A DNA stretch of 64,000 bases from an uncultured Kiloniellaceae bacterium (GTDB lineage Bacteria > Pseudomonadota > Alphaproteobacteria > Kiloniellales > Kiloniellaceae), in NCBI GenBank assembly GCA_947493695.1, contig CANLSF010000004.1:496001-560000 (forward strand), read 5' to 3'. The notes under the pieces are model-generated. The model was not told where the DNA came from, searched no databases, and was given only the letters and a program-made list of their open reading frames with translations. Below are positions 1 to 64,000 of the stretch, piece by piece. Made by a program: the position numbers and the translations under genes. How positions within the stretch are numbered: the first letter of the stretch is position 1; every line of letters begins with the position of its first letter.

Positions 1-486
1 GCCGGTAAAGTCACGCTGATGCTGATGTTTATCATCGCCAACGCCCTGCTGTTTGCCCATGTGCTGACCACTGAACGCATTCCACAGGCCATGACCGAAG
101 CGATCATCGGTGCCGGTCTGGAGCCCTGGACGTTCCTGATCATTGTCAATCTGCTGCTCCTGGCGGGCGGTCAATTCATGGAGCCTTCGGGACTGCTGGT
201 CATTGTCGCGCCGGTGGTCTTCCCGATCGCTATTCAACTGGGTATCGATCCGATCCATCTCGGCATCATCATGGTGGTGAATATGGAGATCGGAATGATC
301 ACTCCACCAGTCGGACTGAACCTCTTCGTCACTTCTGGAATCACCGGGATGCCGTTGATGGACGTTGTGAAAGCGGCCATGCCCTGGCTCTCCATCCTCT
401 TCGTCTTCCTGATCCTGGTCACCTACATCCCGGCTATCTCGACCTTCCTGCCCAATCTGATGTTCGGGCCGCAGATCGTGAACTAA
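1..486 (+). CDS. TRAP transporter large permease (DctM-type), C-terminal part
   Basis: The reading frame is open from the first base, so the start lies outside the window; 161 residues are visible. They are strongly hydrophobic, with several membrane segments and the stretch MEIGMITPPVGLNLFV followed by a terminal hydrophobic segment, typical of the end of DctM large subunits. DctM forms the ion-coupled channel of tripartite TRAP carriers for carboxylates and related solutes, working with a DctQ subunit and a periplasmic binding protein. Those partners are probably upstream, outside the window. A strong hairpin terminator follows. The substrate cannot be told from this part. Confidence 0.9.
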   Translation, partial: AGKVTLMLMFIIANALLFAHVLTTERIPQAMTEAIIGAGLEPWTFLIIVNLLLLAGGQFMEPSGLLVIVAPVVFPIAIQLGIDPIHLGIIMVVNMEIGMITPPVGLNLFVTSGITGMPLMDVVKAAMPWLSILFVFLILVTYIPAISTFLPNLMFGPQIVN

Positions 487-512
487 AAAACCGGGCACAG
501 GTTCCGAGTACG

Positions 513-550
513 AAAACCCGGGTGACGGTTCTTCCCTCACCCGGGTTTTC
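513..550 (+). terminator. Rho-independent terminator after the TRAP permease
   Basis: Thirteen-base perfect arms (AAAACCCGGGTGA at 513-525 and its complement at 537-549) flank an 11-base loop and end in a T run. The A run on the other side means it could also work in reverse. It separates the permease from the RidA-like gene. Confidence 0.85.
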
Positions 551-586
551 TGTTTTCAGATGCTGCGTAGCCTGTATGCTGCGGCC

Positions 587-976
587 ATGACATCAAAAGC
601 AATTATTCCCGCAGACCTGCAGAGCTATTATGACGACTGGCATATGTCGCCAGGCCTGTTGTGCGACGGTTTCGTCTTTCTTACCGGATTCACCGGCGCG
701 AACGCTGACGGGACACTCTCGAACGTCCCTGAAACCCAGATGCGCAACGCCTTTGCGAAGGTGCAGTCTGTGCTTGAAGCAGGCGGTATGGATTTCGGCC
801 ACATCGTTGAAATGACGACTTACCACGTTGGTCTTCGTGAGCATCTTGATGTCTTCAAGTCAGTGCGGGACGAATTTGTTGTCGAGCCCTACCCGGCATG
901 GACCGCGATCGAGGTGGCGGGTTTTGTGCGCGAAGGAGCCGTCGTTGAGATCCGGGTGATTGCGCGCGCGCCGTAA
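587..976 (+). CDS. RidA/YjgF/YER057c family protein lacking the usual arginine
   Basis: A 129-residue protein of RidA size. Classical RidA hydrolyses reactive imine/enamine intermediates and uses an Arg in a PxR motif near position 105. Here the matching segment is YPAWTAIEV, with Trp105 in place of Arg, followed by the usual VEIRVIA end strand. The fold is therefore likely RidA-like, but 2-iminoacid deaminase activity is not supported; it belongs with the non-Arg Rid subfamilies. The start at 587 (MTSKAI) was preferred to an in-frame ATG at 560, because the extra nine residues look non-homologous and lie just after the terminator. It is convergent with the hydrolase gene that ends at 985. 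Confidence 0.8.
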   Translation: MTSKAIIPADLQSYYDDWHMSPGLLCDGFVFLTGFTGANADGTLSNVPETQMRNAFAKVQSVLEAGGMDFGHIVEMTTYHVGLREHLDVFKSVRDEFVVEPYPAWTAIEVAGFVREGAVVEIRVIARAP

Positions 977-984
977 AGACCGAC

Positions 985-1818
985 CTATTGCGCCGGCAAA
1001 GCCCTTGTGACGAAATTGGTCACCCGTTCACGCAATCCGAAATCGTAAAGGTCATTGTGACCGGCTTCGGGAACAAAGATCCCTTCCTTAGGGGCCTGAA
1101 TAGCCTCCAGGAGCTGCTTTCCAAAGCGGACATTCGTCACGGCATCCTGTTCGCCGTGCATGACGAGAACGGGCGCCTTCACTTTATCCGCCTTCGCCAG
1201 AGAGTTCCATTTGTCGAGGATCAGCCAACGGGCGGGAAGATACCAGTAGTGCGCCTGGGCAACGTCAGCAACCGAGGTAAAAGGCGCTTCCAGCACAACG
1301 GCCGCGACCGGACGACCTGCCGCTGTCTGGACTGCAACCCCGCTTCCGAGGGACTCGCCATATAGCACGGTCTTCTCGGGTGTAACGCCTTGCGCCTCCA
1401 ACCAGTTCAGGATGTTTGCGGCGTCATCCAGCATATCTTCCTGCTTCGGAGACCCGTCATTACCGCTGTATCCCCTATACCCGGCAAAGAAAACACCGTA
1501 ACCGGCGTCTGCAAAAAACGAGAACTTCGGAACACGGTCCGCAAGCTGTCCTGCATTCCCGTGGAACACCACAACAGTCGGCGCGTCATCGTCGAGAGCT
1601 GGAATATACCAGTGCGTTTGGATAAGGCCGTCGCTCGTTTTAAGTTCGACTTCTCGTAAACCAGTCAACTCAAAGCGCTCAATACTCGGCAGCGTCTTGC
1701 CCGCAGGATAGAGCAGTGTGCGTTGGAACACGAACATCACACCGACCAGCAACACGTAACCGACCACTCCCAACCATAGTATCGACATCAATCCGCCTCT
1801 GGCCGTTCTCTTCTTCAA
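985..1818 (-). CDS. Membrane-anchored alpha/beta hydrolase (Bem46/ABHD13-like)
   Basis: 277 residues. One N-terminal membrane segment (about 12-31) is followed by a serine-hydrolase domain. The oxyanion motif HGNAG is at 86-90, nucleophile Ser156 in GESLGSG, acid Asp225 in HGEQD, and His254 in AGHND. The anchor plus this motif order matches the Bem46/ABHD13/ABHD17 group of esterase or thioesterase-like enzymes; the substrate is unknown. A second in-frame ATG at residue 11 (MSILWL) could be the true start and would leave the membrane segment intact. It is divergent from the ATP-grasp gene across about 200 bases. Confidence 0.82.
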   Translation of the reverse strand: MKKRTARGGLMSILWLGVVGYVLLVGVMFVFQRTLLYPAGKTLPSIERFELTGLREVELKTSDGLIQTHWYIPALDDDAPTVVVFHGNAGQLADRVPKFSFFADAGYGVFFAGYRGYSGNDGSPKQEDMLDDAANILNWLEAQGVTPEKTVLYGESLGSGVAVQTAAGRPVAAVVLEAPFTSVADVAQAHYWYLPARWLILDKWNSLAKADKVKAPVLVMHGEQDAVTNVRFGKQLLEAIQAPKEGIFVPEAGHNDLYDFGLRERVTNFVTRALPAQ

Positions 1819-2024
1819 CTCACGTGCCCTTTCATCCTCGAGTGCTGTACGAGCTCACTCTCAAGGTGGCTCTTATTATTTAGCGCTCAAAGGAAAATCT
1901 TTCGATAACGAAATTGGAACAAGTCTGTGACCGGCATATTTCACTTGAAACTTTGCGTAAAATTCTTAAATTTACACTTCAATTGACGGTATTAAATTAT
2001 ATAACACAAACAAACGGGTAAATT

Positions 2025-2993
2025 ATGTCGAAGATATACGTTCTTCATGAAAATCCTGAATGGATCACGCCTCTGCACGCCGCTTTTGCAAAACGCGGCA
2101 TCGAGGTTGAAGAATGGCTGCTCGACGAAGGCAGTGTCGCCTTCGACACGCCCCCGCCCGAAGGTGTCTTCTATAACCGCATGAGCGCCTCGTCTCATAC
2201 CCGGGGACATCGCTTTGCGCCGGAGCTCACCCACGCCGTCCTTAACTGGCTGACCCTGCATGGCCGCCGCGTTATCAATGGCCCTAGAGCGCTGTATCTG
2301 GAAGTGAGCAAGGTTGCACAGTACGCGGCCCTCGAGCAGGCCGGCATCAAAACACCCCGGACTCAGGTCGCAGTAGGCCATCAATCAGTGATTGAGGCCG
2401 CCTCCAACTTTGCGCCCTCACCCTTTATCCTGAAGCCCAATCGTGGCGGTAAAGGCCTTGGCGTTCGCCTGTTTGCGACCCCTGACGAAGCCGCAGGTTA
2501 CCTCGCCTCCGAAGAAGCAACCGATGAAGCGCCGATCGACGGCATATGGCTCATTCAGGATTACATCCGTTCACCCGAACCTTTCATCACGCGCTGTGAG
2601 TTTGTAGCGGGACGCTTTCACTACGCAGTTCAAGTCGAGACCGGCGGCAGCTTCGAACTCTGCCCGGCAGATGTTTGCGCGATTGATGACAAGGCTGCCT
2701 CTTCGGCCCCAGCGATCAAATTCACCGTCACCAACAGCGTTGATCCCGCCCTTATCGCCGCGTATGAGAATTTCCTGAAAGCTAACGACGTCGAAGTTGC
2801 GGGTATCGAGTTCATTCGTGACGCAAATGGCCAGGTTTTCACCTACGATGTGAATACCAATACAAATTACAACGCGGATGCAGAGCGTAAGGCCAATATC
2901 TCCGAAACAGGCATGGAGGCCATCGCCCGTTTTCTGCATGACGAATTACAGTCCCAGACTGCCAGACAGCCGGAGATCATTGCCGCGGAATAA
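2025..2993 (+). CDS. ATP-grasp family ligase, RimK/glutathione-synthetase-like
   Basis: 322 residues with an ATP-grasp layout. A pre-ATP-grasp region is followed by LEVSKVAQYAALEQAGI (about 92-108), the ATP lid strand ILKPNRGGKGLGV (135-147) and the metal-binding end motif YDVNTNTNYN near 275-285. Members join a carboxylate to an amine or thiol through an acyl-phosphate. The substrate cannot be read from the sequence, and no biosynthetic partner lies beside it. It has its own terminator at 3029 and a divergent neighbour, so it appears monocistronic. It could make a small peptide, modify a protein end, or act in an uncharacterised peptide pathway. Confidence 0.78.
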   Translation: MSKIYVLHENPEWITPLHAAFAKRGIEVEEWLLDEGSVAFDTPPPEGVFYNRMSASSHTRGHRFAPELTHAVLNWLTLHGRRVINGPRALYLEVSKVAQYAALEQAGIKTPRTQVAVGHQSVIEAASNFAPSPFILKPNRGGKGLGVRLFATPDEAAGYLASEEATDEAPIDGIWLIQDYIRSPEPFITRCEFVAGRFHYAVQVETGGSFELCPADVCAIDDKAASSAPAIKFTVTNSVDPALIAAYENFLKANDVEVAGIEFIRDANGQVFTYDVNTNTNYNADAERKANISETGMEAIARFLHDELQSQTARQPEIIAAE

Positions 2994-3028
2994 TCTGAAG
3001 CCCTGCAGACTCAACCACCCTGTACTTC

Positions 3029-3069
3029 TCTGGACCAGATGCTCCACAAAACTGGTCCAGATTTTTTTT
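3029..3069 (+). terminator. Rho-independent terminator after the ATP-grasp gene
   Basis: Perfect 10-base arms (TCTGGACCAG at 3029-3038, complement at 3052-3061) with a 13-base loop, followed at once by eight T residues. Confidence 0.9.
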
Positions 3070-3290
3070 GCGCGTTTTTGGATCAGTGTCCAACGCCACG
3101 GTTCCTTGCGCGAAGCAGCCTGCCTGTTCAAACACAGGACTTTTCTCCCAGACTTCAGTGGTCTTTTGGCAGCGCCATTTAAGGTATTTTTACAACTAAA
3201 GGAAATACTGCGCTTCTGTTCGCGCCCCGTCAGGGCTGCAAAGCTGCAAAGCTGATAGTGCGTTTGCACATCGTCTTAAGGAGCGATTAA

Positions 3291-3776
3291 GTGATAGATA
3301 AACAAACAAAAATTCGAATATCACTAACAGTCGCATTCCTGGTCGCACTCTCAATGGCCGCCGTCTACTCAATGCACATTCACCTGTCGGCACGCAAAGC
3401 GTCCGACCTTCAGCAGTTACAGATGACCGCAAGCCAGGAAAAGACCATTCTCCTGTCTGCAATGATGGCGGGCGGGATCAAATGGAAAAAAACCATGGCA
3501 ATCGCGAATGTCCACGCGACCTATGCTGATACCCCAATGACGGCTAATCTGAGCGGCGTTCTGGCCATCGACACAAAAGAAAACGAGCTTTATTCATCCT
3601 ATTTGGAAAGTGACGCTAAAACTGACCTTGCCGGGCTGGTCAAAACTCACCGCGCCGACATTGAAGCTTCGCAATACCTATCGCTGGATACCGGCACACA
3701 CTTCGTCACGATGGTGGCGGCAATCGATAAAAAATACGACATAGTTGGGTATGTCGCCATGGCGTGGCTCAAGTAA
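3291..3776 (+). CDS. Sensor-only membrane protein, paralogous to the sensor of the next chemoreceptor
   Basis: 161 residues from a GTG start; AAGGAG at 3278-3283 is seven bases upstream and decides the start. One membrane segment (about 9-27) is followed by a periplasmic domain. It shares many identities with residues 50-159 of the chemoreceptor at 4120, including GGIKWKK, NLS-V, VIDAK/AIDKK and the end motif GYxAMAW. It stops two codons after that motif, where the receptor continues to its second membrane segment, so it has no HAMP or signalling domain. It may be a separate sensor subunit, a decoy, or the remains of a duplicated receptor; the intact frame and good ribosome site favour expression. 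No name is assigned. Confidence 0.72.
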   Translation: MIDKQTKIRISLTVAFLVALSMAAVYSMHIHLSARKASDLQQLQMTASQEKTILLSAMMAGGIKWKKTMAIANVHATYADTPMTANLSGVLAIDTKENELYSSYLESDAKTDLAGLVKTHRADIEASQYLSLDTGTHFVTMVAAIDKKYDIVGYVAMAWLK

Positions 3777-4119
3777 AAAGCGGCTGATCTCCAGGGCCGT
3801 CAAAAACCACGTAACTCCTTATCAGCCTTGCGATCGGGCCATTCCTTGCTGATCGCCGGAGATAAATTCTCAATCAAACTTGCATTTAAATCTAATTATC
3901 ATTTGTTGTAGAAATTTCGTAAGCCTCTTTGATTTCAAGACAATTTCCCGCAAAAGTCTTTGTTAAATCAATATTTACAACTAAAGCACATCCTTTTAGC
4001 AGACTCTGTGCTGATGAAACCTTGTCTAAAATTGCGTACAGCGGGTTTTCGGCCGTCAGCAAACGGGAGTTGAAGCAGGATCGCCGGACTGCATGAGTTG
4101 AGATAGGCAGGAAAAAACG
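3777..4119. other. Intergenic region between sensor-only gene and chemoreceptor (343 bases)
   Basis: AT-rich with no supported gene. It holds a 13-base sequence TTTACAACTAAAG (3974-3986) also found upstream of the sensor-only gene (3189-3201). A ribosome site precedes the chemoreceptor start. No hairpin terminator is seen after the first gene. Confidence 0.6.
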
Positions 4120-6057
4120 ATGTTCCAGAAATCGCTTTCGCTTCGCATCACATCGAAGTTCATGCTCCTGTTGATCGGGGGAATGGCGGTTCTTCTCTTT
4201 GTTCAGAGTCATCTCTCCCAGTCTTTTTTCTCTGATGAATTTGCTAAGGTTTACGAAGAAAAAACGCTTCTGCTGGCTACCCAAATGGATGGTGGCATCA
4301 AATGGAAAAAAGCAGCCAAGATTGACAAGATCTACGAGAAACAAACCGATCCGCTTGAAAACTCAAATCTGTCAGACGTTCTGGTCACCGACGCTGAAAA
4401 GAACAGTCTCTCGTCCTTCACCTCAGAAGTCTATGAAAGCGTCGATCTGGCCGCCCTCCTCCAGGAGTTTAAAGTCGAGGGCGCGGGCCCGACCCGCTTG
4501 ACGTTCGATAAGGATGATCACGTTGTCACAATCACTGCGGTGATCGATGCCAAGTCAAAGAACATCATCGGTTACGCAGCCATGGCATGGAGCAAGCAAT
4601 CCGCCCTGGATTCCATGGCAACGGTCCGTAACACCTCCCTCGCCGCGTCATTCGTAATCATCCTAATCATTGCCGTTGCCCTGGTTCTCCTTTTGAAGAC
4701 CATGGCCATCAAGCCGATTACAAACATCAAGGAAGTTATGGCCCGTCTGGCTGACGGAGAACTGAACATTGATGTTCCATACTCCAAGAATGCCGACGAA
4801 ATCGGTCAGATGGCCCAGGCCCTGCTGATATTCAAACAGAACGCCGGCGAGATCATCCGCATGAAAGAACATGAGGATGAACGCAACGCGAAGCTGGACC
4901 AGGAACTGCAGTCGGAACTGCTCCGAATTGCCGACGTGCTGGATAAAGAAGTGAAGTCCGCTGTTGCCGACACCAACGGTCAGGCAGAGAGCATGAAAAG
5001 CAGCAGCGCCGAGATGAGCACGGTGATTGGTGAGCTCAGCAACCAGACTTCAACTGTGGGCGCCGGTGCTGACCGCGCCTCAGGATCAATCCAGGCCGTC
5101 GCCTCCGCGACCGAAGAGCTTTCGGCATCGATCAGCGAAATTACCCGGCAAGTCGAACAGGCCTCCAACATCGCGCAGAATGCATCGAAGGAAGCGGAGC
5201 GCACGGACCAGACCGTGGGCGGCCTGTCAGAAGCCGCGCAGAAAATCGGCGATGTCATCAACATGATTCAGGACATCGCGAAACAGACCAACCTGCTGGC
5301 CCTCAATGCGACCATCGAGGCGGCACGCGCCGGTGAGATGGGTAAGGGATTTGCTGTGGTGGCTTCAGAGGTGAAAAGCCTGGCAAGCCAGACAGCAAAA
5401 GCGACTGAGGAGATCAGCACTCAGGTCGGCTCCATCCGTGAAGAAACCCAAGGTGCCGTTGGCGCAATCCGTTCGATCAGCGAGACGATCCAGGAAATCA
5501 ATGAAATATCCGAATCCATTGCCGGCGCCGTTCAGCAGCAGAGCAATGCGACACAGGAAATCAGCGCCAGCGTCCAAAACACAGTTCAGCATATGTCCGA
5601 GGTTTCCGCCCAGGTAGCGGATGTCATTGGTGGGACTGAGCAGGTCAACCAGCACTCCAACACCGTTATGGAGAACGCCGAACAGACCTCATCCAACATC
5701 GGTCGCCTTGAGACGCGTATGGGTGCGGTGTTGAGCGAACTGCGGGATTCGGCGCACGTCGATCGGCGGGCGGAACAGCGAACGCAAGGCTCATGGAGCG
5801 GTCAGGTAGTCGATGGCGAGCGGCAACTTGATGTCATGGTCGGAAATGCCTCTACAGGCGGCGTTCTGCTCGAGAAGTGCCAGGATCTCCAGGAAGGCGT
5901 CGTTGTAACCTTGAGCGTGGAGGGTTTGGAAGAAAAGCTCTCGGCGCACGTCGTAGGTGTTTCGGCGCAGGGAGCTCACCTGAAGTTCATCCTGGAAGAC
6001 GGTCAGCGCGAAAAGGTCCGTGCATTTTTCAAACTTGAGGCAAGTAAAGCTGCCTGA
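4120..6057 (+). CDS. Methyl-accepting chemotaxis protein with C-terminal PilZ domain
   Basis: 645 residues. TM1 is about 14-29, a periplasmic sensor 31-172, TM2 173-193 and HAMP about 194-247. The MCP signalling helices run about 285-530, with the conserved hairpin tip around 375-425 ([25 protein letters not shown]). A PilZ domain occupies 549-640 with both c-di-GMP-binding motifs intact: R550xxxR554 and N576xS578xxG581. The receptor should signal to CheA through CheW and could sense c-di-GMP directly. The sensor domain is shared with the protein encoded just upstream. No che genes are in the window. The sensor ligand is unknown; a single-Cache-like fold is plausible but not shown. A short hairpin without a T run overlaps the stop. 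Confidence 0.93.
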
Positions 6058-6146
6058 CGATCAGGCGGGCTTATAGCGTTCCCGTCGATCGCATGATAGC
6101 GGCAAGCTATTAGACAAAGGGACAAGAGGTTTTCAGCCGCCAATGG

Positions 6147-6176
6147 TTGCGTCGCGCTCTTCGAACAAAGTATACC
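6147..6176 (+). promoter_or_regulatory. Possible promoter of frmA
   Basis: TTGCGT (6147-6152) and TATACC (6171-6176) are 18 bases apart, about 40 bases before the frmA start. Both are partial matches to sigma-70 boxes, so this is only a candidate. Confidence 0.35.
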
Positions 6177-6214
6177 CATAAGAACAACAATCGCTTTGTA
6201 TGGAGAGAAGTCGC

Positions 6215-7324
6215 ATGGACGTGCGCGCCGCAGTTGCCCTTCAGGCAGGAAAACCCCTTTCAATCGAAACCGTGCAGCTCGACGGTCCCCGTCAGGGCGA
6301 AGTGCTTGTCGAAATGAAGGCCACCGGCCTCTGTCACACGGACGCTTTCACACTGTCCGGCGCGGATCCGGAGGGTATTTTTCCGGCTATTCTCGGCCAT
6401 GAAGGTGCCGGTGTCGTGGTCGATGTCGGCCCGGGCGTCAGCTCGCTGAAAAAAGGCGACCACGTCATTCCGCTCTACACGCCGGAATGCCGCACCTGTG
6501 AGTATTGTCTAAATCCCAAAACCAACCTCTGCCAGGCGATCCGCGAAACCCAGGGCAAAGGCCTGATGCCCGACGGGACCAGCCGCTTTTCGCTGAATGG
6601 CGATCCGCTGTTCCACTACATGGGTTGCTCCACCTTCTCCAACTATTCGGTGGTGCCGGAGATTGCGCTGGCGAAGATCCGTGAAGACGCGCCCTTCGAC
6701 AAGGTTTGCTACATCGGTTGCGGTGTCACCACAGGTGTCGGCGCCGTCGTGAACACGGCAAAGGTTGAGCCGGGCTCCAACGTCGTCGTCTTCGGTCTGG
6801 GTGGCATCGGCCTGAACGTCCTGCAGGGCGCACGCATGGTTGGCGCCGACAAGATCATCGGTGTTGACCTCAATAACGACCGCAAGGCGATCGGCGAACA
6901 GTTCGGCATGACCCATTTCGTCAATCCGAACGAAGTCGAGGGCGACCTGGTCCCCTACCTGGTCGATCTGACCGGTGGCGGCGCAGACTACAGCTTCGAA
7001 TGCATCGGTAATGTGAACGTCATGCGTCAGGCACTGGAGTGCTGCCACAAGGGTTGGGGCGTTTCGGTTATAATAGGTGTCGCCGGTGCCGGACAGGAAA
7101 TCTCCACCCGTCCCTTCCAGCTGGTGACCGGTCGCTCATGGCGCGGCACCGCCTTTGGAGGCGCACGCGGACGTACGGATGTTCCGCAGATCGTGGACTG
7201 GTACATGGACGGTAAGATCAACATTGATGATCTTATCACCCACACCATGCCGCTCGAAGATATCAACAAAGGCTTCGATCTGATGCATGCCGGTGAATCC
7301 ATCCGAGGCGTCGTGGTCTTTTAG
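6215..7324 (+). CDS. frmA: S-(hydroxymethyl)glutathione dehydrogenase / class III alcohol dehydrogenase
   Basis: 369 residues, usual for the family. It oxidises the formaldehyde-glutathione adduct to S-formylglutathione with NAD. Catalytic zinc ligands are Cys40 (GLCHTD), His62 (GHEG) and a Cys near 168 (IGCGVTTG). Structural zinc cysteines are 92, 95, 98 and 106, and the NAD site is GLGGIGL. The ATG at 6215 was chosen over one five codons earlier because GGAGAG (6202-6207) sits eight bases upstream. The next gene is fghA, which completes the pathway; the 56-base gap suggests one operon. No FrmR repressor gene is adjacent. Also named adhC. Confidence 0.97.
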
Positions 7325-7380
7325 GCCCCCACGCCCGGCGATCAACCGCGATCAATTTCGATAGATAATAGGGAAACGTC

Positions 7381-8229
7381 ATGACCGACATCACGGTCCG
7401 AAGCGAACAGGCCTGCTTCGGCGGCACTCAGGGATTCTACAGCCATGAGTCTGCCGCTTGCGGCGGCACCATGAACTTCGCTCTCTATCAGCCGCCTCAG
7501 GCGCGTGCGGGCGAAAAGTTGCCTCTCGTGACCTTCCTCTCCGGCCTGACCTGTACAGACGAAAACTTCACTACCAAGGCCGGTGCCCAGCGGGTCGCCG
7601 CGGATCTCGGAGTTCTGGTTTTAGCCCCGGACACTTCGCCGCGCGGTGCAGGTTATCCCAGTGAAGACGACAGCTATGACTTCGGAACGGGCGCCGGGTT
7701 CTATCTCGACGCAACTGAGGAGCCCTGGTCCGGCCGCTATAAGATGTACAGCTACATCACCGAGGAGCTCCCTGCGCTGATTGCAGCCAATTTCCCCGCG
7801 GATATGTCCCGTCAGGGCATCATGGGTCACTCCATGGGCGGCCACGGGGCCATAACCATCCATCTGAAGAACCCGGACACCTACAGATCGGTATCCGCCT
7901 TTTCACCAATCTGCGCGCCCATGCAATGCCCTTGGGGGGAAAAAGCGCTCTCCGGCTATCTCGGGAAGGATCGGGACTCTTGGCGGGCCTACGATTCCAC
8001 CGAACTGGTCAAAACCAAAGCCTCAAGCGTGAAAATCCTGATTGATCAGGGGGCGGATGATAATTTTCTGGCGGAACAGCTCCTGCCGCAGGTCTTTGTC
8101 GAGGCCTGTAAGCAGGCTGGACAGGACGTGGAGCTGCGCATGCAGTCCGGATATGACCACAGCTACTATTTCATTCAGAGCTTCATGGAAGACCATCTAC
8201 GCCACCATGCGGCGGCGTTGAAGGGCTGA
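7381..8229 (+). CDS. fghA: S-formylglutathione hydrolase
   Basis: 282 residues, full length for the esterase D family. It hydrolyses S-formylglutathione to formate and glutathione in the cytoplasm, the second step after frmA. Nucleophile Ser151 lies in GHSMGGHGA, with Asp226/227 in QGADDNF and His260 in GYDHSYY; SGLTCTDENF near 54-63 is the family oxyanion motif. A ribosome site (AGGGAAA) precedes the ATG. With frmA it forms a two-gene formaldehyde detoxification unit that could serve demethylation reactions such as those suggested near 50 kb. Also named frmB. Confidence 0.96.
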   Translation: MTDITVRSEQACFGGTQGFYSHESAACGGTMNFALYQPPQARAGEKLPLVTFLSGLTCTDENFTTKAGAQRVAADLGVLVLAPDTSPRGAGYPSEDDSYDFGTGAGFYLDATEEPWSGRYKMYSYITEELPALIAANFPADMSRQGIMGHSMGGHGAITIHLKNPDTYRSVSAFSPICAPMQCPWGEKALSGYLGKDRDSWRAYDSTELVKTKASSVKILIDQGADDNFLAEQLLPQVFVEACKQAGQDVELRMQSGYDHSYYFIQSFMEDHLRHHAAALKG

Positions 8230-8233
8230 TAAG

Positions 8234-8271
8234 GAACCGGGCTCCAGGCTTCAGGCCTGGTCCCGTTCTTT
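8234..8271 (+). terminator. Terminator shared by fghA and the converging bactofilin gene
   Basis: Imperfect GC-rich stem (GAACCGGGCTCCAGGC paired with GGCCTGGTCCCGTTC) followed by TTCTTTCT. It overlaps the last codons of the bactofilin gene on the other strand. Confidence 0.65.
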
Positions 8272-8706
8272 CTGATACTTGGCGTTTTTCAGGATATCTG
8301 CGTCTCCGGCAATCTGGCCGCCTTCCTCGATGGTCAACTTCGCATAACGGATCTTGCCTGAGACCCGTCCGGTCGGCTTGACGGTCAGATGCTCCAACAC
8401 ATTAAGGTTGCCCTCGAACTTCCCGGCAACGATGGCTGTTTCTATCTCCGCATTGCCGAGGAAAACACCATCCTTGCGGATTTTGAGGGTTTTCGCCTTG
8501 AGCCCGGAAGATTCGATCTTCCCATCGACGTGGAGCACTTCGCAGGCGCTCACTTCGGCCTTGAGCTGAATACCGGCGCCAACCACCAGGGTACCGGCAA
8601 GCGCCTCCGGAGAGCGCTCCTGCGCAGCGGACACAACACTGGGCGCTCGGGCACCGGGAATACCGGCAAGACGAGCGGGCAAATGGGGAGTGCTCTGGTG
8701 TGACAT
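8251..8706 (-). CDS. Bactofilin family cytoskeletal protein
   Basis: 151 residues. A flexible N-terminal region (about 1-35, rich in Ala, Pro and Ser) is followed by a beta-helical bactofilin domain (DUF583). Its regular short strands are rich in Gly/Ile/Val, for example SSGLKAKTLKIRKDG and VSGKIRYAKLTIEEGGQIAGD. Bactofilins polymerise without nucleotide and act as membrane-associated scaffolds for cell shape, stalks or wall enzymes. AGAGG six bases upstream supports the ATG. It converges with fghA and diverges from ppa. No M23 peptidase, a common bactofilin partner, is adjacent. Confidence 0.88.
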   Translation of the reverse strand: MSHQSTPHLPARLAGIPGARAPSVVSAAQERSPEALAGTLVVGAGIQLKAEVSACEVLHVDGKIESSGLKAKTLKIRKDGVFLGNAEIETAIVAGKFEGNLNVLEHLTVKPTGRVSGKIRYAKLTIEEGGQIAGDADILKNAKYQKERDQA

Positions 8707-9012
8707 TTGAACCTCTGAAAAATCGAATCGGGTAGCAAAAAGAATCGCTCGGTCGCCTCAAATTGACCTCCGCGAATTTACGCAGGCGATTCAGGCATGA
8801 CATGGGACAAAAATCGGGCAAAAAGATGTCATTTGCTGAAAAATCAGCTCAAGGGTACCGCTTTCCCGAACTTGAGCACTCCCGCCCTCTCGAGCGCGCG
8901 AACGCGGGAGTGCTCAGCCGAGATACGCGAAGGCTCGTCTGAGTGCTTGTAATCTCAGCAAAAGGCGTCATATTGCGCCGCAATATAGCTCTTGATCCGA
9001 TGGAGAACGCAC
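8707..9012. other. Divergent intergenic region, bactofilin / ppa (306 bases)
   Basis: No gene seen. It contains one strong inverted repeat (8873-8916, listed separately) and presumably the promoters of both flanking genes; no clear sigma-70 boxes were identified. Confidence 0.5.
8873..8916. repeat. Perfect 13-base inverted repeat between bactofilin and ppa
   Basis: TGAGCACTCCCGC (8873-8885) and its exact complement (8904-8916) are separated by 18 bases. There is no T run on either side. It lies about 100 bases before ppa and 165 before bactofilin, so it may be an operator or a structured leader rather than a terminator. Confidence 0.7.
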
Positions 9013-9549
9013 GTGGATCTCAAAAAAATCTCGGTCGGCCAGAACCCGCCGTGGGATGTTAATGTCGTCATTGAAGTGCCGCTCGGCGGCGAACCGGTCA
9101 AATACGAACTCGACAAGGAATCGGGTGCAATGTTCGTTGACCGCTTCCTGCACACTTCGATGAGTTACCCCTGCAACTACGGCTTCGTCCCACACACTCT
9201 CTCGGACGACGGCGACCCTATTGATGTACTGGTAGCTGGAACCCAGGCGGTCGTCCCAGGCGCTATCGTGCGCGCCCGTCCCATCGGTGTCCTCCTAATG
9301 GAAGACGAAGCCGGCCACGACGAAAAGATCCTGGCGGTCCCGGTGGACGCTTTGCATCCCTTCTACTCGAATGTCACCTCGTACCGGTCATTGCCGGAGA
9401 TCCTGCGTGAACAGATCGCGCATTTCTTCGAGCATTATAAAGACCTTGAGCACGGAAAATGGGTCAAGGTTACGGGCTGGGGCGAAGCGGAAGAAGCCAG
9501 CCGCATGATCGAAAGCGCGATGAATCGGGCAAACGGCAAAACGGACTGA
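9013..9549 (+). CDS. ppa: Inorganic pyrophosphatase (soluble family I)
   Basis: 178 residues, standard for bacterial family I enzymes. It hydrolyses pyrophosphate to phosphate with Mg2+, pulling biosynthetic reactions forward in the cytoplasm. Active-site residues visible include Glu21, Lys30, Arg44, Tyr56 and the signature [10 protein letters not shown] (about 65-74), with further acidic residues in [11 protein letters not shown]. The start is GTG at 9013 with TGGAGA seven bases before it; a frame-extending TTG at 8992 has no such site. A terminator follows at 9619. Confidence 0.96.
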
Positions 9550-9858
9550 GCGGCTAAAGCCCGTCTTTTCAGTCCGCTTGAGGTGCCAAGACACCACAGC
9601 AAAACCAGTTGCTGAAAAAACCCGGAGAGCCCCGCGCTTTCCGGGTTACCTGTTTTTGGAGAATCACAGTATTGGGATAATCCCTTACAGCAATAATATG
9701 TACCCAAGCAGATTTTACCGGTACATTGGCGATGATGAATACTCGCCCATACATAAATATCACGCTTAACCAGGCACTTAAAGAATGGTGCTGTTAATTG
9801 AAGTCAAGAGACCGAGACAGGCGCAAACCTCTCGGTCGCACGCGTGAGGCGGAGCTTT
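9550..9858. other. Intergenic region ppa / tamA (309 bases)
   Basis: Contains the ppa terminator (9619-9656). The remainder is AT-rich and should hold the tamA promoter; no gene is supported. Confidence 0.5.
9619..9656 (+). terminator. Terminator after ppa
   Basis: Arms AACCCGGA (9619-9626) and TCCGGGTT (9640-9647) with a 13-base loop, followed by ACCTGTTTTT. Confidence 0.75.
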
Positions 9859-11763
9859 ATGTCCTCCGCCATGTTTACCGCCCGTAGCTGCGCCTTACTT
9901 CTTTTATGGTTAATTTTTGCATCGGCTCTCCTGACCTCCCCCGCCGTCGCGCAAAAGGCCGGTGAACACGCCTCAGAAGGCTACCAAGCCGACGAGAATA
10001 CATCCGCCAACAATAGCAGCAGTAACAGCGATGACGAGGAGACCTCCGCAACGGAGGTCCTGTATGAGCTGGACTTCGAAGGCTCGGCAGACAGCGCCAT
10101 CATTTCTTTGCTGCGCAGTTCTTCTCAGCTTGAGCGCCTTCAATCCAAACCTCCTGCCAGCCTGCCGGCGCTTGAGCGCCGGATCGACAAGGACATTGAA
10201 GCCTTCGACAAAGCCCTGCGCTCTGAGGGCTACTACGCAAACAACCTCTCATCGCGCGTTGAGCCGGATGGCGACACACAGCTGATTGTTATCACGGTTG
10301 AGACCGGCCCAATCTTTCGCCTGGAGACATATAAAGTCGAATTCCAGGTGCCGACGGGCGAAACCGCCCCCGCAGCGATCAGCCCGACAGAGCTCGGCCT
10401 TGAGCCGGGCGCAGCGGCACGCTCTGAGGACATCGTTGCCGCGCAACGTCAGGCAGTCCGATTACTCGGCACGCGCGGATTTCCCCGGGCTGAGGTTTCA
10501 GATCAAAAGGCCGTCGTCGACCACGCGACCATGACCATGTCAGTCGTTCTCATGATCGATACGGGCCCGGCCGCCCGATTTGGCGCACTGAGCTTTTCAG
10601 GCCTGACGGGGGTGGAGGAGGACTATCTGCGGCGTCTGGCGCGCTGGCCTCTTGGCGAAGTCTTCGACCGGACGAAACTCGCGACTTTACGCCGGGATCT
10701 CTCTGGGACAGGACTGTTTGATTCGGTAAAGGTCAGCGAAGCCGATACTGTCGGCGCGGACGGTCAACTCCCTGTTGTGGCTGAGGTCAAAGAGCGCGAG
10801 CGGCGCTCCCTTGGCGTGGGCGTGGACTATTCCTCCAGTGAGGGCGCAGGCACACGCTTTTTCTGGGAACACCGCAACATCTTCGGCGAAGCCGAGCGGC
10901 TGCGCGGTGACCTTGTCATTGCCGAGCTTCGGCAGGAACTCTCCGGCAGTTTCATCAAACCCGACATCTGGCAGCTCGATCAGGACCTTCGCGCCAATGC
11001 CGGCATAAGGCACGAAGATACAGAAGCCTTCGAGGAACAGACAATCGAAGGCTTTCTGGGGCTCGAACGTAAGTGGCGGGATAACTGGACGGTCGGTGCG
11101 GGAACCTCGTTCGAATATTCAATCATCGACGATCAGGAGGGAGAGGATACCTTTGCGCTGATCGGCCTGCCCCTCACGGCGCGATATGACAACAGCGACG
11201 ATCTTCTCGACCCGACAACGGGCTTTCGCATCGGCACGTCGCTGACGCCCTATGTCGGTGTCATTACCGAATCGACAAACTTTCTGCGCGGCGAGGTAAA
11301 TGCCTCGACCTACTATTCAGTACTGGAGGAAGATCGTCTGATATTGGCGGCGCGTGGCACTCTGGGGTCCATCGCAGGAGAAGAGACCGACGATATTCCG
11401 GCGACCAAGCGCTTCTATGCCGGCGGTGGCGGCTCGGTACGCGGATACGAGTTCCGCACGCTGGGACCTCTTGACGAGAACGATGACCCTCTCGGTGGCC
11501 GTTCCATCGTAGAAGTCGGTTTTGAAGCGCGCGTCAAGGTTACGGACGAAATCGGCATCGTTCCCTTCGTAGAGGGCGGCAATGTCTTCGACGATGAGGT
11601 CCCGGATTTCTCCGAGGAGCTTCAGTGGGCGGCCGGACTTGGGTTCCGTTACTATACCGCCGTCGGTCCCTTGAGGCTCGACGTCGCCGTACCGGTCAAC
11701 CCCCGCGATGACGATATCGATGACGCGTTCCAATTCTACATCAGCCTCGGACAAGCCTTCTAG
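9859..11763 (+). CDS. tamA: Translocation and assembly module subunit TamA (Omp85 family)
   Basis: About 634 residues. A signal peptide ends near SPAVAQ. An acidic, Ser/Asn-rich spacer follows, then POTRA-type repeats (about 50-320) and a C-terminal 16-strand barrel of the bacterial surface antigen family (about 320-634, with GGSVRGYE and a terminal aromatic FYISLGQAF). TamA sits in the outer membrane and, with TamB, helps insert outer membrane proteins and move lipids. The ATG at 9859 was chosen because GGCGGAG lies just upstream; a GTG at 9844 is an alternative. The stop is one base before the tamB ATG, so the two are cotranscribed. Confidence 0.93.
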   Translation: MSSAMFTARSCALLLLWLIFASALLTSPAVAQKAGEHASEGYQADENTSANNSSSNSDDEETSATEVLYELDFEGSADSAIISLLRSSSQLERLQSKPPASLPALERRIDKDIEAFDKALRSEGYYANNLSSRVEPDGDTQLIVITVETGPIFRLETYKVEFQVPTGETAPAAISPTELGLEPGAAARSEDIVAAQRQAVRLLGTRGFPRAEVSDQKAVVDHATMTMSVVLMIDTGPAARFGALSFSGLTGVEEDYLRRLARWPLGEVFDRTKLATLRRDLSGTGLFDSVKVSEADTVGADGQLPVVAEVKERERRSLGVGVDYSSSEGAGTRFFWEHRNIFGEAERLRGDLVIAELRQELSGSFIKPDIWQLDQDLRANAGIRHEDTEAFEEQTIEGFLGLERKWRDNWTVGAGTSFEYSIIDDQEGEDTFALIGLPLTARYDNSDDLLDPTTGFRIGTSLTPYVGVITESTNFLRGEVNASTYYSVLEEDRLILAARGTLGSIAGEETDDIPATKRFYAGGGGSVRGYEFRTLGPLDENDDPLGGRSIVEVGFEARVKVTDEIGIVPFVEGGNVFDDEVPDFSEELQWAAGLGFRYYTAVGPLRLDVAVPVNPRDDDIDDAFQFYISLGQAF

Positions 11764-11764
11764 A

Positions 11765-14700
11765 ATGTCCCGCAAGCGCCTGATCGTCATATCTCTCATT
11801 TCTCTGCCGCTACTTGTCCTGCTCATGGCCGGTGGCCTGATCTTTACGGGAGCACGGACCGATTTCGGTCGGGAAATCGTGCGTCAGCAAATCGAAACTC
11901 TGGTTAGTCAGGACGATGGTTTAAAACTATCGATGGGACCAATCGGCGGCGACCTCTTGTCGAGCTTTGATATTGCGGAGATCGTCCTAAGCGACAGCGA
12001 AGGCGAATGGCTGGTCGCTCGCCAACTGGAGATCAACTGGTCTCCGCTCGATCTGCTGAACAAAAGTCTGAGCGTCGGTGAAATCAAACTCAACGCACTC
12101 GAATTGCTGCGCGAGCCGCTGTTGCCCCCCTCCCCACCGTCGTCGGACGCAAGCGAAAGCCTCATCCCCTCCCTGCCCGTGGACGTCACTCTGCAGGCGC
12201 TGGAGATCAGGCGTATCCACATTCACGAGGCTCTGGCGGGACAGGAGGCGGTTTTTCAGCTTGGGGTGAGTTTGAATGCGCCAAGCGATGAAAGGATCCG
12301 CAGCAAAATTGACCTGCAGCAATTGGAAGGCGGCCAGGCCGTGCTGGCCGGATTGGTCGAGTTCCATCCCGGCGATGAGACCCTCGGCGTTGATATTACC
12401 CTATCCGAACCGCAGAACGGCCTCCTTGCCCGGACACTCGAACTGCCGGACGCACCGGCCGTCGAGGTTTCGATCCTCGGAGATGGCGCAATCTCCTCCT
12501 GGCAAGGCCAGATCCTCGCAAAGGCGGGAGACCTGCTGGATGGTGACCTGATCGTCGCTACCGCGGTAAACGGCAACGCAGAGGCCAGAGAGATTACCAT
12601 CGGTCTCCAGGGGCACAGCCGGTTTTCGGCGCTTCTGCCAGACGAGTTCGCGGCCTTGGCAGATCCCACACTTGAGATTGAGAGCGATCTTGTCTGGTCG
12701 GAAAAGAACCAGACTCTCAGTCTAACTCAGGCAACCCTGGAATCGTCTGCACTTAGGGTGAATGCGGAAGGAAGTTACGCTCTTCAAAACGAGACGCTCA
12801 CAGCCAGGGTCAAGGTAACGCCCCTGAACGCAGAAGCATTTTCCTCCCTTATAGCCCCGGCTCAGTTCCGTGCAGGAGAGGTCAACATCTCTGCCACAGG
12901 CAATTTGCAGTCGATTAAAACCGATATTGATCTGATCCTGGACGGATTGGCTGTACCGAATGAAATTGCGATTGAGCAACTGACCGGGCGCCTGCAGACA
13001 AACCTGTCGCCGGACCGCCCCGAAACCCTGCCTCTCAAGGGCGAAGTGCGCCTCTCGTCGGTCTCTGGTTTACCGCCGGAAGCCGCTGTGCTTCTTGGCG
13101 AGCAGCTCGATCTCGATTTTACATCGGAACTCGATATTGCAGAAAACCAACTGAGTCTCTCAAAATTCAACGCGCTTGGCGCAGGTTTCGCCTTGTCCGG
13201 TTCGGCGGAATTAGGCCTGCTGACCCAGGCCGTGGATGCGGACCTCTCCCTCGAACTGACTGATCTCTCCCTTCTCGCGCCCGCAGTGGGTCAAGCCATA
13301 TCAGGCCGGTTAAAGATCGACACAAGCCTGGAAGCGGAAAACATCGCGGAACAGGCCACCGTTAAGCTACGTGCGGTTTCGGAGGGATTTGATCCCGGCG
13401 ACGCAGAATTAAAAGCGCTGATTGGTGAAACTGTCGAAGTGACAGCGGCAGTCGACACCACTACAGAAAGTATTTCTGTTAAATCCCTCGACGTCACGAC
13501 CGCCTTCGCAACGCTTGCTGCAACAGGAGAACTGCCCCTCACCTTCGATAGCATTGCGGCCGAATTCTCTGCAAAGGCCGATGATCTGTCGCCTCTGCAA
13601 GACTTGGCCGGAGTCACTTTAACGGGTAGTGCAAAAATCGACGGCACTCTCAGTGGCCCGCTCGACAACCCGGCAGTCACTGGGACAGCCGACATCGAAC
13701 GCCTGCAGGTAGATAGTCTTCAGGTCGGAGAGCTGACCAGTCAGTACGAGGTTCTGACCCTGGTATCAGGCCCAAAGGGCACGCTTAAAAGCCGCCTCAT
13801 ACATCCGAAGGCCACAGCAGATCTCGCGACGGACTTTGCCCTTTCAACACCAGACCGCCTGGATCTCAACGCGCTTTCGCTGAAAGTCGCCGATGCGGCC
13901 ATTACCGGCGACCTAGCGATTCCCCTGGATGGTATGCCAATTACCGGTTCGCTTAAGGGCGAGATACCGGATTTGGCCGCACTTGCCGGACTTGCGGATC
14001 AAACGACTGATGGCGCAGTTAACTTCACCGCCGATCTCATCGCCTCGGAAAACCGCCAGGATGCACAAATTGCGATCGACGCAATCGACCTGCGGCTCGA
14101 TTCAACTGATCCCCAAAGCCCTAAGGTTGCAAGTCTTACAGCAACGCTTATAGGGCGTGATCTGCTTCAAACACCTAGCTTTGAAGCGAACGCCAGTGCA
14201 GCAAATGCGGGCGCCGGCGACTTCAATCTGGATGACTTGAATTTCGATGCGGATGGAACAGATGAAGCGGTCGACTTTACCTTCGAACTTCGCAAGGCCG
14301 CTGAGCCGGCGCTGAGTTTCGATGGCAGCGGCTCAGCAGCGATTACAGCAGATACACTAACTCTGGGGCTGGCGGCTCTGGAGGGGCTCTATGAAGACAG
14401 ACCGGTCGAGCTGCTCGCACCCCTTGAGGTTCGCCAGACTGGCCCGCAAACCCAAGTGAAAGACTTTAAGCTCCGATTGGACGGTGGAGAGATTGCCGGA
14501 TCTGCGTTGCTGGACAGCAACACTGCGAGTGCTCAGATAGCACTCAAGGAACTTCCCCTGGATCTGCTCATGCTCTTGGAACCTCAACTGGCGTCAAGCG
14601 GCGCTCTCGACGGTCAGGCCGAGTTCAGCTTTGCCGACGGAAAAGCAGCCGGTCGTTTCCAGTTCGATGCCAAGGGCGCAAAACCAAAAGATGATGACTT

Positions 14701-16174
14701 CGCAAATCTACCCGCATTGAATGGGCAGTTTTCCGGAACGCTAAAAGACGAACGGCTGACCTTTGATGCTGCGATAGCCGGCCTGGAAGGCACTTCAGTG
14801 GACGCGAACGGTTTTTTACCTCTGGATGTTACCCTTGATCCCTTCGCTGCCACTGCCCCCGCGAACGAACCGCTGGAAGCGAATGCCAAGCTCAAAGGTG
14901 ATCTCGCCAAACTCTGGCCGCTTCTGGAGGTCGACGAACACCTGCTGGCCGGTCAGTTCACTGCCGATGTTCAGGCACGCGGCAATCTGGCCAACCCGAA
15001 ACTTCAGGGAAACGCCTCTCTTTCCGAGGGGCGCTATGAAAGCCTGGAACTTGGAACTCTGCTGACCGCTATGGTGTTCTCTGCAGAACTCGACGCACTT
15101 GACAGCATCAAGCTCTCCTTTTCCGCCAGCGATGGCGATAATGGAGATCTTTCGGCGGACGGCAAAATTACACTCCCAAGTGACGGCAAGGAAGCCGTCA
15201 TCGATATCGACGCAAAGCTGTCCAAAGCTCGGTTACTCCGGCGGGACGATATCCTTGCGCAGGCCAGTGGCGATCTTCAGGTGGACGGAACGCCAAGTTC
15301 TCTCGCGGTGACCGGCGATGTTGCGACAGATCTGGTTGAGATCAACATCGGTGGTGACCTACCCGCCTCCATCGTTGAATTGCCTGTGGAAGAGCGAAAC
15401 CTTCCCACTGAAGCGGCGGCCGAACGTCACGGAAAGGACCAGAAGGACGCCTCCAGTTCAACCACCAAATTAAAGCTCTCGCTCTCTCTTCCGCGACGCG
15501 TCTTCATCCGGGGACGCGGCCTCGATTCCGAATGGTCCGGGCAGTTTAAAATCACCGGTACAGCCGACGCGCCGATCATTGAGGGTGATCTGAGTCCGGT
15601 CCGCGGAAACTTCACCTTCGCCGGCAAAAGTTTCGCCCTGCAAAATGGCAAAGTCACCATTGCAGGCGGTGATGAAATCGATCCAGAGCTTGATCTTTCC
15701 GCCGTTTACGAGGCGAACGGCTTCAAGGCCATCGTTTCCATCACCGGAACGGCATCAAGCCCGGAAATTGCGCTGAGCTCGGAGCCCGAACTGCCACAGG
15801 ATGAGATACTCGCACAGGTGCTCTTCGGAAAATCGACCGGCCAGCTTTCCCCTGTCGAGGCCCTTCAACTGGCCGAAGCCGTGGCCTCGGTTTCCGGTCA
15901 GCTGGGATCGGGCGAAGGCATTCTCGGCCTGGTTCGAAAGACCATTGGCGTTGACGTCCTGACGGCGGGAACCAACGAAACAAGTGGAGAGGTCGAAGTC
16001 CGCGCAGGCAAGTATGTCACCGACGATGTTTTTGTCGGCGTCAGCCAGGGAACGGACCCAACCAGCACGAAGGTTACGGTGGAGGTCGAAGTAACCCCGA
16101 ACATATCTGTTGAGAGCGATGTAGGACAGGATGCCAGTGGTCGGGTCGGCGTTTTCTGGAAATTCGATTATTAG
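11765..16174 (+). CDS. tamB: Translocation and assembly module subunit TamB (DUF490)
   Basis: 1469 residues. An N-terminal membrane anchor (about 8-28) is followed by a very long repetitive beta-rich region of AsmA/TamB type and ends in the conserved TamB C-terminal domain. That end includes LPQDEILAQVLFGKS and a final aromatic residue, VGVFWKFDY. The protein is thought to span the periplasm as a hydrophobic groove from the inner membrane to TamA. The ATG at 11765 begins MSRKRLIVIS and starts one base after the tamA stop; longer in-frame starts lie inside tamA and are rejected. It converges with the oxygenase gene; no hairpin terminator is seen between them. Confidence 0.93.
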   Translation: MSRKRLIVISLISLPLLVLLMAGGLIFTGARTDFGREIVRQQIETLVSQDDGLKLSMGPIGGDLLSSFDIAEIVLSDSEGEWLVARQLEINWSPLDLLNKSLSVGEIKLNALELLREPLLPPSPPSSDASESLIPSLPVDVTLQALEIRRIHIHEALAGQEAVFQLGVSLNAPSDERIRSKIDLQQLEGGQAVLAGLVEFHPGDETLGVDITLSEPQNGLLARTLELPDAPAVEVSILGDGAISSWQGQILAKAGDLLDGDLIVATAVNGNAEAREITIGLQGHSRFSALLPDEFAALADPTLEIESDLVWSEKNQTLSLTQATLESSALRVNAEGSYALQNETLTARVKVTPLNAEAFSSLIAPAQFRAGEVNISATGNLQSIKTDIDLILDGLAVPNEIAIEQLTGRLQTNLSPDRPETLPLKGEVRLSSVSGLPPEAAVLLGEQLDLDFTSELDIAENQLSLSKFNALGAGFALSGSAELGLLTQAVDADLSLELTDLSLLAPAVGQAISGRLKIDTSLEAENIAEQATVKLRAVSEGFDPGDAELKALIGETVEVTAAVDTTTESISVKSLDVTTAFATLAATGELPLTFDSIAAEFSAKADDLSPLQDLAGVTLTGSAKIDGTLSGPLDNPAVTGTADIERLQVDSLQVGELTSQYEVLTLVSGPKGTLKSRLIHPKATADLATDFALSTPDRLDLNALSLKVADAAITGDLAIPLDGMPITGSLKGEIPDLAALAGLADQTTDGAVNFTADLIASENRQDAQIAIDAIDLRLDSTDPQSPKVASLTATLIGRDLLQTPSFEANASAANAGAGDFNLDDLNFDADGTDEAVDFTFELRKAAEPALSFDGSGSAAITADTLTLGLAALEGLYEDRPVELLAPLEVRQTGPQTQVKDFKLRLDGGEIAGSALLDSNTASAQIALKELPLDLLMLLEPQLASSGALDGQAEFSFADGKAAGRFQFDAKGAKPKDDDFANLPALNGQFSGTLKDERLTFDAAIAGLEGTSVDANGFLPLDVTLDPFAATAPANEPLEANAKLKGDLAKLWPLLEVDEHLLAGQFTADVQARGNLANPKLQGNASLSEGRYESLELGTLLTAMVFSAELDALDSIKLSFSASDGDNGDLSADGKITLPSDGKEAVIDIDAKLSKARLLRRDDILAQASGDLQVDGTPSSLAVTGDVATDLVEINIGGDLPASIVELPVEERNLPTEAAAERHGKDQKDASSSTTKLKLSLSLPRRVFIRGRGLDSEWSGQFKITGTADAPIIEGDLSPVRGNFTFAGKSFALQNGKVTIAGGDEIDPELDLSAVYEANGFKAIVSITGTASSPEIALSSEPELPQDEILAQVLFGKSTGQLSPVEALQLAEAVASVSGQLGSGEGILGLVRKTIGVDVLTAGTNETSGEVEVRAGKYVTDDVFVGVSQGTDPTSTKVTVEVEVTPNISVESDVGQDASGRVGVFWKFDY

Positions 16175-16249
16175 GGCCTGCCGTGGACTGATGTGCCCGG
16201 AAATGTGATCACCCCCCTCACATGGCAACAGTCATTATATCAGGCGGAA

Positions 16250-17287
16250 TCAGGAAGGCTCGATCAGCACGTCACCACCGAGCTCAGGAAAGACCTTGGA
16301 TACCTTGCCGATCAGATAATCACCGTAGGTACCCTCAAAAGCCTGAAGGTCGGCGCCATCCCAGCGCGCATCTTCGCCTTCCCGCCCACCCGGCCTGGCC
16401 GCCTTCATTGGCAAGGCTTTCATTTTTGCGGAGAAATCAGGATCAAAAAACAAAGGGAACGATAAGCGGTCATGCCCGCTAACATTGCGGACGCGATGCG
16501 GTGTTGATCGAAACCAACCTCCCGTAAGGCGGTCAAGCATGTCACCTATGTTGCAAACCAGCGTTCCTGGAATGGGTGGCGCGTCCATCCATCCGCGCGG
16601 TGTCTTGACTTGCAGGCCGCCATGACGATCCTGCGCCAAAAGCGTCAAAAGGCCGTAGTCCGTATGCTCGCCAACGCCCCAGGCTTCCGATGGCATAGCT
16701 TCATCCGGCACCGGATAGTGAAAGACCCGAAAAAGCACCGTCGGGTCAGCTGTGTAGTTCGTCGCGAAGTAGTCGGCCTCAAGGCCCAAACCCAAAGCAA
16801 CTCCTTCCATCAGAGCCGCAGCGGCAGCTGTCGTCAGCCTCATATAGTCGTCCACAACCTTTCGCAGTTCGGGAAGCTCTGAAGGCCAAAGGTTCGCGCC
16901 GTGCAACGGCCAACCGGCTTTCACTCTTGGGTGTGCCTCGGAAAGTTCAGACCCAAAGTAAAGACCTTCCTTTATGTCCGCGACACCGGCCGTCAGCTCA
17001 CCTCCAACCGGAAAAAAACCGCGCCAGGCACGGCCGCCGTTCACCATCGCAATGCGCATTTTTTGCTCCAGCGGCAACGCAAAAAACTGCCTGCTGACGG
17101 TCTCCAGATCGTCTAAGACCTCCTGTGGAATGCCATGTCCCGTGACATAGAAGAAACCATTGTCGCGGCAGGCGCGCTGAATCACTTCCGCAACACCTGC
17201 CCTTGCGCCTGTATGGTCTGTAAACAAGGGCTGAATGTCGATAACCGGCAGGTCCGAATGCCTCAAATCGCCGTTTCTCTCTGTCAC
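16250..17287 (-). CDS. 2-oxoglutarate/Fe(II)-dependent oxygenase, isopenicillin-N-synthase-like
   Basis: 345 residues. The N-terminal DIOX_N part ([10 protein letters not shown], then [11 protein letters not shown] at 44-54) is followed by the double-stranded beta-helix. The iron ligands are His208, Asp210 (GEHTDYG) and His264 (STPHRV), and RLS at 274-276 would bind 2-oxoglutarate. All catalytic residues are present. Substrates in this family range widely, and none can be assigned. The GTG start lies two bases beyond the stop of the isomerase gene, so the pair is one operon and may act on the same aromatic or xenobiotic compound. Confidence 0.88.
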
Positions 17288-17288
17288 G

Positions 17289-17906
17289 TCAGCGTCTCCC
17301 TCGGGTCGTCAATGCATGCGTCATTAGCGGCAGTCTGTCATTGCCCCAAAACAATTGCCCAGCAACCACAAAACTGGGAACGCCGAACGCACCGTCACCG
17401 ATTGCCCTCTCCAGTGCAGCCTCATGTTTGGCCGCTGCATCCCGTCCGTCAATGGCCGTAAGGAATGCCTCACCATCCAAACCGAGTTTCCGCGCCGCGA
17501 CGACCAGCTGATCCCTGCTGATCACCTGGTTCTCTACAAAGACTGCTGCAAAGATTAAACGGCTCATTTTTTTAAGCAGACCCTGTTCATCCGCGGCCCA
17601 GCACGCGAGGGCCAAATCGGCCGGATCAGTGCGAAACGCATGTGGTTCGCGGTAGGGAACACCGTAAAATTCTGCCCAGGATTCGGCATCTTGCTGCCGA
17701 TAGTCCCAATCGTACTGGCCGGAGACAGCAGAGCCTGCAAAGGGAGACAACCCTTGATTTGCACGCCGGATCAATTCACCCGATTGCAGAGGTAACCACT
17801 CAAAGCGGCAAGAGGTTTCGGCCTCAATCCGCTCCAGTTGGCTCGCCGCAAGATACGAATAGCGGCTCCCCAGGCCATAGTAGAAAGGCACCCTTCGGAA
17901 GGTCAT
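17289..17906 (-). CDS. DsbA-family 2-hydroxychromene-2-carboxylate isomerase-like (kappa GST)
   Basis: 205 residues with a thioredoxin-like fold. The N-terminal motif [10 protein letters not shown] (11-20) corresponds to the S-P-Y-S-Y-L-A glutathione site, with Pro changed to Arg. The end carries FGVPSFVV and FWGNDRL, both typical of the family. These enzymes isomerise 2-hydroxychromene-2-carboxylate in naphthalene breakdown, but many homologues have other or unknown substrates. It is the first gene of a two-gene minus-strand operon with the oxygenase. The role in aromatic metabolism is inferred from family only; no ring-cleavage genes are near. Confidence 0.85.
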
Positions 17907-18163
17907 CAGCTTTTCTCATTCAACCGCAAAATAAAGCGCACCCGTGCGCTTAGAAATCAACTCTTATCCAGTTCACCTGAGACGCGCCCAAAGGTTTCAA
18001 GCTAATCGTACTTTGAGCTTGATCGCGGCGGCGCAACAAGCTGTAGCAAATTTAACACTCTCTAATTTTTGTATTTTTTCCGTCACACTTGCTATGATCG
18101 TCTGAGTGAGATTCTGCAACCGCAAGCGAGTATAACCCAAGTTTTCATGGCCAGGGAGGTCAT

Positions 18164-18691
18164 ATGGTTGAGAGCGACAGCGACAACCACTATAACGAGA
18201 CCAGTCCGCGCTACATCACAAGCAGGGCTCTCCTCGCCAACTGCCCGAAAGAAATCGCCGAGATCTTCCACTACTGGAATCGTAAATGCGGGGATAGATC
18301 AATGCCCCGGCGCACAGAGATCAATCCGGAAGACTTCGTCGCACACCTCCCTGGGATTTTGCTGGTCGACGTCGAGGGGGTCGACGAACAGGGTTATGGC
18401 ATTTTCAGGTATCGTGTTGTCGGGACGGAAGAAGTTGCGCTGCGCGGTTTTGACCCGACCGGCAAGCGTATTCAAGACGGTTTCTTCGGGCCAAGCCTTG
18501 ATGACGTTCTTAACTGCTACGACTATGTCCGGCAAAAACGCACCTTTATCTATGACCCACTTGAGTATGAGACTCCTACCGGTCGCTGGCGCAATGAATC
18601 GACCATCTTCCTGCCTCTATCGGAAGATGGCGAAACCGTCAGTCAAATCCTGGTTTACTCGATCAAACGGGATTCGAAATTTGCGTTTTAA
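18164..18691 (+). CDS. PAS_5-type (PF07310-like) single-domain protein
   Basis: 175 residues. After a polar N-terminus (1-30) it has the pattern EIFHYWNRKCGDRSMPRRTEINP, then strands ending VVGTE and a final LPLSEDGETV-ILVYS. This matches the small alphaproteobacterial PAS_5 family. No output domain, membrane segment or cofactor residue is recognisable. GGGAGG just upstream supports the ATG. Two more members of the same family lie at 24698 and 25302. Function is unknown; such proteins may sense small ligands or bind partners. Confidence 0.82.
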   Translation: MVESDSDNHYNETSPRYITSRALLANCPKEIAEIFHYWNRKCGDRSMPRRTEINPEDFVAHLPGILLVDVEGVDEQGYGIFRYRVVGTEEVALRGFDPTGKRIQDGFFGPSLDDVLNCYDYVRQKRTFIYDPLEYETPTGRWRNESTIFLPLSEDGETVSQILVYSIKRDSKFAF

Positions 18692-18717
18692 CGTGTTTCA
18701 CTAGACTTGAATGATAG

Positions 18718-18768
18718 GGTTTCACACGCTGAGAGCGGCAATATGGTCTCACCAAAACAGGTGAAACC
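18718..18768. repeat. Nested inverted repeat between the PAS gene and the HyuA-like gene
   Basis: Outer arms GGTTTCAC (18718-18725) and GTGAAACC (18761-18768) enclose inner arms TGAGA (18730-18734) and TCTCA (18747-18751). There is no T run. It may be a structured transcript element or a weak terminator. Confidence 0.45.
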
Positions 18769-18875
18769 AATTCATCCCGGGTCATAGGTTTATTCCGCAA
18801 GACAATTCCCTGCTGATGGTGCTACAGGAGTTTTGGCGATTTGAACGCGCCGATCGACTTCAGGGATAAGTGTTC

Positions 18876-20894
18876 ATGGCAAAACTACTGGGCATCGACA
18901 CCGGCGGCACCTATACGGACGCGGTTCTTTTCAGCCGCGAGGAAGGTGTTCTTGCCACCGCCAAGGCGTTAACCACCAAACACGATCTCTCCATCTGTGT
19001 GGGCGAGGCTATCGGGTCGGTTCTTGAGACTTTGCCGGACGAGACCGAGATTGAACTGGTATCGATCTCGACGACACTCGCGACCAATGCGGTCGTTGAA
19101 GGACAAGGCAGTCCTGTTTGTCTGCTGCTGATCGGGCATGATGAGAAAGCGTTGGACCGTGCAGGCCTTGGCGTCGCACTTGGGCAGGATCCTGTTGTCT
19201 TTCTGAACGGCGGGCATGATGCGTCAGGAGATGAAGCGGCCCCTCTGGATCTCGCAGCAGCAAAAGAAGCAATCGAGCAGTATGCGCCAAGCGTCTCGGC
19301 GTTTGCCGTTGCGGGGCTTTTCGCAGTCAGAAACCCTGCACATGAAGTGGCCGTCAGCGAACTGGTTCAGAGCCTCTCCGGAAGACCCGTCACCGCCGCA
19401 CATCAGCTGGCTTCAAGCCTTGACGCTCCTCGGCGGGCCCTGACAGCCGTTCTTAACGCGCGTCTTATCCCTCAGCTCCAGGATCTGATCCTTTCGGTCC
19501 AGGGCCTGCTTTCCAGTCGTCAAATCGATGCTCCTCTGATGATCGTCAAAGGCGACGGTTCCCTCGTGTCCGCCGAGGTTGCTCTGCAGCGGCCAATTGA
19601 GACCGTTCTATCAGGACCAGCGGCCAGCACGATCGGCGCAACCCACCTTGCCGGTCAGACGGACATGTTGGTGGTTGATATCGGGGGAACGACTTCGGAC
19701 ATCGCCGTCCTGCGCAATGGCCGCCCTTTGTTGAGTGCCGATGGTGCGACTATCGGCGGCTGGAAAACCATGGTGCAGGCCATCGCGGTGCAGACATACG
19801 GCCTGGGGGGCGACAGCGAACTGCGCTTGACGCGCGGCCAGGGCCTGAAACTTGGACCTCGACGCAACATACCGATCTCTCTTCTGGCCAAGGACTTTCC
19901 TGCGGTGCTGGATGTGCTGGACGAGCAGCTCGCAAGCGAACGCCTAACCGATCATGCAGGGCTCTTTGCGGTCCGGCAGCGCGCTTTGGACACCACCGAG
20001 ACAGCCATGAGCTCGTCAGAACGAAATCTTTGGCGCGCACTTCAGGACCGCCCGGTTGCGCTCGCCGACCTCTTGTCCGGATCCGCCATGGAACGGCCCT
20101 TTCAACGCCTGGTGGACCGTGGGCTAGCGATCGTGTCGGGCTTTACCCCCAGCGATGCTGCACACGTTCTAGGTCGGCACGAAGGCTGGTCTCAAGCAGC
20201 GGCGGAAACCTCTGCCTGTATTTACATGCGCCGCGCCCAGGCGCTCGGAATCACTCTGCCAACCGACCCAAGGGCGTTTGCAGAACTGGTCACAGAAGCC
20301 ATGGTCTGCGCGTCGGCTGAGCTCCTGGTCATGGCAAGCCTAAGCGAAAAGATCCCAGCTGCACAGCCAGGCAAGCCCGATGAATTAGGTCGGCACTTCC
20401 TGCGTCAGGCCATCGAACGGAAACCGGATGCAGCCCGCCTGCCCGCGGAGAACCCGATCGACTTCAATCTTCGTTTGAGGCTGCCGGTCGTCGCAATCGG
20501 CGCGCCAGCCGCAAATTACTACCCGGAAATCGCAGCACGCTTAGACGCAAAGATCACGATTCCCCGGCATGCCGAGGTTTGCAACGCCATCGGTGCCGTT
20601 GTGAGTAGCGTTTCTCAGGAGGTTAAAGCGACGGTCACGACTCCCGGTGAAGGTCGGTACAGGGTTCATCTGGTCAATAGGATGGCCGAGTTTACGTCGC
20701 TCGATCTCGCACTGCGCTTCGCTGACGAGCAGGCCAAAGACCTGGCGCGTGAAGCCGCAATCAGTGCTGGCGCATTAAATCCGGAAGTTCAGTCCAGCCG
20801 CCAAGACACAATGGTGAAGGATACCGGCGGGCGGCAGATATTTGTTGAGAGCCGGATAGATGCTGTGGCAATCGGGCGCCCCAGCTTAGCGTAA
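18876..20894 (+). CDS. Hydantoinase/oxoprolinase subunit A-like ATPase
   Basis: 672 residues. The N-terminal actin-fold phosphate loop is LLGIDTGGTYTDAVLF (4-19) and the second is VDIGGTTSDIAVL near 267-279, with YGLGGDSEL after it. HyuA/OplA proteins phosphorylate an amide oxygen to open hydantoin or 5-oxoproline rings, normally with a HyuB subunit. No HyuB is encoded next to it, and the C-terminal third diverges from 5-oxoprolinase. It could therefore belong to a different, stand-alone group. The ATG at 18876 was chosen with AGGGA nine bases before it, rather than GTG at 18870. Confidence 0.83.
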   Translation: MAKLLGIDTGGTYTDAVLFSREEGVLATAKALTTKHDLSICVGEAIGSVLETLPDETEIELVSISTTLATNAVVEGQGSPVCLLLIGHDEKALDRAGLGVALGQDPVVFLNGGHDASGDEAAPLDLAAAKEAIEQYAPSVSAFAVAGLFAVRNPAHEVAVSELVQSLSGRPVTAAHQLASSLDAPRRALTAVLNARLIPQLQDLILSVQGLLSSRQIDAPLMIVKGDGSLVSAEVALQRPIETVLSGPAASTIGATHLAGQTDMLVVDIGGTTSDIAVLRNGRPLLSADGATIGGWKTMVQAIAVQTYGLGGDSELRLTRGQGLKLGPRRNIPISLLAKDFPAVLDVLDEQLASERLTDHAGLFAVRQRALDTTETAMSSSERNLWRALQDRPVALADLLSGSAMERPFQRLVDRGLAIVSGFTPSDAAHVLGRHEGWSQAAAETSACIYMRRAQALGITLPTDPRAFAELVTEAMVCASAELLVMASLSEKIPAAQPGKPDELGRHFLRQAIERKPDAARLPAENPIDFNLRLRLPVVAIGAPAANYYPEIAARLDAKITIPRHAEVCNAIGAVVSSVSQEVKATVTTPGEGRYRVHLVNRMAEFTSLDLALRFADEQAKDLAREAAISAGALNPEVQSSRQDTMVKDTGGRQIFVESRIDAVAIGRPSLA

Positions 20895-20920
20895 CCTTCG
20901 GACAAGCTCTGGACTTCGAT

Positions 20921-21331
20921 TTACTTTTTGATCGGTCGACCCGTGACCAGGCGCTCAATGATCCGATACTGATCATCTTCGATGCCGACAAATCGGGCAC
21001 CCAGGCTGTCCGCGTTCGGTTCGAAGCGCACAATTTCAATACAGATGGCGAGAATTTCTTCACCATCCTTGAGCAATTTCAGGGTCGCTTCGGCGCCGAC
21101 TTCGAACCTTGCTGAGCCCTCACCCCCAGGCTGGCTCGGGACAATCTCAATCTCATAGCCCTCACTACCCACGGAGAGCGGTCCCGGTGTGTCCAGTACT
21201 TTTGCTCCGACACCGCTTGCGCTGATGTCAATGACCGACACTGGCCCTTCATTCACCAAGCCATCGAAATTCACGCAGCGTCGCAGATCACGACGACGCT
21301 CTTTCTGTATGACGGAGACGACTTTGGCCAT
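20921..21331 (-). CDS. PilZ domain protein
   Basis: 136 residues, almost entirely a PilZ domain. Arginine motif ERRRDLRR (11-18) contains RxxxR and is followed by DISASG (D-x-S-x-x-G), so both c-di-GMP contacts are present; the end runs GARFVGIEDDQYRIIERLV. It likely acts as a small cytoplasmic c-di-GMP receptor. It converges with the HyuA-like gene and diverges from the TetR gene. Its partner is unknown; the PilZ-bearing chemoreceptor at 4120 is the only other clear c-di-GMP-linked gene in the window. Confidence 0.88.
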   Translation of the reverse strand: MAKVVSVIQKERRRDLRRCVNFDGLVNEGPVSVIDISASGVGAKVLDTPGPLSVGSEGYEIEIVPSQPGGEGSARFEVGAEATLKLLKDGEEILAICIEIVRFEPNADSLGARFVGIEDDQYRIIERLVTGRPIKK

Positions 21332-21488
21332 GGCCCCTTCCCAAACTACTTATCGGAGTGTCGGCCCCTAACGCTGTGCGTTAACGCCCGACACTTCATT
21401 TTCACCGTTTTAGTGAAAAACAATCTGTCCCTAACCTACTTCAGAGAAAATTTATAAAGTCTTTCCAGATTCATTCTGCACAACCTTT

Positions 21489-21509
21489 CAGGATGCTCTT
21501 GACATCCTG
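21489..21509. promoter_or_regulatory. Inverted repeat overlapping a possible -35 box upstream of the TetR gene
   Basis: CAGGATG (21489-21495) and CATCCTG (21503-21509) flank a seven-base centre. TTGACA (21499-21504) lies within it, although no good -10 box follows at the normal distance. Candidate operator or promoter element. Confidence 0.4.
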
Positions 21510-21557
21510 ATCCTATTACAAAACGGCGTAAAAGACGAGCCGGCAATTGAAAAACGC

Positions 21558-21569
21558 ACGAACGTTCGT
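21558..21569. promoter_or_regulatory. Palindromic operator candidate for the TetR regulator
   Basis: ACGAACGTTCGT is a perfect 12-base palindrome ending 12 bases before the TetR ATG. Position and form fit autoregulation by a TetR dimer. Confidence 0.55.
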
Positions 21570-21581
21570 TACCTTGCCTTG

Positions 21582-22172
21582 ATGAATAAAGGCAGCCAAA
21601 CGAAAGCGACGATCCTGGAAGCCGCAACCGACCTTGCCAGTCAACAGGGTCTTGGCGGCTTGAGTATCGGTGTCCTCGCAAAAAACCTCGGTTTATCGAA
21701 AAGCGGCCTCTTTGGGCACTTTGGGTCCAAGGATGCTTTACTGATGGCGGTCACGGAAGCCGCGTCACAGCGCTTTATTGCCGTCGTAATTCGACCGGCG
21801 ATTACAGAACTTGCGGGCCGCCCCCGCTTAGAGAAGCTGTTCGAGAACTGGCTCGATTGGTCTGAGAGCCGGGAGTTCCCGGGTGGCTGTCCAATCATGG
21901 CGGCAACGCTGGAACTCGATGACCAGCCTGGGCCGCTTCGCGATTACCTTCTCTCGCAACAAAATAAGTGGCTCGAAACGATTGCTCAAGCTGCCGGGAT
22001 CGCCGTCACCACGGGACACTTTACTCAAGACGTTGATTGCGACCAGTTTGCTTTCGAGTTCAATTCGATCGGCTTCGGCTATCACTTCTCTCAAAGGTTC
22101 CTGCGAGACACTCAGGCCCGAAAGAAAGCCCGAACCGCATTACAGTCCCTTCTCAACCGAAGCGCCGGCTAA
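21582..22172 (+). CDS. TetR/AcrR family transcriptional regulator
   Basis: 196 residues. The N-terminal helix-turn-helix (about 8-55) carries ATILEAATDLASQQG, then LSIGVLAKNLGLSKSGLFGHFGSK. The C-terminal domain fits ligand-binding TetR regulators and carries a CPIMAATLE motif. A perfect palindrome just before the ATG suggests it represses itself. The thioesterase gene follows after 62 bases on the same strand and is the likely target, so an acyl-CoA or related hydrophobic inducer is possible (inference). The ATG at 21582 was preferred to an overlapping TTG at 21579. Confidence 0.9.
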   Translation: MNKGSQTKATILEAATDLASQQGLGGLSIGVLAKNLGLSKSGLFGHFGSKDALLMAVTEAASQRFIAVVIRPAITELAGRPRLEKLFENWLDWSESREFPGGCPIMAATLELDDQPGPLRDYLLSQQNKWLETIAQAAGIAVTTGHFTQDVDCDQFAFEFNSIGFGYHFSQRFLRDTQARKKARTALQSLLNRSAG

Positions 22173-22234
22173 AACTGTACGAATCCGGTCGCCTCCAACG
22201 CTCAAAATCGCGCAATACAAGGAAAACGACATAG

Positions 22235-22723
22235 ATGGCCACCGCTTCATCGAATACCGCGAACCCGCCGCGCGTGATAGCCGCCAGCGAGATGAAACAT
22301 TTAAGCGGCTTCGACTTCCTGACTGCAATCGCAACCGGCGAATTTCCGCAACCGCCAATCGCCGCACTGATGGACTTTCGCCTGACCAAAGTCGAATCGG
22401 GATCTGTGGTTTTCGAAGGCACCCCCGGGACCCAGCATTACAATCCGATTGGCTCGGTTCACGGTGGCTTTGCTGCAACTGTCCTGGATTCGGTTATGGC
22501 CTGCAGCGTCCATTCGACCCTGCCCGCCGGTATCGGATACACAACCGTAGAACTTAAAGTAAACTTCGTTCGCGCCATCACACTGGAAACCGGTGAGGTA
22601 AGAGCTGAATCACGTGTCATCCACCAGGGGTCACGGATTGCGACCGCAGAGGGACAGCTCCATGGCGCTGACGGCAAGCTTTTGGCCCATGGGACGACAA
22701 CCTGCCTGATATTTCCCATGTAA
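22235..22723 (+). CDS. PaaI-type hotdog-fold thioesterase
   Basis: 162 residues of the 4HBT/PaaI family. The catalytic region NPIGSVHGGFAATVLDSVMACSV (about 70-92) shows the usual HGG motif and a following acidic residue; the strand ELKVNFVRAI comes next. It should hydrolyse small acyl- or aryl-CoA thioesters in the cytoplasm. It is downstream of the TetR regulator on the same strand, with a strong terminator after it. A second hotdog protein, only distantly similar, is encoded at 42372. Confidence 0.88.
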   Translation: MATASSNTANPPRVIAASEMKHLSGFDFLTAIATGEFPQPPIAALMDFRLTKVESGSVVFEGTPGTQHYNPIGSVHGGFAATVLDSVMACSVHSTLPAGIGYTTVELKVNFVRAITLETGEVRAESRVIHQGSRIATAEGQLHGADGKLLAHGTTTCLIFPM

Positions 22724-23104
22724 GGCCAAATCTGTCTCGGCAGGCAGAAGGCCCAAATAGGAAGACCCCCACGGTTCGGCGTATACCGTGGGGGTCTTTG
22801 CGAGGAATAGGCCTTGGGGAAGGCCGTTGTCGGTTGCGCTAACAACCAACCTCTCGGTGAACACACATTGCCAATATCTGATCGAAAACGGTGTGTTAAA
22901 ACTGTGGCCAGTCGCTCAATGTGTAGATGGATTATTCACGACCAACGGCTCGATGTCTGGATTTCTCAGAAAAACCCGTAAAACTTATTGTTTTTGAACG
23001 ATAATAGCTAAACTTGAAAACCCTTACTGAGAGATAAACTTTTCGCCAGACACACGAGAATGGTGAAACAGAAAACCACTTTTTTTGCAGTTGAAAAGGA
23101 CGCA
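22724..23104. other. Intergenic region with three successive hairpins (381 bases)
   Basis: After the terminator (22762-22800) come GGCCTT-GGGG-AAGGCC (22810-22825) and GGTTG-CGCTAA-CAACC (22832-22847). The rest is AT-rich without a supported gene. A small RNA is possible but not shown. Confidence 0.45.
22762..22800 (+). terminator. Terminator after the thioesterase gene
   Basis: Perfect 13-base arms (AAGACCCCCACGG at 22762-22774, complement at 22786-22798) with an 11-base loop; AA/TT ends could let it work both ways. Confidence 0.85.
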
Positions 23105-23350
23105 ATGATGGACGCGGTGATACCGAACCTGGATCTCATCTTTGGATTTGTCGAAGCAGCCCGCACCGAGATTGTGATCTTTCTCATCGGTCTCTTGATA
23201 TGGCTGCGCGTCGGGTTGCTCGGGCGCTCCCTGCGCGCTCAGCAAGAACGGAATCTCGAAAAACTGGAACTCTTCGTTGCATCAGAACACAGCCTGCATG
23301 AGCGCCTTGAAGCAATACTTATTGAGATTCGCGAGCTAAAAGCCCGGTAA
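23105..23350 (+). CDS. Small membrane protein with C-terminal coiled-coil helix
   Basis: 81 residues, not recognised. A hydrophobic segment (about 19-40, IVIFLIGLLIWLRVGLL) is followed by a charged helical stretch (LRAQQERNLEKLELFV ... ILIEIRELKAR) likely to form a coiled coil in the cytoplasm. AAAAGGA ends four bases before the ATG at 23105, and a second ATG follows at once; an upstream ATG at 23060 has no site. No homologue was recognised. It lies just upstream of another small membrane protein gene on the same strand. Confidence 0.5.
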   Translation: MMDAVIPNLDLIFGFVEAARTEIVIFLIGLLIWLRVGLLGRSLRAQQERNLEKLELFVASEHSLHERLEAILIEIRELKAR

Positions 23351-23507
23351 AATTTAACACAACCTGCATTGCCGAAATCATACAAGCGAACGAAGACCTG
23401 AACGCAAAAAACCACTTCGTAATTAACTATCGCGTAAGCAAAATCAGGCTAAACCTCTTGTTCAATAAGCTCGCTAAAAGTCAGCATTCGAACGTGAGGC
23501 AACTATC

Positions 23508-23855
23508 GTGTTTAAATGGTTACCATCAATTGCGGCAAAAAATCGTAACAGCCCGCGTTTAATGGCAGCCAGCTATTCCATTGCGACCTGTCTCATCGTG
23601 CTGTCCATACTAGACATCGTCACAACCAATCTCGGTCTTGCCGCGGGAGCCGTAGAAGCGAACAAAATTATTCGCTGGTTTCAGTACAACCTTGGTGATT
23701 GGTGGTTCATCCCACGTTTAATTGCGCAGATTATCCCCGCGATGATGATCGTCTGGTATCCTCACCGCGCCGTACTGCTGGTGATTACACCGGTTATCCC
23801 CATATTGGCGTTCTATGTGTGGAACAACGCGAGGCTTGCCGGACTGATATCCTGA
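23508..23855 (+). CDS. Small integral membrane protein, DUF5658-like
   Basis: 115 residues with three predicted membrane segments (about 21-45, 66-84, 86-106). The sequence LDIVTTNLGLAAGAVEAN at 35-52 resembles the D-xxTT-GLxxGAxExN pattern of DUF5658 proteins. Function unknown. The start is GTG at 23508, with GAGG about ten bases upstream. The gene stands alone between the coiled-coil protein and the minus-strand monooxygenase-like gene. Confidence 0.65.
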   Translation: MFKWLPSIAAKNRNSPRLMAASYSIATCLIVLSILDIVTTNLGLAAGAVEANKIIRWFQYNLGDWWFIPRLIAQIIPAMMIVWYPHRAVLLVITPVIPILAFYVWNNARLAGLIS

Positions 23856-23911
23856 CTGGCAAGAACAGTTCCTACCCCTGCTTCTGCCACTGCAATCAGT
23901 GTCAGCGACTG

Positions 23912-24202
23912 TCAGGATTTCACCAATAAATTGAAATACTCCACAAGGGGCGGGTAATCCAGGAAAGGCGCCGCTTTGGCTATTTGTTCGCTGAGATAAC
24001 CGTTGTTCTCACTCAAAAGAGCGGCTTCTTCGGTTTCAAAAACAACGAAGGCGACCGCTTTACCATTTTTGTCTATCCCGAAATTGGTCTCGACAAATCC
24101 TTTCTGCTCACTCAGTGCAGGCAGGATTGAGTCTCGGTAAAGAGTTTCGAGCTCGGCGACATTTCCGTACTTCAAGTGCATGGTAAGCAAACGCGCATGC
24201 AT
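23912..24202 (-). CDS. ABM-like dimeric alpha/beta-barrel protein
   Basis: 96 residues from MHARLLTMHLKYGN. The pattern of a strand, a helix (VAELETLYRDSILPALSEQKGF), a strand (AVAFVVFETEEAA) and a second helix fits the ferredoxin-like fold of antibiotic-biosynthesis-monooxygenase proteins. Substrates in this superfamily are diverse and many members have no proven activity. A longer frame reaches 24232 but the internal ATG at 24202 gives a more usual N-terminus. No neighbour indicates a role. Confidence 0.65.
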   Translation of the reverse strand: MHARLLTMHLKYGNVAELETLYRDSILPALSEQKGFVETNFGIDKNGKAVAFVVFETEEAALLSENNGYLSEQIAKAAPFLDYPPLVEYFNLLVKS

Positions 24203-24697
24203 AGCTTTACTTTCCGTAATTATCTCAAACACCCGATAACAGGCACCCGGTCTTTCCTTGTCTATACCCTTGTTTCGTTCTCTATACGTCGGTTCGTGAA
24301 CACGGCTTCAGAATACTCAAAAGGAACCTGATCATCGCCGCAGACCTGACGGAGGCTTTTAGGTGGTGGTTAAAATCCAATCAACGTCAAATGCGCGATG
24401 CTTGCTCAGGAAACAGATACCGGAAGCAATCGCGACGCTTGTTCGCCCTTATGGTTCAAGCAAGGTTGATTCGTCAGGCCGCCAACCAACGTACGCGAAA
24501 CCCGCAAGAGACCGAACTATACGGCCAAGTGATCTGCCCAGTGTGACTGCAACACGGTGGTACAATCGTAATCTCGTCGTGACATATCGGCAACCGTGAT
24601 ATAATGTCTGCGCATTGATTTTGATCCTTTTGGTTGTATTTCCTTTTAGCGCTTATAGACTTAGTTACCTTCTGCTTAAAACCGGAGACTTCGTAAA
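24203..24697. other. Intergenic region before the second PAS protein (495 bases)
   Basis: No gene supported; a 78-codon plus-strand frame (24363-24599) lacks a ribosome site and has an unstructured composition. A perfect TATAAT lies at 24600-24605, so transcription of the PAS gene probably starts near 24612 with a leader of about 85 bases. Confidence 0.5.
24577..24605 (+). promoter_or_regulatory. Promoter candidate for the PAS gene at 24698
   Basis: The -10 box TATAAT (24600-24605) is perfect; the -35 is weak, either TCGTGA at 17 bases or GTGACA at 15 bases spacing. The two PAS genes to the right are convergent, so it should serve only the first. Confidence 0.5.
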
Positions 24698-25288
24698 GTG
24701 TTGGATCTGATTTCGGTTCCTGAGGAGATTTCCAGCGAGGTTCATACTTCGCTCAGCAGCTTTACCGATCAGATAATAGATGATCGGCACAGGGCGCTTC
24801 TCACCTACTGGACGGACAAACGGGAACAGCGGTCAATTCCCGACCGCGCCGACATTGATCCGATCGATATTCCAAAGTTACTCCCGGATATTGGACTGCT
24901 CGATGTGATTGACGGCGGCAGACGATTTTTCTTTCGCGTCGTCGGGAGCAACATCAATCGCTCATTCGGTCACGACTATACAGGCCACTATCTGGACGAT
25001 GTTGCACCGATCGGGTACAGCCAGTTCATTACCCTCCTGTACAAAGAAGTGATCCACAGACGCTGCCCGGTGTATTCGCTGGGAAAGTGCCGCTACCGGG
25101 ACTCTTCGGTCCGCAGTATTCAGCGTCTCCTGTTGCCGCTGACGAAGGACAGCAACAACGTGGATCAGATTTTCTACTCAACCTGTCTCGGCGGAATTCA
25201 GGGAGATTTTCAGGACGCGTCGCAAACGGTGGATGATATCATCACCAACGACGGACAGGTTCATCTGCTGGCAACTTCCGCACGTTAG
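24698..25288 (+). CDS. PAS_5-type single-domain protein
   Basis: 196 residues from a GTG start, with CCGGAG upstream. It contains the family pattern HRALLTYWTDKREQRSIPDRADIDPIDI, then FFFRVVGSNI and SIQRLLLPLTKD. The N-terminal 25 residues and the last 30 are extra. It is related to the proteins at 18164 and 25302; the latter converges with it, 13 bases away. No output domain, membrane segment or metal motif is visible, and the function is unknown. Confidence 0.78.
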   Translation: MLDLISVPEEISSEVHTSLSSFTDQIIDDRHRALLTYWTDKREQRSIPDRADIDPIDIPKLLPDIGLLDVIDGGRRFFFRVVGSNINRSFGHDYTGHYLDDVAPIGYSQFITLLYKEVIHRRCPVYSLGKCRYRDSSVRSIQRLLLPLTKDSNNVDQIFYSTCLGGIQGDFQDASQTVDDIITNDGQVHLLATSAR

Positions 25289-25301
25289 ACAAGCGCTTAA
25301 A

Positions 25302-25784
25302 TCAGACGCCGCCGAATCCGCGCAGAGCCTGCAGAGGGGTGAGCGGCTCGACCACGGCCCCACCAAATATCATATCGACAGTCTCGCCATTGCTGGAAAG
25401 CGGCAAAGCCAAACGCTCGAACCAAATGAATTCGCCACTCTGTTTCCGGAATTCGCGCGAAATCACCGACGGCTGTAGCGTTGCTGACAATTCGTCGTAA
25501 GTGCTTATAACCCAGCTTTTCATGTCTCCGAGATCGATCTCATCGACATAACGTCCGGTTGTTTCCTCGCCGTATTGCTTATTGATCGCCGTACCGACAA
25601 GGCAATACTTGTAGCGACGAGGTTGCTGCTCGACCTCTATCATTGCGCAGTAAGGTAGAATCTTCCCCGATAACTCTACGGGAGGATCGAGATCGTCCCG
25701 GGAAGGAACCACGCCGTCATGGCATTTGGACTGCCAGTAACGGTAAATCTCTCTCAGTGGTTCTGTACGAATCTGCTCAAGCAT
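25302..25784 (-). CDS. PAS_5-type single-domain protein
   Basis: 160 residues, starting MLEQIRTEPLREIYRYWQSKCHDG. The core matches the other two members: VPSRDDLDP, then YKYCLVGTAINKQYGEETTGRYVDE and FERLALPLSSNGETVDMIFGG. Compared with the 24698 protein it lacks the N-terminal extension. The facing orientation with only 13 bases between stops suggests an old inverted duplication, although the two have diverged greatly. Function unknown. Confidence 0.78.
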   Translation of the reverse strand: MLEQIRTEPLREIYRYWQSKCHDGVVPSRDDLDPPVELSGKILPYCAMIEVEQQPRRYKYCLVGTAINKQYGEETTGRYVDEIDLGDMKSWVISTYDELSATLQPSVISREFRKQSGEFIWFERLALPLSSNGETVDMIFGGAVVEPLTPLQALRGFGGV

Positions 25785-26148
25785 TGATTTTTAAAGCTCC
25801 CCCATCCGGGCCGAAGGCCGCAAGCTCGAACTCGCCTATAATTACGTCAGATGCCCTACAGAAAACAACCCATTCGGTGTGCGAATTGACACTGAACAAG
25901 AGATTTTTTCAAACAATGGCCAGATCTCAACGGCTTGTCCAAGATTTAAAAACCCTGTTCGACAATCAATTTCATATGCAGTCAAATAATTATCAGTTTA
26001 TTTCCTTAAGATTTGTGGCTTTGTTAAACGAATTCAGGAATCAACAGTCTTTTAATGGTCAAACGCGTCAACGAGGACACAACTTTGGCACAACATCTAA
26101 ATAGTTCGATTGGTAGCGTATTTTTCTGGTTAGTCATGGGAGTGAAAA
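25785..26148. other. AT-rich intergenic region (364 bases)
   Basis: A 62-codon frame (25916-26104, starting MARSQRLVQD) is open but has no ribosome site and an ordinary AT-driven composition, so it is not called. Nothing else recognised. Confidence 0.4.
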
Positions 26149-26268
26149 ATGATCGCACAATCGACGAGAGTCATTCGCTGGCCGACACGACGCACTGCTG
26201 CAATCGTATTTGTCGCATCCGTGGGCGTATGGAGTGTGGTAACCTGGGCCGTTCTCGTCATTTCCTAG
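26149..26268 (+). CDS. Possible 39-residue single-pass membrane protein
   Basis: ATG preceded by GGGAG at a seven-base spacing, 39 codons, TAG stop. The N-terminus is positive and Arg-rich (STRVIRWPTRRT), followed by one hydrophobic helix to the end (about 17-39). This is the positive-inside layout of small inner-membrane regulators. It is too short for routine gene calling and no family is recognised. A small hairpin with T runs lies about 100 bases downstream. Confidence 0.42.
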   Translation: MIAQSTRVIRWPTRRTAAIVFVASVGVWSVVTWAVLVIS

Positions 26269-26688
26269 ACCAAAGTCCCAGACAAGCCGCTGACGCATCG
26301 GCAGTCTCTATAGAAAATCAAGCCAACTGATCGGCGCATGTTACTGGTTCACACAGTGCATGAGGCAAAAAGCGCGTCTTTTTGCAGAACTAACCCTGCC
26401 CTGGCTTCGTCATCGGTCTGGGGCGCTTGTGGTGCCTGCCCTGAGCAGACTGCTTTGCAACGAGGCAGCACAGGCTGCCAAACGCACAAAAGCGCCATTT
26501 TCAAGATTTGACGCGATATTCGCCTGATGGAAGTGCCGGAAGTGGCACGCTCAGAAGCGAACACCCGTTCCATCAGCTAAAGGAGGTTTGATTATCTCAC
26601 CGTGAATCGGCCCATACGCGACCAACCAAGACGCTTATCGAGCGTCGTTTTGAATTCGTCTAGAGTTTTCGGCAGAAAAGGAGAGAAG
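26269..26688. other. Intergenic region before tRNA-Glu (420 bases)
   Basis: Contains a hairpin GCAAAAAG-CGCGT-CTTTTTGC (26365-26385) that could end transcription in either direction. AAGGAGG near 26581 has no worthwhile frame after it. No gene supported. Confidence 0.4.
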
Positions 26689-26764
26689 TGGCGACCCCAA
26701 CGGGATTCGAACCCGTGTTGCCGGCGTGAAAGGCCGGTGTCCTAGGCCTCTAGACGATGGGGTC
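26689..26764 (-). tRNA. tRNA-Glu, anticodon TTC
   Basis: Minus strand. Acceptor stem GACCCCA/TGGGGTC, anticodon stem CCGGC/GCCGG with loop CTTTCAC, T-arm ACGGG-TTCGAAT-CCCGT, discriminator G and an encoded CCA; 76 bases with CCA. It lies 62 bases after the DUF1194 gene on the same strand. No integrase or repeated 3' end is nearby. Confidence 0.97.
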
Positions 26765-26826
26765 GCTGTGAGAAAAGGGATGTAAAGACTTCGCGTCCCT
26801 AATGCAAGCCCAAGAATTCCAGAAAG

Positions 26827-27720
26827 TCACTTTTCCGCTTCAAGGACGCTTTTCCCAGGCCAAACAAAGGAATGAGCCTGTTGAAACTGCAGAGGTTTGG
26901 GCCGTTGGACAATTGGGACGCCCGAGATTTCCTTAATCAATTTTTCCAGCATTGCTGCGGAAAAATCCTCATAATCCGTCGCTGTGATAACAAAAGCCCC
27001 GGTGCCTCCAATCACATTGTACCGATAGTAAGTATCGATCGTGGGATCCTCGTTCAGAATAGCCAAACCGTTGATGGTAATCCCCGAATCGACGACCTGA
27101 TCCCGCACCCGCTCCGGCCGCGTGCCCTGATTGGTCCGTCCGTCCCCCGATACATCGATGACCTTTCGTCTGCCCGCATAGCTGTTCTTGTCGAACTGAC
27201 GGGCCGCAAAGGTCAGAGCACCACCAAGCGCAGTCCCTCCTCCAAACAGGAAGCGCGGCGTATTGTCGATTTCCTCAGCGAAGCGCTCAGCCGTCTCGCG
27301 GTCCTTCACCTCGAACCAGTCGATTGCCACAAGCTGCTTGCGGGCGTCCGACCACTGGACCATGGCCACCACAATGCCACGGTCTCCTGACGCCCGTATG
27401 GCACCGATGACCGCCTCGTTGCGAAAGGCCTGGGACATCCCCCGCATCTGAAGGTCGAACTCCTCCGATGAGACGCTGGAAGAGGTGTCGATTGCCAGAA
27501 TTAACTCCAGATCGACCGTTCTCTCCTGCGCTATCAGGCGAGAGGCGCCGGGTAAAGGCGCCGCAGCCGTCAGCACAGACGCGGCTATTCCAGCCAACGC
27601 CATACGCATTCCCGGCACAGCAGCGCGGGCAATCCAGGTTTTAAGGAAATTTATAAGCCGGTCTACCGAAGCAAAAGCTGCAGGGAAACGCCGGTCCGCC
27701 GAGTGTTTTCGTCGCGTCAT
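26827..27720 (-). CDS. DUF1194 protein with von Willebrand A-type domain
   Basis: 297 residues. A basic N-terminus and hydrophobic stretch (about 38-55) suggest export. A vWA-like domain begins LILAIDTSSSVS, giving the metal-ion-dependent adhesion motif DxSxS, and continues VIDVSGDGRTNQG and DYEDFSAAMLEKLIKEI. DUF1194 proteins are common in alphaproteobacteria and have no established function; metal-dependent protein binding is the usual vWA role. It begins 15 bases after the recJ stop and is probably the last gene of the alaC-hom-glpX-recJ run. Confidence 0.85.
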   Translation of the reverse strand: MTRRKHSADRRFPAAFASVDRLINFLKTWIARAAVPGMRMALAGIAASVLTAAAPLPGASRLIAQERTVDLELILAIDTSSSVSSEEFDLQMRGMSQAFRNEAVIGAIRASGDRGIVVAMVQWSDARKQLVAIDWFEVKDRETAERFAEEIDNTPRFLFGGGTALGGALTFAARQFDKNSYAGRRKVIDVSGDGRTNQGTRPERVRDQVVDSGITINGLAILNEDPTIDTYYRYNVIGGTGAFVITATDYEDFSAAMLEKLIKEISGVPIVQRPKPLQFQQAHSFVWPGKSVLEAEK

Positions 27721-27735
27721 ACCACGAGTGTAGAC

Positions 27736-29553
27736 TTATATGGATGCGGCGTCTTCGATAATGATCTGTACCGCATCACGACCGCTCCAACTGTCCAGCT
27801 TGAGCTTTCCTGCCACATGAAGCGGCAAGTTGCCGGGTTTCAACAGCAGTTCGCCCAGCGGATTGTCCAGAGCCCGGAACGCAATACCCTTGATCCGCTT
27901 GCCATCTAGCCCGACCAGACTGCAGCGCACATGATCCGCACCCACGACACTGGCGTTGGCGACCTGCACTGAGGACAACACAAAGCGGGGCTGCGGATTA
28001 CCCACGCCGAAAGGACCGCAACGCTCGATATCCTGCAGGAGTTCGGCGGTTGCGCCCCCGGGCTGAAGAGCGCCGTCGATCCCAAGAGAGGGAACAAAGT
28101 TAGCGGCTTCCAGTTGCGCGCCTATCCGCTCGTTCAGGAAAGCCTTGAGGGCGTCCAGACCGCCCGCAGCCACCGTAAGCCCCGCAGCCATGGGATGACC
28201 GCCGCCGTTGACAAGAAGTCCTGCCTGGCGCGCCGCAATGATAGTGGCTCCCAGATCCACCCCGGGAACCGATCGGCCGGAACCTTTGCCCAGGCCCTCG
28301 TCATCAAGCGCGATCACAACGGCCGGCGCGTTATAGCGGTCCTTGAGGCGGCTGGCGACGATGCCGATGACCCCGGGATGCCAGCCGGGCGCAGCCGCAA
28401 TGACGACACCGGCGCTTCCCTTGGCCTCAGCCTCCACCTGTTCGATTGCCTGATCCAGCACAACGGCTTCAAGTTCCCGGCGTTCGGTGTTGTGACGATC
28501 CAGGCGCGATGCGAGCTCTCGGGCCTGTGAGGCATCTTCCGTCGCCAGAAGCGTGGCGCCCAGGCACGCCTCCCCGACCCTGCCACCAGCATTAACACGC
28601 GGTCCCAACATAAAACCGAGATGAAAGCTGTCAGGGCGTTCGCTGAGCTTGGCTACATCGGAAAGAGCAACAATGCCCGTGTTCCTGCGCTGAGCCATCA
28701 CTTTCAGGCCCTGACTCACGAAAGCCCGGTTCAGACCATGGAGTGGAACCACATCGCAGACGGTGCCAAGAGCAACCAGGTCTAACCACTGCTTAAGATC
28801 GGGTTCGCTGATCCCTGCCTGCTGGAACCAGCCCGCGGTTCTCAAGCCGCGATTCAGGGCAACAATCAGCAAAAAGGTGACGCCAACCGCGGCGAGATGA
28901 CCACAGTCCGAGTCTTCGTCCTGCCGGTTGGGATTGACCACAGCGGTCGCCACGGGCAAACGGGGTTCAGCCGCATGGTGATCCACGACGATGACTTCGA
29001 GGCCTTGCGCGGCGGCGTCTTCGAGCGCATCGAAAGCGGTGATACCGCAATCGACCGTGATCACAACCGCAATGCCCTCGGACTTCAGTTGGCGCATAGC
29101 GCCGGCGTTGGGACCATAGCCCTCGGAAATCCGATCAGGAATATAGACCCGCAGATCAGCACCAGCCTCCTTCAGAAAACGCTGAAGCAGAGCCGATGAG
29201 GTTGCGCCGTCCACATCGTAGTCGCCAAAGACAGCGATACGCTCACCCTTGCGGATCGCCGTGACGAGACGGTCAACGGCGAGATCCATATCCCGCAGAT
29301 GCGAAGGGTCAGGCAAAAACTGGCGCAGCGTCGGGTTCAGATAGGCATCGGCATCCTCGAGACCGACATCTCGTGCCGCGAGTACCCGGCCAACGATTTC
29401 CGGCAAACCCAGACGTTGAGACAACGCGAGGCCGCGCCTGGGGTCAGCCAAGCGCTCCTCCCAGCGTTTCCCGGAAGCGGAATTTTCGACATTCAGAAAG
29501 CTGGCACGCGGCGCGAGCCGTTCCGACGTTTGCCCCGGTCCAACCTGCCCCAT
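27736..29553 (-). CDS. recJ: Single-stranded-DNA-specific exonuclease RecJ
   Basis: 605 residues, full length. A DHH phosphoesterase domain shows GDYDVDGATSS (110-120) and VDHHAAE near 191, and the DHHA1 part shows GGHPMAAG. A C-terminal OB-type region follows. RecJ degrades single-stranded DNA 5' to 3' in recombination and mismatch repair, using Mn2+/Mg2+. The start has AAAAGG just upstream and lies 13 bases after glpX, so it is cotranscribed. The hom-glpX-recJ order is a familiar alphaproteobacterial arrangement. Confidence 0.96.
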   Translation of the reverse strand: MGQVGPGQTSERLAPRASFLNVENSASGKRWEERLADPRRGLALSQRLGLPEIVGRVLAARDVGLEDADAYLNPTLRQFLPDPSHLRDMDLAVDRLVTAIRKGERIAVFGDYDVDGATSSALLQRFLKEAGADLRVYIPDRISEGYGPNAGAMRQLKSEGIAVVITVDCGITAFDALEDAAAQGLEVIVVDHHAAEPRLPVATAVVNPNRQDEDSDCGHLAAVGVTFLLIVALNRGLRTAGWFQQAGISEPDLKQWLDLVALGTVCDVVPLHGLNRAFVSQGLKVMAQRRNTGIVALSDVAKLSERPDSFHLGFMLGPRVNAGGRVGEACLGATLLATEDASQARELASRLDRHNTERRELEAVVLDQAIEQVEAEAKGSAGVVIAAAPGWHPGVIGIVASRLKDRYNAPAVVIALDDEGLGKGSGRSVPGVDLGATIIAARQAGLLVNGGGHPMAAGLTVAAGGLDALKAFLNERIGAQLEAANFVPSLGIDGALQPGGATAELLQDIERCGPFGVGNPQPRFVLSSVQVANASVVGADHVRCSLVGLDGKRIKGIAFRALDNPLGELLLKPGNLPLHVAGKLKLDSWSGRDAVQIIIEDAASI

Positions 29554-29566
29554 GCCTTTTCCTCTT

Positions 29567-30565
29567 CTATACGCCTAGCTTGTCGTACCAGGTCTTGCGG
29601 GTGAAATCATGCTGTGCCTCGACCATCCGAACGGTACCGGTCTTGGAGCGCATGACCATGGAATGCGTGGTCGCACCGCCGTGGTAGCGCCGCACACCGC
29701 GCAGCATGCTGCCGTCGGTTACACCGGTCGCCACGAACATAACATCGCCGCCCGCCAACTCGTCCAGCTGATACTTGCGATCGAAATCATCAATGCCCCA
29801 GCGACGACCGCGCTCGCGCTCATCTTCGTTCCGGAACACGAGTCGTCCCTGGAACTGCCCCCCGATACAGCGCAGGGCTGCAGCTGCAAGAACGCCTTCC
29901 GGAGCTCCACCAACACCCATGTAGAGATCAACGCCACTGTCCGGGCGGCTTGTTGCCATTGCACCGGAGACGTCACCATCGCCGATCAGCATGATGCGGG
30001 CGCCGGCGGCACGAACCTCAGCGATCAGATCGCTATGACGTGGGCGATCCAGAATGCAGACAACCAGGTCAGCGACATCGATTTTTTTCGCCTGAGCAAG
30101 GTTTTTCAGATTATTTGCCGGTGTCTCATCAAGATCGACAATGCCTTCAGGCAAACCACCACCCACAGCGATCTTGCTCATGTAAGTGTCCGGTGCGTTC
30201 AAGAAACCACCTGACTCGGCAAGTGCAATAACGGCAAGCGCGTTCGGGCCGCCCTTTGCGGTCAGTGTCGTGCCCTCGAGCGGATCAAGCGAGATATCGA
30301 TCTTCGGTCCGCCCTTGCCGACCTTTTCACCGATGTAAAGCATCGGGGCTTCATCACGTTCGCCTTCGCCAATCACGACGGTACCGTCGATCGCCAACTC
30401 GTTCAGGGACTCGCGCATCGCATTGACCGCCGCCTGGTCCGCAGCTTTTTCGTCGCCACGCCCCATCAGTCTTGACGCCGCAAGGGCTGCCGCCTCGGTT
30501 ACGCGAACCGTTTCAAGCGCGAGATTTCGATCCATTGCGCTCGCCGCTGCGTCGGATTTTGCCAT
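29567..30565 (-). CDS. glpX: Fructose-1,6-bisphosphatase class II
   Basis: 332 residues. It hydrolyses fructose 1,6-bisphosphate in gluconeogenesis. Metal and phosphate motifs are present: GEGERDEAPMLYIGE, SLDPLEGTT and the C-terminal GGATTHSMVM. The ATG at 30565 (MAKSDAAAS) was chosen because GGAG lies upstream; a longer frame begins seven codons earlier without a site. It lies between hom and recJ on the same strand. It could also act on sedoheptulose bisphosphate, as some class II enzymes do. Confidence 0.95.
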   Translation of the reverse strand: MAKSDAAASAMDRNLALETVRVTEAAALAASRLMGRGDEKAADQAAVNAMRESLNELAIDGTVVIGEGERDEAPMLYIGEKVGKGGPKIDISLDPLEGTTLTAKGGPNALAVIALAESGGFLNAPDTYMSKIAVGGGLPEGIVDLDETPANNLKNLAQAKKIDVADLVVCILDRPRHSDLIAEVRAAGARIMLIGDGDVSGAMATSRPDSGVDLYMGVGGAPEGVLAAAALRCIGGQFQGRLVFRNEDERERGRRWGIDDFDRKYQLDELAGGDVMFVATGVTDGSMLRGVRRYHGGATTHSMVMRSKTGTVRMVEAQHDFTRKTWYDKLGV

Positions 30566-30644
30566 TGTTCTTCTACTCCAATTCAATCTTAAACATTAAT
30601 CGCCCAGCCTCGGGCGTCGCCAAATCAAACCTACGCCGGTTCGA

Positions 30645-31937
30645 TTACAGCGATTCAATCCTGATCATGCGCGGTGTCTCAAGCACGGCCTCCATGCTTT
30701 CGATGCGCTTCAACGCACTCGTTATATGCTGCTGTGTCGTCGCATGCGTCGTAATCACCACCGGTACCGCCTCACCCGGCGCATGTCCGCGCTGCAACAT
30801 GGCTTCCATCGAGATTTCCTCGTCACGCAATGCGGCGGCAACATCAGCGATCACACCTGGACGATCGAGGACCATCAAGCGCACATAGTGGGATGAGACA
30901 TGCAGGGCCATCGATGCCCCCTCGCTCTTCGCCAATTGATGCGCCGGGATTGCAAAGGTAGGCAGTGTGCTACCGCGCGCAATATCCATCATATCCGCAA
31001 CCACGGCCGACGCGGTCGGTCCGGCGCCAGCTCCGGCGCCCTCCGAGAGAATGCGGCCAACAAAATCGCCTTCAGCAACCACGGCATTGAACACGCCTTC
31101 CACATTGGCGATCGGCGTCTCTTTCGCCACCATGCAGGGATGAACCCGCTGAAGAATGCCATCCGCTGATTGCTGCGCGATTCCAAGCAATTTGATCCGG
31201 TACCCCAGTTCCTCGGCGTAGGCGATATCCAGCGCAGAGACCTCGCGAATCCCCTCGATATAGACCGCATCGAAATCGACTTCACAACCGAAAGCGAGCG
31301 CTGTCAGGATCGCGAGCTTATGCGCGGCATCGACACCATCCACGTCAAAACTCGGGTCCGCCTCGGCATATCCCAGTTCCTGCGCTTCCTGAAGAACATC
31401 GCCAAAGTCGCGACCAGTCTCACGCATCGCCGAGAGGATGTAATTGCAGGTCCCGTTCAGAATTCCGTAAACCCGGTCAATGGCATTCCCGCCCAGACCT
31501 TCACGCAAGCTCTTGATGACCGGTATTCCACCGGCAACAGCGGCCTCATACCCCAGAAACACTCCGGCCTCTTCGGCAGCATGCGCAAGGGGTGAACCGT
31601 GATGCGCCAGGAGCGCCTTGTTCGCGGTGACGACGTGCTTACCCTCGGCAATTGCCGTCTCAACAACCTCTTTCGCGATTCCGTCCGATCCCCCGATCAA
31701 CTCGAGGACAACATCTATCTCCCCATCCGCCGCCATTTCCACAGCGTTATCGAACCAGCGTACAGCCGAGAGATCGACACCGCGATCCCGGGTTCGATCC
31801 CGCGCGGACACAGCGGTAACCTGAAATTCCCGGCCACAGCGTGCGGCAAGCAACTTACCGTGGGCTTCAATGATGCTGAGCGTGCCAGCGCCTACTGTTC
31901 CGAGGCCGGCGATACCAATACGCAGGGGTTTCGTCAC
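30645..31937 (-). CDS. hom: Homoserine dehydrogenase
   Basis: 430 residues with three parts: NAD(P)-binding domain starting LRIGIAGLGTVGAGTL, catalytic domain with GILNGTCNYILS and YAEADPSFDVDG, and a C-terminal ACT domain (about 350-430, YVRLMVLDRPGVIADV). It reduces aspartate semialdehyde to homoserine, the branch to threonine and methionine, and the ACT domain suggests threonine feedback. The start overlaps the aminotransferase stop by four bases (ATGA), so translation is coupled. Its product could feed the metY gene near 46 kb after acetylation. Confidence 0.97.
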   Translation of the reverse strand: MTKPLRIGIAGLGTVGAGTLSIIEAHGKLLAARCGREFQVTAVSARDRTRDRGVDLSAVRWFDNAVEMAADGEIDVVLELIGGSDGIAKEVVETAIAEGKHVVTANKALLAHHGSPLAHAAEEAGVFLGYEAAVAGGIPVIKSLREGLGGNAIDRVYGILNGTCNYILSAMRETGRDFGDVLQEAQELGYAEADPSFDVDGVDAAHKLAILTALAFGCEVDFDAVYIEGIREVSALDIAYAEELGYRIKLLGIAQQSADGILQRVHPCMVAKETPIANVEGVFNAVVAEGDFVGRILSEGAGAGAGPTASAVVADMMDIARGSTLPTFAIPAHQLAKSEGASMALHVSSHYVRLMVLDRPGVIADVAAALRDEEISMEAMLQRGHAPGEAVPVVITTHATTQQHITSALKRIESMEAVLETPRMIRIESL

Positions 31938-33154
31938 GATGCTATTTTCCGCTCTTCCATAAGGGTGCGCACTTTCTCAGAATCTTTGAACAGCGCTTTG
32001 ATGTTGCGAACCGCCTGTCGGGTCCGGTGTTCGTTTTCGACCAGGCCGAGGCGAACGTGACCGTCGCCATACTCACCGAATCCGACGCCCGGCGCGACGG
32101 CCACCTTGGCATGCTGCAGCAGGATTTTGGAGAACTCCAACGACCCCAGATCAGCGAACTCAGGCGGCAAAGGCGCCCAGGCAAACATGGTTGCGGGCGG
32201 GCTCGGAACTTCCCAGCCGGCGGCCTCCAGTCCGGTTATCAGAACATCCCGGCGGGATTTGTAACGGGCACGCATTTCGTCGATACAGCTTTGGTCGCCA
32301 TTCAGCGCCGTCGTGGCCGCAACCTGGATCGGGGTGAAGGCCCCGTAATCGACATAGGATTTCACCCTCGTCAGCGCAGCAACGAGTTTCTTGTTCCCGG
32401 TGCAGAAGCCGACACGCCATCCGGGCATCGAGTAGGTCTTGCTCAAAGAGGTGAATTCAACGGCGATATCTCTCGCGCCAGGCACCTGCAGGATAGAGGG
32501 CGGTGCCTCGTCCTCAAAATAGACCTCGGCGTAAGCCAGGTCAGAAATGATGTAGATTCCCTGACGGCGGCAGAAATCGACCACTTCGGCGTAAAAATCG
32601 AGGCCAACAACCTCCGCAGTGGGATTGGCCGGGTAGTTCAGGACCAGCGCTGTCGGTTTCGGGACCGAATGCTTCACGGCGCGCTCCAGCTGCGCCATGA
32701 AATCAAGACCATTGCCAACCGGCATACTTCGAATCGAGGCACCGGCAATGATGAAACCAAAGGCGTGGATAGGATAACTCGGGTTGGGAACCAGGATCAC
32801 ATCACCGGGCGAAGTGATCGCCTGCGCGAGGTTCGCAAGGCCTTCTTTCGAGCCGATCGTTACGCAAGTTTCGGTCTCGGGATCGATTTCCACGCCAAAC
32901 CGGCGCTGGTAGTAGCCTGCTAATGCCTTGCGCAAGCCCGGAATACCCCGCGAAGTCGAATAGCGATGTGTTCTCGGATCCTGCGCGGCCTCGACGAGCT
33001 TGGCGATCACATGTGGCGGTGGCGGCTGATCCGGATTTCCCATGCCGAAGTCGATGATATCCTCACCCGCGGCCCGGGCTTTTGCCTTTAGCGCGTTGAC
33101 CTCAGCAAAGACATAAGGCGGTAAGCGCTTGATTCGGTGAAATTCCTGCTCCAT
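31934..33154 (-). CDS. AlaC-like aminotransferase (class I, PLP)
   Basis: 406 residues. Strong resemblance to E. coli AlaC and to proteins annotated as LL-diaminopimelate aminotransferase: RIKRLPPYVFAEVN, GEDIIDFGMGNPDQP, YSTSRGIPGLRKA, IGSKEGLANL. The PLP lysine is in SLSKTYSMPGWRVGF. It probably moves amino groups among alanine, glutamate and related acids. It is the first gene of the minus-strand run and overlaps hom. The ATG at 33154 was preferred to a TTG eight codons upstream. The exact substrate is uncertain. Confidence 0.9.
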   Translation of the reverse strand: MEQEFHRIKRLPPYVFAEVNALKAKARAAGEDIIDFGMGNPDQPPPPHVIAKLVEAAQDPRTHRYSTSRGIPGLRKALAGYYQRRFGVEIDPETETCVTIGSKEGLANLAQAITSPGDVILVPNPSYPIHAFGFIIAGASIRSMPVGNGLDFMAQLERAVKHSVPKPTALVLNYPANPTAEVVGLDFYAEVVDFCRRQGIYIISDLAYAEVYFEDEAPPSILQVPGARDIAVEFTSLSKTYSMPGWRVGFCTGNKKLVAALTRVKSYVDYGAFTPIQVAATTALNGDQSCIDEMRARYKSRRDVLITGLEAAGWEVPSPPATMFAWAPLPPEFADLGSLEFSKILLQHAKVAVAPGVGFGEYGDGHVRLGLVENEHRTRQAVRNIKALFKDSEKVRTLMEERKIAS

Positions 33155-33289
33155 CTCGAACTCTTGGGAAAATGCCAATCCACGGCGTTAGATCAGAAAA
33201 GGCCAGCCTGAATCAGGCGGAAAGCCCCCTTCAGAGCTCTATCCGCCGCTTAAAAGCTGCCAACGTCCCGCTTTTTAGCGCTCCGCAGC

Positions 33290-34534
33290 CTAATATGCCA
33301 GATAGATCTCAGCACGGCGGTTACCGGCTTCGCCTGTGGGCATGAATTCGTGGAAAACCGGCTGATTGTCTGCACGGGCTTCTGTCACCACCTGCCCTGC
33401 CGGCACGCCCAGTCTCTTGAGGGCCTTGGCAACCGAATCAGCACGTTGAAGTGACGTTTCCAGATTGACGACACGGTGGTTGACCGCATCAGTCGAACCG
33501 GTGCGTGAGCTCGAATGTCCGATCACCAGGATCCGCGCATTGTTCTCCCGCTGGATTGCCACAACGTCACGCAGAACCTTCATATCGTTCCGGTCCAGCC
33601 CCGTCGAACCGTGCCCGAAGTAGATCACGGCTGTCAGCTGTCCTGCGGCACTGGGGATGGCAGCGCCTGGGGCGCCTGGAACCTGTGCTCGTGCCGCGGT
33701 TTGCGCCTGTTGTCCACGCGGGGCTGTAGCGTTGCTCGAGCTGCCCGGCAGTTGATAGCGCGGGGGTTCAAAAGTCGGCGGCACATAGTCGGATGCTGTG
33801 TTGTCAGCCGAACGCGCCGGAAAGGCCGGTGGCAGATCCGAACCGGATGCTGCTGCGGGCGCTGGCGCCTTTGGTGCCGGGGCTTTCGGCGCCGAGGTTG
33901 TCGTTGCTGCGGGTGCCGGGGTCGGCGCGGAAGAAACGGCTGTACCTGGCGCAGCAGGTGTTGGTGGCGGTGGTGGCGGAGCGGCTGGTGCTGCTGCACG
34001 TGCCGAAGCTGCGGGCGCTGGCGTAGTCGCAGGTGCTGGAGCAGCGGGCGCTGGAGCAGCAGGAGCGGCCTGTCTCTCTGGGGCAGGTGCAGGTTGCGTG
34101 GGCGGAGCGGCCGGTGTTTGCGTGCTGGCAGGCGCAGGAGGCGCTGCGGGCGTTCTTCTCACTGCTGGTGGTGGAGGCGCCGCCGGAGGGATAAGGGTCG
34201 ACTCGGCGGTCAGGGACTGATCGCTGTAGCGCGCGTTCGAACGATCCGCAGAGAGCCCCTCACTCAAGGTTTCACGCGAAGCCTGCGAAGAGGTCTGTGG
34301 CGATTCGCCCGGAACACTCGATAAATTCGGAAAACCCTCGGCCGGTTCGACACCATCCGGTGCCGGTGATGTTGCCGCAGGCTCATCGTCGCTCGAGAAG
34401 ATTTCTCCGGGATCGGCCCAGTCAGGCGCGGAAGAGCAGCCTGTCAGAATCACGGCGACCGCCATCATTGCAGCGCTTCTGCACCACAGGTTACGGCGCT
34501 TGTCTTCGAACGTATTATCGCTGGCCATAGTCAT
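33290..34534 (-). CDS. OmpA-family lipoprotein with long Pro/Ala-rich linker
   Basis: 414 residues. The lipobox LTGCSS makes Cys33 the lipidated residue. Residues about 110-290 are almost wholly Ala/Pro/Thr, a likely extended linker. The C-terminal OmpA/MotB peptidoglycan-binding domain (about 300-414) has VIYFGHGSTGL, ILVIGHSSSRTG, ADSVAKALKRLGV and GNRRAEIYLAY. It probably tethers the outer membrane to the wall across a wide periplasm. It is divergent from phaC. The opposite strand of the linker carries long open frames that are artefacts of base composition. Confidence 0.88.
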   Translation of the reverse strand: MTMASDNTFEDKRRNLWCRSAAMMAVAVILTGCSSAPDWADPGEIFSSDDEPAATSPAPDGVEPAEGFPNLSSVPGESPQTSSQASRETLSEGLSADRSNARYSDQSLTAESTLIPPAAPPPPAVRRTPAAPPAPASTQTPAAPPTQPAPAPERQAAPAAPAPAAPAPATTPAPAASARAAAPAAPPPPPPTPAAPGTAVSSAPTPAPAATTTSAPKAPAPKAPAPAAASGSDLPPAFPARSADNTASDYVPPTFEPPRYQLPGSSSNATAPRGQQAQTAARAQVPGAPGAAIPSAAGQLTAVIYFGHGSTGLDRNDMKVLRDVVAIQRENNARILVIGHSSSRTGSTDAVNHRVVNLETSLQRADSVAKALKRLGVPAGQVVTEARADNQPVFHEFMPTGEAGNRRAEIYLAY

Positions 34535-34772
34535 ATTCCAGCCTTATCCCCCAGATCCATCACACACAACCGGCGCAAACTCAGCCCTTATAGCGTCACG
34601 AAGCTTTAAAAATCTACAACAAGCATTGTTCGTACCCCTACGGGCCGGGTAGAAGCTATCGTTCTCGATTTGAATAAGCATATCTTTCATCGCAGCGCTG
34701 CATGAGAGGTATTATAACAATAGCTGTTACACCGCTTTACGTTCGATTCGCAGGAATCATAGGCAAGGCTTC

Positions 34773-36575
34773 ATGGTTGAGCAACCGTCGGGCACCAGCA
34801 CCCCAGAAGAAACACAGGATCTCGCGGCGACGCTCGGGCAGATTGCCGAGCAAAGCAGTGAGATGGTCAGTGATTTTCTGAAAGATAATTACGGCATCGA
34901 TTATGCCACCCAGATTGATCCCCTGAACATCGGCGGTGCGTTCCTGGAATTGACCACACGCCTGATGACCAATCCGGCGATACTGGTCCAGGCACAGATG
35001 TCACTGTGGAAAAGCCACATGGACCTCTGGCAATCCACAACACGCCGCATGATGGGCCAGGAGGTCGAACCGACAATCGCACCGGACCACCACGACCGCC
35101 GGTTCAAGGATGAAGCCTGGCAGGACAATGAACTCTTCGACTATATCAAACAGTCCTACCTGCTCAGTGCCAGATGGCTCCGCTCGACAGTTCAGACTCT
35201 GCATGGCAAGGACGAGCACGAAGCGGAGAAGATCGACTTCTTCACCCGGCAATTCGTCGATGCACTGGCCCCCTCGAATTTTCTGGTCACCAACCCCGAA
35301 GTCCTGCGCGCCACTATGGAAAGCGGTGGCCAGAACCTTTTAAAGGGCCTGGAGCACCTGCTTCATGACCTCAGGCGCGGTGGAGGTCAGCTCAAGATCA
35401 GCATGACCGACGACGAGGCATTTGCCCTCGGGGGTAATGTTGCTATCACACCGGGCAAAGTTGTCTTTCAGAACGACTTGATGCAGTTGATTCAATACAG
35501 CCCGGCCACCGAAAAGGTCGCTGCGCGCCCGGTTCTGATCGTGCCGCCCTGGATCAACAAGTACTACATCCTGGATCTCAGACCCGATAATTCCTTTATC
35601 CGTTGGATGGTCGATCAGGGACAAACCGTCTTCTGTATTTCCTGGGTCAATCCGGATGAGACCCTGGCCCAGAAAAGCTTCGAGGATTACATGTTCGAGG
35701 GTCCGCTCGCGGCCATCGACATCATTCAGAAAGCTACGGGTCAGAAGGACGTAAACGCCATCGGATATTGCCTGGGCGGTACACTTCTCTCTGTCACACT
35801 TGCTTACCTCGCGGCGAAGAAGAAACCGCTGGTGAATTCAGCGACCTTTATCGCCACCCTGACGGATTTTTCCGAACCGGGCGAACTCGGTGTGTTTATC
35901 GACGAGGAACAGGTAGCCCTGCTCGAGGAAAAGATGGCCGAACAGGGTTATCTGGACGGCAAGGAAATGGCGGCGACCTTTAATCTGCTGCGCGCCAATG
36001 ATCTCATCTGGTCCTTCGTCGTGAATAACTATCTTCTCGGTAAGGAGCCCTTCCCCTTCGACCTGCTGTACTGGAATGAAGACGCGACCCGCATGCCGGC
36101 AGCAATGCATTCCTTTTATCTTCGAAAGATGTATCTGGAGAACCTGCTCGCCGTCCCGGGGGGCGTAACTCTCGGCGGCGTTCCCATCGATCTGGCAAAG
36201 ATCGAAACACCCGTCTATATGGTCTCCGCCAAGGAAGATCACATCGCCCCTTGGCGCTCGACCTATCTCGCCGTGGATCTCTTCAATGGGCCGGTGCACT
36301 TCGTTCTGACCGCGGCAGGACATGTCGCCGGTGTGGTCAATCCGCCCGAGACCAGCAAGTATGCCTACTGGACCAACAGCCGGCGCGCCAAGCATCCTGA
36401 AACCTGGTATAAAAACGCTAAAAAACACAAGGGCTCCTGGTGGAGCGATTGGGCCCGTTGGCTCCACAAGCACCAGGGTAAAGACGTTCCTGCGCGCAAC
36501 CCTGGCGACGGCAAGGTAAAAGCCATCGAGGATGCACCGGGCAGTTACGTCAAGGTCAGTGCAAAAGCCTCGTAG
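34773..36575 (+). CDS. phaC: Class I poly(3-hydroxyalkanoate) polymerase
   Basis: 600 residues, normal for class I PhaC. It polymerises (R)-3-hydroxyacyl-CoA into storage granules. An N-terminal PhaC_N domain is followed by an alpha/beta hydrolase core with nucleophile Cys333 in GYCLGGT, Asp489 in KEDHIAPW and His517 in AAGHVAGVVNPP. All three catalytic residues are present. No phasin, phaR, phaA or phaB gene is adjacent; a PHA depolymerase is encoded 20 kb away at 56224. It is monocistronic, ending against the gamma-carbonic anhydrase gene. Confidence 0.97.
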   Translation: MVEQPSGTSTPEETQDLAATLGQIAEQSSEMVSDFLKDNYGIDYATQIDPLNIGGAFLELTTRLMTNPAILVQAQMSLWKSHMDLWQSTTRRMMGQEVEPTIAPDHHDRRFKDEAWQDNELFDYIKQSYLLSARWLRSTVQTLHGKDEHEAEKIDFFTRQFVDALAPSNFLVTNPEVLRATMESGGQNLLKGLEHLLHDLRRGGGQLKISMTDDEAFALGGNVAITPGKVVFQNDLMQLIQYSPATEKVAARPVLIVPPWINKYYILDLRPDNSFIRWMVDQGQTVFCISWVNPDETLAQKSFEDYMFEGPLAAIDIIQKATGQKDVNAIGYCLGGTLLSVTLAYLAAKKKPLVNSATFIATLTDFSEPGELGVFIDEEQVALLEEKMAEQGYLDGKEMAATFNLLRANDLIWSFVVNNYLLGKEPFPFDLLYWNEDATRMPAAMHSFYLRKMYLENLLAVPGGVTLGGVPIDLAKIETPVYMVSAKEDHIAPWRSTYLAVDLFNGPVHFVLTAAGHVAGVVNPPETSKYAYWTNSRRAKHPETWYKNAKKHKGSWWSDWARWLHKHQGKDVPARNPGDGKVKAIEDAPGSYVKVSAKAS

Positions 36576-36584
36576 CGCTAAACC

Positions 36585-37136
36585 TTATTCTTCTTCGCTG
36601 TAGGATGCCGCCAATTCCACGTAGGCATCTCGCAGGTAAGGAATCAGTTCCGCTTCTTCCGACCTCAGGTTACGCATAAAAGCGGCTGGTGTGCCGGACC
36701 AAAGCTCGCCACTGAGAACACGTTTACCCGGTGTAACGACCGCACCGGCAGCGACCATGGCACCGCCTTCAACCACGGCCTTATCCATCACCACGGACCT
36801 CATACCGATAAAGGCATGGGACTGGATTTCACAGGCGTGGAGCAACGCCATGTGCCCAACCGTCACGCCCTCGCCGATCAGCGTAGGTACACCGCCACCG
36901 GTTTCCCGGTAGTCGCCGTTGCGGTCATGGGTTGCATGTATAATGCTGCCATCCTGGATGTTCGTGTCCGCACCGATCCTGATGGCATTGACGTCCCCCC
37001 GGAGAACGCAGCCATACCAGATCGACGCTCTGGGACCGATCTCCACGTCACCGATGATGACAGCCGTCTCAGCAACAAAAGCCGTCTCGTGGATCTTCGG
37101 CATCACGCCACGATAGGGGCGAAGCGTGGCGTTCAC
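36585..37136 (-). CDS. Gamma-carbonic anhydrase family protein
   Basis: 183 residues, a left-handed beta-helix of hexapeptide repeats. The three metal histidines are recognisable in HATHDRNG, VGHMALLHAC and nearby, and RGDVNAIRIG matches the family. Many bacterial members (YrdA/PaaY/CaiE types) have weak or no carbonic anhydrase activity, so the reaction is not certain. It starts with GTG, 16 bases after the nucleotidase stop on the same strand. Trimeric and cytoplasmic by family. Confidence 0.9.
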   Translation of the reverse strand: MNATLRPYRGVMPKIHETAFVAETAVIIGDVEIGPRASIWYGCVLRGDVNAIRIGADTNIQDGSIIHATHDRNGDYRETGGGVPTLIGEGVTVGHMALLHACEIQSHAFIGMRSVVMDKAVVEGGAMVAAGAVVTPGKRVLSGELWSGTPAAFMRNLRSEEAELIPYLRDAYVELAASYSEEE

Positions 37137-37152
37137 AGCACAGACCTGTTCT

Positions 37153-39126
37153 TCACTGCATGATCATCCGATATTTAGCAAAGCCGTCCTCTGCCTCCCC
37201 GGCAGCTTCGATCGGCAAGGTTCCGTCCAGGACAGTCTCAGCAGCGGGGGACGAGGCAAAGGTGATATTGACGTCACCCGGAACAGGTTTGAAGGACCAG
37301 TTCATATCAGCCGACGGGTTAAAGCTCTTCAGTTCAAAAATGTAATTTGCGAGAACCGTCCGGTTTTCATCCGGTGCTTCAATGATCGTCGCACTGCCAT
37401 CGAGCGCCGGAAAGTTACCGCCTCCTCCGGCCCGGTAATTGTTTGTTGCCACGATAAACCTGGCATCGGGATCGATCGGCGCTCCGTCAAACTTAAGATC
37501 CTGGATACGCTGCGCCTTGGGGTTCGCAAGCGAACCATCCTGTGCGTAACGCGCGGGCTCCGTGAGATCGATTTCATAGGTCACGCCGTCGATCACGTCG
37601 AAATTGTACGAAGGAAAATCCGGGTTCAGCAACGGCTGCTCGTTGGCGTTGTCCGGATCAATCTGGTTGAAGGCGCCCGCCGACATCTCCAGCCATTCCT
37701 GGACCTGTTCACCTGTCAAAAGGACAGCACGTAACGTATTGGGATAGATGTATAAATCAGCGACGTTCCGCAACGCGATATCACCGGTATCAATTGAGGT
37801 ATAGTAATCCGGTCCACCCCGGCCTCCAGCCTTGAAGGGCGCGCCTGCGGAGAGAACCGGCAGACCGTCGTATTCAGTCCCCTTGATCAATTGCTCAACA
37901 TACCACTTTTGCGCGTTCGTCACGATCTGGATCGAGGGATCGTCGGCAACCAGAGCAAAGTAGCTGTTGATCGGCGCCTCGGTCTTGCCGACGGCTTCGT
38001 TCATGTAGGCGATGGTTGCCTGATGCTCTTCCGCGATGGCCGCCATGATCTTGGGATCGGCATCGACCAGTGCGATCTTCTCGCGACCTTCGCGTTTAAA
38101 GGTCGCACGAACCTTACCCTCTCCGCCGGTGACGTACCACTTGCCCACGGTGCTGCGACGAAGCTCAAGATCCACAAGCCCCAGATGACTGCCCCAGAAA
38201 CCGGGCATGGTGGCAGGTACCCCATTGATCGTGCCGGTTTTAATGTCCACCCCGGGAAGATCCGCATAGGCCTCCGATGGAAAGACCTGGTGGGCGTGTC
38301 CAAAGAGAATTGCGTCAATCCCGGGCACCAGACTGAGTTCGTAGGTCGCGTTCTCATCCAGAACCTTAGGCGCATCTGTTGTCAAGCCGGAGTGCGGGAC
38401 AGCGATAATAACATCAGCGCCCATTGCCTCCATTTCGGGTACATAGCGATGGGCGGAATCGATGACATCTCGCGCCACCAGCTTGCCCGCGAGATTGGCC
38501 TTGTCCCACTGCATGATCTGTGGGGGCACAAATCCAATCACACCGATCTTGATCGGGTAACTCTTACCATCCGCAGCCAGCAGTTCGCGCTCAAGAATCA
38601 CGTAAGGCGCAAAATAGGGTTTGTCGTTGGTCGGATCCAGATCGCCGTCATCGTAAAACACATTGGCGCTGACATAAGGAAATTTCGCACCCGACAGCGC
38701 TATCCCCAGATACTCCAGACCGTAGTTGAACTCGTGATTTCCGATATTTCCGACATCATAGTCGATCAGGTTCATCGCCTTGAAGACGGGATGAACCTCA
38801 TCTTTTCTCAGTCCGCTCCGTTTAGCCATGTAATCACCGAGCGGATTGCCCTGGATCAGGTCTCCATTGTCGATCATCAAGCTGTTCGGGTTTTCCGCCC
38901 GCGCCTGCTTGATGAGAGTCGCAACCTTCGCCAGTCCGACCGATGCGGAGGTCTTATTGGCGTAGTAGTCATAGTCAGCGACATGGACATGGATATCCGT
39001 GGTCTCCAGGATCCGCAGCTTTGCCGTCGTCTCGCTCAACGCGGCATTCGAAAGGGTCAGGATTCCCAGGCCAAAAACTGCCATGCTCCACAGCGGCCGT
39101 AGACGTATTCCTATTGACGCAAACAT
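37153..39126 (-). CDS. cpdB: 2',3'-cyclic-nucleotide 2'-phosphodiesterase / 3'-nucleotidase
   Basis: 657 residues. A signal peptide (about 1-31, ending NAALSE) leads to a calcineurin-like phosphoesterase domain with ETTDIHVH, DNGDLIQGN, GNIGNHEFNYG and GHAHQVFPS metal motifs. A 5'-nucleotidase C-terminal domain follows (about 400-620), with NNYRAGGGGNFP. The periplasmic bifunctional enzyme recovers phosphate and nucleosides from cyclic and 3' nucleotides. It is the first gene of a pair with the gamma-carbonic anhydrase. No Pho-box was identified. Confidence 0.95.
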   Translation of the reverse strand: MFASIGIRLRPLWSMAVFGLGILTLSNAALSETTAKLRILETTDIHVHVADYDYYANKTSASVGLAKVATLIKQARAENPNSLMIDNGDLIQGNPLGDYMAKRSGLRKDEVHPVFKAMNLIDYDVGNIGNHEFNYGLEYLGIALSGAKFPYVSANVFYDDGDLDPTNDKPYFAPYVILERELLAADGKSYPIKIGVIGFVPPQIMQWDKANLAGKLVARDVIDSAHRYVPEMEAMGADVIIAVPHSGLTTDAPKVLDENATYELSLVPGIDAILFGHAHQVFPSEAYADLPGVDIKTGTINGVPATMPGFWGSHLGLVDLELRRSTVGKWYVTGGEGKVRATFKREGREKIALVDADPKIMAAIAEEHQATIAYMNEAVGKTEAPINSYFALVADDPSIQIVTNAQKWYVEQLIKGTEYDGLPVLSAGAPFKAGGRGGPDYYTSIDTGDIALRNVADLYIYPNTLRAVLLTGEQVQEWLEMSAGAFNQIDPDNANEQPLLNPDFPSYNFDVIDGVTYEIDLTEPARYAQDGSLANPKAQRIQDLKFDGAPIDPDARFIVATNNYRAGGGGNFPALDGSATIIEAPDENRTVLANYIFELKSFNPSADMNWSFKPVPGDVNITFASSPAAETVLDGTLPIEAAGEAEDGFAKYRMIMQ

Positions 39127-39277
39127 TTCGACTCTCCCGCTTGATCACAGACTCACGCCGAGCGTTTCGCCTCATCAGGACTCCATCGCCTGGCTTGTCA
39201 TCAGTAACGATACGCGCGATGCAACGATGGGAAAAGCTGATACGAAAAGGCTTTCATAGCAAAACTGTGACAAGCGC

Positions 39278-39766
39278 TTATTTGCGTGTATTCGGTTCCT
39301 TTTTTCGCCAATAGTTTGTAAGCGGTCCATTCAAACCAAAAACAGGGTCGCAGGCTGGCAGCGGCGTCTCCGCGATCGCCGACAGCCTGGTGCTTTCACC
39401 GGCCCGATTGAAACCGATATCAGGCTGCCCCACGGGATAAGCACCAACAACGGTGAAATTGTCTTCTGCTTCAACCAACTTATGGCCATAACCTGCTGGC
39501 AGGGCTATCACATCGCCCTCGTTCACTTCCTTACTGGGACCATCTTCGCCGCCAATCTGAACAATTCCGCAACCGGAGATCACAGTGAGCACTTCGTGCG
39601 CCGCGTAGTGATAATGGTGAAAATCGAAGAGGCTGTAGACCCAGGCTTTACCCCAGTGGTTCCTGGCATAAAGCGAAACGATGTCGCCGCTGGAAAGTCC
39701 GGTCTTTAAGACCCCTGGGTAGATCAGCACCGGCAGGTGAGGATTGTTGGGTATCCCATTGTTCAT
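39278..39766 (-). CDS. Cupin-domain protein, YjlB-like
   Basis: 162 residues from MNNGIPNNPHLPVLIYPGV. Cupin motif 1 is FDFHHYHYAAHEVLTVISG and motif 2 is EGDVIALPAGYGHKLVEA, giving several His plus Glu as metal ligands. It resembles B. subtilis YjlB, of unknown function. A longer frame reaches 39838, but the extra residues look unrelated. No ribosome site decides clearly. It diverges from the DUF805-like gene. Confidence 0.82.
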   Translation of the reverse strand: MNNGIPNNPHLPVLIYPGVLKTGLSSGDIVSLYARNHWGKAWVYSLFDFHHYHYAAHEVLTVISGCGIVQIGGEDGPSKEVNEGDVIALPAGYGHKLVEAEDNFTVVGAYPVGQPDIGFNRAGESTRLSAIAETPLPACDPVFGLNGPLTNYWRKKEPNTRK

Positions 39767-39954
39767 ACTAACTTTAATTTGAACAATATTCCTTGCTTCG
39801 ATCTCTCTATCGTTCCGAAAAATTCTACTAAAAGTCACTCTTTATCCTTTTGTGAACAACTTTAACGGAGCATCTCCCGCAAGCGCCACTTCGCTTGAAA
39901 GAGAAGGATTCTCTGTTCGGGGCGGCAACCGGAACACAGCGAAAGGATTTCAGT

Positions 39955-40374
39955 GTGGAAAGCATTACAGGTATCGATATTTTGATCTTTCTCGGCTTCG
40001 GGCTGGGTCTGCTGATCGTCTCCATTCTTGCGGTTCTGTTAGAAGACTCCGATGAAACTATAGGCCGTTTGCCATTCCTTGGCTGGCTCTTAGCGTTCAT
40101 TTTTCTGCCGGCTATTGCCAGCGCGATCGCAGGCATATTCACCTCTGAAGTCGGCCGCTTGTTTGTGTCGCTGGCCGGCACGCTTGCTCTGACTTACCCG
40201 GTCTTGCAACGTTACGTTCAGCGCGCGCGCGATGCCGGCATGGGCAAGACCATTGCTTTTCTCTCCATTGTACCCGTCGTCAGCTTCGTCACGAGCCTGA
40301 TTCTGCTGTTTGCGCCTGGTGCGACGGTACGAGCACACTCAGAAGGTCCAGCTGTCTTCAGCAACGCCACTTAA
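39955..40374 (+). CDS. DUF805-like inner-membrane protein
   Basis: 139 residues with four likely membrane segments. The C-terminal part YVQRARDAGMGKTIAFLSIVPVVS resembles the R-xxDaG hallmark and last helices of DUF805. The start is GTG at 39955 with AAAGGA just upstream; an earlier TTG (39895) lacks a site. No function is known for the family. Two tandem hairpins end the transcript. Confidence 0.6.
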   Translation: MESITGIDILIFLGFGLGLLIVSILAVLLEDSDETIGRLPFLGWLLAFIFLPAIASAIAGIFTSEVGRLFVSLAGTLALTYPVLQRYVQRARDAGMGKTIAFLSIVPVVSFVTSLILLFAPGATVRAHSEGPAVFSNAT

Positions 40375-40397
40375 GTTCGCGTCAGCCTATCAAACCA

Positions 40398-40465
40398 CGT
40401 GACGATCCAATTCGTCACGGAAAGAGCGTCTCGTTGCCACAGGCAGGCAATGAGGCGTTTTCTTG
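40398..40465 (+). terminator. Tandem hairpin terminator after the DUF805-like gene
   Basis: First hairpin CGTGACGA/TCGTCACG (40398-40419). Second has 12-base arms with two G-T pairs (40427-40438 and 40446-40457), followed by TTTTCTTG. Confidence 0.75.
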
Positions 40466-40517
40466 TTTCCTATTGCGTAAGACTGCCTTGGGCCGCGTCA
40501 TCTCATCCGAACGAACT

Positions 40518-41030
40518 CTAGGCTGCAAGTTCCCGCGAAAGAGCCCTCAGCCGGGAATTGACGATCAGAACGTGAAAGCGTGAGATCGTTCGCAGATAAA
40601 GTCTGCCCAGGCGGTTATGTGTGTGAACCCAGGTTGCGAGTGAAATCCTGTTGGAATTCTCGGTCTCACGGAACACTGCGATCTTGAAATCCAGATGAGC
40701 GTCGTCTTCGCCCAGAATGATTTCGTTCTGGGTGACGCTACGGACACAGAAGAAATTGATAGGTTTGCCGACCTCGACCGCTGTTCTCCGGTCATTATTT
40801 TTTGGCAGTTTCGCCGTCGTCTTCAACCCGAACAGGGTAACGCCAAGATCGCGCGCCGCAAGTAATGCATTAATCCAAACAGGCAATCCAATGAAGATGC
40901 GTTGCGCGATTTCCTCAATGGGCAGTCCCGTGCGCTCAATCTCGACTGAATAACAGTCAAGAAAATCACCCCTTTGTACAAAGTGGTGCAAAGCGCTGCC
41001 TGACGCCAGTTTCGTTTTGGTAACAGCCAT
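40518..41030 (-). CDS. DUF2867 family protein
   Basis: 170 residues from MAVTKTKLASG. The family pattern is visible: HHFVQRGDFLDCYSVEI, LFGLK, then EIILGEDDAHLDFKIAVF and a final HNRLGRLYLRTISRFHVLIVNSRL. DUF2867 is often the C-terminal part of SDR-like proteins, and small stand-alone members are common. Function is unknown. The fold may resemble lipid- or ligand-binding START-like proteins (inference). It lies downstream of rpsI on the same strand, beyond a strong terminator. Confidence 0.8.
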   Translation of the reverse strand: MAVTKTKLASGSALHHFVQRGDFLDCYSVEIERTGLPIEEIAQRIFIGLPVWINALLAARDLGVTLFGLKTTAKLPKNNDRRTAVEVGKPINFFCVRSVTQNEIILGEDDAHLDFKIAVFRETENSNRISLATWVHTHNRLGRLYLRTISRFHVLIVNSRLRALSRELAA

Positions 41031-41070
41031 AACCTGCAGCCTAAAGGGACCTCGCGCGAAACCCAAACGC

Positions 41071-41104
41071 AAAACGGGGGAGTGACAACATGCCACTCCC
41101 CCGT
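41071..41104 (-). terminator. Terminator of the rplM-rpsI operon
   Basis: Read on the minus strand: ACGGGGGAGTG, nine-base loop, CACTCCCCCGT, then TTTTG. Eleven-base perfect stem about 44 bases after the rpsI stop. Confidence 0.88.
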
Positions 41105-41147
41105 CGAACAGGCGCCTGAATGAACAGGCGTATGTAATCTCTGAAGC

Positions 41148-41636
41148 TTAACGCTTGGAGAACTGGAAGCTCCGGCGTGCTTTCGCCCGACCGTACTTCT
41201 TACGTTCAACAACACGCGAATCGCGGGTCAGGAAGCCGCCAGCCTTCAGGACCGGACGCAGGCCCGGCTCGAAGAGGACCAGAGCCTTCGAGATACCGTG
41301 ACGCACTGCACCGGCCTGGCCGGAAAGACCGCCACCGGTCGCCGTGCAGACAACATCGAACTGATTGGCACGATCGGTAACCGTGAAAGGCTGTGCAATC
41401 ATCATCCGCAATACGGCGCGGGCGAAGTACTTCTCCTGATCGCGGCCATTGACGGTGACCTTGCCGCTGCCGGGCATGATCCAGACACGTGCAACCGCAT
41501 CTTTCCGCTTACCGGTAGCATAGGAGCGACCTTGAGCATCTTTCTTCGGCTCTGCCGTGGTTTCGACTGCCGCTTCTGCCGTGGCTACGTCACCAAGCTG
41601 GCTCAAATCGGTCAGGGTCTGAGTTTCCTCGGCCAT
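41148..41636 (-). CDS. rpsI: 30S ribosomal protein S9
   Basis: 162 residues. The conserved core runs from [18 protein letters not shown] to the basic end [17 protein letters not shown], whose terminal Lys-Arg contacts P-site tRNA. The first 33 residues are an acidic Ala/Glu/Thr-rich extension, seen in some alphaproteobacterial S9 proteins and longer than the 130-residue E. coli protein. It follows rplM by three bases and is cotranscribed, the standard arrangement. Confidence 0.98.
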
Positions 41637-41639
41637 GAC

Positions 41640-42104
41640 TTACGCGCTCCTCTTATTCTTCGGGTTCTGCGATGCGAAATCGAGAACGACCGGGCTCTGG
41701 GCCTCATGCGGATGCTCGGTTCCGGCATAGACGCGGAGGTTTTTCATCTGCTGACGGCCAAGCGGTCCACGGGGAACCATGCGCTCTACGGCCTTGGAAA
41801 CAACACGCTCGGGGTGGGCACCGGCGAGGATCTGACCAGCGGTACGCTGCTTGATTCCACCTGGGTGACCAGTGTGCCAGTAGTAGGTCTTGTCGGTGAG
41901 CTTCTTGCCCGTCAACTTGATCTTCTCGGCGTTGATTACGATGACGTTGTCGCCGCAATCCATATGGGGGGTAAAAGTCGGCTTGTTCTTGCCGCGCAGG
42001 ATCCGGGCGACTTCGACGGCCAAGCGACCAAGCACGACACCATCGGCATCAATGATGATCCACTTTTTCTCGATATCCGCCGGTTTGGCTGAATAGGTCT
42101 TCAT
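41640..42104 (-). CDS. rplM: 50S ribosomal protein L13
   Basis: 154 residues from [15 protein letters not shown], a typical alphaproteobacterial L13 start; a longer frame to 42173 runs through the leader and is rejected. Conserved features include [23 protein letters not shown] and [13 protein letters not shown]13 is an early assembly protein of the large subunit and, in E. coli, is known to repress its own operon through the mRNA leader. A good promoter lies about 90 bases upstream. Confidence 0.98.
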
Positions 42105-42191
42105 CGGTTTATCCACTCGTCGTGACTGCCAAAATGGCTTCACTCGTATGAGAAATGAACGCACGGGCGACACCCGTCCGTAACGCGGCGG

Positions 42192-42220
42192 GTTTTAGGG
42201 TAGTGACCAAGCCCTGTCAA
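42192..42220 (-). promoter_or_regulatory. Promoter of rplM-rpsI
   Basis: On the minus strand TTGACA (42215-42220) and TAAAAC (42192-42197) are separated by exactly 17 bases. This leaves a leader of about 80 bases that contains a GC-rich hairpin (CGGGTGTCGCCCG), a possible site for L13 autoregulation. Confidence 0.65.
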
Positions 42221-42371
42221 CGCTGAAAAAGCGTGTTTTTCGAATATTTTAGCAATACGGTATCATAATACCGCGCAATTAACCTTCTGATTTAAAGACT
42301 ACTTTTGGCAACTTTACAACACGGCTGACTGCAACTTCAGAAAACCCTTGGGAATTTGAGGGATTTAACCG

Positions 42372-42794
42372 TTATCTGGGAGGAAGGGAATAGGTGCTGG
42401 TCACATGCGCGACCGGCCCTTTGTCCTCTTCTCCCTCGGAAAAGAGCGATACCTCTCCGTAAGCCAGTCTTTTACCCGCCTTAAGAACCCGGCACTCAAC
42501 GATCAGCGCGACCGGCTTGGGACGCTTGAGGAAATTTATATTGAGGCTGGTCGTAACCGCCATCTCAGCCTTACCGACCACAGACATCACAGCAATCCAC
42601 ATGGCGCAGTCGGCAACCCCCATCATTGTAGGTCCACTGATCGTTCCGCCGGGACGCACGAAGGCCTCGCGATAAGGCTGCCTGAGTCGGCAGGTGCCCT
42701 GGCCTATATCCTGAATTTCCAGACCCAGGTCCATTACCAGGGGCATCTCAGCCCGACAGATCTCGAATATCTCTTCTGCGGTAATCAGCGCCAT
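42372..42794 (-). CDS. PaaI-type hotdog-fold thioesterase
   Basis: 140 residues from MALITAEEIFEICRAEMP. Hotdog pattern: RPGGTISGPTMMGVADCAMWIAVMS in place of the usual HGG motif, with Asp79-region acid, then TTSLNINFLKRPKP. The common catalytic His of PaaI is replaced by a GTISGP loop, as in several family branches. It should act on acyl-CoA thioesters. It diverges from the CoA-transferase gene with about 140 bases between starts, so the two could share a control region. Confidence 0.85.
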   Translation of the reverse strand: MALITAEEIFEICRAEMPLVMDLGLEIQDIGQGTCRLRQPYREAFVRPGGTISGPTMMGVADCAMWIAVMSVVGKAEMAVTTSLNINFLKRPKPVALIVECRVLKAGKRLAYGEVSLFSEGEEDKGPVAHVTSTYSLPPR

Positions 42795-42934
42795 TCCATC
42801 TCTCTCACTCTTTTCAAAGCTCCCGCCAAAGGCTCTTGCGGACATAACCGGTCCTGATGCATACCAAACAATCGTTAGGCGCGCACCATCAGAGTCCGCC
42901 CTGCCGCAAAACCTTAAAAAGGACCCTTTGGTCG

Positions 42935-44056
42935 ATGATCAGCTTTCTCAATGGAATCAGGGTTCTCGACCTGGGCCAGTTTCTGCCCGGCCCCTATTGC
43001 GCGCAGATCCTCTCGGACATGGGAGCCGAGGTGGTTAAGCTGGAAGCACCGGGCGGCGACCCCATGCGCTTCTTCGGACCCATCGGGATTGATGGCCTCT
43101 CGCTCTTCTACAAGAGCATCAATGCCGGAAAGACAGTCACAAGCCTTGATCTGAAGTCCGAGGACGGCAAGACGGCCTTTACACAGCTCATCAAGAATGC
43201 AGACGTATTGGTAGAGTCCTTTCGTCCCGGCAGCCTGGAACGGCTGGGCTTTGCCTCGGCATACTTGAAAAGCCTCAATCCCCGCCTCGTTCATTGCGCG
43301 CTCTCCGGCTTTGGCCAGTCCGGGCCATACCGGGAACGTGCCGGTCATGACATCAATTACATGGCTCTGGCCGGGGGGCTTGCAGCATCGGGCAGCGGTG
43401 ACAAGCCCATCGTCACATCACCGCCCGTTGCCGACTTTGCCAGCGGAAGTCAGGCGGCTTCAGCAGTTCTTGCGGCGCTCTTCGGGCGGGAACGCAGCGG
43501 CAAAGGCTGCTATCTCGACATGAGTATCTCGGAATCCGTCTTGGCCTGGCAGGGCATGAACCTAACCGCCTGCAACACGGAAAACCATCAGCCGGAACGT
43601 GCAGGGAACCTGCTCAACGGCGGCGCGGCCTGCTACCAGATCTACCATACTCGTGACGGTCGCTTTATCAGTCTCGGGGCAATCGAGCCGAAGTTCTGGG
43701 CCAATTTCTGCACCGCTCTCGCCCGTCCCGACTGGATTGGACGGCAGAACGAAGATATGCCTCAAACAGCGTTGATCGAAGACGTCACCGCAGAGATCGC
43801 ACAACAGGATCTCGCGCACTGGCAAAACCTGCTTGATCCGCTGGACTGCTGTTTCCATGCGGTGGTCGAGATTGGTCAGCTCGCGGAACATCCGCAGGTG
43901 AAGGCGCGCGGGATGTTGTCAAAGGACCCGGGAACACCCGGCGTGGTTCAAACACTCTATCCGGCCTGGCTTGACGGTTCTCCTCCGGAGCCCCGGGATG
44001 CTCTTCGGACAGCGTCCTGTGAAGACCTGCTCGAAGCCTGGACATCAAACGACTGA
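42935..44056 (+). CDS. CaiB/BaiF family III CoA-transferase
   Basis: 373 residues. Family III features are LNGIRVLDLGQFLPGPYCAQILSDMGAEVVK, ADVLVESFRPG, the catalytic Asp in GHDINYMALAG and LDMSISESVLAWQG. These enzymes move CoA between carboxylic acids or act as racemases of acyl-CoA. The ATG at 42935 has AAAAGGA upstream and gives the standard start; a frame 26 codons longer is rejected. It is followed by enoyl-CoA hydratase and sulfur genes on the same strand. Confidence 0.9.
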   Translation: MISFLNGIRVLDLGQFLPGPYCAQILSDMGAEVVKLEAPGGDPMRFFGPIGIDGLSLFYKSINAGKTVTSLDLKSEDGKTAFTQLIKNADVLVESFRPGSLERLGFASAYLKSLNPRLVHCALSGFGQSGPYRERAGHDINYMALAGGLAASGSGDKPIVTSPPVADFASGSQAASAVLAALFGRERSGKGCYLDMSISESVLAWQGMNLTACNTENHQPERAGNLLNGGAACYQIYHTRDGRFISLGAIEPKFWANFCTALARPDWIGRQNEDMPQTALIEDVTAEIAQQDLAHWQNLLDPLDCCFHAVVEIGQLAEHPQVKARGMLSKDPGTPGVVQTLYPAWLDGSPPEPRDALRTASCEDLLEAWTSND

Positions 44057-44174
44057 TGATCGGAGAGGCCGTGATCCGGCTGGACTTCATCTGCATCTGC
44101 GGGAATAGTTACCTCGATACAGGCGATCCAAGCGCAGACGCCCGGCAACGCAGCATCGGAGGCCCCGTGTTCCT

Positions 44175-44987
44175 ATGAGTGCAGTACCTGCAACAGACGC
44201 CGCAAGCGGTGACCAAAGCATCTTGCTTCGCAATGACGCTAACGGCATCGCGACACTGACCCTGAACCGCCCCAAACAATACAATGCGCTCTCCACTGGC
44301 CTCATGAGCGAAGTCCAGGCCGCGCTGGACGATCTGCGCGAGGACCGCTCGGTGAAGGTCGTAATTCTGGAGGCTGCCGGGAAAGGCTTCTGCGCCGGAC
44401 ATGATCTGAAGGAAATGCGCGCAGGCGATGGACGCGCCTATTTCGAAGCGGTGTTCAAACAGTGCAGCAAAATGATGCTCTCAATCACCCGCCTGCCCCA
44501 ACCCGTGATCGCCAAGGTGCACGGCATCGCAACGGCCGCGGGTTGCCAGCTTGTCGCCACCTGCGACCTTGCCGTCGCCACCGACACCACTCACTTCGCG
44601 ACACCGGGCGTCAACATCGGCCTCTTCTGTTCGACCCCGATGGTGGCTCTCTCCCGCGCCGTGTCCCGCAAGACCGCCATGGAGATGTTGCTGACCGGTG
44701 AAGGTATCGATGCAGTCACGGCAGAGCGCATGGGACTGATCAACCGCGCGGTCCCGGCAGAGGATCTCGACCGGGTCACGATGGATTACGCGCAGAAGAT
44801 CGCAGGCAAATCCCCTCTGACCCTGAAAATCGGCAAGGAAGCCTTCTATCGCCAGATCGAAATGGACCTGGAACAGGCCTACAGCTACGCGAGCGAGGTC
44901 ATGACGACCAACATGCTGGCGAAGGATGCGGAAGAAGGAATCGATGCCTTCATTGAAAAGCGCGACCCGACATGGACCGGCGAATAA
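44175..44987 (+). CDS. Enoyl-CoA hydratase/isomerase family protein (ECHDC3-like)
   Basis: 270 residues of the crotonase family. The oxyanion-hole motif is GKGFCAGHDLKEM (about 74-86), and the second motif GIATAAGCQLVATCDLAVAT is followed by FATPGVNIGLFCSTPM, which resembles the ECHDC3 branch. It should hydrate or isomerise an acyl-CoA in the cytoplasm; the usual catalytic Glu pair is not obvious, so the exact reaction is open. Three bases separate it from the next gene, so they are cotranscribed. Confidence 0.9.
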   Translation: MSAVPATDAASGDQSILLRNDANGIATLTLNRPKQYNALSTGLMSEVQAALDDLREDRSVKVVILEAAGKGFCAGHDLKEMRAGDGRAYFEAVFKQCSKMMLSITRLPQPVIAKVHGIATAAGCQLVATCDLAVATDTTHFATPGVNIGLFCSTPMVALSRAVSRKTAMEMLLTGEGIDAVTAERMGLINRAVPAEDLDRVTMDYAQKIAGKSPLTLKIGKEAFYRQIEMDLEQAYSYASEVMTTNMLAKDAEEGIDAFIEKRDPTWTGE

Positions 44988-44990
44988 GAC

Positions 44991-45503
44991 ATGAGTGAAA
45001 AGATCGATCACGACAGCTATAGCGACGCCTATCTGCGCACGCTTCTGAACAGCGTCAAAAGCGTGGCCGTCGTGGGCGCCAGCCCCAACTGGAACCGTCC
45101 CAGCTACTTCGTCATGAAGTATCTTCAGGATAAAGGTTACCGGATTCTTCCGGTAAATCCCCGGGCAACCGGCGAAGAGATCCTCGGCGAAAAAGTCTAC
45201 GCCTCGCTGGCGGAGATTCCGGGGGACTTCGACATGGTCGACATTTTCCGCAATTCCGAAGTCGCGGGTACGGTCACCGATGAAGCCGTTGAACTCGCAG
45301 GCAGCAAGAACATCAAGGCGATCTGGATGCAGCTCACCGTTCGCAACGATGACGCCGCAGCACGCGCTGAAGCCGCCGGGCTTCAGGTCGTGATGGATCG
45401 CTGTCCCAAGATCGAATTCGGGCGTCTGAACAGTGAACTTTCCTGGGGCGGCTTCAATTCCAAAGTCATTTCAGCTAAGCGGCGCAAGGTACGGATCGGA
45501 TGA
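44991..45503 (+). CDS. CoA-binding protein (YccU-type)
   Basis: 170 residues, a single Rossmann-like CoA_binding_2 domain: SVKSVAVVGASPNWNRPSYFV, GYRILPVNPRATGEEILGEKVYASLAEIP and VVMDRCPKIEF. The biochemical role is unsettled. It overlaps the start of metY by four bases (ATGA), so the two are translationally coupled; this pairing is often seen and points to a link with sulfur amino acid synthesis. Confidence 0.9.
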   Translation: MSEKIDHDSYSDAYLRTLLNSVKSVAVVGASPNWNRPSYFVMKYLQDKGYRILPVNPRATGEEILGEKVYASLAEIPGDFDMVDIFRNSEVAGTVTDEAVELAGSKNIKAIWMQLTVRNDDAAARAEAAGLQVVMDRCPKIEFGRLNSELSWGGFNSKVISAKRRKVRIG

Positions 45504-46792
45504 GTCAGGATAAAAGTCAGAAGTTCGGGTTCGAGACCCGCATGATCCATGCTGGTGCTCAGCCGGAGCCGGTCACCGGTGCGCGCCAGACACCGATCCA
45601 TCAAAACACCTCCTATGTGTTCCACGATGCAGAGCATGCGGCCTCACTCTTCAATCTGCAGACCTTCGGCTTTATCTACTCGCGCCTTACCAATCCGACC
45701 GTGGCTGTCTTGGAAGAACGCATCGCCAGTTTGGAAGACGGACGCGGCAGCACCTGTTGTGCATCGGGTCATGCTGCCCAATTACTCGCTTTCTTCGCGC
45801 TGATGGAGCCGGGCGACAGCTTTATCGCCTCCAACCGGCTCTACGGCGGTTCGATCACCCAGTTCGGCAAGACTTTCAAAAAGTTCGACTGGCGAGTGAA
45901 GTTTGTCGACGTGGACGACCCGCAGAATGTCCGTGACGCCCTGACGCCCGACTGCAAGGCGATCTTCGTCGAGAGTCTCGCGAACCCGGGCGGCGTGATC
46001 AGCGACCTGGAAGCTCTCTCCAATATCGCAAAGGATGCTGGTATTCCGCTGATCGTCGACAACACCATGGCCACCCCCTATCTCTGCCGGCCCTTCGAGT
46101 GGGGCGCGGATCTGGTTGTCCACTCCACAACCAAGTTCCTTTCAGGTAACGGCACGTCACTGGGTGGATGTGTGGTCGACAGCGGAAATTTCGATTGGGC
46201 GCAGAACGATAAGTTTCCCGGCCTTGCCGCTCCTGAACCCGCATACCACGGCTTGAACTTTTACGAGACCTTCGGCGACATGGCCTTCACCACCCATGCT
46301 CATGCCATCGGCCTACGGGATCTGGGCTCAACCATGGCACCGATGAATGCTTTTCAGACCATTCTCGGCTGCGAAACCCTCGCCCTGCGCATGGAGCGTC
46401 ATTGCGAGAACGCAAAGAAGGTCGCCGAATTTCTGGAAGGGCATCCAGCGGTGGCCTGGGTCTCTTGCGCCGCCCTGCCCTCCAGCCCCTATCACGCACT
46501 GGCGCAGAAATACATGCCCAAGGGCGCGGGCTCGGTCTTCACCTTCGGCGTTAAGGGCGGTTACGATGCTGGGATCAAAGTGGTTGAGAGCTGCGAAATC
46601 TTCTCGCATCTGGCCAACATCGGCGATGCCCGTTCTTTGATCCTGCATCCAGCTTCGACCACCCACAGACAGCTGAGCGAAGAACAGCAAAACGCCGCCG
46701 GTGCCGGCCCGGACGTCATTCGTCTCTCAATTGGCTTGGAAACCCTAGACGACCTGATCGCCGATCTGGACCAGGCGATCTCCAACGCCTGA
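45500..46792 (+). CDS. metY: O-acetylhomoserine aminocarboxypropyltransferase (sulfhydrylase)
   Basis: 430 residues of the Cys/Met metabolism PLP family. The length and features ETRMIHAGAQPEPVTGARQTPI, SYVFHDAEHAASLF and an extended insertion after the PLP lysine (HSTTKFLSGNGTSLGG) mark the MetY group. It joins sulfide to O-acetylhomoserine to give homocysteine. No SAM riboswitch is possible directly upstream because the start overlaps the previous gene. The homoserine supply comes from hom at 30645. Confidence 0.94.
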   Translation: MSQDKSQKFGFETRMIHAGAQPEPVTGARQTPIHQNTSYVFHDAEHAASLFNLQTFGFIYSRLTNPTVAVLEERIASLEDGRGSTCCASGHAAQLLAFFALMEPGDSFIASNRLYGGSITQFGKTFKKFDWRVKFVDVDDPQNVRDALTPDCKAIFVESLANPGGVISDLEALSNIAKDAGIPLIVDNTMATPYLCRPFEWGADLVVHSTTKFLSGNGTSLGGCVVDSGNFDWAQNDKFPGLAAPEPAYHGLNFYETFGDMAFTTHAHAIGLRDLGSTMAPMNAFQTILGCETLALRMERHCENAKKVAEFLEGHPAVAWVSCAALPSSPYHALAQKYMPKGAGSVFTFGVKGGYDAGIKVVESCEIFSHLANIGDARSLILHPASTTHRQLSEEQQNAAGAGPDVIRLSIGLETLDDLIADLDQAISNA

Positions 46793-46807
46793 TCGCTTTT
46801 CCTGTCG

Positions 46808-48019
46808 CTACTCGGCGGGCGCCGACACCACGATCTCTTCGGAAACCGCACCACGGTCGCGCGGCAGCATCAAGGCGGCAAAGCACGCGACGAGCGCCGC
46901 GCCGCCCAGAATGTAGTAGAGCCAGACGAATTCTCCGGTACGCTCCTGCACAAAGGCGACCAGTTGCAGAGCGACCGGCGCAATGGTGAAGGCCAGAACG
47001 AACTTAATGCCGAATGCCAGGCTGCGGTGCTTTTGCGGTGCGTATCGGGCCAGCAGCATGTTCTCTGCCGGCAAGGCAGCCACGTTCACCAGAACCGCCA
47101 ACATAGCCACGAAGATCAGTGGCAGGCCAGACAGTGCCCCGACGGCGATCAAAAGCGGCACCTGAAGAAGAAACGCCCCCACATAGATCGGCTTCAGGGG
47201 ATAGCGATCGGCGAGGTGACCACCGTAAACCTGCATGACCGAACTGATGGCGTAGACCGCGGCAATTGCGGAACCGATGCCTAGAACACCTTCGCCAGCA
47301 AGATCGCGCAAACGCAAATCGAAGACCTTGGGCAATGAAACCTGCGTCGATTGATAAAGCAGCCCGGTCAAAAGCATGGTCATCAGCAGAATGACGAAAA
47401 CCCGGATCATAGCGCCACGCTCGACCGGCTGGCTCTTAACCCGGTCCTCACCGTCATCGGCGACCAGACCGCGATGCACGCAGTACCAGAGAACCAGCCC
47501 GGTCGCGACACAGGCGACACCCGGCACGAAGAAGGCCGCGCGCCAGGAATGAACATCGATCAGAAGGCCCGCGATCAGACCGGCACCGGCAACGCCCAGA
47601 CCACCGAAAATTCCGTTGATACCAAGCGCCTTTCCGCGCGATTCTGCATTGCGCACCAGCCAGGCGATCCCTACGGGATGATAAATCGCCGCGAAGAGGC
47701 CGATAGCACCGAGCCCTACCGCCAACGCCATCGGCGCGGCCATGAAGCTGCAGGCTATCGCCGCACCGCCGAGGCCGATGTGATAGATCACCATCATGCC
47801 GGGCGCCGACCAGCGATCGGCCAGCCAGCCGGCTGGAATTGCGCAGACCCCGACCAGGATCGAGCCCACGGTCCAAAGCCCGATCAGATCGTGATAGGGG
47901 ATCGACCAGTCAATCTCAATCGCCAGAACGACGACGAAATAGAGCGCCATGAAAAGATGGACGAAGGCATGCCCGATGCAGGAGAAAATCAGCGATAACT
48001 GGGCAGAAGCCTTGTTCAC
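46808..48019 (-). CDS. Major facilitator superfamily transporter
   Basis: 403 residues with about 12 membrane segments and a central cytoplasmic loop near 195-210. Typical MFS loop residues are GWLADRW after TM2 and GGHLADRYPLKP in the second half. The substrate is unknown. The GTG at 48019 was chosen because AAGGA is nine bases upstream; a GTG two codons earlier is too close to that site. It converges with metY, 15 bases apart. Confidence 0.88.
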   Translation of the reverse strand: MNKASAQLSLIFSCIGHAFVHLFMALYFVVVLAIEIDWSIPYHDLIGLWTVGSILVGVCAIPAGWLADRWSAPGMMVIYHIGLGGAAIACSFMAAPMALAVGLGAIGLFAAIYHPVGIAWLVRNAESRGKALGINGIFGGLGVAGAGLIAGLLIDVHSWRAAFFVPGVACVATGLVLWYCVHRGLVADDGEDRVKSQPVERGAMIRVFVILLMTMLLTGLLYQSTQVSLPKVFDLRLRDLAGEGVLGIGSAIAAVYAISSVMQVYGGHLADRYPLKPIYVGAFLLQVPLLIAVGALSGLPLIFVAMLAVLVNVAALPAENMLLARYAPQKHRSLAFGIKFVLAFTIAPVALQLVAFVQERTGEFVWLYYILGGAALVACFAALMLPRDRGAVSEEIVVSAPAE

Positions 48020-48240
48020 AATCACTCGTCCTTAGAGACTTTTGCGCTTCTGACCCATGTGACTCAGAGCAGCTCGGCCTTCCGCTATACACGCCGGTCC
48101 TAAGCCTCACAAGCGGTCGAACTGCATGGCTGCCTTGCGGTCATCCACCCAGGGGCCTGCCTCTGTTATGCCCAATTCCTGCCTGAATGTCCCCTTCCAT
48201 GGCCTAATTCAGGTCCAAGTCTACCCCCAGTATAGCCAGC

Positions 48241-48468
48241 ATGGACGCCCCCGAACGACCAAAAGCCATGCGAGGAAAGACAGTGCAACAGAGCTTCGAA
48301 ACCATCCAAAAGGTCCCGCAAAATACCGGCTCCGGACTGCCGCTTGGCAACCTAATCGAGCCTATAGCGACCACGCTCGACGATATCGATCTGGATCGCG
48401 TGGTCTGGGATCAGGAATACCGTGCACAGGTTCGGCACCTGCTCACTGCCGGCGCTTTCGAGCGTTAG
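48241..48468 (+). CDS. Small hypothetical protein
   Basis: 75 residues, not recognised; polar, acidic toward the end (LDDIDLDRVVWDQEYRAQVRHLL), no membrane segment or signal. A later ATG at 48268 would give 66 residues, and neither start has a clear ribosome site. The composition of the last 45 residues is protein-like, so it may be a real small gene between two convergent neighbours. Overlapping frames in other phases are weaker. Confidence 0.42.
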   Translation: MDAPERPKAMRGKTVQQSFETIQKVPQNTGSGLPLGNLIEPIATTLDDIDLDRVVWDQEYRAQVRHLLTAGAFER

Positions 48469-48485
48469 ACTCTGTCTAGAAAACT

Positions 48486-49373
48486 TTAGAGAACACTGGA
48501 GCTTTCTGCAGCTTCGCCCATGATCCAGTCACGGAAATCCCGCAGGGCTGCATTCTCAAGCGCGCCTTTCGGATAAGCCAGGAAGTAGCCGTAATCCTCC
48601 AGCTCAACATCTGAGATCCTAACGAGCCGACCTTCTGTCAATTCGCCTGCGATCAAAGAATCGTTCAAGGCAATCCCCTGCCCGTCAATCACCGCCTGAA
48701 CCCGAACATTCGGATCAGGAACCACGAGGCCGCCACGCGCGGACTGATAGCTCAAGCCGGCCATCTTATGCCAATCACGCCAGGCTACGCTGTCTTCCCG
48801 GTCCTGCAGTAACGTCATCGTCGGCAACAGAGTCTCAAGCGATTGTACGCCAATCTGCTGTGCGAGGGCGTCGCCAGCCACCGGCATCGCCGGACAGAGA
48901 AAGAGCTTCTCGATTTCCATATCCGTCCAGTCGCCCTTTCCCCAGCGGATCATCATATCGATGCTCTCCGTGCGCAGATCGATCTGATCGATCACCGGCT
49001 GCAGACGTAAACTGATACCTGGATGGCTTGCCATGAAGGTCATCAGACGCGGTGAGAGCCAGCGAGACGCGAAATAAGTCGAGAGACCGATCGTGATCCG
49101 GCCCGGCCCCTCGTCCCTGAGCGCCGCGATCTCCTGCTCCAGATCTCGGAACGCGATCTGCGACGAATGCCAGAGCCTCTTACCTCTCTCGGTCAAGACG
49201 ATGCTGCGGTGCTTGCGTTCAAAAAGCTTGAAGCCGAGTTCGTCTTCGAGACGTCTGATCTGATAACTCACCGCTCCCTTGGTCAAATTCAACTCAGCCC
49301 CGGCCCCTGTAAAGCTCAAATGCCTGGCAACAACGTCGAAAAGACGCAGATTATCAAACGAACGAAAGCGCAT
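48486..49373 (-). CDS. LysR family regulator (GcvA-like)
   Basis: 295 residues. The N-terminal winged helix (about 5-64) reads FDNLRLFDVVARHLSFTGAGAELNLTKGAVSYQIRRLEDELG in parts, and a LysR substrate-binding domain follows (about 90-290). The start has AAAGG directly before it. It is divergent from the MttB-family gene with about 160 bases between starts and probably controls the mttB-gcvT-like pair, sensing a methylated amine or its product (inference). The GcvA resemblance fits a glycine or one-carbon link. Confidence 0.9.
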   Translation of the reverse strand: MRFRSFDNLRLFDVVARHLSFTGAGAELNLTKGAVSYQIRRLEDELGFKLFERKHRSIVLTERGKRLWHSSQIAFRDLEQEIAALRDEGPGRITIGLSTYFASRWLSPRLMTFMASHPGISLRLQPVIDQIDLRTESIDMMIRWGKGDWTDMEIEKLFLCPAMPVAGDALAQQIGVQSLETLLPTMTLLQDREDSVAWRDWHKMAGLSYQSARGGLVVPDPNVRVQAVIDGQGIALNDSLIAGELTEGRLVRISDVELEDYGYFLAYPKGALENAALRDFRDWIMGEAAESSSVL

Positions 49374-49404
49374 CCTTTGGGTTTAATTTTTTTGAACCGA
49401 TAGT

Positions 49405-49422
49405 GCAAATCATTTGGTTTGC
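49405..49422. promoter_or_regulatory. Possible LysR-binding inverted repeat
   Basis: GCAAA (49405-49409) and TTTGC (49418-49422) in the LysR-MttB intergenic region; arms extend with one mismatch to GTGCAAA/TTTGCGC. The form suits a LysR recognition site, but no conserved consensus was matched. Confidence 0.35.
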
Positions 49423-49536
49423 GCAGAATCAGAATTCGTCGTTCCCTACAGAAACAAACGTCCTTAGCAGATCCTTCTCATGATTGCCGACTCTTGGTCC
49501 CGGTTTGAGAAAATTTTTTTAATCCTGGAATTCACC

Positions 49537-51108
49537 ATGCCGGTCGCAAAAACCAAGTCCGAACGCGCCCCTACTCAAGGTCGGAGAGGCCGAAGCGGCG
49601 GCAGATCTGGGCGAATGGCACGTCGCAGCGACGGCCCACCCGCAGACGCTCCCGCATTCATAACCCGGAAAACCCCTTGTTACGATCTTCTGGATGAAGA
49701 GTCCCTGGTGGCGCTGGAAATCCAGGCGGATTGGATCCTAAAGGAAATTGGCATCGAGCTGCGCGGTGATGACGAAGCTTTGGCGCTCTTCAAGAACGCG
49801 GGCGCCTCGATTGACGGTGAGCGGGTCCGCTTCGACCCAGGCCTCGCCCGCACGCTCTGTAGCTCAGCGCCGAACCAATTCACAATGCACGCGCGCGATC
49901 CGGCGCACAACATCACCATCGGCGGCGATCATGTCGTCTTCACCCCCGCCTACGGGCCGCCCTTCGTATCAGACCTCGATAACGGACGGCGTTACGCAAC
50001 CCTCAAAGACTTCCAGAACTTCGTGAAGCTGGCCTATGCCTCACCCTGGCTGCATCACTCCGGTGGAACCGTCTGCGAACCGGTCGACATTCCCGTCAAC
50101 AAGCGTCACCTGGACATGGTCTATGCGCACCTGCGCTACTCGACCAAACCCTTCATGGGGTCGGTGACCGCGCCGGAACGCGCGGAAGACTCCATCGAGA
50201 TGGCGCGCATCGTCTTCGGTGCGGAGACCCTGGAGCAGCACTGCGTGATCCAGGGCAACATCAACGTCAATTCTCCTCTGGTCTTCGACGACGTGATGAC
50301 CGGCGCCCTAAAGGCCTACGCACGCGCCAATCAGGGGATCGTTCTCTCGCCCTTTATCCTCGGCGGCGCCATGGGACCGGTGACCCAACCCGCCCTGATC
50401 GCACAGGCGCACGCGGAAGCGATGGTGGGGATCGCCTTAAGCCAACTGGTCCGGAGGGGCGCCCCTGTGGTCTATGGCAACTTCCTGACCACGGTCGACC
50501 TCAAAACCGGTGCGCCAACCTTCGGTACGCCAGAGGCAAACCTCTCGGCACTCGCAATCGGGCAACTCTGCCGTCGGCTCGGATTGCCACTGCGTTGCGG
50601 AGGACACCTCACCGCGTCCAAATCCGCTGACGGACAGGCATCGCAGGAATCAGCGGACAGCATGACCGCCGGTCTGATGGCCGGGGCGAACTTTCTACTC
50701 CATGCCGCAGGCTGGCTCGAAGGCGGGCTGACCATGGGATACGAGAAGTTCGTCATGGACCTGGACCGCTGCGGCATGATGCAGCGGACGCTCGCCGGGC
50801 TGACAATCGACGAGAATCAATTGGGCAGCGAAGCGTTCCGGCAGGCCGGGCCGGGTCAAAACTTCTTTGGTGTTCCCCACACGCTCCAGAACTTCGAAAC
50901 CGCCAATTATCTGTCCGATCTGGCCGACACTTCCTCCTTTGAACAGTGGGATGAAAACGGCCGCCTGACTATTGAGCAACGTGCCAACAAGCGCTGGAAA
51001 GCAATGCTGGCGGATTACGAGGCACCGCCGATAGATCCGGCCATCGAAGAGGAACTGCTGGACTTCATGGCCCGCAAGAAACTGTCGATGGACGACCAAT
51101 GGTACTGA
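49537..51108 (+). CDS. Trimethylamine methyltransferase (MttB) superfamily protein, non-pyrrolysine
   Basis: About 523 residues, TIM-barrel type. A basic disordered N-terminus (about 1-45) precedes the MttB fold, with SPWLHHSGGTVCEPVDIP, QGNINVNSPLVFDDVM, PFILGGAMGPVTQPA and SADGQASQESADSM. There is no in-frame amber codon, so it is not the pyrrolysine enzyme; relatives demethylate quaternary amines such as glycine betaine onto a corrinoid protein. No corrinoid protein gene is present; a GcvT-like protein follows 52 bases later. The ATG at 49537 was chosen over one at 49480. Confidence 0.9.
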   Translation: MPVAKTKSERAPTQGRRGRSGGRSGRMARRSDGPPADAPAFITRKTPCYDLLDEESLVALEIQADWILKEIGIELRGDDEALALFKNAGASIDGERVRFDPGLARTLCSSAPNQFTMHARDPAHNITIGGDHVVFTPAYGPPFVSDLDNGRRYATLKDFQNFVKLAYASPWLHHSGGTVCEPVDIPVNKRHLDMVYAHLRYSTKPFMGSVTAPERAEDSIEMARIVFGAETLEQHCVIQGNINVNSPLVFDDVMTGALKAYARANQGIVLSPFILGGAMGPVTQPALIAQAHAEAMVGIALSQLVRRGAPVVYGNFLTTVDLKTGAPTFGTPEANLSALAIGQLCRRLGLPLRCGGHLTASKSADGQASQESADSMTAGLMAGANFLLHAAGWLEGGLTMGYEKFVMDLDRCGMMQRTLAGLTIDENQLGSEAFRQAGPGQNFFGVPHTLQNFETANYLSDLADTSSFEQWDENGRLTIEQRANKRWKAMLADYEAPPIDPAIEEELLDFMARKKLSMDDQWY

Positions 51109-51160
51109 TCGGATCAACTCGCATTGTGACCCAAGACACGAAACAAAACGGAGAAGACTC

Positions 51161-52264
51161 ATGAGCGATCTAGCCCGCAGTTCAGCCCTGGCCTCCCGGC
51201 ACAGGGGACTCGGCTCGGACCTGGAAGATTGGAACGGCATGGGGACAGCCTGGAGTTATCACAGCGATCCGAACGACGAACACGACGCGGTCCGGGAGGC
51301 CGCAGGTCTCTTCGACATGTCGCCACTTAAAAAGGTTTACCTGCGTGGTCCCGATGCCGACCTGGTGGCAGATCATGTCATCACCCGGGACATGACCAGA
51401 GTGCCACCCGGAAAATCGGCTTACGGCGCAATCCTGACTGAAACCGGCAAGGTCTGTGACGACGCTATCATTGCAAACAACGGTGGGGGCGAATGGCTGC
51501 TCTGCCATGGGTCCGGCGAGAGCATGGCCCGTTTGCTGGAATCGGCCATTGGCAAGAACGTCAATATCGAACTCGACGACGATCTGCACAATATCTCACT
51601 CCAGGGCCCAAAAGCCCTCAGCCTGCTCGCCCCTCATTTATCTGCGGATTTAAGTGATCTGAAGTACTTTCACCATCAGGAGACCGAACTCTTTGGCCAC
51701 AAATGCCGTATCTCGCGCACTGGCTATTCCGGTGAACGCGGGTACGAGATCTTCGCGGATCGCTCGGTAATATGCGACCTCTGGGACAATATCCTGGGGC
51801 ACGGAAAACCGTTCGGCGTCCTCCCCTGTTCCTTCGCCGCCCTGGACAAGGTCCGTGTCGAAGCGGCGCTGCTGTTTTTTGGGTATGACATGACCGAGGA
51901 TCACAGCCCTTGGGAAGTCGGATTGGGTTTTACCATCAGCCGCAAGAAAGCTGACTTCAGAGGCAAAGAAGCGGTCTTCGCCCTGCAGGGTCAGGAACGC
52001 TTTCGTCTCGCCGGGATCGTAGCAGATCACAGCGACGCACTAGCTGGCGATGAGAGGCTGTTACGCGAGGGCCAGGAGGTTGGCGTGGTCAACAGTCCTG
52101 CCTGGTCGCACCGCATGAATCAATCCCTCGCCCTGGTGCACTTGCACCCCGACGCCACCGCGCCCGGAACCCGTCTGTTTCTCACAGGTGAAGACTTCGC
52201 CTGCGCGGCCACCGTCGAACCCATTCCCTTTTTTGATCGCGACAAGTCCAGGACACATGCGTAA
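51161..52264 (+). CDS. Aminomethyltransferase (GcvT-like) folate-dependent protein
   Basis: 367 residues. GcvT/YgfZ folate-binding fold: EAAGLFDMSPLKKVYLRGPDA, GKSAYGAILTETGKVCDDAII, then RISRTGYSGERGYEI and the C-terminal barrel domain with DFRGKEA. These enzymes move methyl or methylene groups to tetrahydrofolate. It is not next to gcvH or gcvP, so it is not the glycine-cleavage T protein; with the MttB-type gene upstream it probably serves demethylation of an amine. GGAGAAG precedes the ATG. Confidence 0.9.
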   Translation: MSDLARSSALASRHRGLGSDLEDWNGMGTAWSYHSDPNDEHDAVREAAGLFDMSPLKKVYLRGPDADLVADHVITRDMTRVPPGKSAYGAILTETGKVCDDAIIANNGGGEWLLCHGSGESMARLLESAIGKNVNIELDDDLHNISLQGPKALSLLAPHLSADLSDLKYFHHQETELFGHKCRISRTGYSGERGYEIFADRSVICDLWDNILGHGKPFGVLPCSFAALDKVRVEAALLFFGYDMTEDHSPWEVGLGFTISRKKADFRGKEAVFALQGQERFRLAGIVADHSDALAGDERLLREGQEVGVVNSPAWSHRMNQSLALVHLHPDATAPGTRLFLTGEDFACAATVEPIPFFDRDKSRTHA

Positions 52265-52310
52265 AACCTGAACCTGAAGACGAACTTCAGATGAAAAGCT
52301 GACCACCGAG

Positions 52311-52796
52311 ATGACCGTTCGAGCTTATGAGAAGGAAGACGCGGCGACGCTCGGCGAGATTTTTGTGAAAGCCGTGGAGCAGATCGGTAGCCATGATTAT
52401 TCTCCGGCACAGGTGAAAGCCTGGGTTGCGCGCTGTCCGGCACCGGCCCGACTGGAGGAACTTCTCAAGGACGGCCGCATTCGGTTGGTGGCTGTCGACG
52501 AATCAAACCGCCCTCTTGCCTTTTGCGATCTTGAGCCGGATGGCCACGTTGATTTTTTCTACTGTGCGCCAGAGGCCGCGGGAACGGGCGTGACCGACAA
52601 TCTCTACGATGTCGTTGAGCAGACTGCACGGCTTCGCAGCATAACCAGGCTTTTCAGCGAGGCCAGCGAGCCTGCACGGCGATTCTTTCTGAAGCGGGGA
52701 TTCGTCGTTATCGCAAGGCGTGACTTCGAAATCTCCGGCGTCTCAATCCATAACTATTCTGTCGAGAAAGTGCTGACAGAGGAAAGCCCCGGCTGA
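52311..52796 (+). CDS. GNAT family N-acetyltransferase
   Basis: 161 residues. GNAT fold: TVRAYEKEDAATLGEIF at the start, YSPAQVKAWVARCP, the strand HVDFFYCAPEAAGTGV that carries the acetyl-CoA loop, and EASEPARRFFLKRGF. It resembles the YafP group. The acceptor is unknown. It follows the GcvT-like gene by 46 bases and may be cotranscribed without sharing a function. Confidence 0.87.
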   Translation: MTVRAYEKEDAATLGEIFVKAVEQIGSHDYSPAQVKAWVARCPAPARLEELLKDGRIRLVAVDESNRPLAFCDLEPDGHVDFFYCAPEAAGTGVTDNLYDVVEQTARLRSITRLFSEASEPARRFFLKRGFVVIARRDFEISGVSIHNYSVEKVLTEESPG

Positions 52797-52828
52797 AGTT
52801 CTCATGCCATCGGACGGTCGCCAAAGCC

Positions 52829-53242
52829 CTACTGTCCGGGAGGCGGTCCTTCCGGGGTGCCCACGCAAATCACATAGCCATCCGGATCATGGAAATACAG
52901 CTCCATCATCCCGTACCACTGCAGTGTTGGGCCTTTGATGACGCTGTCTTGGGGAACACGATCAAAAACATCCTTAGGGTGGATGTCACGAAAGTAGATG
53001 GTGCCTGAAGCAGAGGGTTTATGATCCGCTGCATAGACCGAAAGTTCATCCGCCAGTGACTCTGCGGTCTGGAGCATCAGCTGACCACCGTTCCATTCCA
53101 GTATTGCAAAGGCAGGCAAACCATCCTCGCCAGACAGGATCTCGCGATCCTGCGAAACGGCCATGATCAGCGTCATATCGAGTGTGTCGCGATAGAAGGC
53201 GATTGAACGACGGATGTCGGTTACTAGAAGGTTTGGAATGAT
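52829..53242 (-). CDS. VOC/glyoxalase-fold protein
   Basis: 137 residues from MIIPNLLVTDIRRSIAFYRDTLDM, a classic VOC start, with repeated beta-alpha-beta modules: FAILEWNGGQLMLQTAE, GTIYFRDI and MMELYFHDPDGYVICV. Members are dioxygenases, isomerases or antibiotic-binding proteins; the usual metal Glu is seen in MELYF. Function not assignable. A longer frame to 53287 is rejected because GAGAG sits before this ATG. Confidence 0.85.
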   Translation of the reverse strand: MIPNLLVTDIRRSIAFYRDTLDMTLIMAVSQDREILSGEDGLPAFAILEWNGGQLMLQTAESLADELSVYAADHKPSASGTIYFRDIHPKDVFDRVPQDSVIKGPTLQWYGMMELYFHDPDGYVICVGTPEGPPPGQ

Positions 53243-53375
53243 CATAGCGGCCACTCTCGCCAATTTTGCCTGGTCGGAGACTACCATGCTGGACCGTTGC
53301 CGACCACGTGCTCAAGAGACAGCCAGCAATCAAAATCATACCGTTGGCTATAACAGGATATCTCGATGTGAAGCT

Positions 53376-53624
53376 TCAATAGGGCTTAGGCTTGCGCACG
53401 GGTTCTTTTTTCTTTGAAGCCGGTTTCTTCGCTTTTACCGGAGGGACTGCTGCAGCGGCGGCTTCTTTATCGGCTGCTTCCTTAGCCAGACGCAGAGCCC
53501 GCAGTTTCGCAACATGATCCGCCTCGGCTTTCCGGGCCTTCTCTTTTTCTTTGCCGGCCTGCGCTGCTTTTTTCTGTGTCGCGGCGAAATGCTCTTCAGC
53601 TTGAGATCGAAGTGATTTTTGCAT
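53376..53624 (-). CDS. Small charged Ala/Lys-rich protein (DUF6481-like)
   Basis: 83 residues: a single charged helix (AEEHFAATQKKAAQAGKEK, then ALRLAKEAADKEAAAA) ending in a Pro/Lys-rich tail. AGAGG nine bases upstream supports the ATG at 53624; GTG at 53681 would add 19 residues. Composition and position next to a cold-shock gene recall the DUF6481 family, but the match was not proven. It probably binds nucleic acid or ribosomes through its basic tail (inference). Confidence 0.5.
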   Translation of the reverse strand: MQKSLRSQAEEHFAATQKKAAQAGKEKEKARKAEADHVAKLRALRLAKEAADKEAAAAAVPPVKAKKPASKKKEPVRKPKPY

Positions 53625-53870
53625 TTCAGCAATCCTCTGCTCTGTTCGAGACGTACGAGCGGAAGGATCGTCCCGCAGCACAGGGCGGAACCGCTCGCGG
53701 ACGAGTGCAAAAACCGTTTGCGGCCTATTCGCCGCTCGTTAGATCTAGTTCTGAATGCTGATCACCTGTCAGTGACCAATTGAAAAGCTGAAAAGGACCG
53801 CGACAAAGATGGTCTTAAATCTGTTAGCACCAGGACCAGGCTGAAATCAGCCTCCTGATCCATCGGCGAG

Positions 53871-53900
53871 GGTCGCCCCGGCCCGAAGGCTGGGGCGACC
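53871..53900 (-). terminator. Strong hairpin after the cold-shock gene
   Basis: A 13-bp stem with one G-T pair closing a four-base loop, ten bases after the csp stop. No T run follows, so it may protect the mRNA end as much as terminate. Confidence 0.6.
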
Positions 53901-53910
53901 GCCGGCAATA

Positions 53911-54120
53911 TTAGTCGATTACAGAGAGGTTCTCTGCAGAAGACTTGCCGTTCTGCCCAGCCTGGACCTCATAAGAGACCTTCTGGCCTTCGTTCAGCGA
54001 GCTGAGACCAGCACGCTCAACAGCAGAAATATGAACAAATGCGTCCTTCGAGCCATCATCGGGCTCGATGAAGCCATAACCCTTAGTTGGGTTGAACCAT
54101 TTTACGGTACCTTGAGCCAT
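53911..54120 (-). CDS. Cold-shock protein (CspA family)
   Basis: 69 residues, single cold-shock domain with RNP1 KGYGFIEP and RNP2 DAFVHIS. It binds single-stranded RNA or DNA and melts mRNA structure. AGAGGAAG precedes the ATG. The leader is long, and a hairpin (54150-54176) lies just upstream of the ribosome site, as in temperature-controlled csp mRNAs. Paralogues are normally numerous in a genome, so cold-induction is inferred, not shown. Confidence 0.95.
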
Positions 54121-54493
54121 CGTCGTCTTCCTCTAACAGAAACATGAATCACGCACACCGCATTCGGCATCGCGTGTTCGGATTAACGCTCACATTGTTA
54201 GGGGATAAAGAGGCTAATCGGCGAACCGGTTATTCAAATAACACAAAACAGATGCAATACGCTTAGTACACAATCATTGGGAATCGGTGGAAAGTCAATC
54301 TTCCACTTCACTATAATTTCACTAAAAACGGGCGTTTTCCCGGACATCTGGACGTAATCGCGAGCCCTGCGCCGATCCAGGAACGTCAGACAGCGTTACC
54401 CGACGGCGACAGAAATCCTGTCGCCGTTCATGAAGCGGTGCGATTTAGGCAATAAACTCGCTCAACGGAGCAGCCGTTCCGACACGATTTTGC
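54121..54493. other. Cold-shock leader and intergenic region (373 bases)
   Basis: Includes a possible minus-strand promoter (TTGCAT, 17 bases, AATAAC) around 54222-54250 and the leader hairpin at 54150-54176. No other gene is supported. Confidence 0.5.
54150..54176 (-). promoter_or_regulatory. Leader hairpin before the cold-shock start
   Basis: CACGCG-A-TGCCG pairs with CGGTG-TGCGTG around AATG, with one bulged A and some G-T pairs. It lies about 30 bases upstream of the start and could act as a temperature-sensitive fold. Confidence 0.45.
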
Positions 54494-55018
54494 TCAGGCA
54501 AAGCTTTCCGAAAGCCGTTTAAGTGCCAGCTTTTGCTCATCTGACGCAGCGCCACCTTCCACAGCCGAAACACGTTCAACCATTCCCAGGAGCTCCTTTC
54601 GTTGGTCTTGTGTCAGCGTCTTCTTAAGGTTTTTTGAGAGCTTCCGTACGACCTCATCGGGATTGGAAAGCTGTTGCGCGAGCCAGCGTCCATAAGATGT
54701 AAATTGTTCAGCATCAGTATTCGACGCCTCAAAGACCCGAACGCACTCATCTTGAATAGCTGTTATTTGGTCGCGCGTGCAGTCACCATCCATTTTGGCA
54801 AAGGCAACCAGTATCCCTGCGGCGGCCAGACGCGTGTCCTCAACAGCCTCGAGCGGGTGCTGGCCGGATCCACGCCGATATCCAAATCGGCGCACTGCCG
54901 CACGCACATCATCGGCAACATCAACCACCTCACGCGCGACTGATGCGGCGTTCTTGATCTTCCAGATCCAGAATATCAATCCGCCCACAACGCCTAAAAC
55001 ACCTAAAAGAATATGCAC
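54494..55018 (-). CDS. Membrane-anchored TerB-like protein
   Basis: About 174 residues. An N-terminal membrane helix (about 2-22, ILLGVLGVVGGLIFWIW) is followed by a helical domain of about 110 residues resembling TerB: ILVAFAKMDGDCTRDQITAI, then RKELLGMVERVSAVEGGAASDEQ. TerB domains are seen with tellurite resistance and membrane stress proteins; this match is at the fold level only. The GTG at 55018 was chosen with GAGG five bases upstream. No ter genes are near. Confidence 0.6.
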   Translation of the reverse strand: MHILLGVLGVVGGLIFWIWKIKNAASVAREVVDVADDVRAAVRRFGYRRGSGQHPLEAVEDTRLAAAGILVAFAKMDGDCTRDQITAIQDECVRVFEASNTDAEQFTSYGRWLAQQLSNPDEVVRKLSKNLKKTLTQDQRKELLGMVERVSAVEGGAASDEQKLALKRLSESFA

Positions 55019-55436
55019 AACCACCTCAAAACGATCAGATGCAAAAATGAGTTTCGAACCTACCCAACAACCAAGGATTTAGAAAGTAAGCTTTCTGGAA
55101 AAGAATATTTATCGGCGCTGATTTTATTTTTCATCATATATTTCAGCTGAATTTCGAATAAACCTCACCTTCTGAGGTAAGCAAAAAGCTTAAGCTAGGC
55201 CCTGCGTAAGATCGTCATCTTGAATCAACTATTTAGCAAGTTTGCACTAGAAAAAAGAGCGGCAATTCAACAGGGTCAGCTCTAATTTTCTCACCGTCGC
55301 CCCCTTTCTAAACGCCTTAACTTATCTTAACATAGCCTTACAAACATGCGATTTTTGGGGATCCTTCATATGGCGAATGAAGACACACAGCTTTTCGCGA
55401 ACGTCGTCGGTATTTTCTGTGCCGGAGCGTCCTGTC
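55019..55436. other. Intergenic region (418 bases)
   Basis: Holds a small hairpin ACCTCA/TGAGGT (55162-55178), a palindrome AGCTTAAGCT (55187-55196) and the likely promoters of two divergent genes. No gene supported. Confidence 0.4.
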
Positions 55437-55769
55437 ATGTTTCTTAAGCGTCCCCAACGCCCGTCCCCTGTGCAAAAAGCCTGGTTGCGCCGCGGCCTTG
55501 ATCAGCCTGGCGGCAAGCTGCCGCTGTTTAACCGAGATGGCCAGGAGTACTCGTCCAGAACGATCAAGAGTTGCATCGACCAGGGCTGGGCTGAGCCATG
55601 GTTCAACAATCCGCTCAAACCTGATTGGCTTGTCTGTAAATTGACCGAATCGGGGCGATTGAGCGTCACTCTGCCGGATGCAAAACCAACAAAAATGAGA
55701 TCTGAGGTCTCAAAAAACCAACCTCAAGCTATCAACGGCAAAACACAATCGCAGATTTCTCTCATCTGA
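55437..55769 (+). CDS. Hypothetical protein, possible winged-helix fold
   Basis: 110 residues from MFLKRPQRPSPVQKAWLRRGL; GGAG lies ten bases upstream. Residues 8-75 (SSRTIKSCIDQGWAEPWFNNPLK as the recognisable part) have the helix-turn-strand rhythm of a winged helix, ending DWLVCKLTESGRLSV. No named family was identified, and the basic tail may be disordered. It could be a DNA-binding protein (inference). No operon partner. Confidence 0.55.
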   Translation: MFLKRPQRPSPVQKAWLRRGLDQPGGKLPLFNRDGQEYSSRTIKSCIDQGWAEPWFNNPLKPDWLVCKLTESGRLSVTLPDAKPTKMRSEVSKNQPQAINGKTQSQISLI

Positions 55770-55821
55770 GAATATTCACGCCGCCCTTCTCTATATTACA
55801 CACGAACCAACAGTCGCAGAA

Positions 55822-55844
55822 TATTGATATTAAACGTATCAATA
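55822..55844. repeat. Perfect inverted repeat TATTGATA/TATCAATA
   Basis: Eight-base arms with a seven-base centre, about 380 bases before phaZ and 53 after the preceding stop. Operator-like form; could also be a weak terminator. Confidence 0.45.
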
Positions 55845-56013
55845 GCACCACGCTGCCTGTGGATAAAATTGGTATCTTAAAAATACCTCAAGATCAAACA
55901 CACCGATTTCTATTCATTCTTTACCGTGCAAGCTAAAGGCAACCAATTGTTTTACTTGCCTTTGGGACTGAAATTTCGTCTAACTTAGCTCCGTGTTCAA
56001 TGAGTTGCTTTCT

Positions 56014-56036
56014 TTAATACACAAACACAGTATTAA
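56014..56036. repeat. Perfect inverted repeat TTAATAC/GTATTAA
   Basis: Seven-base arms with a nine-base centre, about 190 bases before the phaZ start. An operator for a dimeric regulator is the simplest reading. Confidence 0.45.
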
Positions 56037-56223
56037 CCCCAATATGCTAGCTTAGGCATTCGTGGTATCGAAGAAGATAGAAGTTTCTGCTTAGGGGACC
56101 CGGGAGGAGACAGCTCCAGATTGTTGTCGAAGGATCAAACAGATGGCCTCAAGAGGTCGCGGAAGATCCAGGGCAATGAGCTGACGGGACGTCAATAACG
56201 AGGTCAACGCGGAGTCGATCACA

Positions 56224-57450
<1,227 letters not shown>

Positions 57451-57482
57451 GTCCTTAAACACACCGTTCGACGAAAACAGCA

Positions 57483-57534
57483 GCTCAAGCCTCATTCATG
57501 CGGCTTGAGCGAACCGGCAGGCATTTGCCGGTTT
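57483..57534 (+). terminator. Tandem hairpins after phaZ
   Basis: GCTCAAGCC/GGCTTGAGC (57483-57510) is followed by AACCGGCA/TGCCGGTT (57512-57533). The T run is short, but two adjacent stems should stop transcription. Confidence 0.65.
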
Positions 57535-57698
57535 ACCGCTTGGTGCCTGCGTTAAAGTTTCCTACACCATAAAGCGAATATTCTGCCTCCACGCGAATTC
57601 AGGGCGTTTTGCCCTGCCCGAACGCTGACCTCGGTTCCTCCGCATTGAGGGATCGAACGTCAGATCCGGAATGCAATTCAATCCATGGCAGAGACGAC

Positions 57699-58448
57699 AT
57701 GACCTTTCGACGCAGATTTTCGGCTATTCGGCCCCTCACCCTTATTTCCCTGCTTGCGCTGCTAGGCCTAACGGGCTGCGCCAAGGTCTACGACGACACA
57801 AAAGGCTGGGGTAATGATGTCGAAGCGTGGTTCCGCCGGGATGTTATCCAGGGGATCAAGACCTCTTTTGAGAACATTGACCAGGAACCGGGGGAAACAG
57901 CCGTCGCGCAGGCGCCCGCCATGGCCAAGACCGAAGGGGCAGGCAAGCCAATGATGGCAACGGCAACGACACCTGACGCTGCAGCGATGAATCAAGAGGT
58001 TGAACTCGCGAGCACGGCTCCCGAAATTCCGGCGACCACAGCAAAAGCAACGACCCAGACAGCAGCTACAGCGGGTCATAGCGCAGCAAAGAACATCTAT
58101 CCGCAAACCGCCGGTCAGCCTGCTTCGAAACCCTCGACCGTATCTCCCACGCCCCCTGCAAAGAAACCTACGACCTCAAAGGCAGGAGAAATGGCCCTTC
58201 ACCTCTCGTCCAACAAAACCAAGAAGGCAGCCATTCAGGAGTGGTCACAATTGAAATCGGCATTCCCCGACCAGCTCAAACGCCTGAACCTGGAGATTGC
58301 TCGGACGGACCTCGGTAAAAAGGGGGTATTCTACAGGGTCATGGCGGGCCCCTTCCCTGACAAGTCCGCAGCTTCGCAGATCTGCGCACAACTCAAGAAA
58401 AAAGATCAGTATTGTGCCGTGATGCCGGCGCCGAACGTTCAATCCTAG
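57699..58448 (+). CDS. SPOR-domain lipoprotein
   Basis: 249 residues. The lipobox LTGC ends the signal, giving a lipidated N-terminus. A linker rich in Ala, Thr and Pro follows, then a C-terminal SPOR domain (about 165-245) with MALHLSSNKTKKAAIQEW and GVFYRVMAGPFPDKSAASQIC. SPOR domains bind denuded glycan strands at the septum. The ATG at 57699 gives the lipoprotein signal; an earlier in-frame start at 57609 would bury it. Likely acts in cell division or wall remodelling. Confidence 0.85.
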   Translation: MTFRRRFSAIRPLTLISLLALLGLTGCAKVYDDTKGWGNDVEAWFRRDVIQGIKTSFENIDQEPGETAVAQAPAMAKTEGAGKPMMATATTPDAAAMNQEVELASTAPEIPATTAKATTQTAATAGHSAAKNIYPQTAGQPASKPSTVSPTPPAKKPTTSKAGEMALHLSSNKTKKAAIQEWSQLKSAFPDQLKRLNLEIARTDLGKKGVFYRVMAGPFPDKSAASQICAQLKKKDQYCAVMPAPNVQS

Positions 58449-58488
58449 AGCCACGCACTCGAAGCTCAGGCATTTACGGAGTCGGGCG

Positions 58489-59304
58489 TTAGTGATTTTC
58501 CAAAAAAGAAATAATCGCGTCTTTTGCGCGTTCAGCATTTTCCAGGATGGACGAATTGACAATGGCATGACCATTGCCGGGTAACACCAAGGAGGTGGCA
58601 TCCGGACGGCCGTAGAACACCTGTCCGCAATGCTCACCGCGTTTAGCGGCGTACCAGGGGTCCTCGCCCCCCAAAATCGCCAGAACCGGCACCTTGATAT
58701 CTGACTTAATCCCGATATTGGGAGGCCGCCCCTGGCAGTGCCATCCGGTGATCACCAGCCCGGCCAGACCATTTCCGGGATAGTTCGCCACCGCCATGCC
58801 GCCCTCGCTGAAGCCCATGACAAAAACGCGCGATTGATCGATCCAGGGCAGCGTCCGGACCTGCTGGAGGGCGTAGTCTATCTCCTCAACCCGGTAGCGA
58901 TGCGCTTCCGGCGCAAGCGATGTGCGATGCTCCTCGAGCGAACAGTTGGAACGTCGGCGCGCGCGCGCAAAGCTGTCGGGAAAGAAGGTCGCATAGCCGG
59001 CTTCCATAAAAACGAGGCGCGCAGCTTCCTCTTCACGCGCAATCCCATTGCAGCCATGCAGAAAGATAATCGCCGCCATATCCGTACCACTGGGAATCTG
59101 CTGGATCCCGCGCTGAACGAAAGCGTCGCGCCATTTGCCCAGGATCGGCCGTCCGCCAAAGATATGACCGGGTATTGAGACGTGGGCGCGCTGCCAGGTC
59201 GCGCCTACTTCAGCAGACTCCGCCTTTGTGACAACCTCTGTACACAACATTATCGCAGTGACGAGCACCATCACTGCTCCGTTCCTCGTCATCCGCCGAT
59301 TCAT
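58489..59304 (-). CDS. Dienelactone hydrolase-like alpha/beta hydrolase, exported
   Basis: 271 residues. A signal-like N-terminus (about 8-30) is followed by an alpha/beta hydrolase core with IIFLHGCNGI, nucleophile Ser in GFSEGGMAVANYPG, Asp in LGGEDPWY and His in PGNGHAIV. The layout fits the dienelactone hydrolase family, though chlorocatechol breakdown is unlikely here. It is periplasmic or surface-bound if the signal is used. It diverges from the SH3-SHOCT gene with about 110 bases between starts. Confidence 0.82.
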   Translation of the reverse strand: MNRRMTRNGAVMVLVTAIMLCTEVVTKAESAEVGATWQRAHVSIPGHIFGGRPILGKWRDAFVQRGIQQIPSGTDMAAIIFLHGCNGIAREEEAARLVFMEAGYATFFPDSFARARRRSNCSLEEHRTSLAPEAHRYRVEEIDYALQQVRTLPWIDQSRVFVMGFSEGGMAVANYPGNGLAGLVITGWHCQGRPPNIGIKSDIKVPVLAILGGEDPWYAAKRGEHCGQVFYGRPDATSLVLPGNGHAIVNSSILENAERAKDAIISFLENH

Positions 59305-59418
59305 ACCCCGCCCCTGCCGCTTAGCTTGCCTGCTATTGTATGTGTCATTACAATAACAACAGATTCGACAAAAGCGGCGTTTAAAATTTTCGCATATTGA
59401 ATTTTGGGGGCAAGGTCT

Positions 59419-60774
59419 ATGGGTTTTCAGCGTGGCGCACTGGCATTTACGGGCGTAGTTGGAGCGGCAATTTCATTCTCCATTCCCGCCTGGGCCCAAA
59501 TGAGCCCTCCCCCTATTGGCGCAAAATACACATTCGAATGCTCCTCCAGTGTAAATGCCAATTATGAGGAAGTTTACTCGGTCATCGCCAGTGATGGTTC
59601 GACGATCCGCGTGGAAATTGACGACGGCATTGACCGGAATTATTACGAAAAGCCCCTCTATCTCTTGAACACGACGATTGCTACGAAACAGCGTATTCGT
59701 GGCCAGGAATCATCGATGTTCCAGATTCCCGGCGAATTCAGGCAACTTCAGTCTCTCGATATCGGTGGAAAGTACTCCGGGTACATCACTGAACGCCGCC
59801 GCAAGGAGCGCCTGGAATGGGACTACACCGTATCGGTCCTCGGTCGCGAAACCATTTACAATCGCGCTTTTGGTGACATCAAGATCATCAATCTGTCTGA
59901 GACACGCTGGGTGAATGTCTATTCTTCCAATCTCGATGTGCGTTATGCGCCGGAATTGAGCTTTCCGATAAGCTGGGAATACAAAGATTCCAACGGCGCC
60001 GAGGTGAGCTGCGAGCTGGCTGCAGCGCAAGGACTGGCAAATGTACCCGTTGCGGCCCTGCCCGGCGGCGCAGACCAAGAGTCACAGATCGCTCTGGTTG
60101 CGAGCCCACAGAGGATGCGTTCAGTCGCCAACGCAAACGTCCGCGAAGAACCTTCGCGTGAGGCTGAGCGGATCGGCCGCCTGGGCAACGGAACCCGGAT
60201 TTCCGTCTCCGGCTATGTCGATGTCAGTGGCGAGCGCTGGTACGCGCTTCCCCTGGATAACGGCACCACCGGTTACGTATTCGGCGGGGTTCTGAAGGAA
60301 GCAAAAGCGCCGGCGAAAACACCGGTCGCCGCAGCACCAAAGCCTAAGGCAGCCGCAAAAGCTCAGCCCGCCGCACCTAAAACACAGACCGCAGCGGTTA
60401 AGGCCCCTGCACCGTCAGCCTCACCAACACCTTCAGCCGCCAACAACACGGAGCGCATGAAGAGGTTGGATGAACTCCGTCGTCTCGATTTGATCTCAGA
60501 GGCCGAATACCAGCAGAAACGGCAAGCTTTGCTTGGCACAGGACAATCGGTCAACATTGCGGATCAGCTCCGAAAGACCAACACGCTGTTTCGACAGGGC
60601 AAGATCAATCCGGAAGAATTCGTCGAAGCCCGCGCCGGTATCCTTGCCAAGATCAACGCTCAGGACATGGATGCGAAACAAGGTCTTGTGCTCCTGAACA
60701 ACCTGATCAACGAGCGCCTGATTTCAGAAGCCGAATACAGCCGGAAGCGCGCCACCATGCTGGACGCGTTATAG
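59419..60774 (+). CDS. Exported SH3-domain protein with C-terminal SHOCT motifs
   Basis: 451 residues. Signal peptide (1-27, ending PAWAQ), then an unrecognised domain of about 190 residues, a bacterial SH3_3 domain (about 235-298, NANVREEPSREAERIG, GTTGYVFGG), an Ala/Lys/Pro linker, and at the end two SHOCT-like motifs (LDLISEAEYQQKRQALL and RLISEAEYSRKRATML). SH3_3 binds wall peptides; SHOCT is a short oligomerisation motif. A related SH3_3 domain is in the caspase protein encoded next to it on the opposite strand. AAGG precedes the ATG. Confidence 0.75.
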   Translation: MGFQRGALAFTGVVGAAISFSIPAWAQMSPPPIGAKYTFECSSSVNANYEEVYSVIASDGSTIRVEIDDGIDRNYYEKPLYLLNTTIATKQRIRGQESSMFQIPGEFRQLQSLDIGGKYSGYITERRRKERLEWDYTVSVLGRETIYNRAFGDIKIINLSETRWVNVYSSNLDVRYAPELSFPISWEYKDSNGAEVSCELAAAQGLANVPVAALPGGADQESQIALVASPQRMRSVANANVREEPSREAERIGRLGNGTRISVSGYVDVSGERWYALPLDNGTTGYVFGGVLKEAKAPAKTPVAAAPKPKAAAKAQPAAPKTQTAAVKAPAPSASPTPSAANNTERMKRLDELRRLDLISEAEYQQKRQALLGTGQSVNIADQLRKTNTLFRQGKINPEEFVEARAGILAKINAQDMDAKQGLVLLNNLINERLISEAEYSRKRATMLDAL

Positions 60775-60900
60775 GTTTTGTGATTGAGCGGGTTCGCTTG
60801 AAAACAGGACCGAACCTCGGGCGGATTGAGGTCGATCGGGAAGGCCCCCGGACACCGATGTCAGGCAGAGTGTTTCTGCAGCGACGAGCCAGCGTCTGCG

Positions 60901-63183
60901 CTAGGGACGCACAGCAAAGACAAAATCACCGCCCTCATGGCCCGCAAATCTCAAATCGGCATAATCGGGTGTCTGGTTGGCCGCCAGCATCACAGGGCGC
61001 CTGATCTGTAAGGCCAGTTCCGTGCCCTTCATGCTACCTCTATTGGATCTCAGCGCATCAAGAACCGCTTTGGCAAAGACAGAATGATTTCCGCCGCCGC
61101 CGTCGACAACCGGCTCGAGCCCGCCTGACGTCAGCACCACACGAACCCGTTTCTTCGAGAGTTCCCGTTCTGCTTCCGGTCCGCGCAGGGTCACCTTCAG
61201 TCCGCGTGTCAGCGTTCCCGAATAGCAACTGTCCACGATCAACATCGCTTGTTTTGCTTCAATCGCCTTCAGGCTATCCGTGATCGTAACGTTTGAAAGC
61301 CAGCTCACCTGACTATCGCCTGACGCATCGACCGGGAGCCAGAACCCCCGATCGGACTCCGTGTCCAGATAGCCGTGCCCAGCGTAATAAATCAGCAGAT
61401 TGTCTTTGTTCGTCAGCGATTTCCGGTAATCGTCCAGCGCCCGGATAATATCCGCGCGGGTCGCATCCAGCAGCAAGTTGACCTTGTAGCCATAGGCGTT
61501 CGTCAAGACCTGGCCAATTTCCCGCGCGTCGTTTATGGCGGTTTCCAGCTGCGGCAAGTGTTCGTAAGCGTTGATGCCGATCACCAGGGCATGATAACTC
61601 CCCGCCCCCTCGGTAACAGCTGGCTCTGCCTTTCGGGAGGTTTGGTCGGACTTCTTTGGCGCTGTTACGCTTTTGCTTGCACCGGCGGGTTTCGGAGCGG
61701 CCTGGAGGGCGGTTTGCGTTTTGGGTTGGATCAAGTCACCGAAGACGTAACCGATCCGTTCGTCCTGAGTGCTCACCATCACCCAGTTTTTGCCGACCAC
61801 ACGTCCCAGGACGGTAATACTGTCGCCCTGGCGCAAACCACCGATTCGACCGGCAGCAGCGGCAGGTGAGGCTCTGATATTCGCGTTCTTGGCCGCCGTG
61901 TAGATCGCGAACTCGGGCACAATGTCGGGGCGTTCCAGCGCGACTTCCGGCTCGGGCTCAGGAGCAGGCGTAAGAACGGCTGTCTGCTTTGGAGCATCAG
62001 GCTCTGAAGCTTTAGCTTCGGGTTTAGCCGCAACCTCCGCGCCACCGGGACGATAGCTCGTATCGACGTCAGGACTTGAAGGAGGTGTGTAGACCGGGTC
62101 AACTGCACTGGAATTCCCCGTGCCGACGCCTGCAGTTGCGACACTGCCCGTAGTGTTTTGACTGCCGGACGCACGAACCGCAACCACCGATTCTTCGCGA
62201 GAAAGAGATCGCCAGGCGTTAATTCGGTCATCAACCGATGCTATCTGACTTGAAGACAGTCGCTTGCGCGTACGGTTCACACCCGCTCGCGCCGTCGACA
62301 CCAAATCGTTCCGGCGTGCTTGCGTCGCCAGACGGTACCAGTAAAAGGCCTCTTCCCGGTTACGCTTTACGCCTTTGCCGTCCTCATAGAGTTTCGCCAG
62401 ATTGATCTGCCCTAGCGCCCAGCCCTGCTCGGCCGCAAGTCTGTACCATCTCGCAGCCTCTCGATCGTTTCTCGGGACCCCGTCACCTTTTTCGTACAGA
62501 AAACCCAGGTCGTTTTGCGCGCGGGCGAAACCATGGGCAGCAGCTTTATTGAACCAATCCACCGCCTTGGCCATGTCGCGGCGTACCTTGGAATCGCCCT
62601 GCTGATAAACCAGTCCCACCTTGTATTCTGAGAGCGGATAACCGCGCTGTGCTGAGGGCATAAACCACTTCAAAGCCTCGGCCAGATCTCTCTTTACCCC
62701 CCAGCCTTCAAGATACATCTCCGCGAGATGGGTCTGAGAACTGACATCCTCCAGGTCGGCGCCACGCCGATACCATTTCAGAGCTTCTGCCAGATTCCCG
62801 AGATCAAACTGATAGGTCCCACCTATGTTGGCGAAGGCAACCAGATAGCCTTTTTCCGCGACATCAAAGAGATAGGGTAATCCCTCATCCCTACGCTTTG
62901 CACGCAGAAGCGCACGACCAAGCTGATACTGAAACCTCAGTTCCTGAGGGTGCAGTTTCACCGCGTCTTCGCAGGCGCGGACAGCCTGTCGACCATTCAT
63001 GAGGTCCCAGGCCACGCCCTCCACGACGCGTTTCGTATCTGCAGGATGCGCAGCCAAACGATCACACGCCATGACTGGTGCTACAGCCTGCGCAGAAACA
63101 GCTCCTGCTCCTGCGAAAATAACAAAAGACATCGCAACAATGCGGGAGAAACTAAACAATGGCGTAGTTCCCAGGTGGATCAA
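60901..63183 (-). CDS. Exported Sel1-repeat, SH3 and caspase-domain protein
   Basis: 760 residues from a TTG start. N-terminal hydrophobic segment (about 14-34) with cleavage near VSAQA, then at least six Sel1-like repeats (about 100-310), a Ser/Pro/Glu linker, an SH3_3 domain (about 432-495, NANIRASPAAAAGRIG), and a C-terminal peptidase C14 domain (about 535-750). The catalytic dyad is His603 (YYAGHGY) and Cys653 (VDSCYSGT). This is a bacterial metacaspase-like protein, probably periplasmic, and may cleave after basic residues. Other starts (TTG 63159, ATG 63132) are possible. It lies 23 bases after the polyglycine gene on the same strand. Confidence 0.85.
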   Translation of the reverse strand: MIHLGTTPLFSFSRIVAMSFVIFAGAGAVSAQAVAPVMACDRLAAHPADTKRVVEGVAWDLMNGRQAVRACEDAVKLHPQELRFQYQLGRALLRAKRRDEGLPYLFDVAEKGYLVAFANIGGTYQFDLGNLAEALKWYRRGADLEDVSSQTHLAEMYLEGWGVKRDLAEALKWFMPSAQRGYPLSEYKVGLVYQQGDSKVRRDMAKAVDWFNKAAAHGFARAQNDLGFLYEKGDGVPRNDREAARWYRLAAEQGWALGQINLAKLYEDGKGVKRNREEAFYWYRLATQARRNDLVSTARAGVNRTRKRLSSSQIASVDDRINAWRSLSREESVVAVRASGSQNTTGSVATAGVGTGNSSAVDPVYTPPSSPDVDTSYRPGGAEVAAKPEAKASEPDAPKQTAVLTPAPEPEPEVALERPDIVPEFAIYTAAKNANIRASPAAAAGRIGGLRQGDSITVLGRVVGKNWVMVSTQDERIGYVFGDLIQPKTQTALQAAPKPAGASKSVTAPKKSDQTSRKAEPAVTEGAGSYHALVIGINAYEHLPQLETAINDAREIGQVLTNAYGYKVNLLLDATRADIIRALDDYRKSLTNKDNLLIYYAGHGYLDTESDRGFWLPVDASGDSQVSWLSNVTITDSLKAIEAKQAMLIVDSCYSGTLTRGLKVTLRGPEAERELSKKRVRVVLTSGGLEPVVDGGGGNHSVFAKAVLDALRSNRGSMKGTELALQIRRPVMLAANQTPDYADLRFAGHEGGDFVFAVRP

Positions 63184-63206
63184 AAGGCACGTCAGGGCCC
63201 TGCCGG

Positions 63207-63551
63207 TTACCAGCCACCACCGCCACCGCCGCCGCCGCCTCCTCCTCCGCCGCTGCCGCCGCCGTCTCCACCATTGCCGCCCTCACCACCACCTTCGAGA
63301 CCCGAACCCGCACGCGCAATCGGGTTATAGGGTTGGTGGCGTTTGTGGCCCGACGGCGCGGGGATCTGCATGGCAAGCAACTGCTTGGCAGGAAGGTTTT
63401 CGGTTCGTTCCGACCTCGAATCGGAGGTGACGATATGAGAGCCCGGAGCATGAGAGGCAGATAACGCAGATGCGCTATAGGCAACGAATGAGCCTGCCAT
63501 AACGAGGCTGGTCAGATACACCGCCTTTGATTTTCGGGATTTGTTTTCCAT
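63207..63551 (-). CDS. Small secreted protein with polyglycine-Trp tail
   Basis: 114 residues. GAGGAG seven bases before the ATG at 63551 is a strong ribosome site. The signal peptide runs to about residue 31 (SASALSA), a basic middle follows (PSGHKRHQPYNPIARAG), and the last 30 residues are Gly-rich and end in 13 consecutive Gly followed by Trp. The tract is encoded by CCN triplets on the plus strand and could change length by slippage. No family is recognised. The caspase gene is immediately downstream, so it may be its substrate or partner (inference). Confidence 0.62.
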   Translation of the reverse strand: MENKSRKSKAVYLTSLVMAGSFVAYSASALSASHAPGSHIVTSDSRSERTENLPAKQLLAMQIPAPSGHKRHQPYNPIARAGSGLEGGGEGGNGGDGGGSGGGGGGGGGGGGGW

Positions 63552-63760
63552 GAACCGACTCCTCGTAAAAAAACCGCCGACATATTCGGTTGCGACCATT
63601 CATATGCACGCATCCGACTATAGTCGTTTTTCGCAGAGATGGTCACAGATTTTATTCAAGAAGCAGAGGTCGACAGCCCGTTTTCCCTTTCAACAAGGAA
63701 AATCAGGTTTGAGTCAATCACCAAACATCAATCATGCGTTGAAGAAAGATGTAAACGGAT

Positions 63761-64000
63761 CTATCCGCCGATCAGTACAGTGGGGAAGCCAATGACAATC
63801 GTTCCGCCATGCGACATGGTATCGCCCATGCGGGCCGCCGGCATTTTTCCAATCAGACAGGTGGCAGAACCCTTGGCAATGACGTCGGGAGGTCCCACAC
63901 AGGTCGCCATATCGGTCGCCCGTGCTGCCGGCATTTTTCCGATTAAAACCGTGGGCTGCCCCTTAATGATCGGCCCACCGACATGGGGCACAATACCCGT
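63761..64000 (-). CDS. PAAR-domain protein, C-terminal part
   Basis: The gene enters from the right edge on the minus strand; 79 codons are visible and the start is outside. It has repeated PAAR-like units: GKMPAARATDMATCVGP, IAKGSATCLIGKMPAARMGD and GGTIVIGFPTVLIGG. PAAR proteins form the sharp tip of the type VI secretion spike or similar phage-like machines, and some carry effectors. The visible end has no effector extension. No T6SS gene is within the window, so its partners may lie just beyond the edge. Confidence 0.85.
   Translation of the reverse strand, partial: TGIVPHVGGPIIKGQPTVLIGKMPAARATDMATCVGPPDVIAKGSATCLIGKMPAARMGDTMSHGGTIVIGFPTVLIGG

Follow-up and report, generated by a model that had tools for sequence, protein, structure and literature searches.

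A small glycine-rich protein gene is paired with Sel1-SH3-caspase genes in four bacterial families

A gene for a predicted exported caspase with Sel1 repeats and a bacterial SH3 domain lies directly behind the gene of a small, glycine-rich and likewise predicted exported protein in an uncultured Kiloniellaceae bacterium. The pair was found within a window of 64,000 nucleotides of contig CANLSF010000004.1, the whole stretch of DNA that was analyzed here. The same arrangement was present at all 10 full-length caspase loci that we collected, including the one in the window, from nine genomes belonging to four genera and four families. We consider a conserved partnership of the caspase and the small protein to be very probable.

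RESULTS AND DISCUSSION

Organization of the gene pair

The small gene (positions 63207..63551, minus strand) encodes 114 amino acids ending in a poly-Gly run and Trp. A Shine-Dalgarno sequence, AGGAG (63559..63563, minus strand), is located 7 bases 5' of its ATG, which agrees with the strong ribosome site reported in an earlier note on this DNA, made from the sequence alone. The caspase gene follows on the same strand (60901..63183) and, counting from the stop of the small gene to its first possible start (TTG 63183), the two are separated by 23 bases, the distance that the note had given. The start position varies among relatives and the true start is uncertain (TTG 63183 or ATG 63129). The caspase ORF, with predicted export, has 760 amino acids and contains, all on the minus strand, a region of Sel1 repeats with approximate limits 62314..62808 (PF08238, E 1.7e-36, four stretches), an SH3_3 domain at 61729..61887 (PF08239, residues 433 to 485, E 1.4e-9) and a Peptidase_C14 domain at 60988..61593 (PF00656, residues 531 to 732, E 1.1e-24). 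The Sel1-SH3-caspase architecture proposed previously was therefore recovered by Pfam models, and the two catalytic residues assigned by sequence, His603 (61375..61377, minus strand) and Cys653 (61225..61227, minus strand), were where they had been placed.

The caspase domain

The match to PF00656 scored 87.9 bits against a curated cut-off of 21.4, which assigns the window caspase to family C14, and the same cut-off was passed by the caspases of L122, L123, L124 and L126. The model NF047832 (caspase, EACC1-associated type) gave 82.8 bits, under its cut-off of 140, so the protein does not belong to that type by this measure. The His-Cys dyad is unbroken, and both of its residues were invariant in the 10 caspase domains, as were Asp552, Asp651 and Asp694 (numbering of the 760-aa ORF). 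The closest solved relatives of the domain, in profile as well as single-sequence searches, were Metacaspase-1 and MALT1. Asp651, two residues before the catalytic Cys, aligns with the Asp of the DSC in Metacaspase-1, which is also two residues before the Cys. Asp552 aligns with an Asp of MALT1 that we take to be Asp365, and Asp694 might correspond to MALT1 Glu500, a position placed by eye, the alignments to MALT1 ending before that residue. According to the available part of PMC4357240, MALT1 recognizes Arg at P1 via Asp365, Asp462 and Glu500. The presence of invariant acidic residues at what seem to be the S1-pocket places of MALT1 and the metacaspases is consistent with a specificity of this caspase for basic residues (Arg or Lys). 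Among the PADLOC models, one caspase model matched the domain (E 3.2e-13), and none matched the small protein or the two other proteins of the set, a SHOCT protein and a hydrolase (see below). Structure predictions for the caspase with its SH3 region and for the SHOCT protein, each from a four-row alignment, had pLDDT values of 38 to 39, too low for use.

The small glycine-rich partner

The small protein begins with basic residues, followed by a hydrophobic core and the sequence ASALSA, and this N terminus was judged by eye to be a signal peptide. The gene closes with a Gly run, Trp and TAA. Both the exported-type N terminus and the poly-Gly plus Trp end that had been described for this protein are thus confirmed on the ORF. 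The Gly-rich tail (63210..63296, minus strand) ends at Trp114, and ahead of it are Lys70, Arg71, Arg80 and other basic residues further upstream, in keeping with the several Arg and Lys sites that the earlier note had placed there. A Pfam and NCBIfam scan of the small protein matched no family.

A core of 21 residues, AMQIPAPSGHKRHQPYNPIAR (63312..63374, minus strand), which contains the candidate P1 residues Arg71 and Arg80, is identical in all four genomes of the genus. In the six pairwise comparisons among these four members, the codons of the core differed at no first position, at no second position and at 5 to 11 third positions. The confinement of the changes to third codon positions indicates that the core is translated and that it is a strongly constrained peptide.

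When all 10 loci were compared, the constant feature was a motif near the mature N terminus, a Gln followed by [ST]-G-x6-Y. The start of this motif coincides with the expected signal-peptide cut (by eye) in the five loci of G058, G143, G421 and G423, while a spacer precedes it in the genus members and in G346. An Arg is found at motif position 10/11 in nine of the 10 partners and at position 20 in five; L051 has Arg20 as its only basic residue after the motif start, and L123 has only Arg10. The Gly-rich tail with its terminal Trp is kept in eight of the 10 loci and varies in length. Both partners of G423 are larger (336 and 338 aa), with a Gly-rich first half, and end in RQKP without the Trp tail. 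For this reason, the poly-Gly-Trp tail, after which the earlier note named the protein, is not constant. Judging from the sequences, the strongest constraint in the partner is on the segment near the mature N terminus rather than on the tail.

The distribution of the tail was evaluated in 385 genomes of the class with a DNA pattern in which seven Gly codons precede a Trp codon and a TAA or TGA stop, using the pattern read backwards as a control. It matched 19 of the 385 genomes, versus two matches for the backward pattern. Two of the 19 matches were in genus members, 15 were in DUF2207-like large proteins, one was doubtful and one was found in G058. The DUF2207 Pfam models were matched by all 10 of the 15 DUF2207-like proteins that were scanned; with such a majority of DUF2207-like proteins among the matches, the tail by itself is neither rare nor specific. 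DUF2207 proteins are large membrane proteins with the same Gly-run-Trp C-terminal end, but the small partner matches no DUF2207 model. The match in G058, a genome of another family, is a protein of 88 residues with predicted export, whose gene immediately precedes that of a Sel1-SH3-caspase sharing 54% identity with the one in the window, so the tail scan led to a second family and the pair was reached from the side of the small protein too. The doubtful match (L048, 56 aa with a Gly-Trp end) was set aside. In G025, a weak similarity to the small protein (L008, E 6e-5, one internal stop) was attributed to chance, as no Gly-Trp-ended ORF was present there.

These results bear on the possibility that the small protein has a structural or surface role, for example as a Gly-rich matrix or adhesion peptide with the Trp tail as an anchor or sorting tag. 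The caspase would then process other proteins of the same structure, and the two would share a pathway without contact. The Gly-run-plus-Trp end common to the unrelated DUF2207 membrane proteins fits this proposal, and so do the variable length of the tail and its absence from G423. However, the constraint is strongest on the segment near the mature N terminus and not on the tail, and we regard such a role as possible but unlikely.

Pairing across genomes

Three congeners found via the caspase, an uncultured Kiloniellaceae bacterium, Pelagibius sp. Alg239-R121 and Denitrobaculum tricleocarpae, have the same pair in the same gene order. Their loci were matched by coordinates to the genus members G002, G001 and G003, and each was counted once. 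In a caspase profile search of the class sample (385 genomes), we found eight full-length loci in seven genomes. Three of these loci (in G000, G003 and G058) were among the rows of the profile itself; the five that were new to it (in G346, G143 and G421 and two in G423) all have a Gly-rich ORF with predicted export close upstream. The two remaining genus members bring the collection to 10 loci in nine genomes. Four of these nine carrier genomes come from one genus and three from another.

A scripted test detected a Gly-rich, motif-bearing ORF directly upstream on the same strand, 6 to 105 nt away, for all 10 full-length caspases (the 16-nt spacing of G421 spans a gap of 10 N), versus none of 33 other caspase ORFs and none of 418 control ORFs. 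As the motif expression was written after viewing the ten loci, the counts for Gly-richness alone matter too, and they were 10/10 for the full-length caspases, 1/33 for the other caspase ORFs (L138, with the ORF 292 nt away) and 9/418 for the controls, which were mechanical ORFs of at least 300 codons and not called genes. The 33 other caspase ORFs are the sum of 13 and 20, two of the 20 (in L169 and L181) being extra caspase-like ORFs and not search matches. The caspase search of the class gave 29 rows, nine for the eight full-length loci and 20 with the domain only; 17 of these 20 were tested, L128 having no upstream sequence and L140 and L172 no caspase ORF. Sequence was also taken from caspase-domain matches of further searches and from G023, and the Sel1-only matches in G013, G019 and G052 were left out of the counts.

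Copies of the small protein were also searched with a profile of the motif, built from eight of the ten copies (the other two are from close congeners). In 11 genomes it gave ten strong matches (E 1e-15 or better), one per full-length locus, and among the inspected matches, which did not include eight weaker ones (E 0.06 to 0.48), there was no credible copy away from a full-length caspase. One match on contig 86 of G058 (E 0.006) was considered spurious, with no adjoining caspase and overlapping a longer ORF on the opposite strand. The earlier note had reasoned that homologs of the small protein lying mostly away from caspase genes would speak against a partnership and that the pair should be sought beside caspase genes elsewhere. 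Within the genomes searched, all credible homologs were beside a full-length caspase (10/10 loci), and the partnership thus survives; the pair does occur elsewhere, in the four genera and four families mentioned above.

Only four genera carried the system among the genomes sampled. The profile of the core (A2) matched strongly in four of 61 genomes of the order, the rest being at E 0.01 or worse, with no convincing match beyond the genus. With the cut-offs applied, searches around G143, G421 and G058 (76, 77 and 76 genomes, respectively, largely from the class sample) added no full-length caspase to the collection. Of the 398 genomes in a phylum sample, 397 gave no full-length caspase. Both the class and the phylum searches scored no more than two top candidates in each genome, and further copies could be missed. 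Among plasmids, none of 95 matching records covered 80% of the caspase.

Another explanation for the proximity of both genes would be a shared operon, in which they remain neighbors by descent with no functional link. The neighborhood is conserved within the genus, as expected in that case, and for this reason the genus members alone prove little. Nevertheless, the pair persists across four genera and four families in which most other neighbors differ, no small partner accompanies the 33 other caspase ORFs and, in a single case (G023), no such small gene goes with a Sel1-part relative that lacks the caspase domain. We therefore consider mere coresidence in an operon to be very improbable.

A possible mechanism

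The proposal that we favor is a dedicated envelope protease-partner system in which an Arg-directed caspase cuts the small protein; taken as a whole, with the cleavage included, it is plausible and falls a little short of probable. Given its Sel1 and SH3 parts, the caspase may be located in the periplasm or at the wall. Its caspase domain would act as a paracaspase-like, Arg-directed endopeptidase, an activity suggested by the dyad and the acidic pocket read in the sequence. The small protein would be made just before the caspase, probably from one transcript given the spacing of the genes. Its conserved segment near the mature N terminus could dock on the protease, so that the conserved Arg (motif position 10/11 or 20) is offered to the active site. 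Cleavage at this Arg would separate the motif from the Gly-rich tail, which in most partners ends in Trp, and might either release the tail or unblock the enzyme. The SHOCT protein and the hydrolase would act in the same process, at a step that we leave unnamed.

Alternatively, the small protein could be a built-in inhibitor, a pseudo-substrate or a secretion chaperone, whose motif and Arg fill the active site until a signal removes it. The genomic pairing is the same evidence for this proposal as for cleavage, the small gene comes first and clan CD offers a precedent in RgpB, the prodomain of which puts an Arg into the active site, as described in the available part of PMC4357240. On the other hand, the Gly-rich, Trp-ended tail, kept in 8/10 loci, has no obvious role in an inhibitor, and we see this alternative as possible but unlikely. 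Cleavage of the partner is favored over inhibition, by a small margin, since the tail is kept in most members and an Arg is present in the motif or just behind it in each of them. The position of this Arg varies among the partners, a weaker pattern than that of a strict cleavage site.

A more elaborate form of the cleavage proposal would have a periplasmic paracaspase-like enzyme maturing a small exported precursor after the conserved Arg. This would free a Gly-run-Trp peptide that works outside the cytoplasm, whether as a signal, as a surface tag or against competitors. Enzyme and precursor would form a four-part module together with the SHOCT protein and the hydrolase, a type of bacterial caspase pathway absent from the literature searched. 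We consider this version decidedly doubtful.

Comparison with known systems

Prokaryotic caspase homologs (orthocaspases or bacterial metacaspases) likewise have a His-Cys dyad and an acidic pocket fitting Arg or Lys at P1, according to the available parts of PMC6426788 and PMC4357240. Unlike the known orthocaspases, the full-length Sel1-SH3-caspase described here has a predicted export signal and a dedicated small partner. The available part of a 2012 survey of bacterial caspase operons (PMC3501461) lists many types, with no such pair seen among them, and gives 70 of 217 operons with bacterial caspase homologs as lacking an assignable function. Another parallel is the orthocaspase MaOC1 with its toxin-antitoxin module, in which a caspase homolog acts on the product of a neighboring gene at basic residues (PMC7935541, available part). 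The target of MaOC1 is an antitoxin, tested in Escherichia coli (same source), whereas here the partner is Gly-rich, matches no family scanned and, like the caspase, is encoded with a predicted export signal. The likeness of our pair to MaOC1 and its antitoxin is one of gene neighborhood.

In bacterial gasdermin systems, the gene of the protease adjoins that of a small substrate. At the sequence level, the small protein matched neither gasdermins nor any other family in scans with Pfam (to E 0.1) and PADLOC (to E 0.01) and, unlike gasdermins, it has a signal peptide (by eye). Caspase-like proteases are also involved in bacterial gasdermin systems, as reported in the available part of PMC9079055.

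Caspase homologs acting on the products of neighboring genes are therefore known already, while an exported caspase with a poly-Gly-Trp partner appears to be undescribed. No account of such a pair or of the four-part set was found in the open-licence full-text literature, which is weak evidence in this regard. For one caspase subfamily, a single, dedicated candidate partner has emerged from the comparison of genomes. It is very small and has one or two candidate Arg sites, so that whether it is a substrate or an inhibitor can be tested directly with two purified proteins. The set also points to a putative caspase pathway outside the cytoplasm, together with two further proteins.

Genes accompanying the pair

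Convergent with the caspase gene is the gene of an SH3/SHOCT protein (59404..60774, plus strand) with a conserved, unnamed N-terminal domain, and divergent from the latter is that of a dienelactone-hydrolase-family protein (58489..59304, minus strand; PF01738, E 8.3e-13). SHOCT is an oligomerization domain. Both proteins have signal-peptide-like starts (by eye) and are predicted to be exported. With these two genes accompanying the pair, the set is larger than the two-part system that had been proposed in the earlier note. Beyond the window, G421 and the three congeners have both genes next to the caspase, as do the two loci of G423.

The SHOCT N-terminal domain (E below 1e-60) was detected in 8 of the 385 class genomes, namely, all seven with a full-length caspase plus G279, which has SHOCT and hydrolase genes and no detected full-length caspase. 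The profile included rows from G000, G421 and G423 and none from G058, G143, G346 or G279. The co-occurrence of SHOCT and caspase had a Fisher p value of 3e-14 by genome and 2e-8 by genus, both uncorrected for relatedness. The hydrolase, counted only as a neighbor of SHOCT and not by a sample-wide search, was next to it in all eight SHOCT-bearing genomes, divergently except in G421. In G346, SHOCT is divided between two contig ends: its C-terminal part adjoins the caspase on one, and its N-terminal part is on the other with the hydrolase. In G143, a SHOCT fragment is on a contig whose end overlaps that of the caspase contig by 44 bases, an overlap that would place the fragment ca. 9 kb from the caspase. 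In G058, SHOCT and the hydrolase are on a different contig from the caspase.

In G000, the set borders on a type VI secretion cluster that includes PAAR as well as kinase, phosphatase and TagF-like genes (identified by eye except for PAAR), and the flanks of the congeners contain PAAR in all three and the end of a kinase-like gene in two. No type VI secretion gene was seen by eye in 10 to 18 kb around the loci of other families; the link did not recur in those stretches, and a role of the pair as a component or effector of this system was set aside.

In G023, a genome of the same order, the Sel1-part relative lacking a caspase domain is directly preceded by a relative of the hydrolase (39% identical), and neither SHOCT nor the small partner was found in the 12 kb examined. 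Judging from this single case, the small protein may be tied to the caspase part and the hydrolase to the Sel1 part.

Neighbors of the caspase pair

The SHOCT protein of the window (59404-60774, forward strand) carries a conserved N-terminal domain (residues about 35 to 215) for which no Pfam match was found, and whose distribution over the class sample (385 genomes) coincides with that of the full-length caspase except for a single additional genome. Genes for SHOCT and the dienelactone hydrolase family protein are adjacent in G279 (contig C171, L165:23-2090), a genome where no full-length caspase was detected, so these two genes may form a separate unit by themselves. In G023 (contig C9, L168:2578-4565), a hydrolase relative is directly followed by a relative of the Sel1 part of the caspase, without the caspase domain; neither a SHOCT gene nor the small partner was seen in the 12 kb stretch covered.

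Directly upstream of the pair in the window lies a PAAR gene (63761-64000), beyond which, past the window end, a type VI secretion cluster was recognized by eye (L026, G000:C4:557000-576000). It includes TssJ-K-L-M-like, TagF-like, phosphatase-like and kinase-like genes, all named by eye, PAAR alone excepted. In G058, a genome of another family, a DUF4384 protein (L051:5538-6749) is encoded just upstream of the pair; this domain is common near caspase-like genes. The formylglycine-generating-enzyme-like gene found near the set in Pelagibius sp. Alg239-R121 (L022:1385-3607) has, as read by eye, an apparent additional N-terminal caspase domain that the copy in the window genome lacks.

The glycine-tryptophan C terminus

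The Gly-run-plus-Trp C terminus of the small partner was also found on large DUF2207 membrane proteins of many alphaproteobacteria. Both may have a C-terminal signal in common, of which the literature searched gave no account. Among the 19 class genomes matching seven Gly codons, Trp, and TAA or TGA, 15 hits appeared DUF2207-like on ORF reading. All 10 of the large proteins scanned matched DUF2207 (L046 in G238, L047 in G135, L050 in G151, L052 in G179, L053 in G006, L056 in G321, L058 in G147, L059 in G391, L061 in G263, and L062 in G266).
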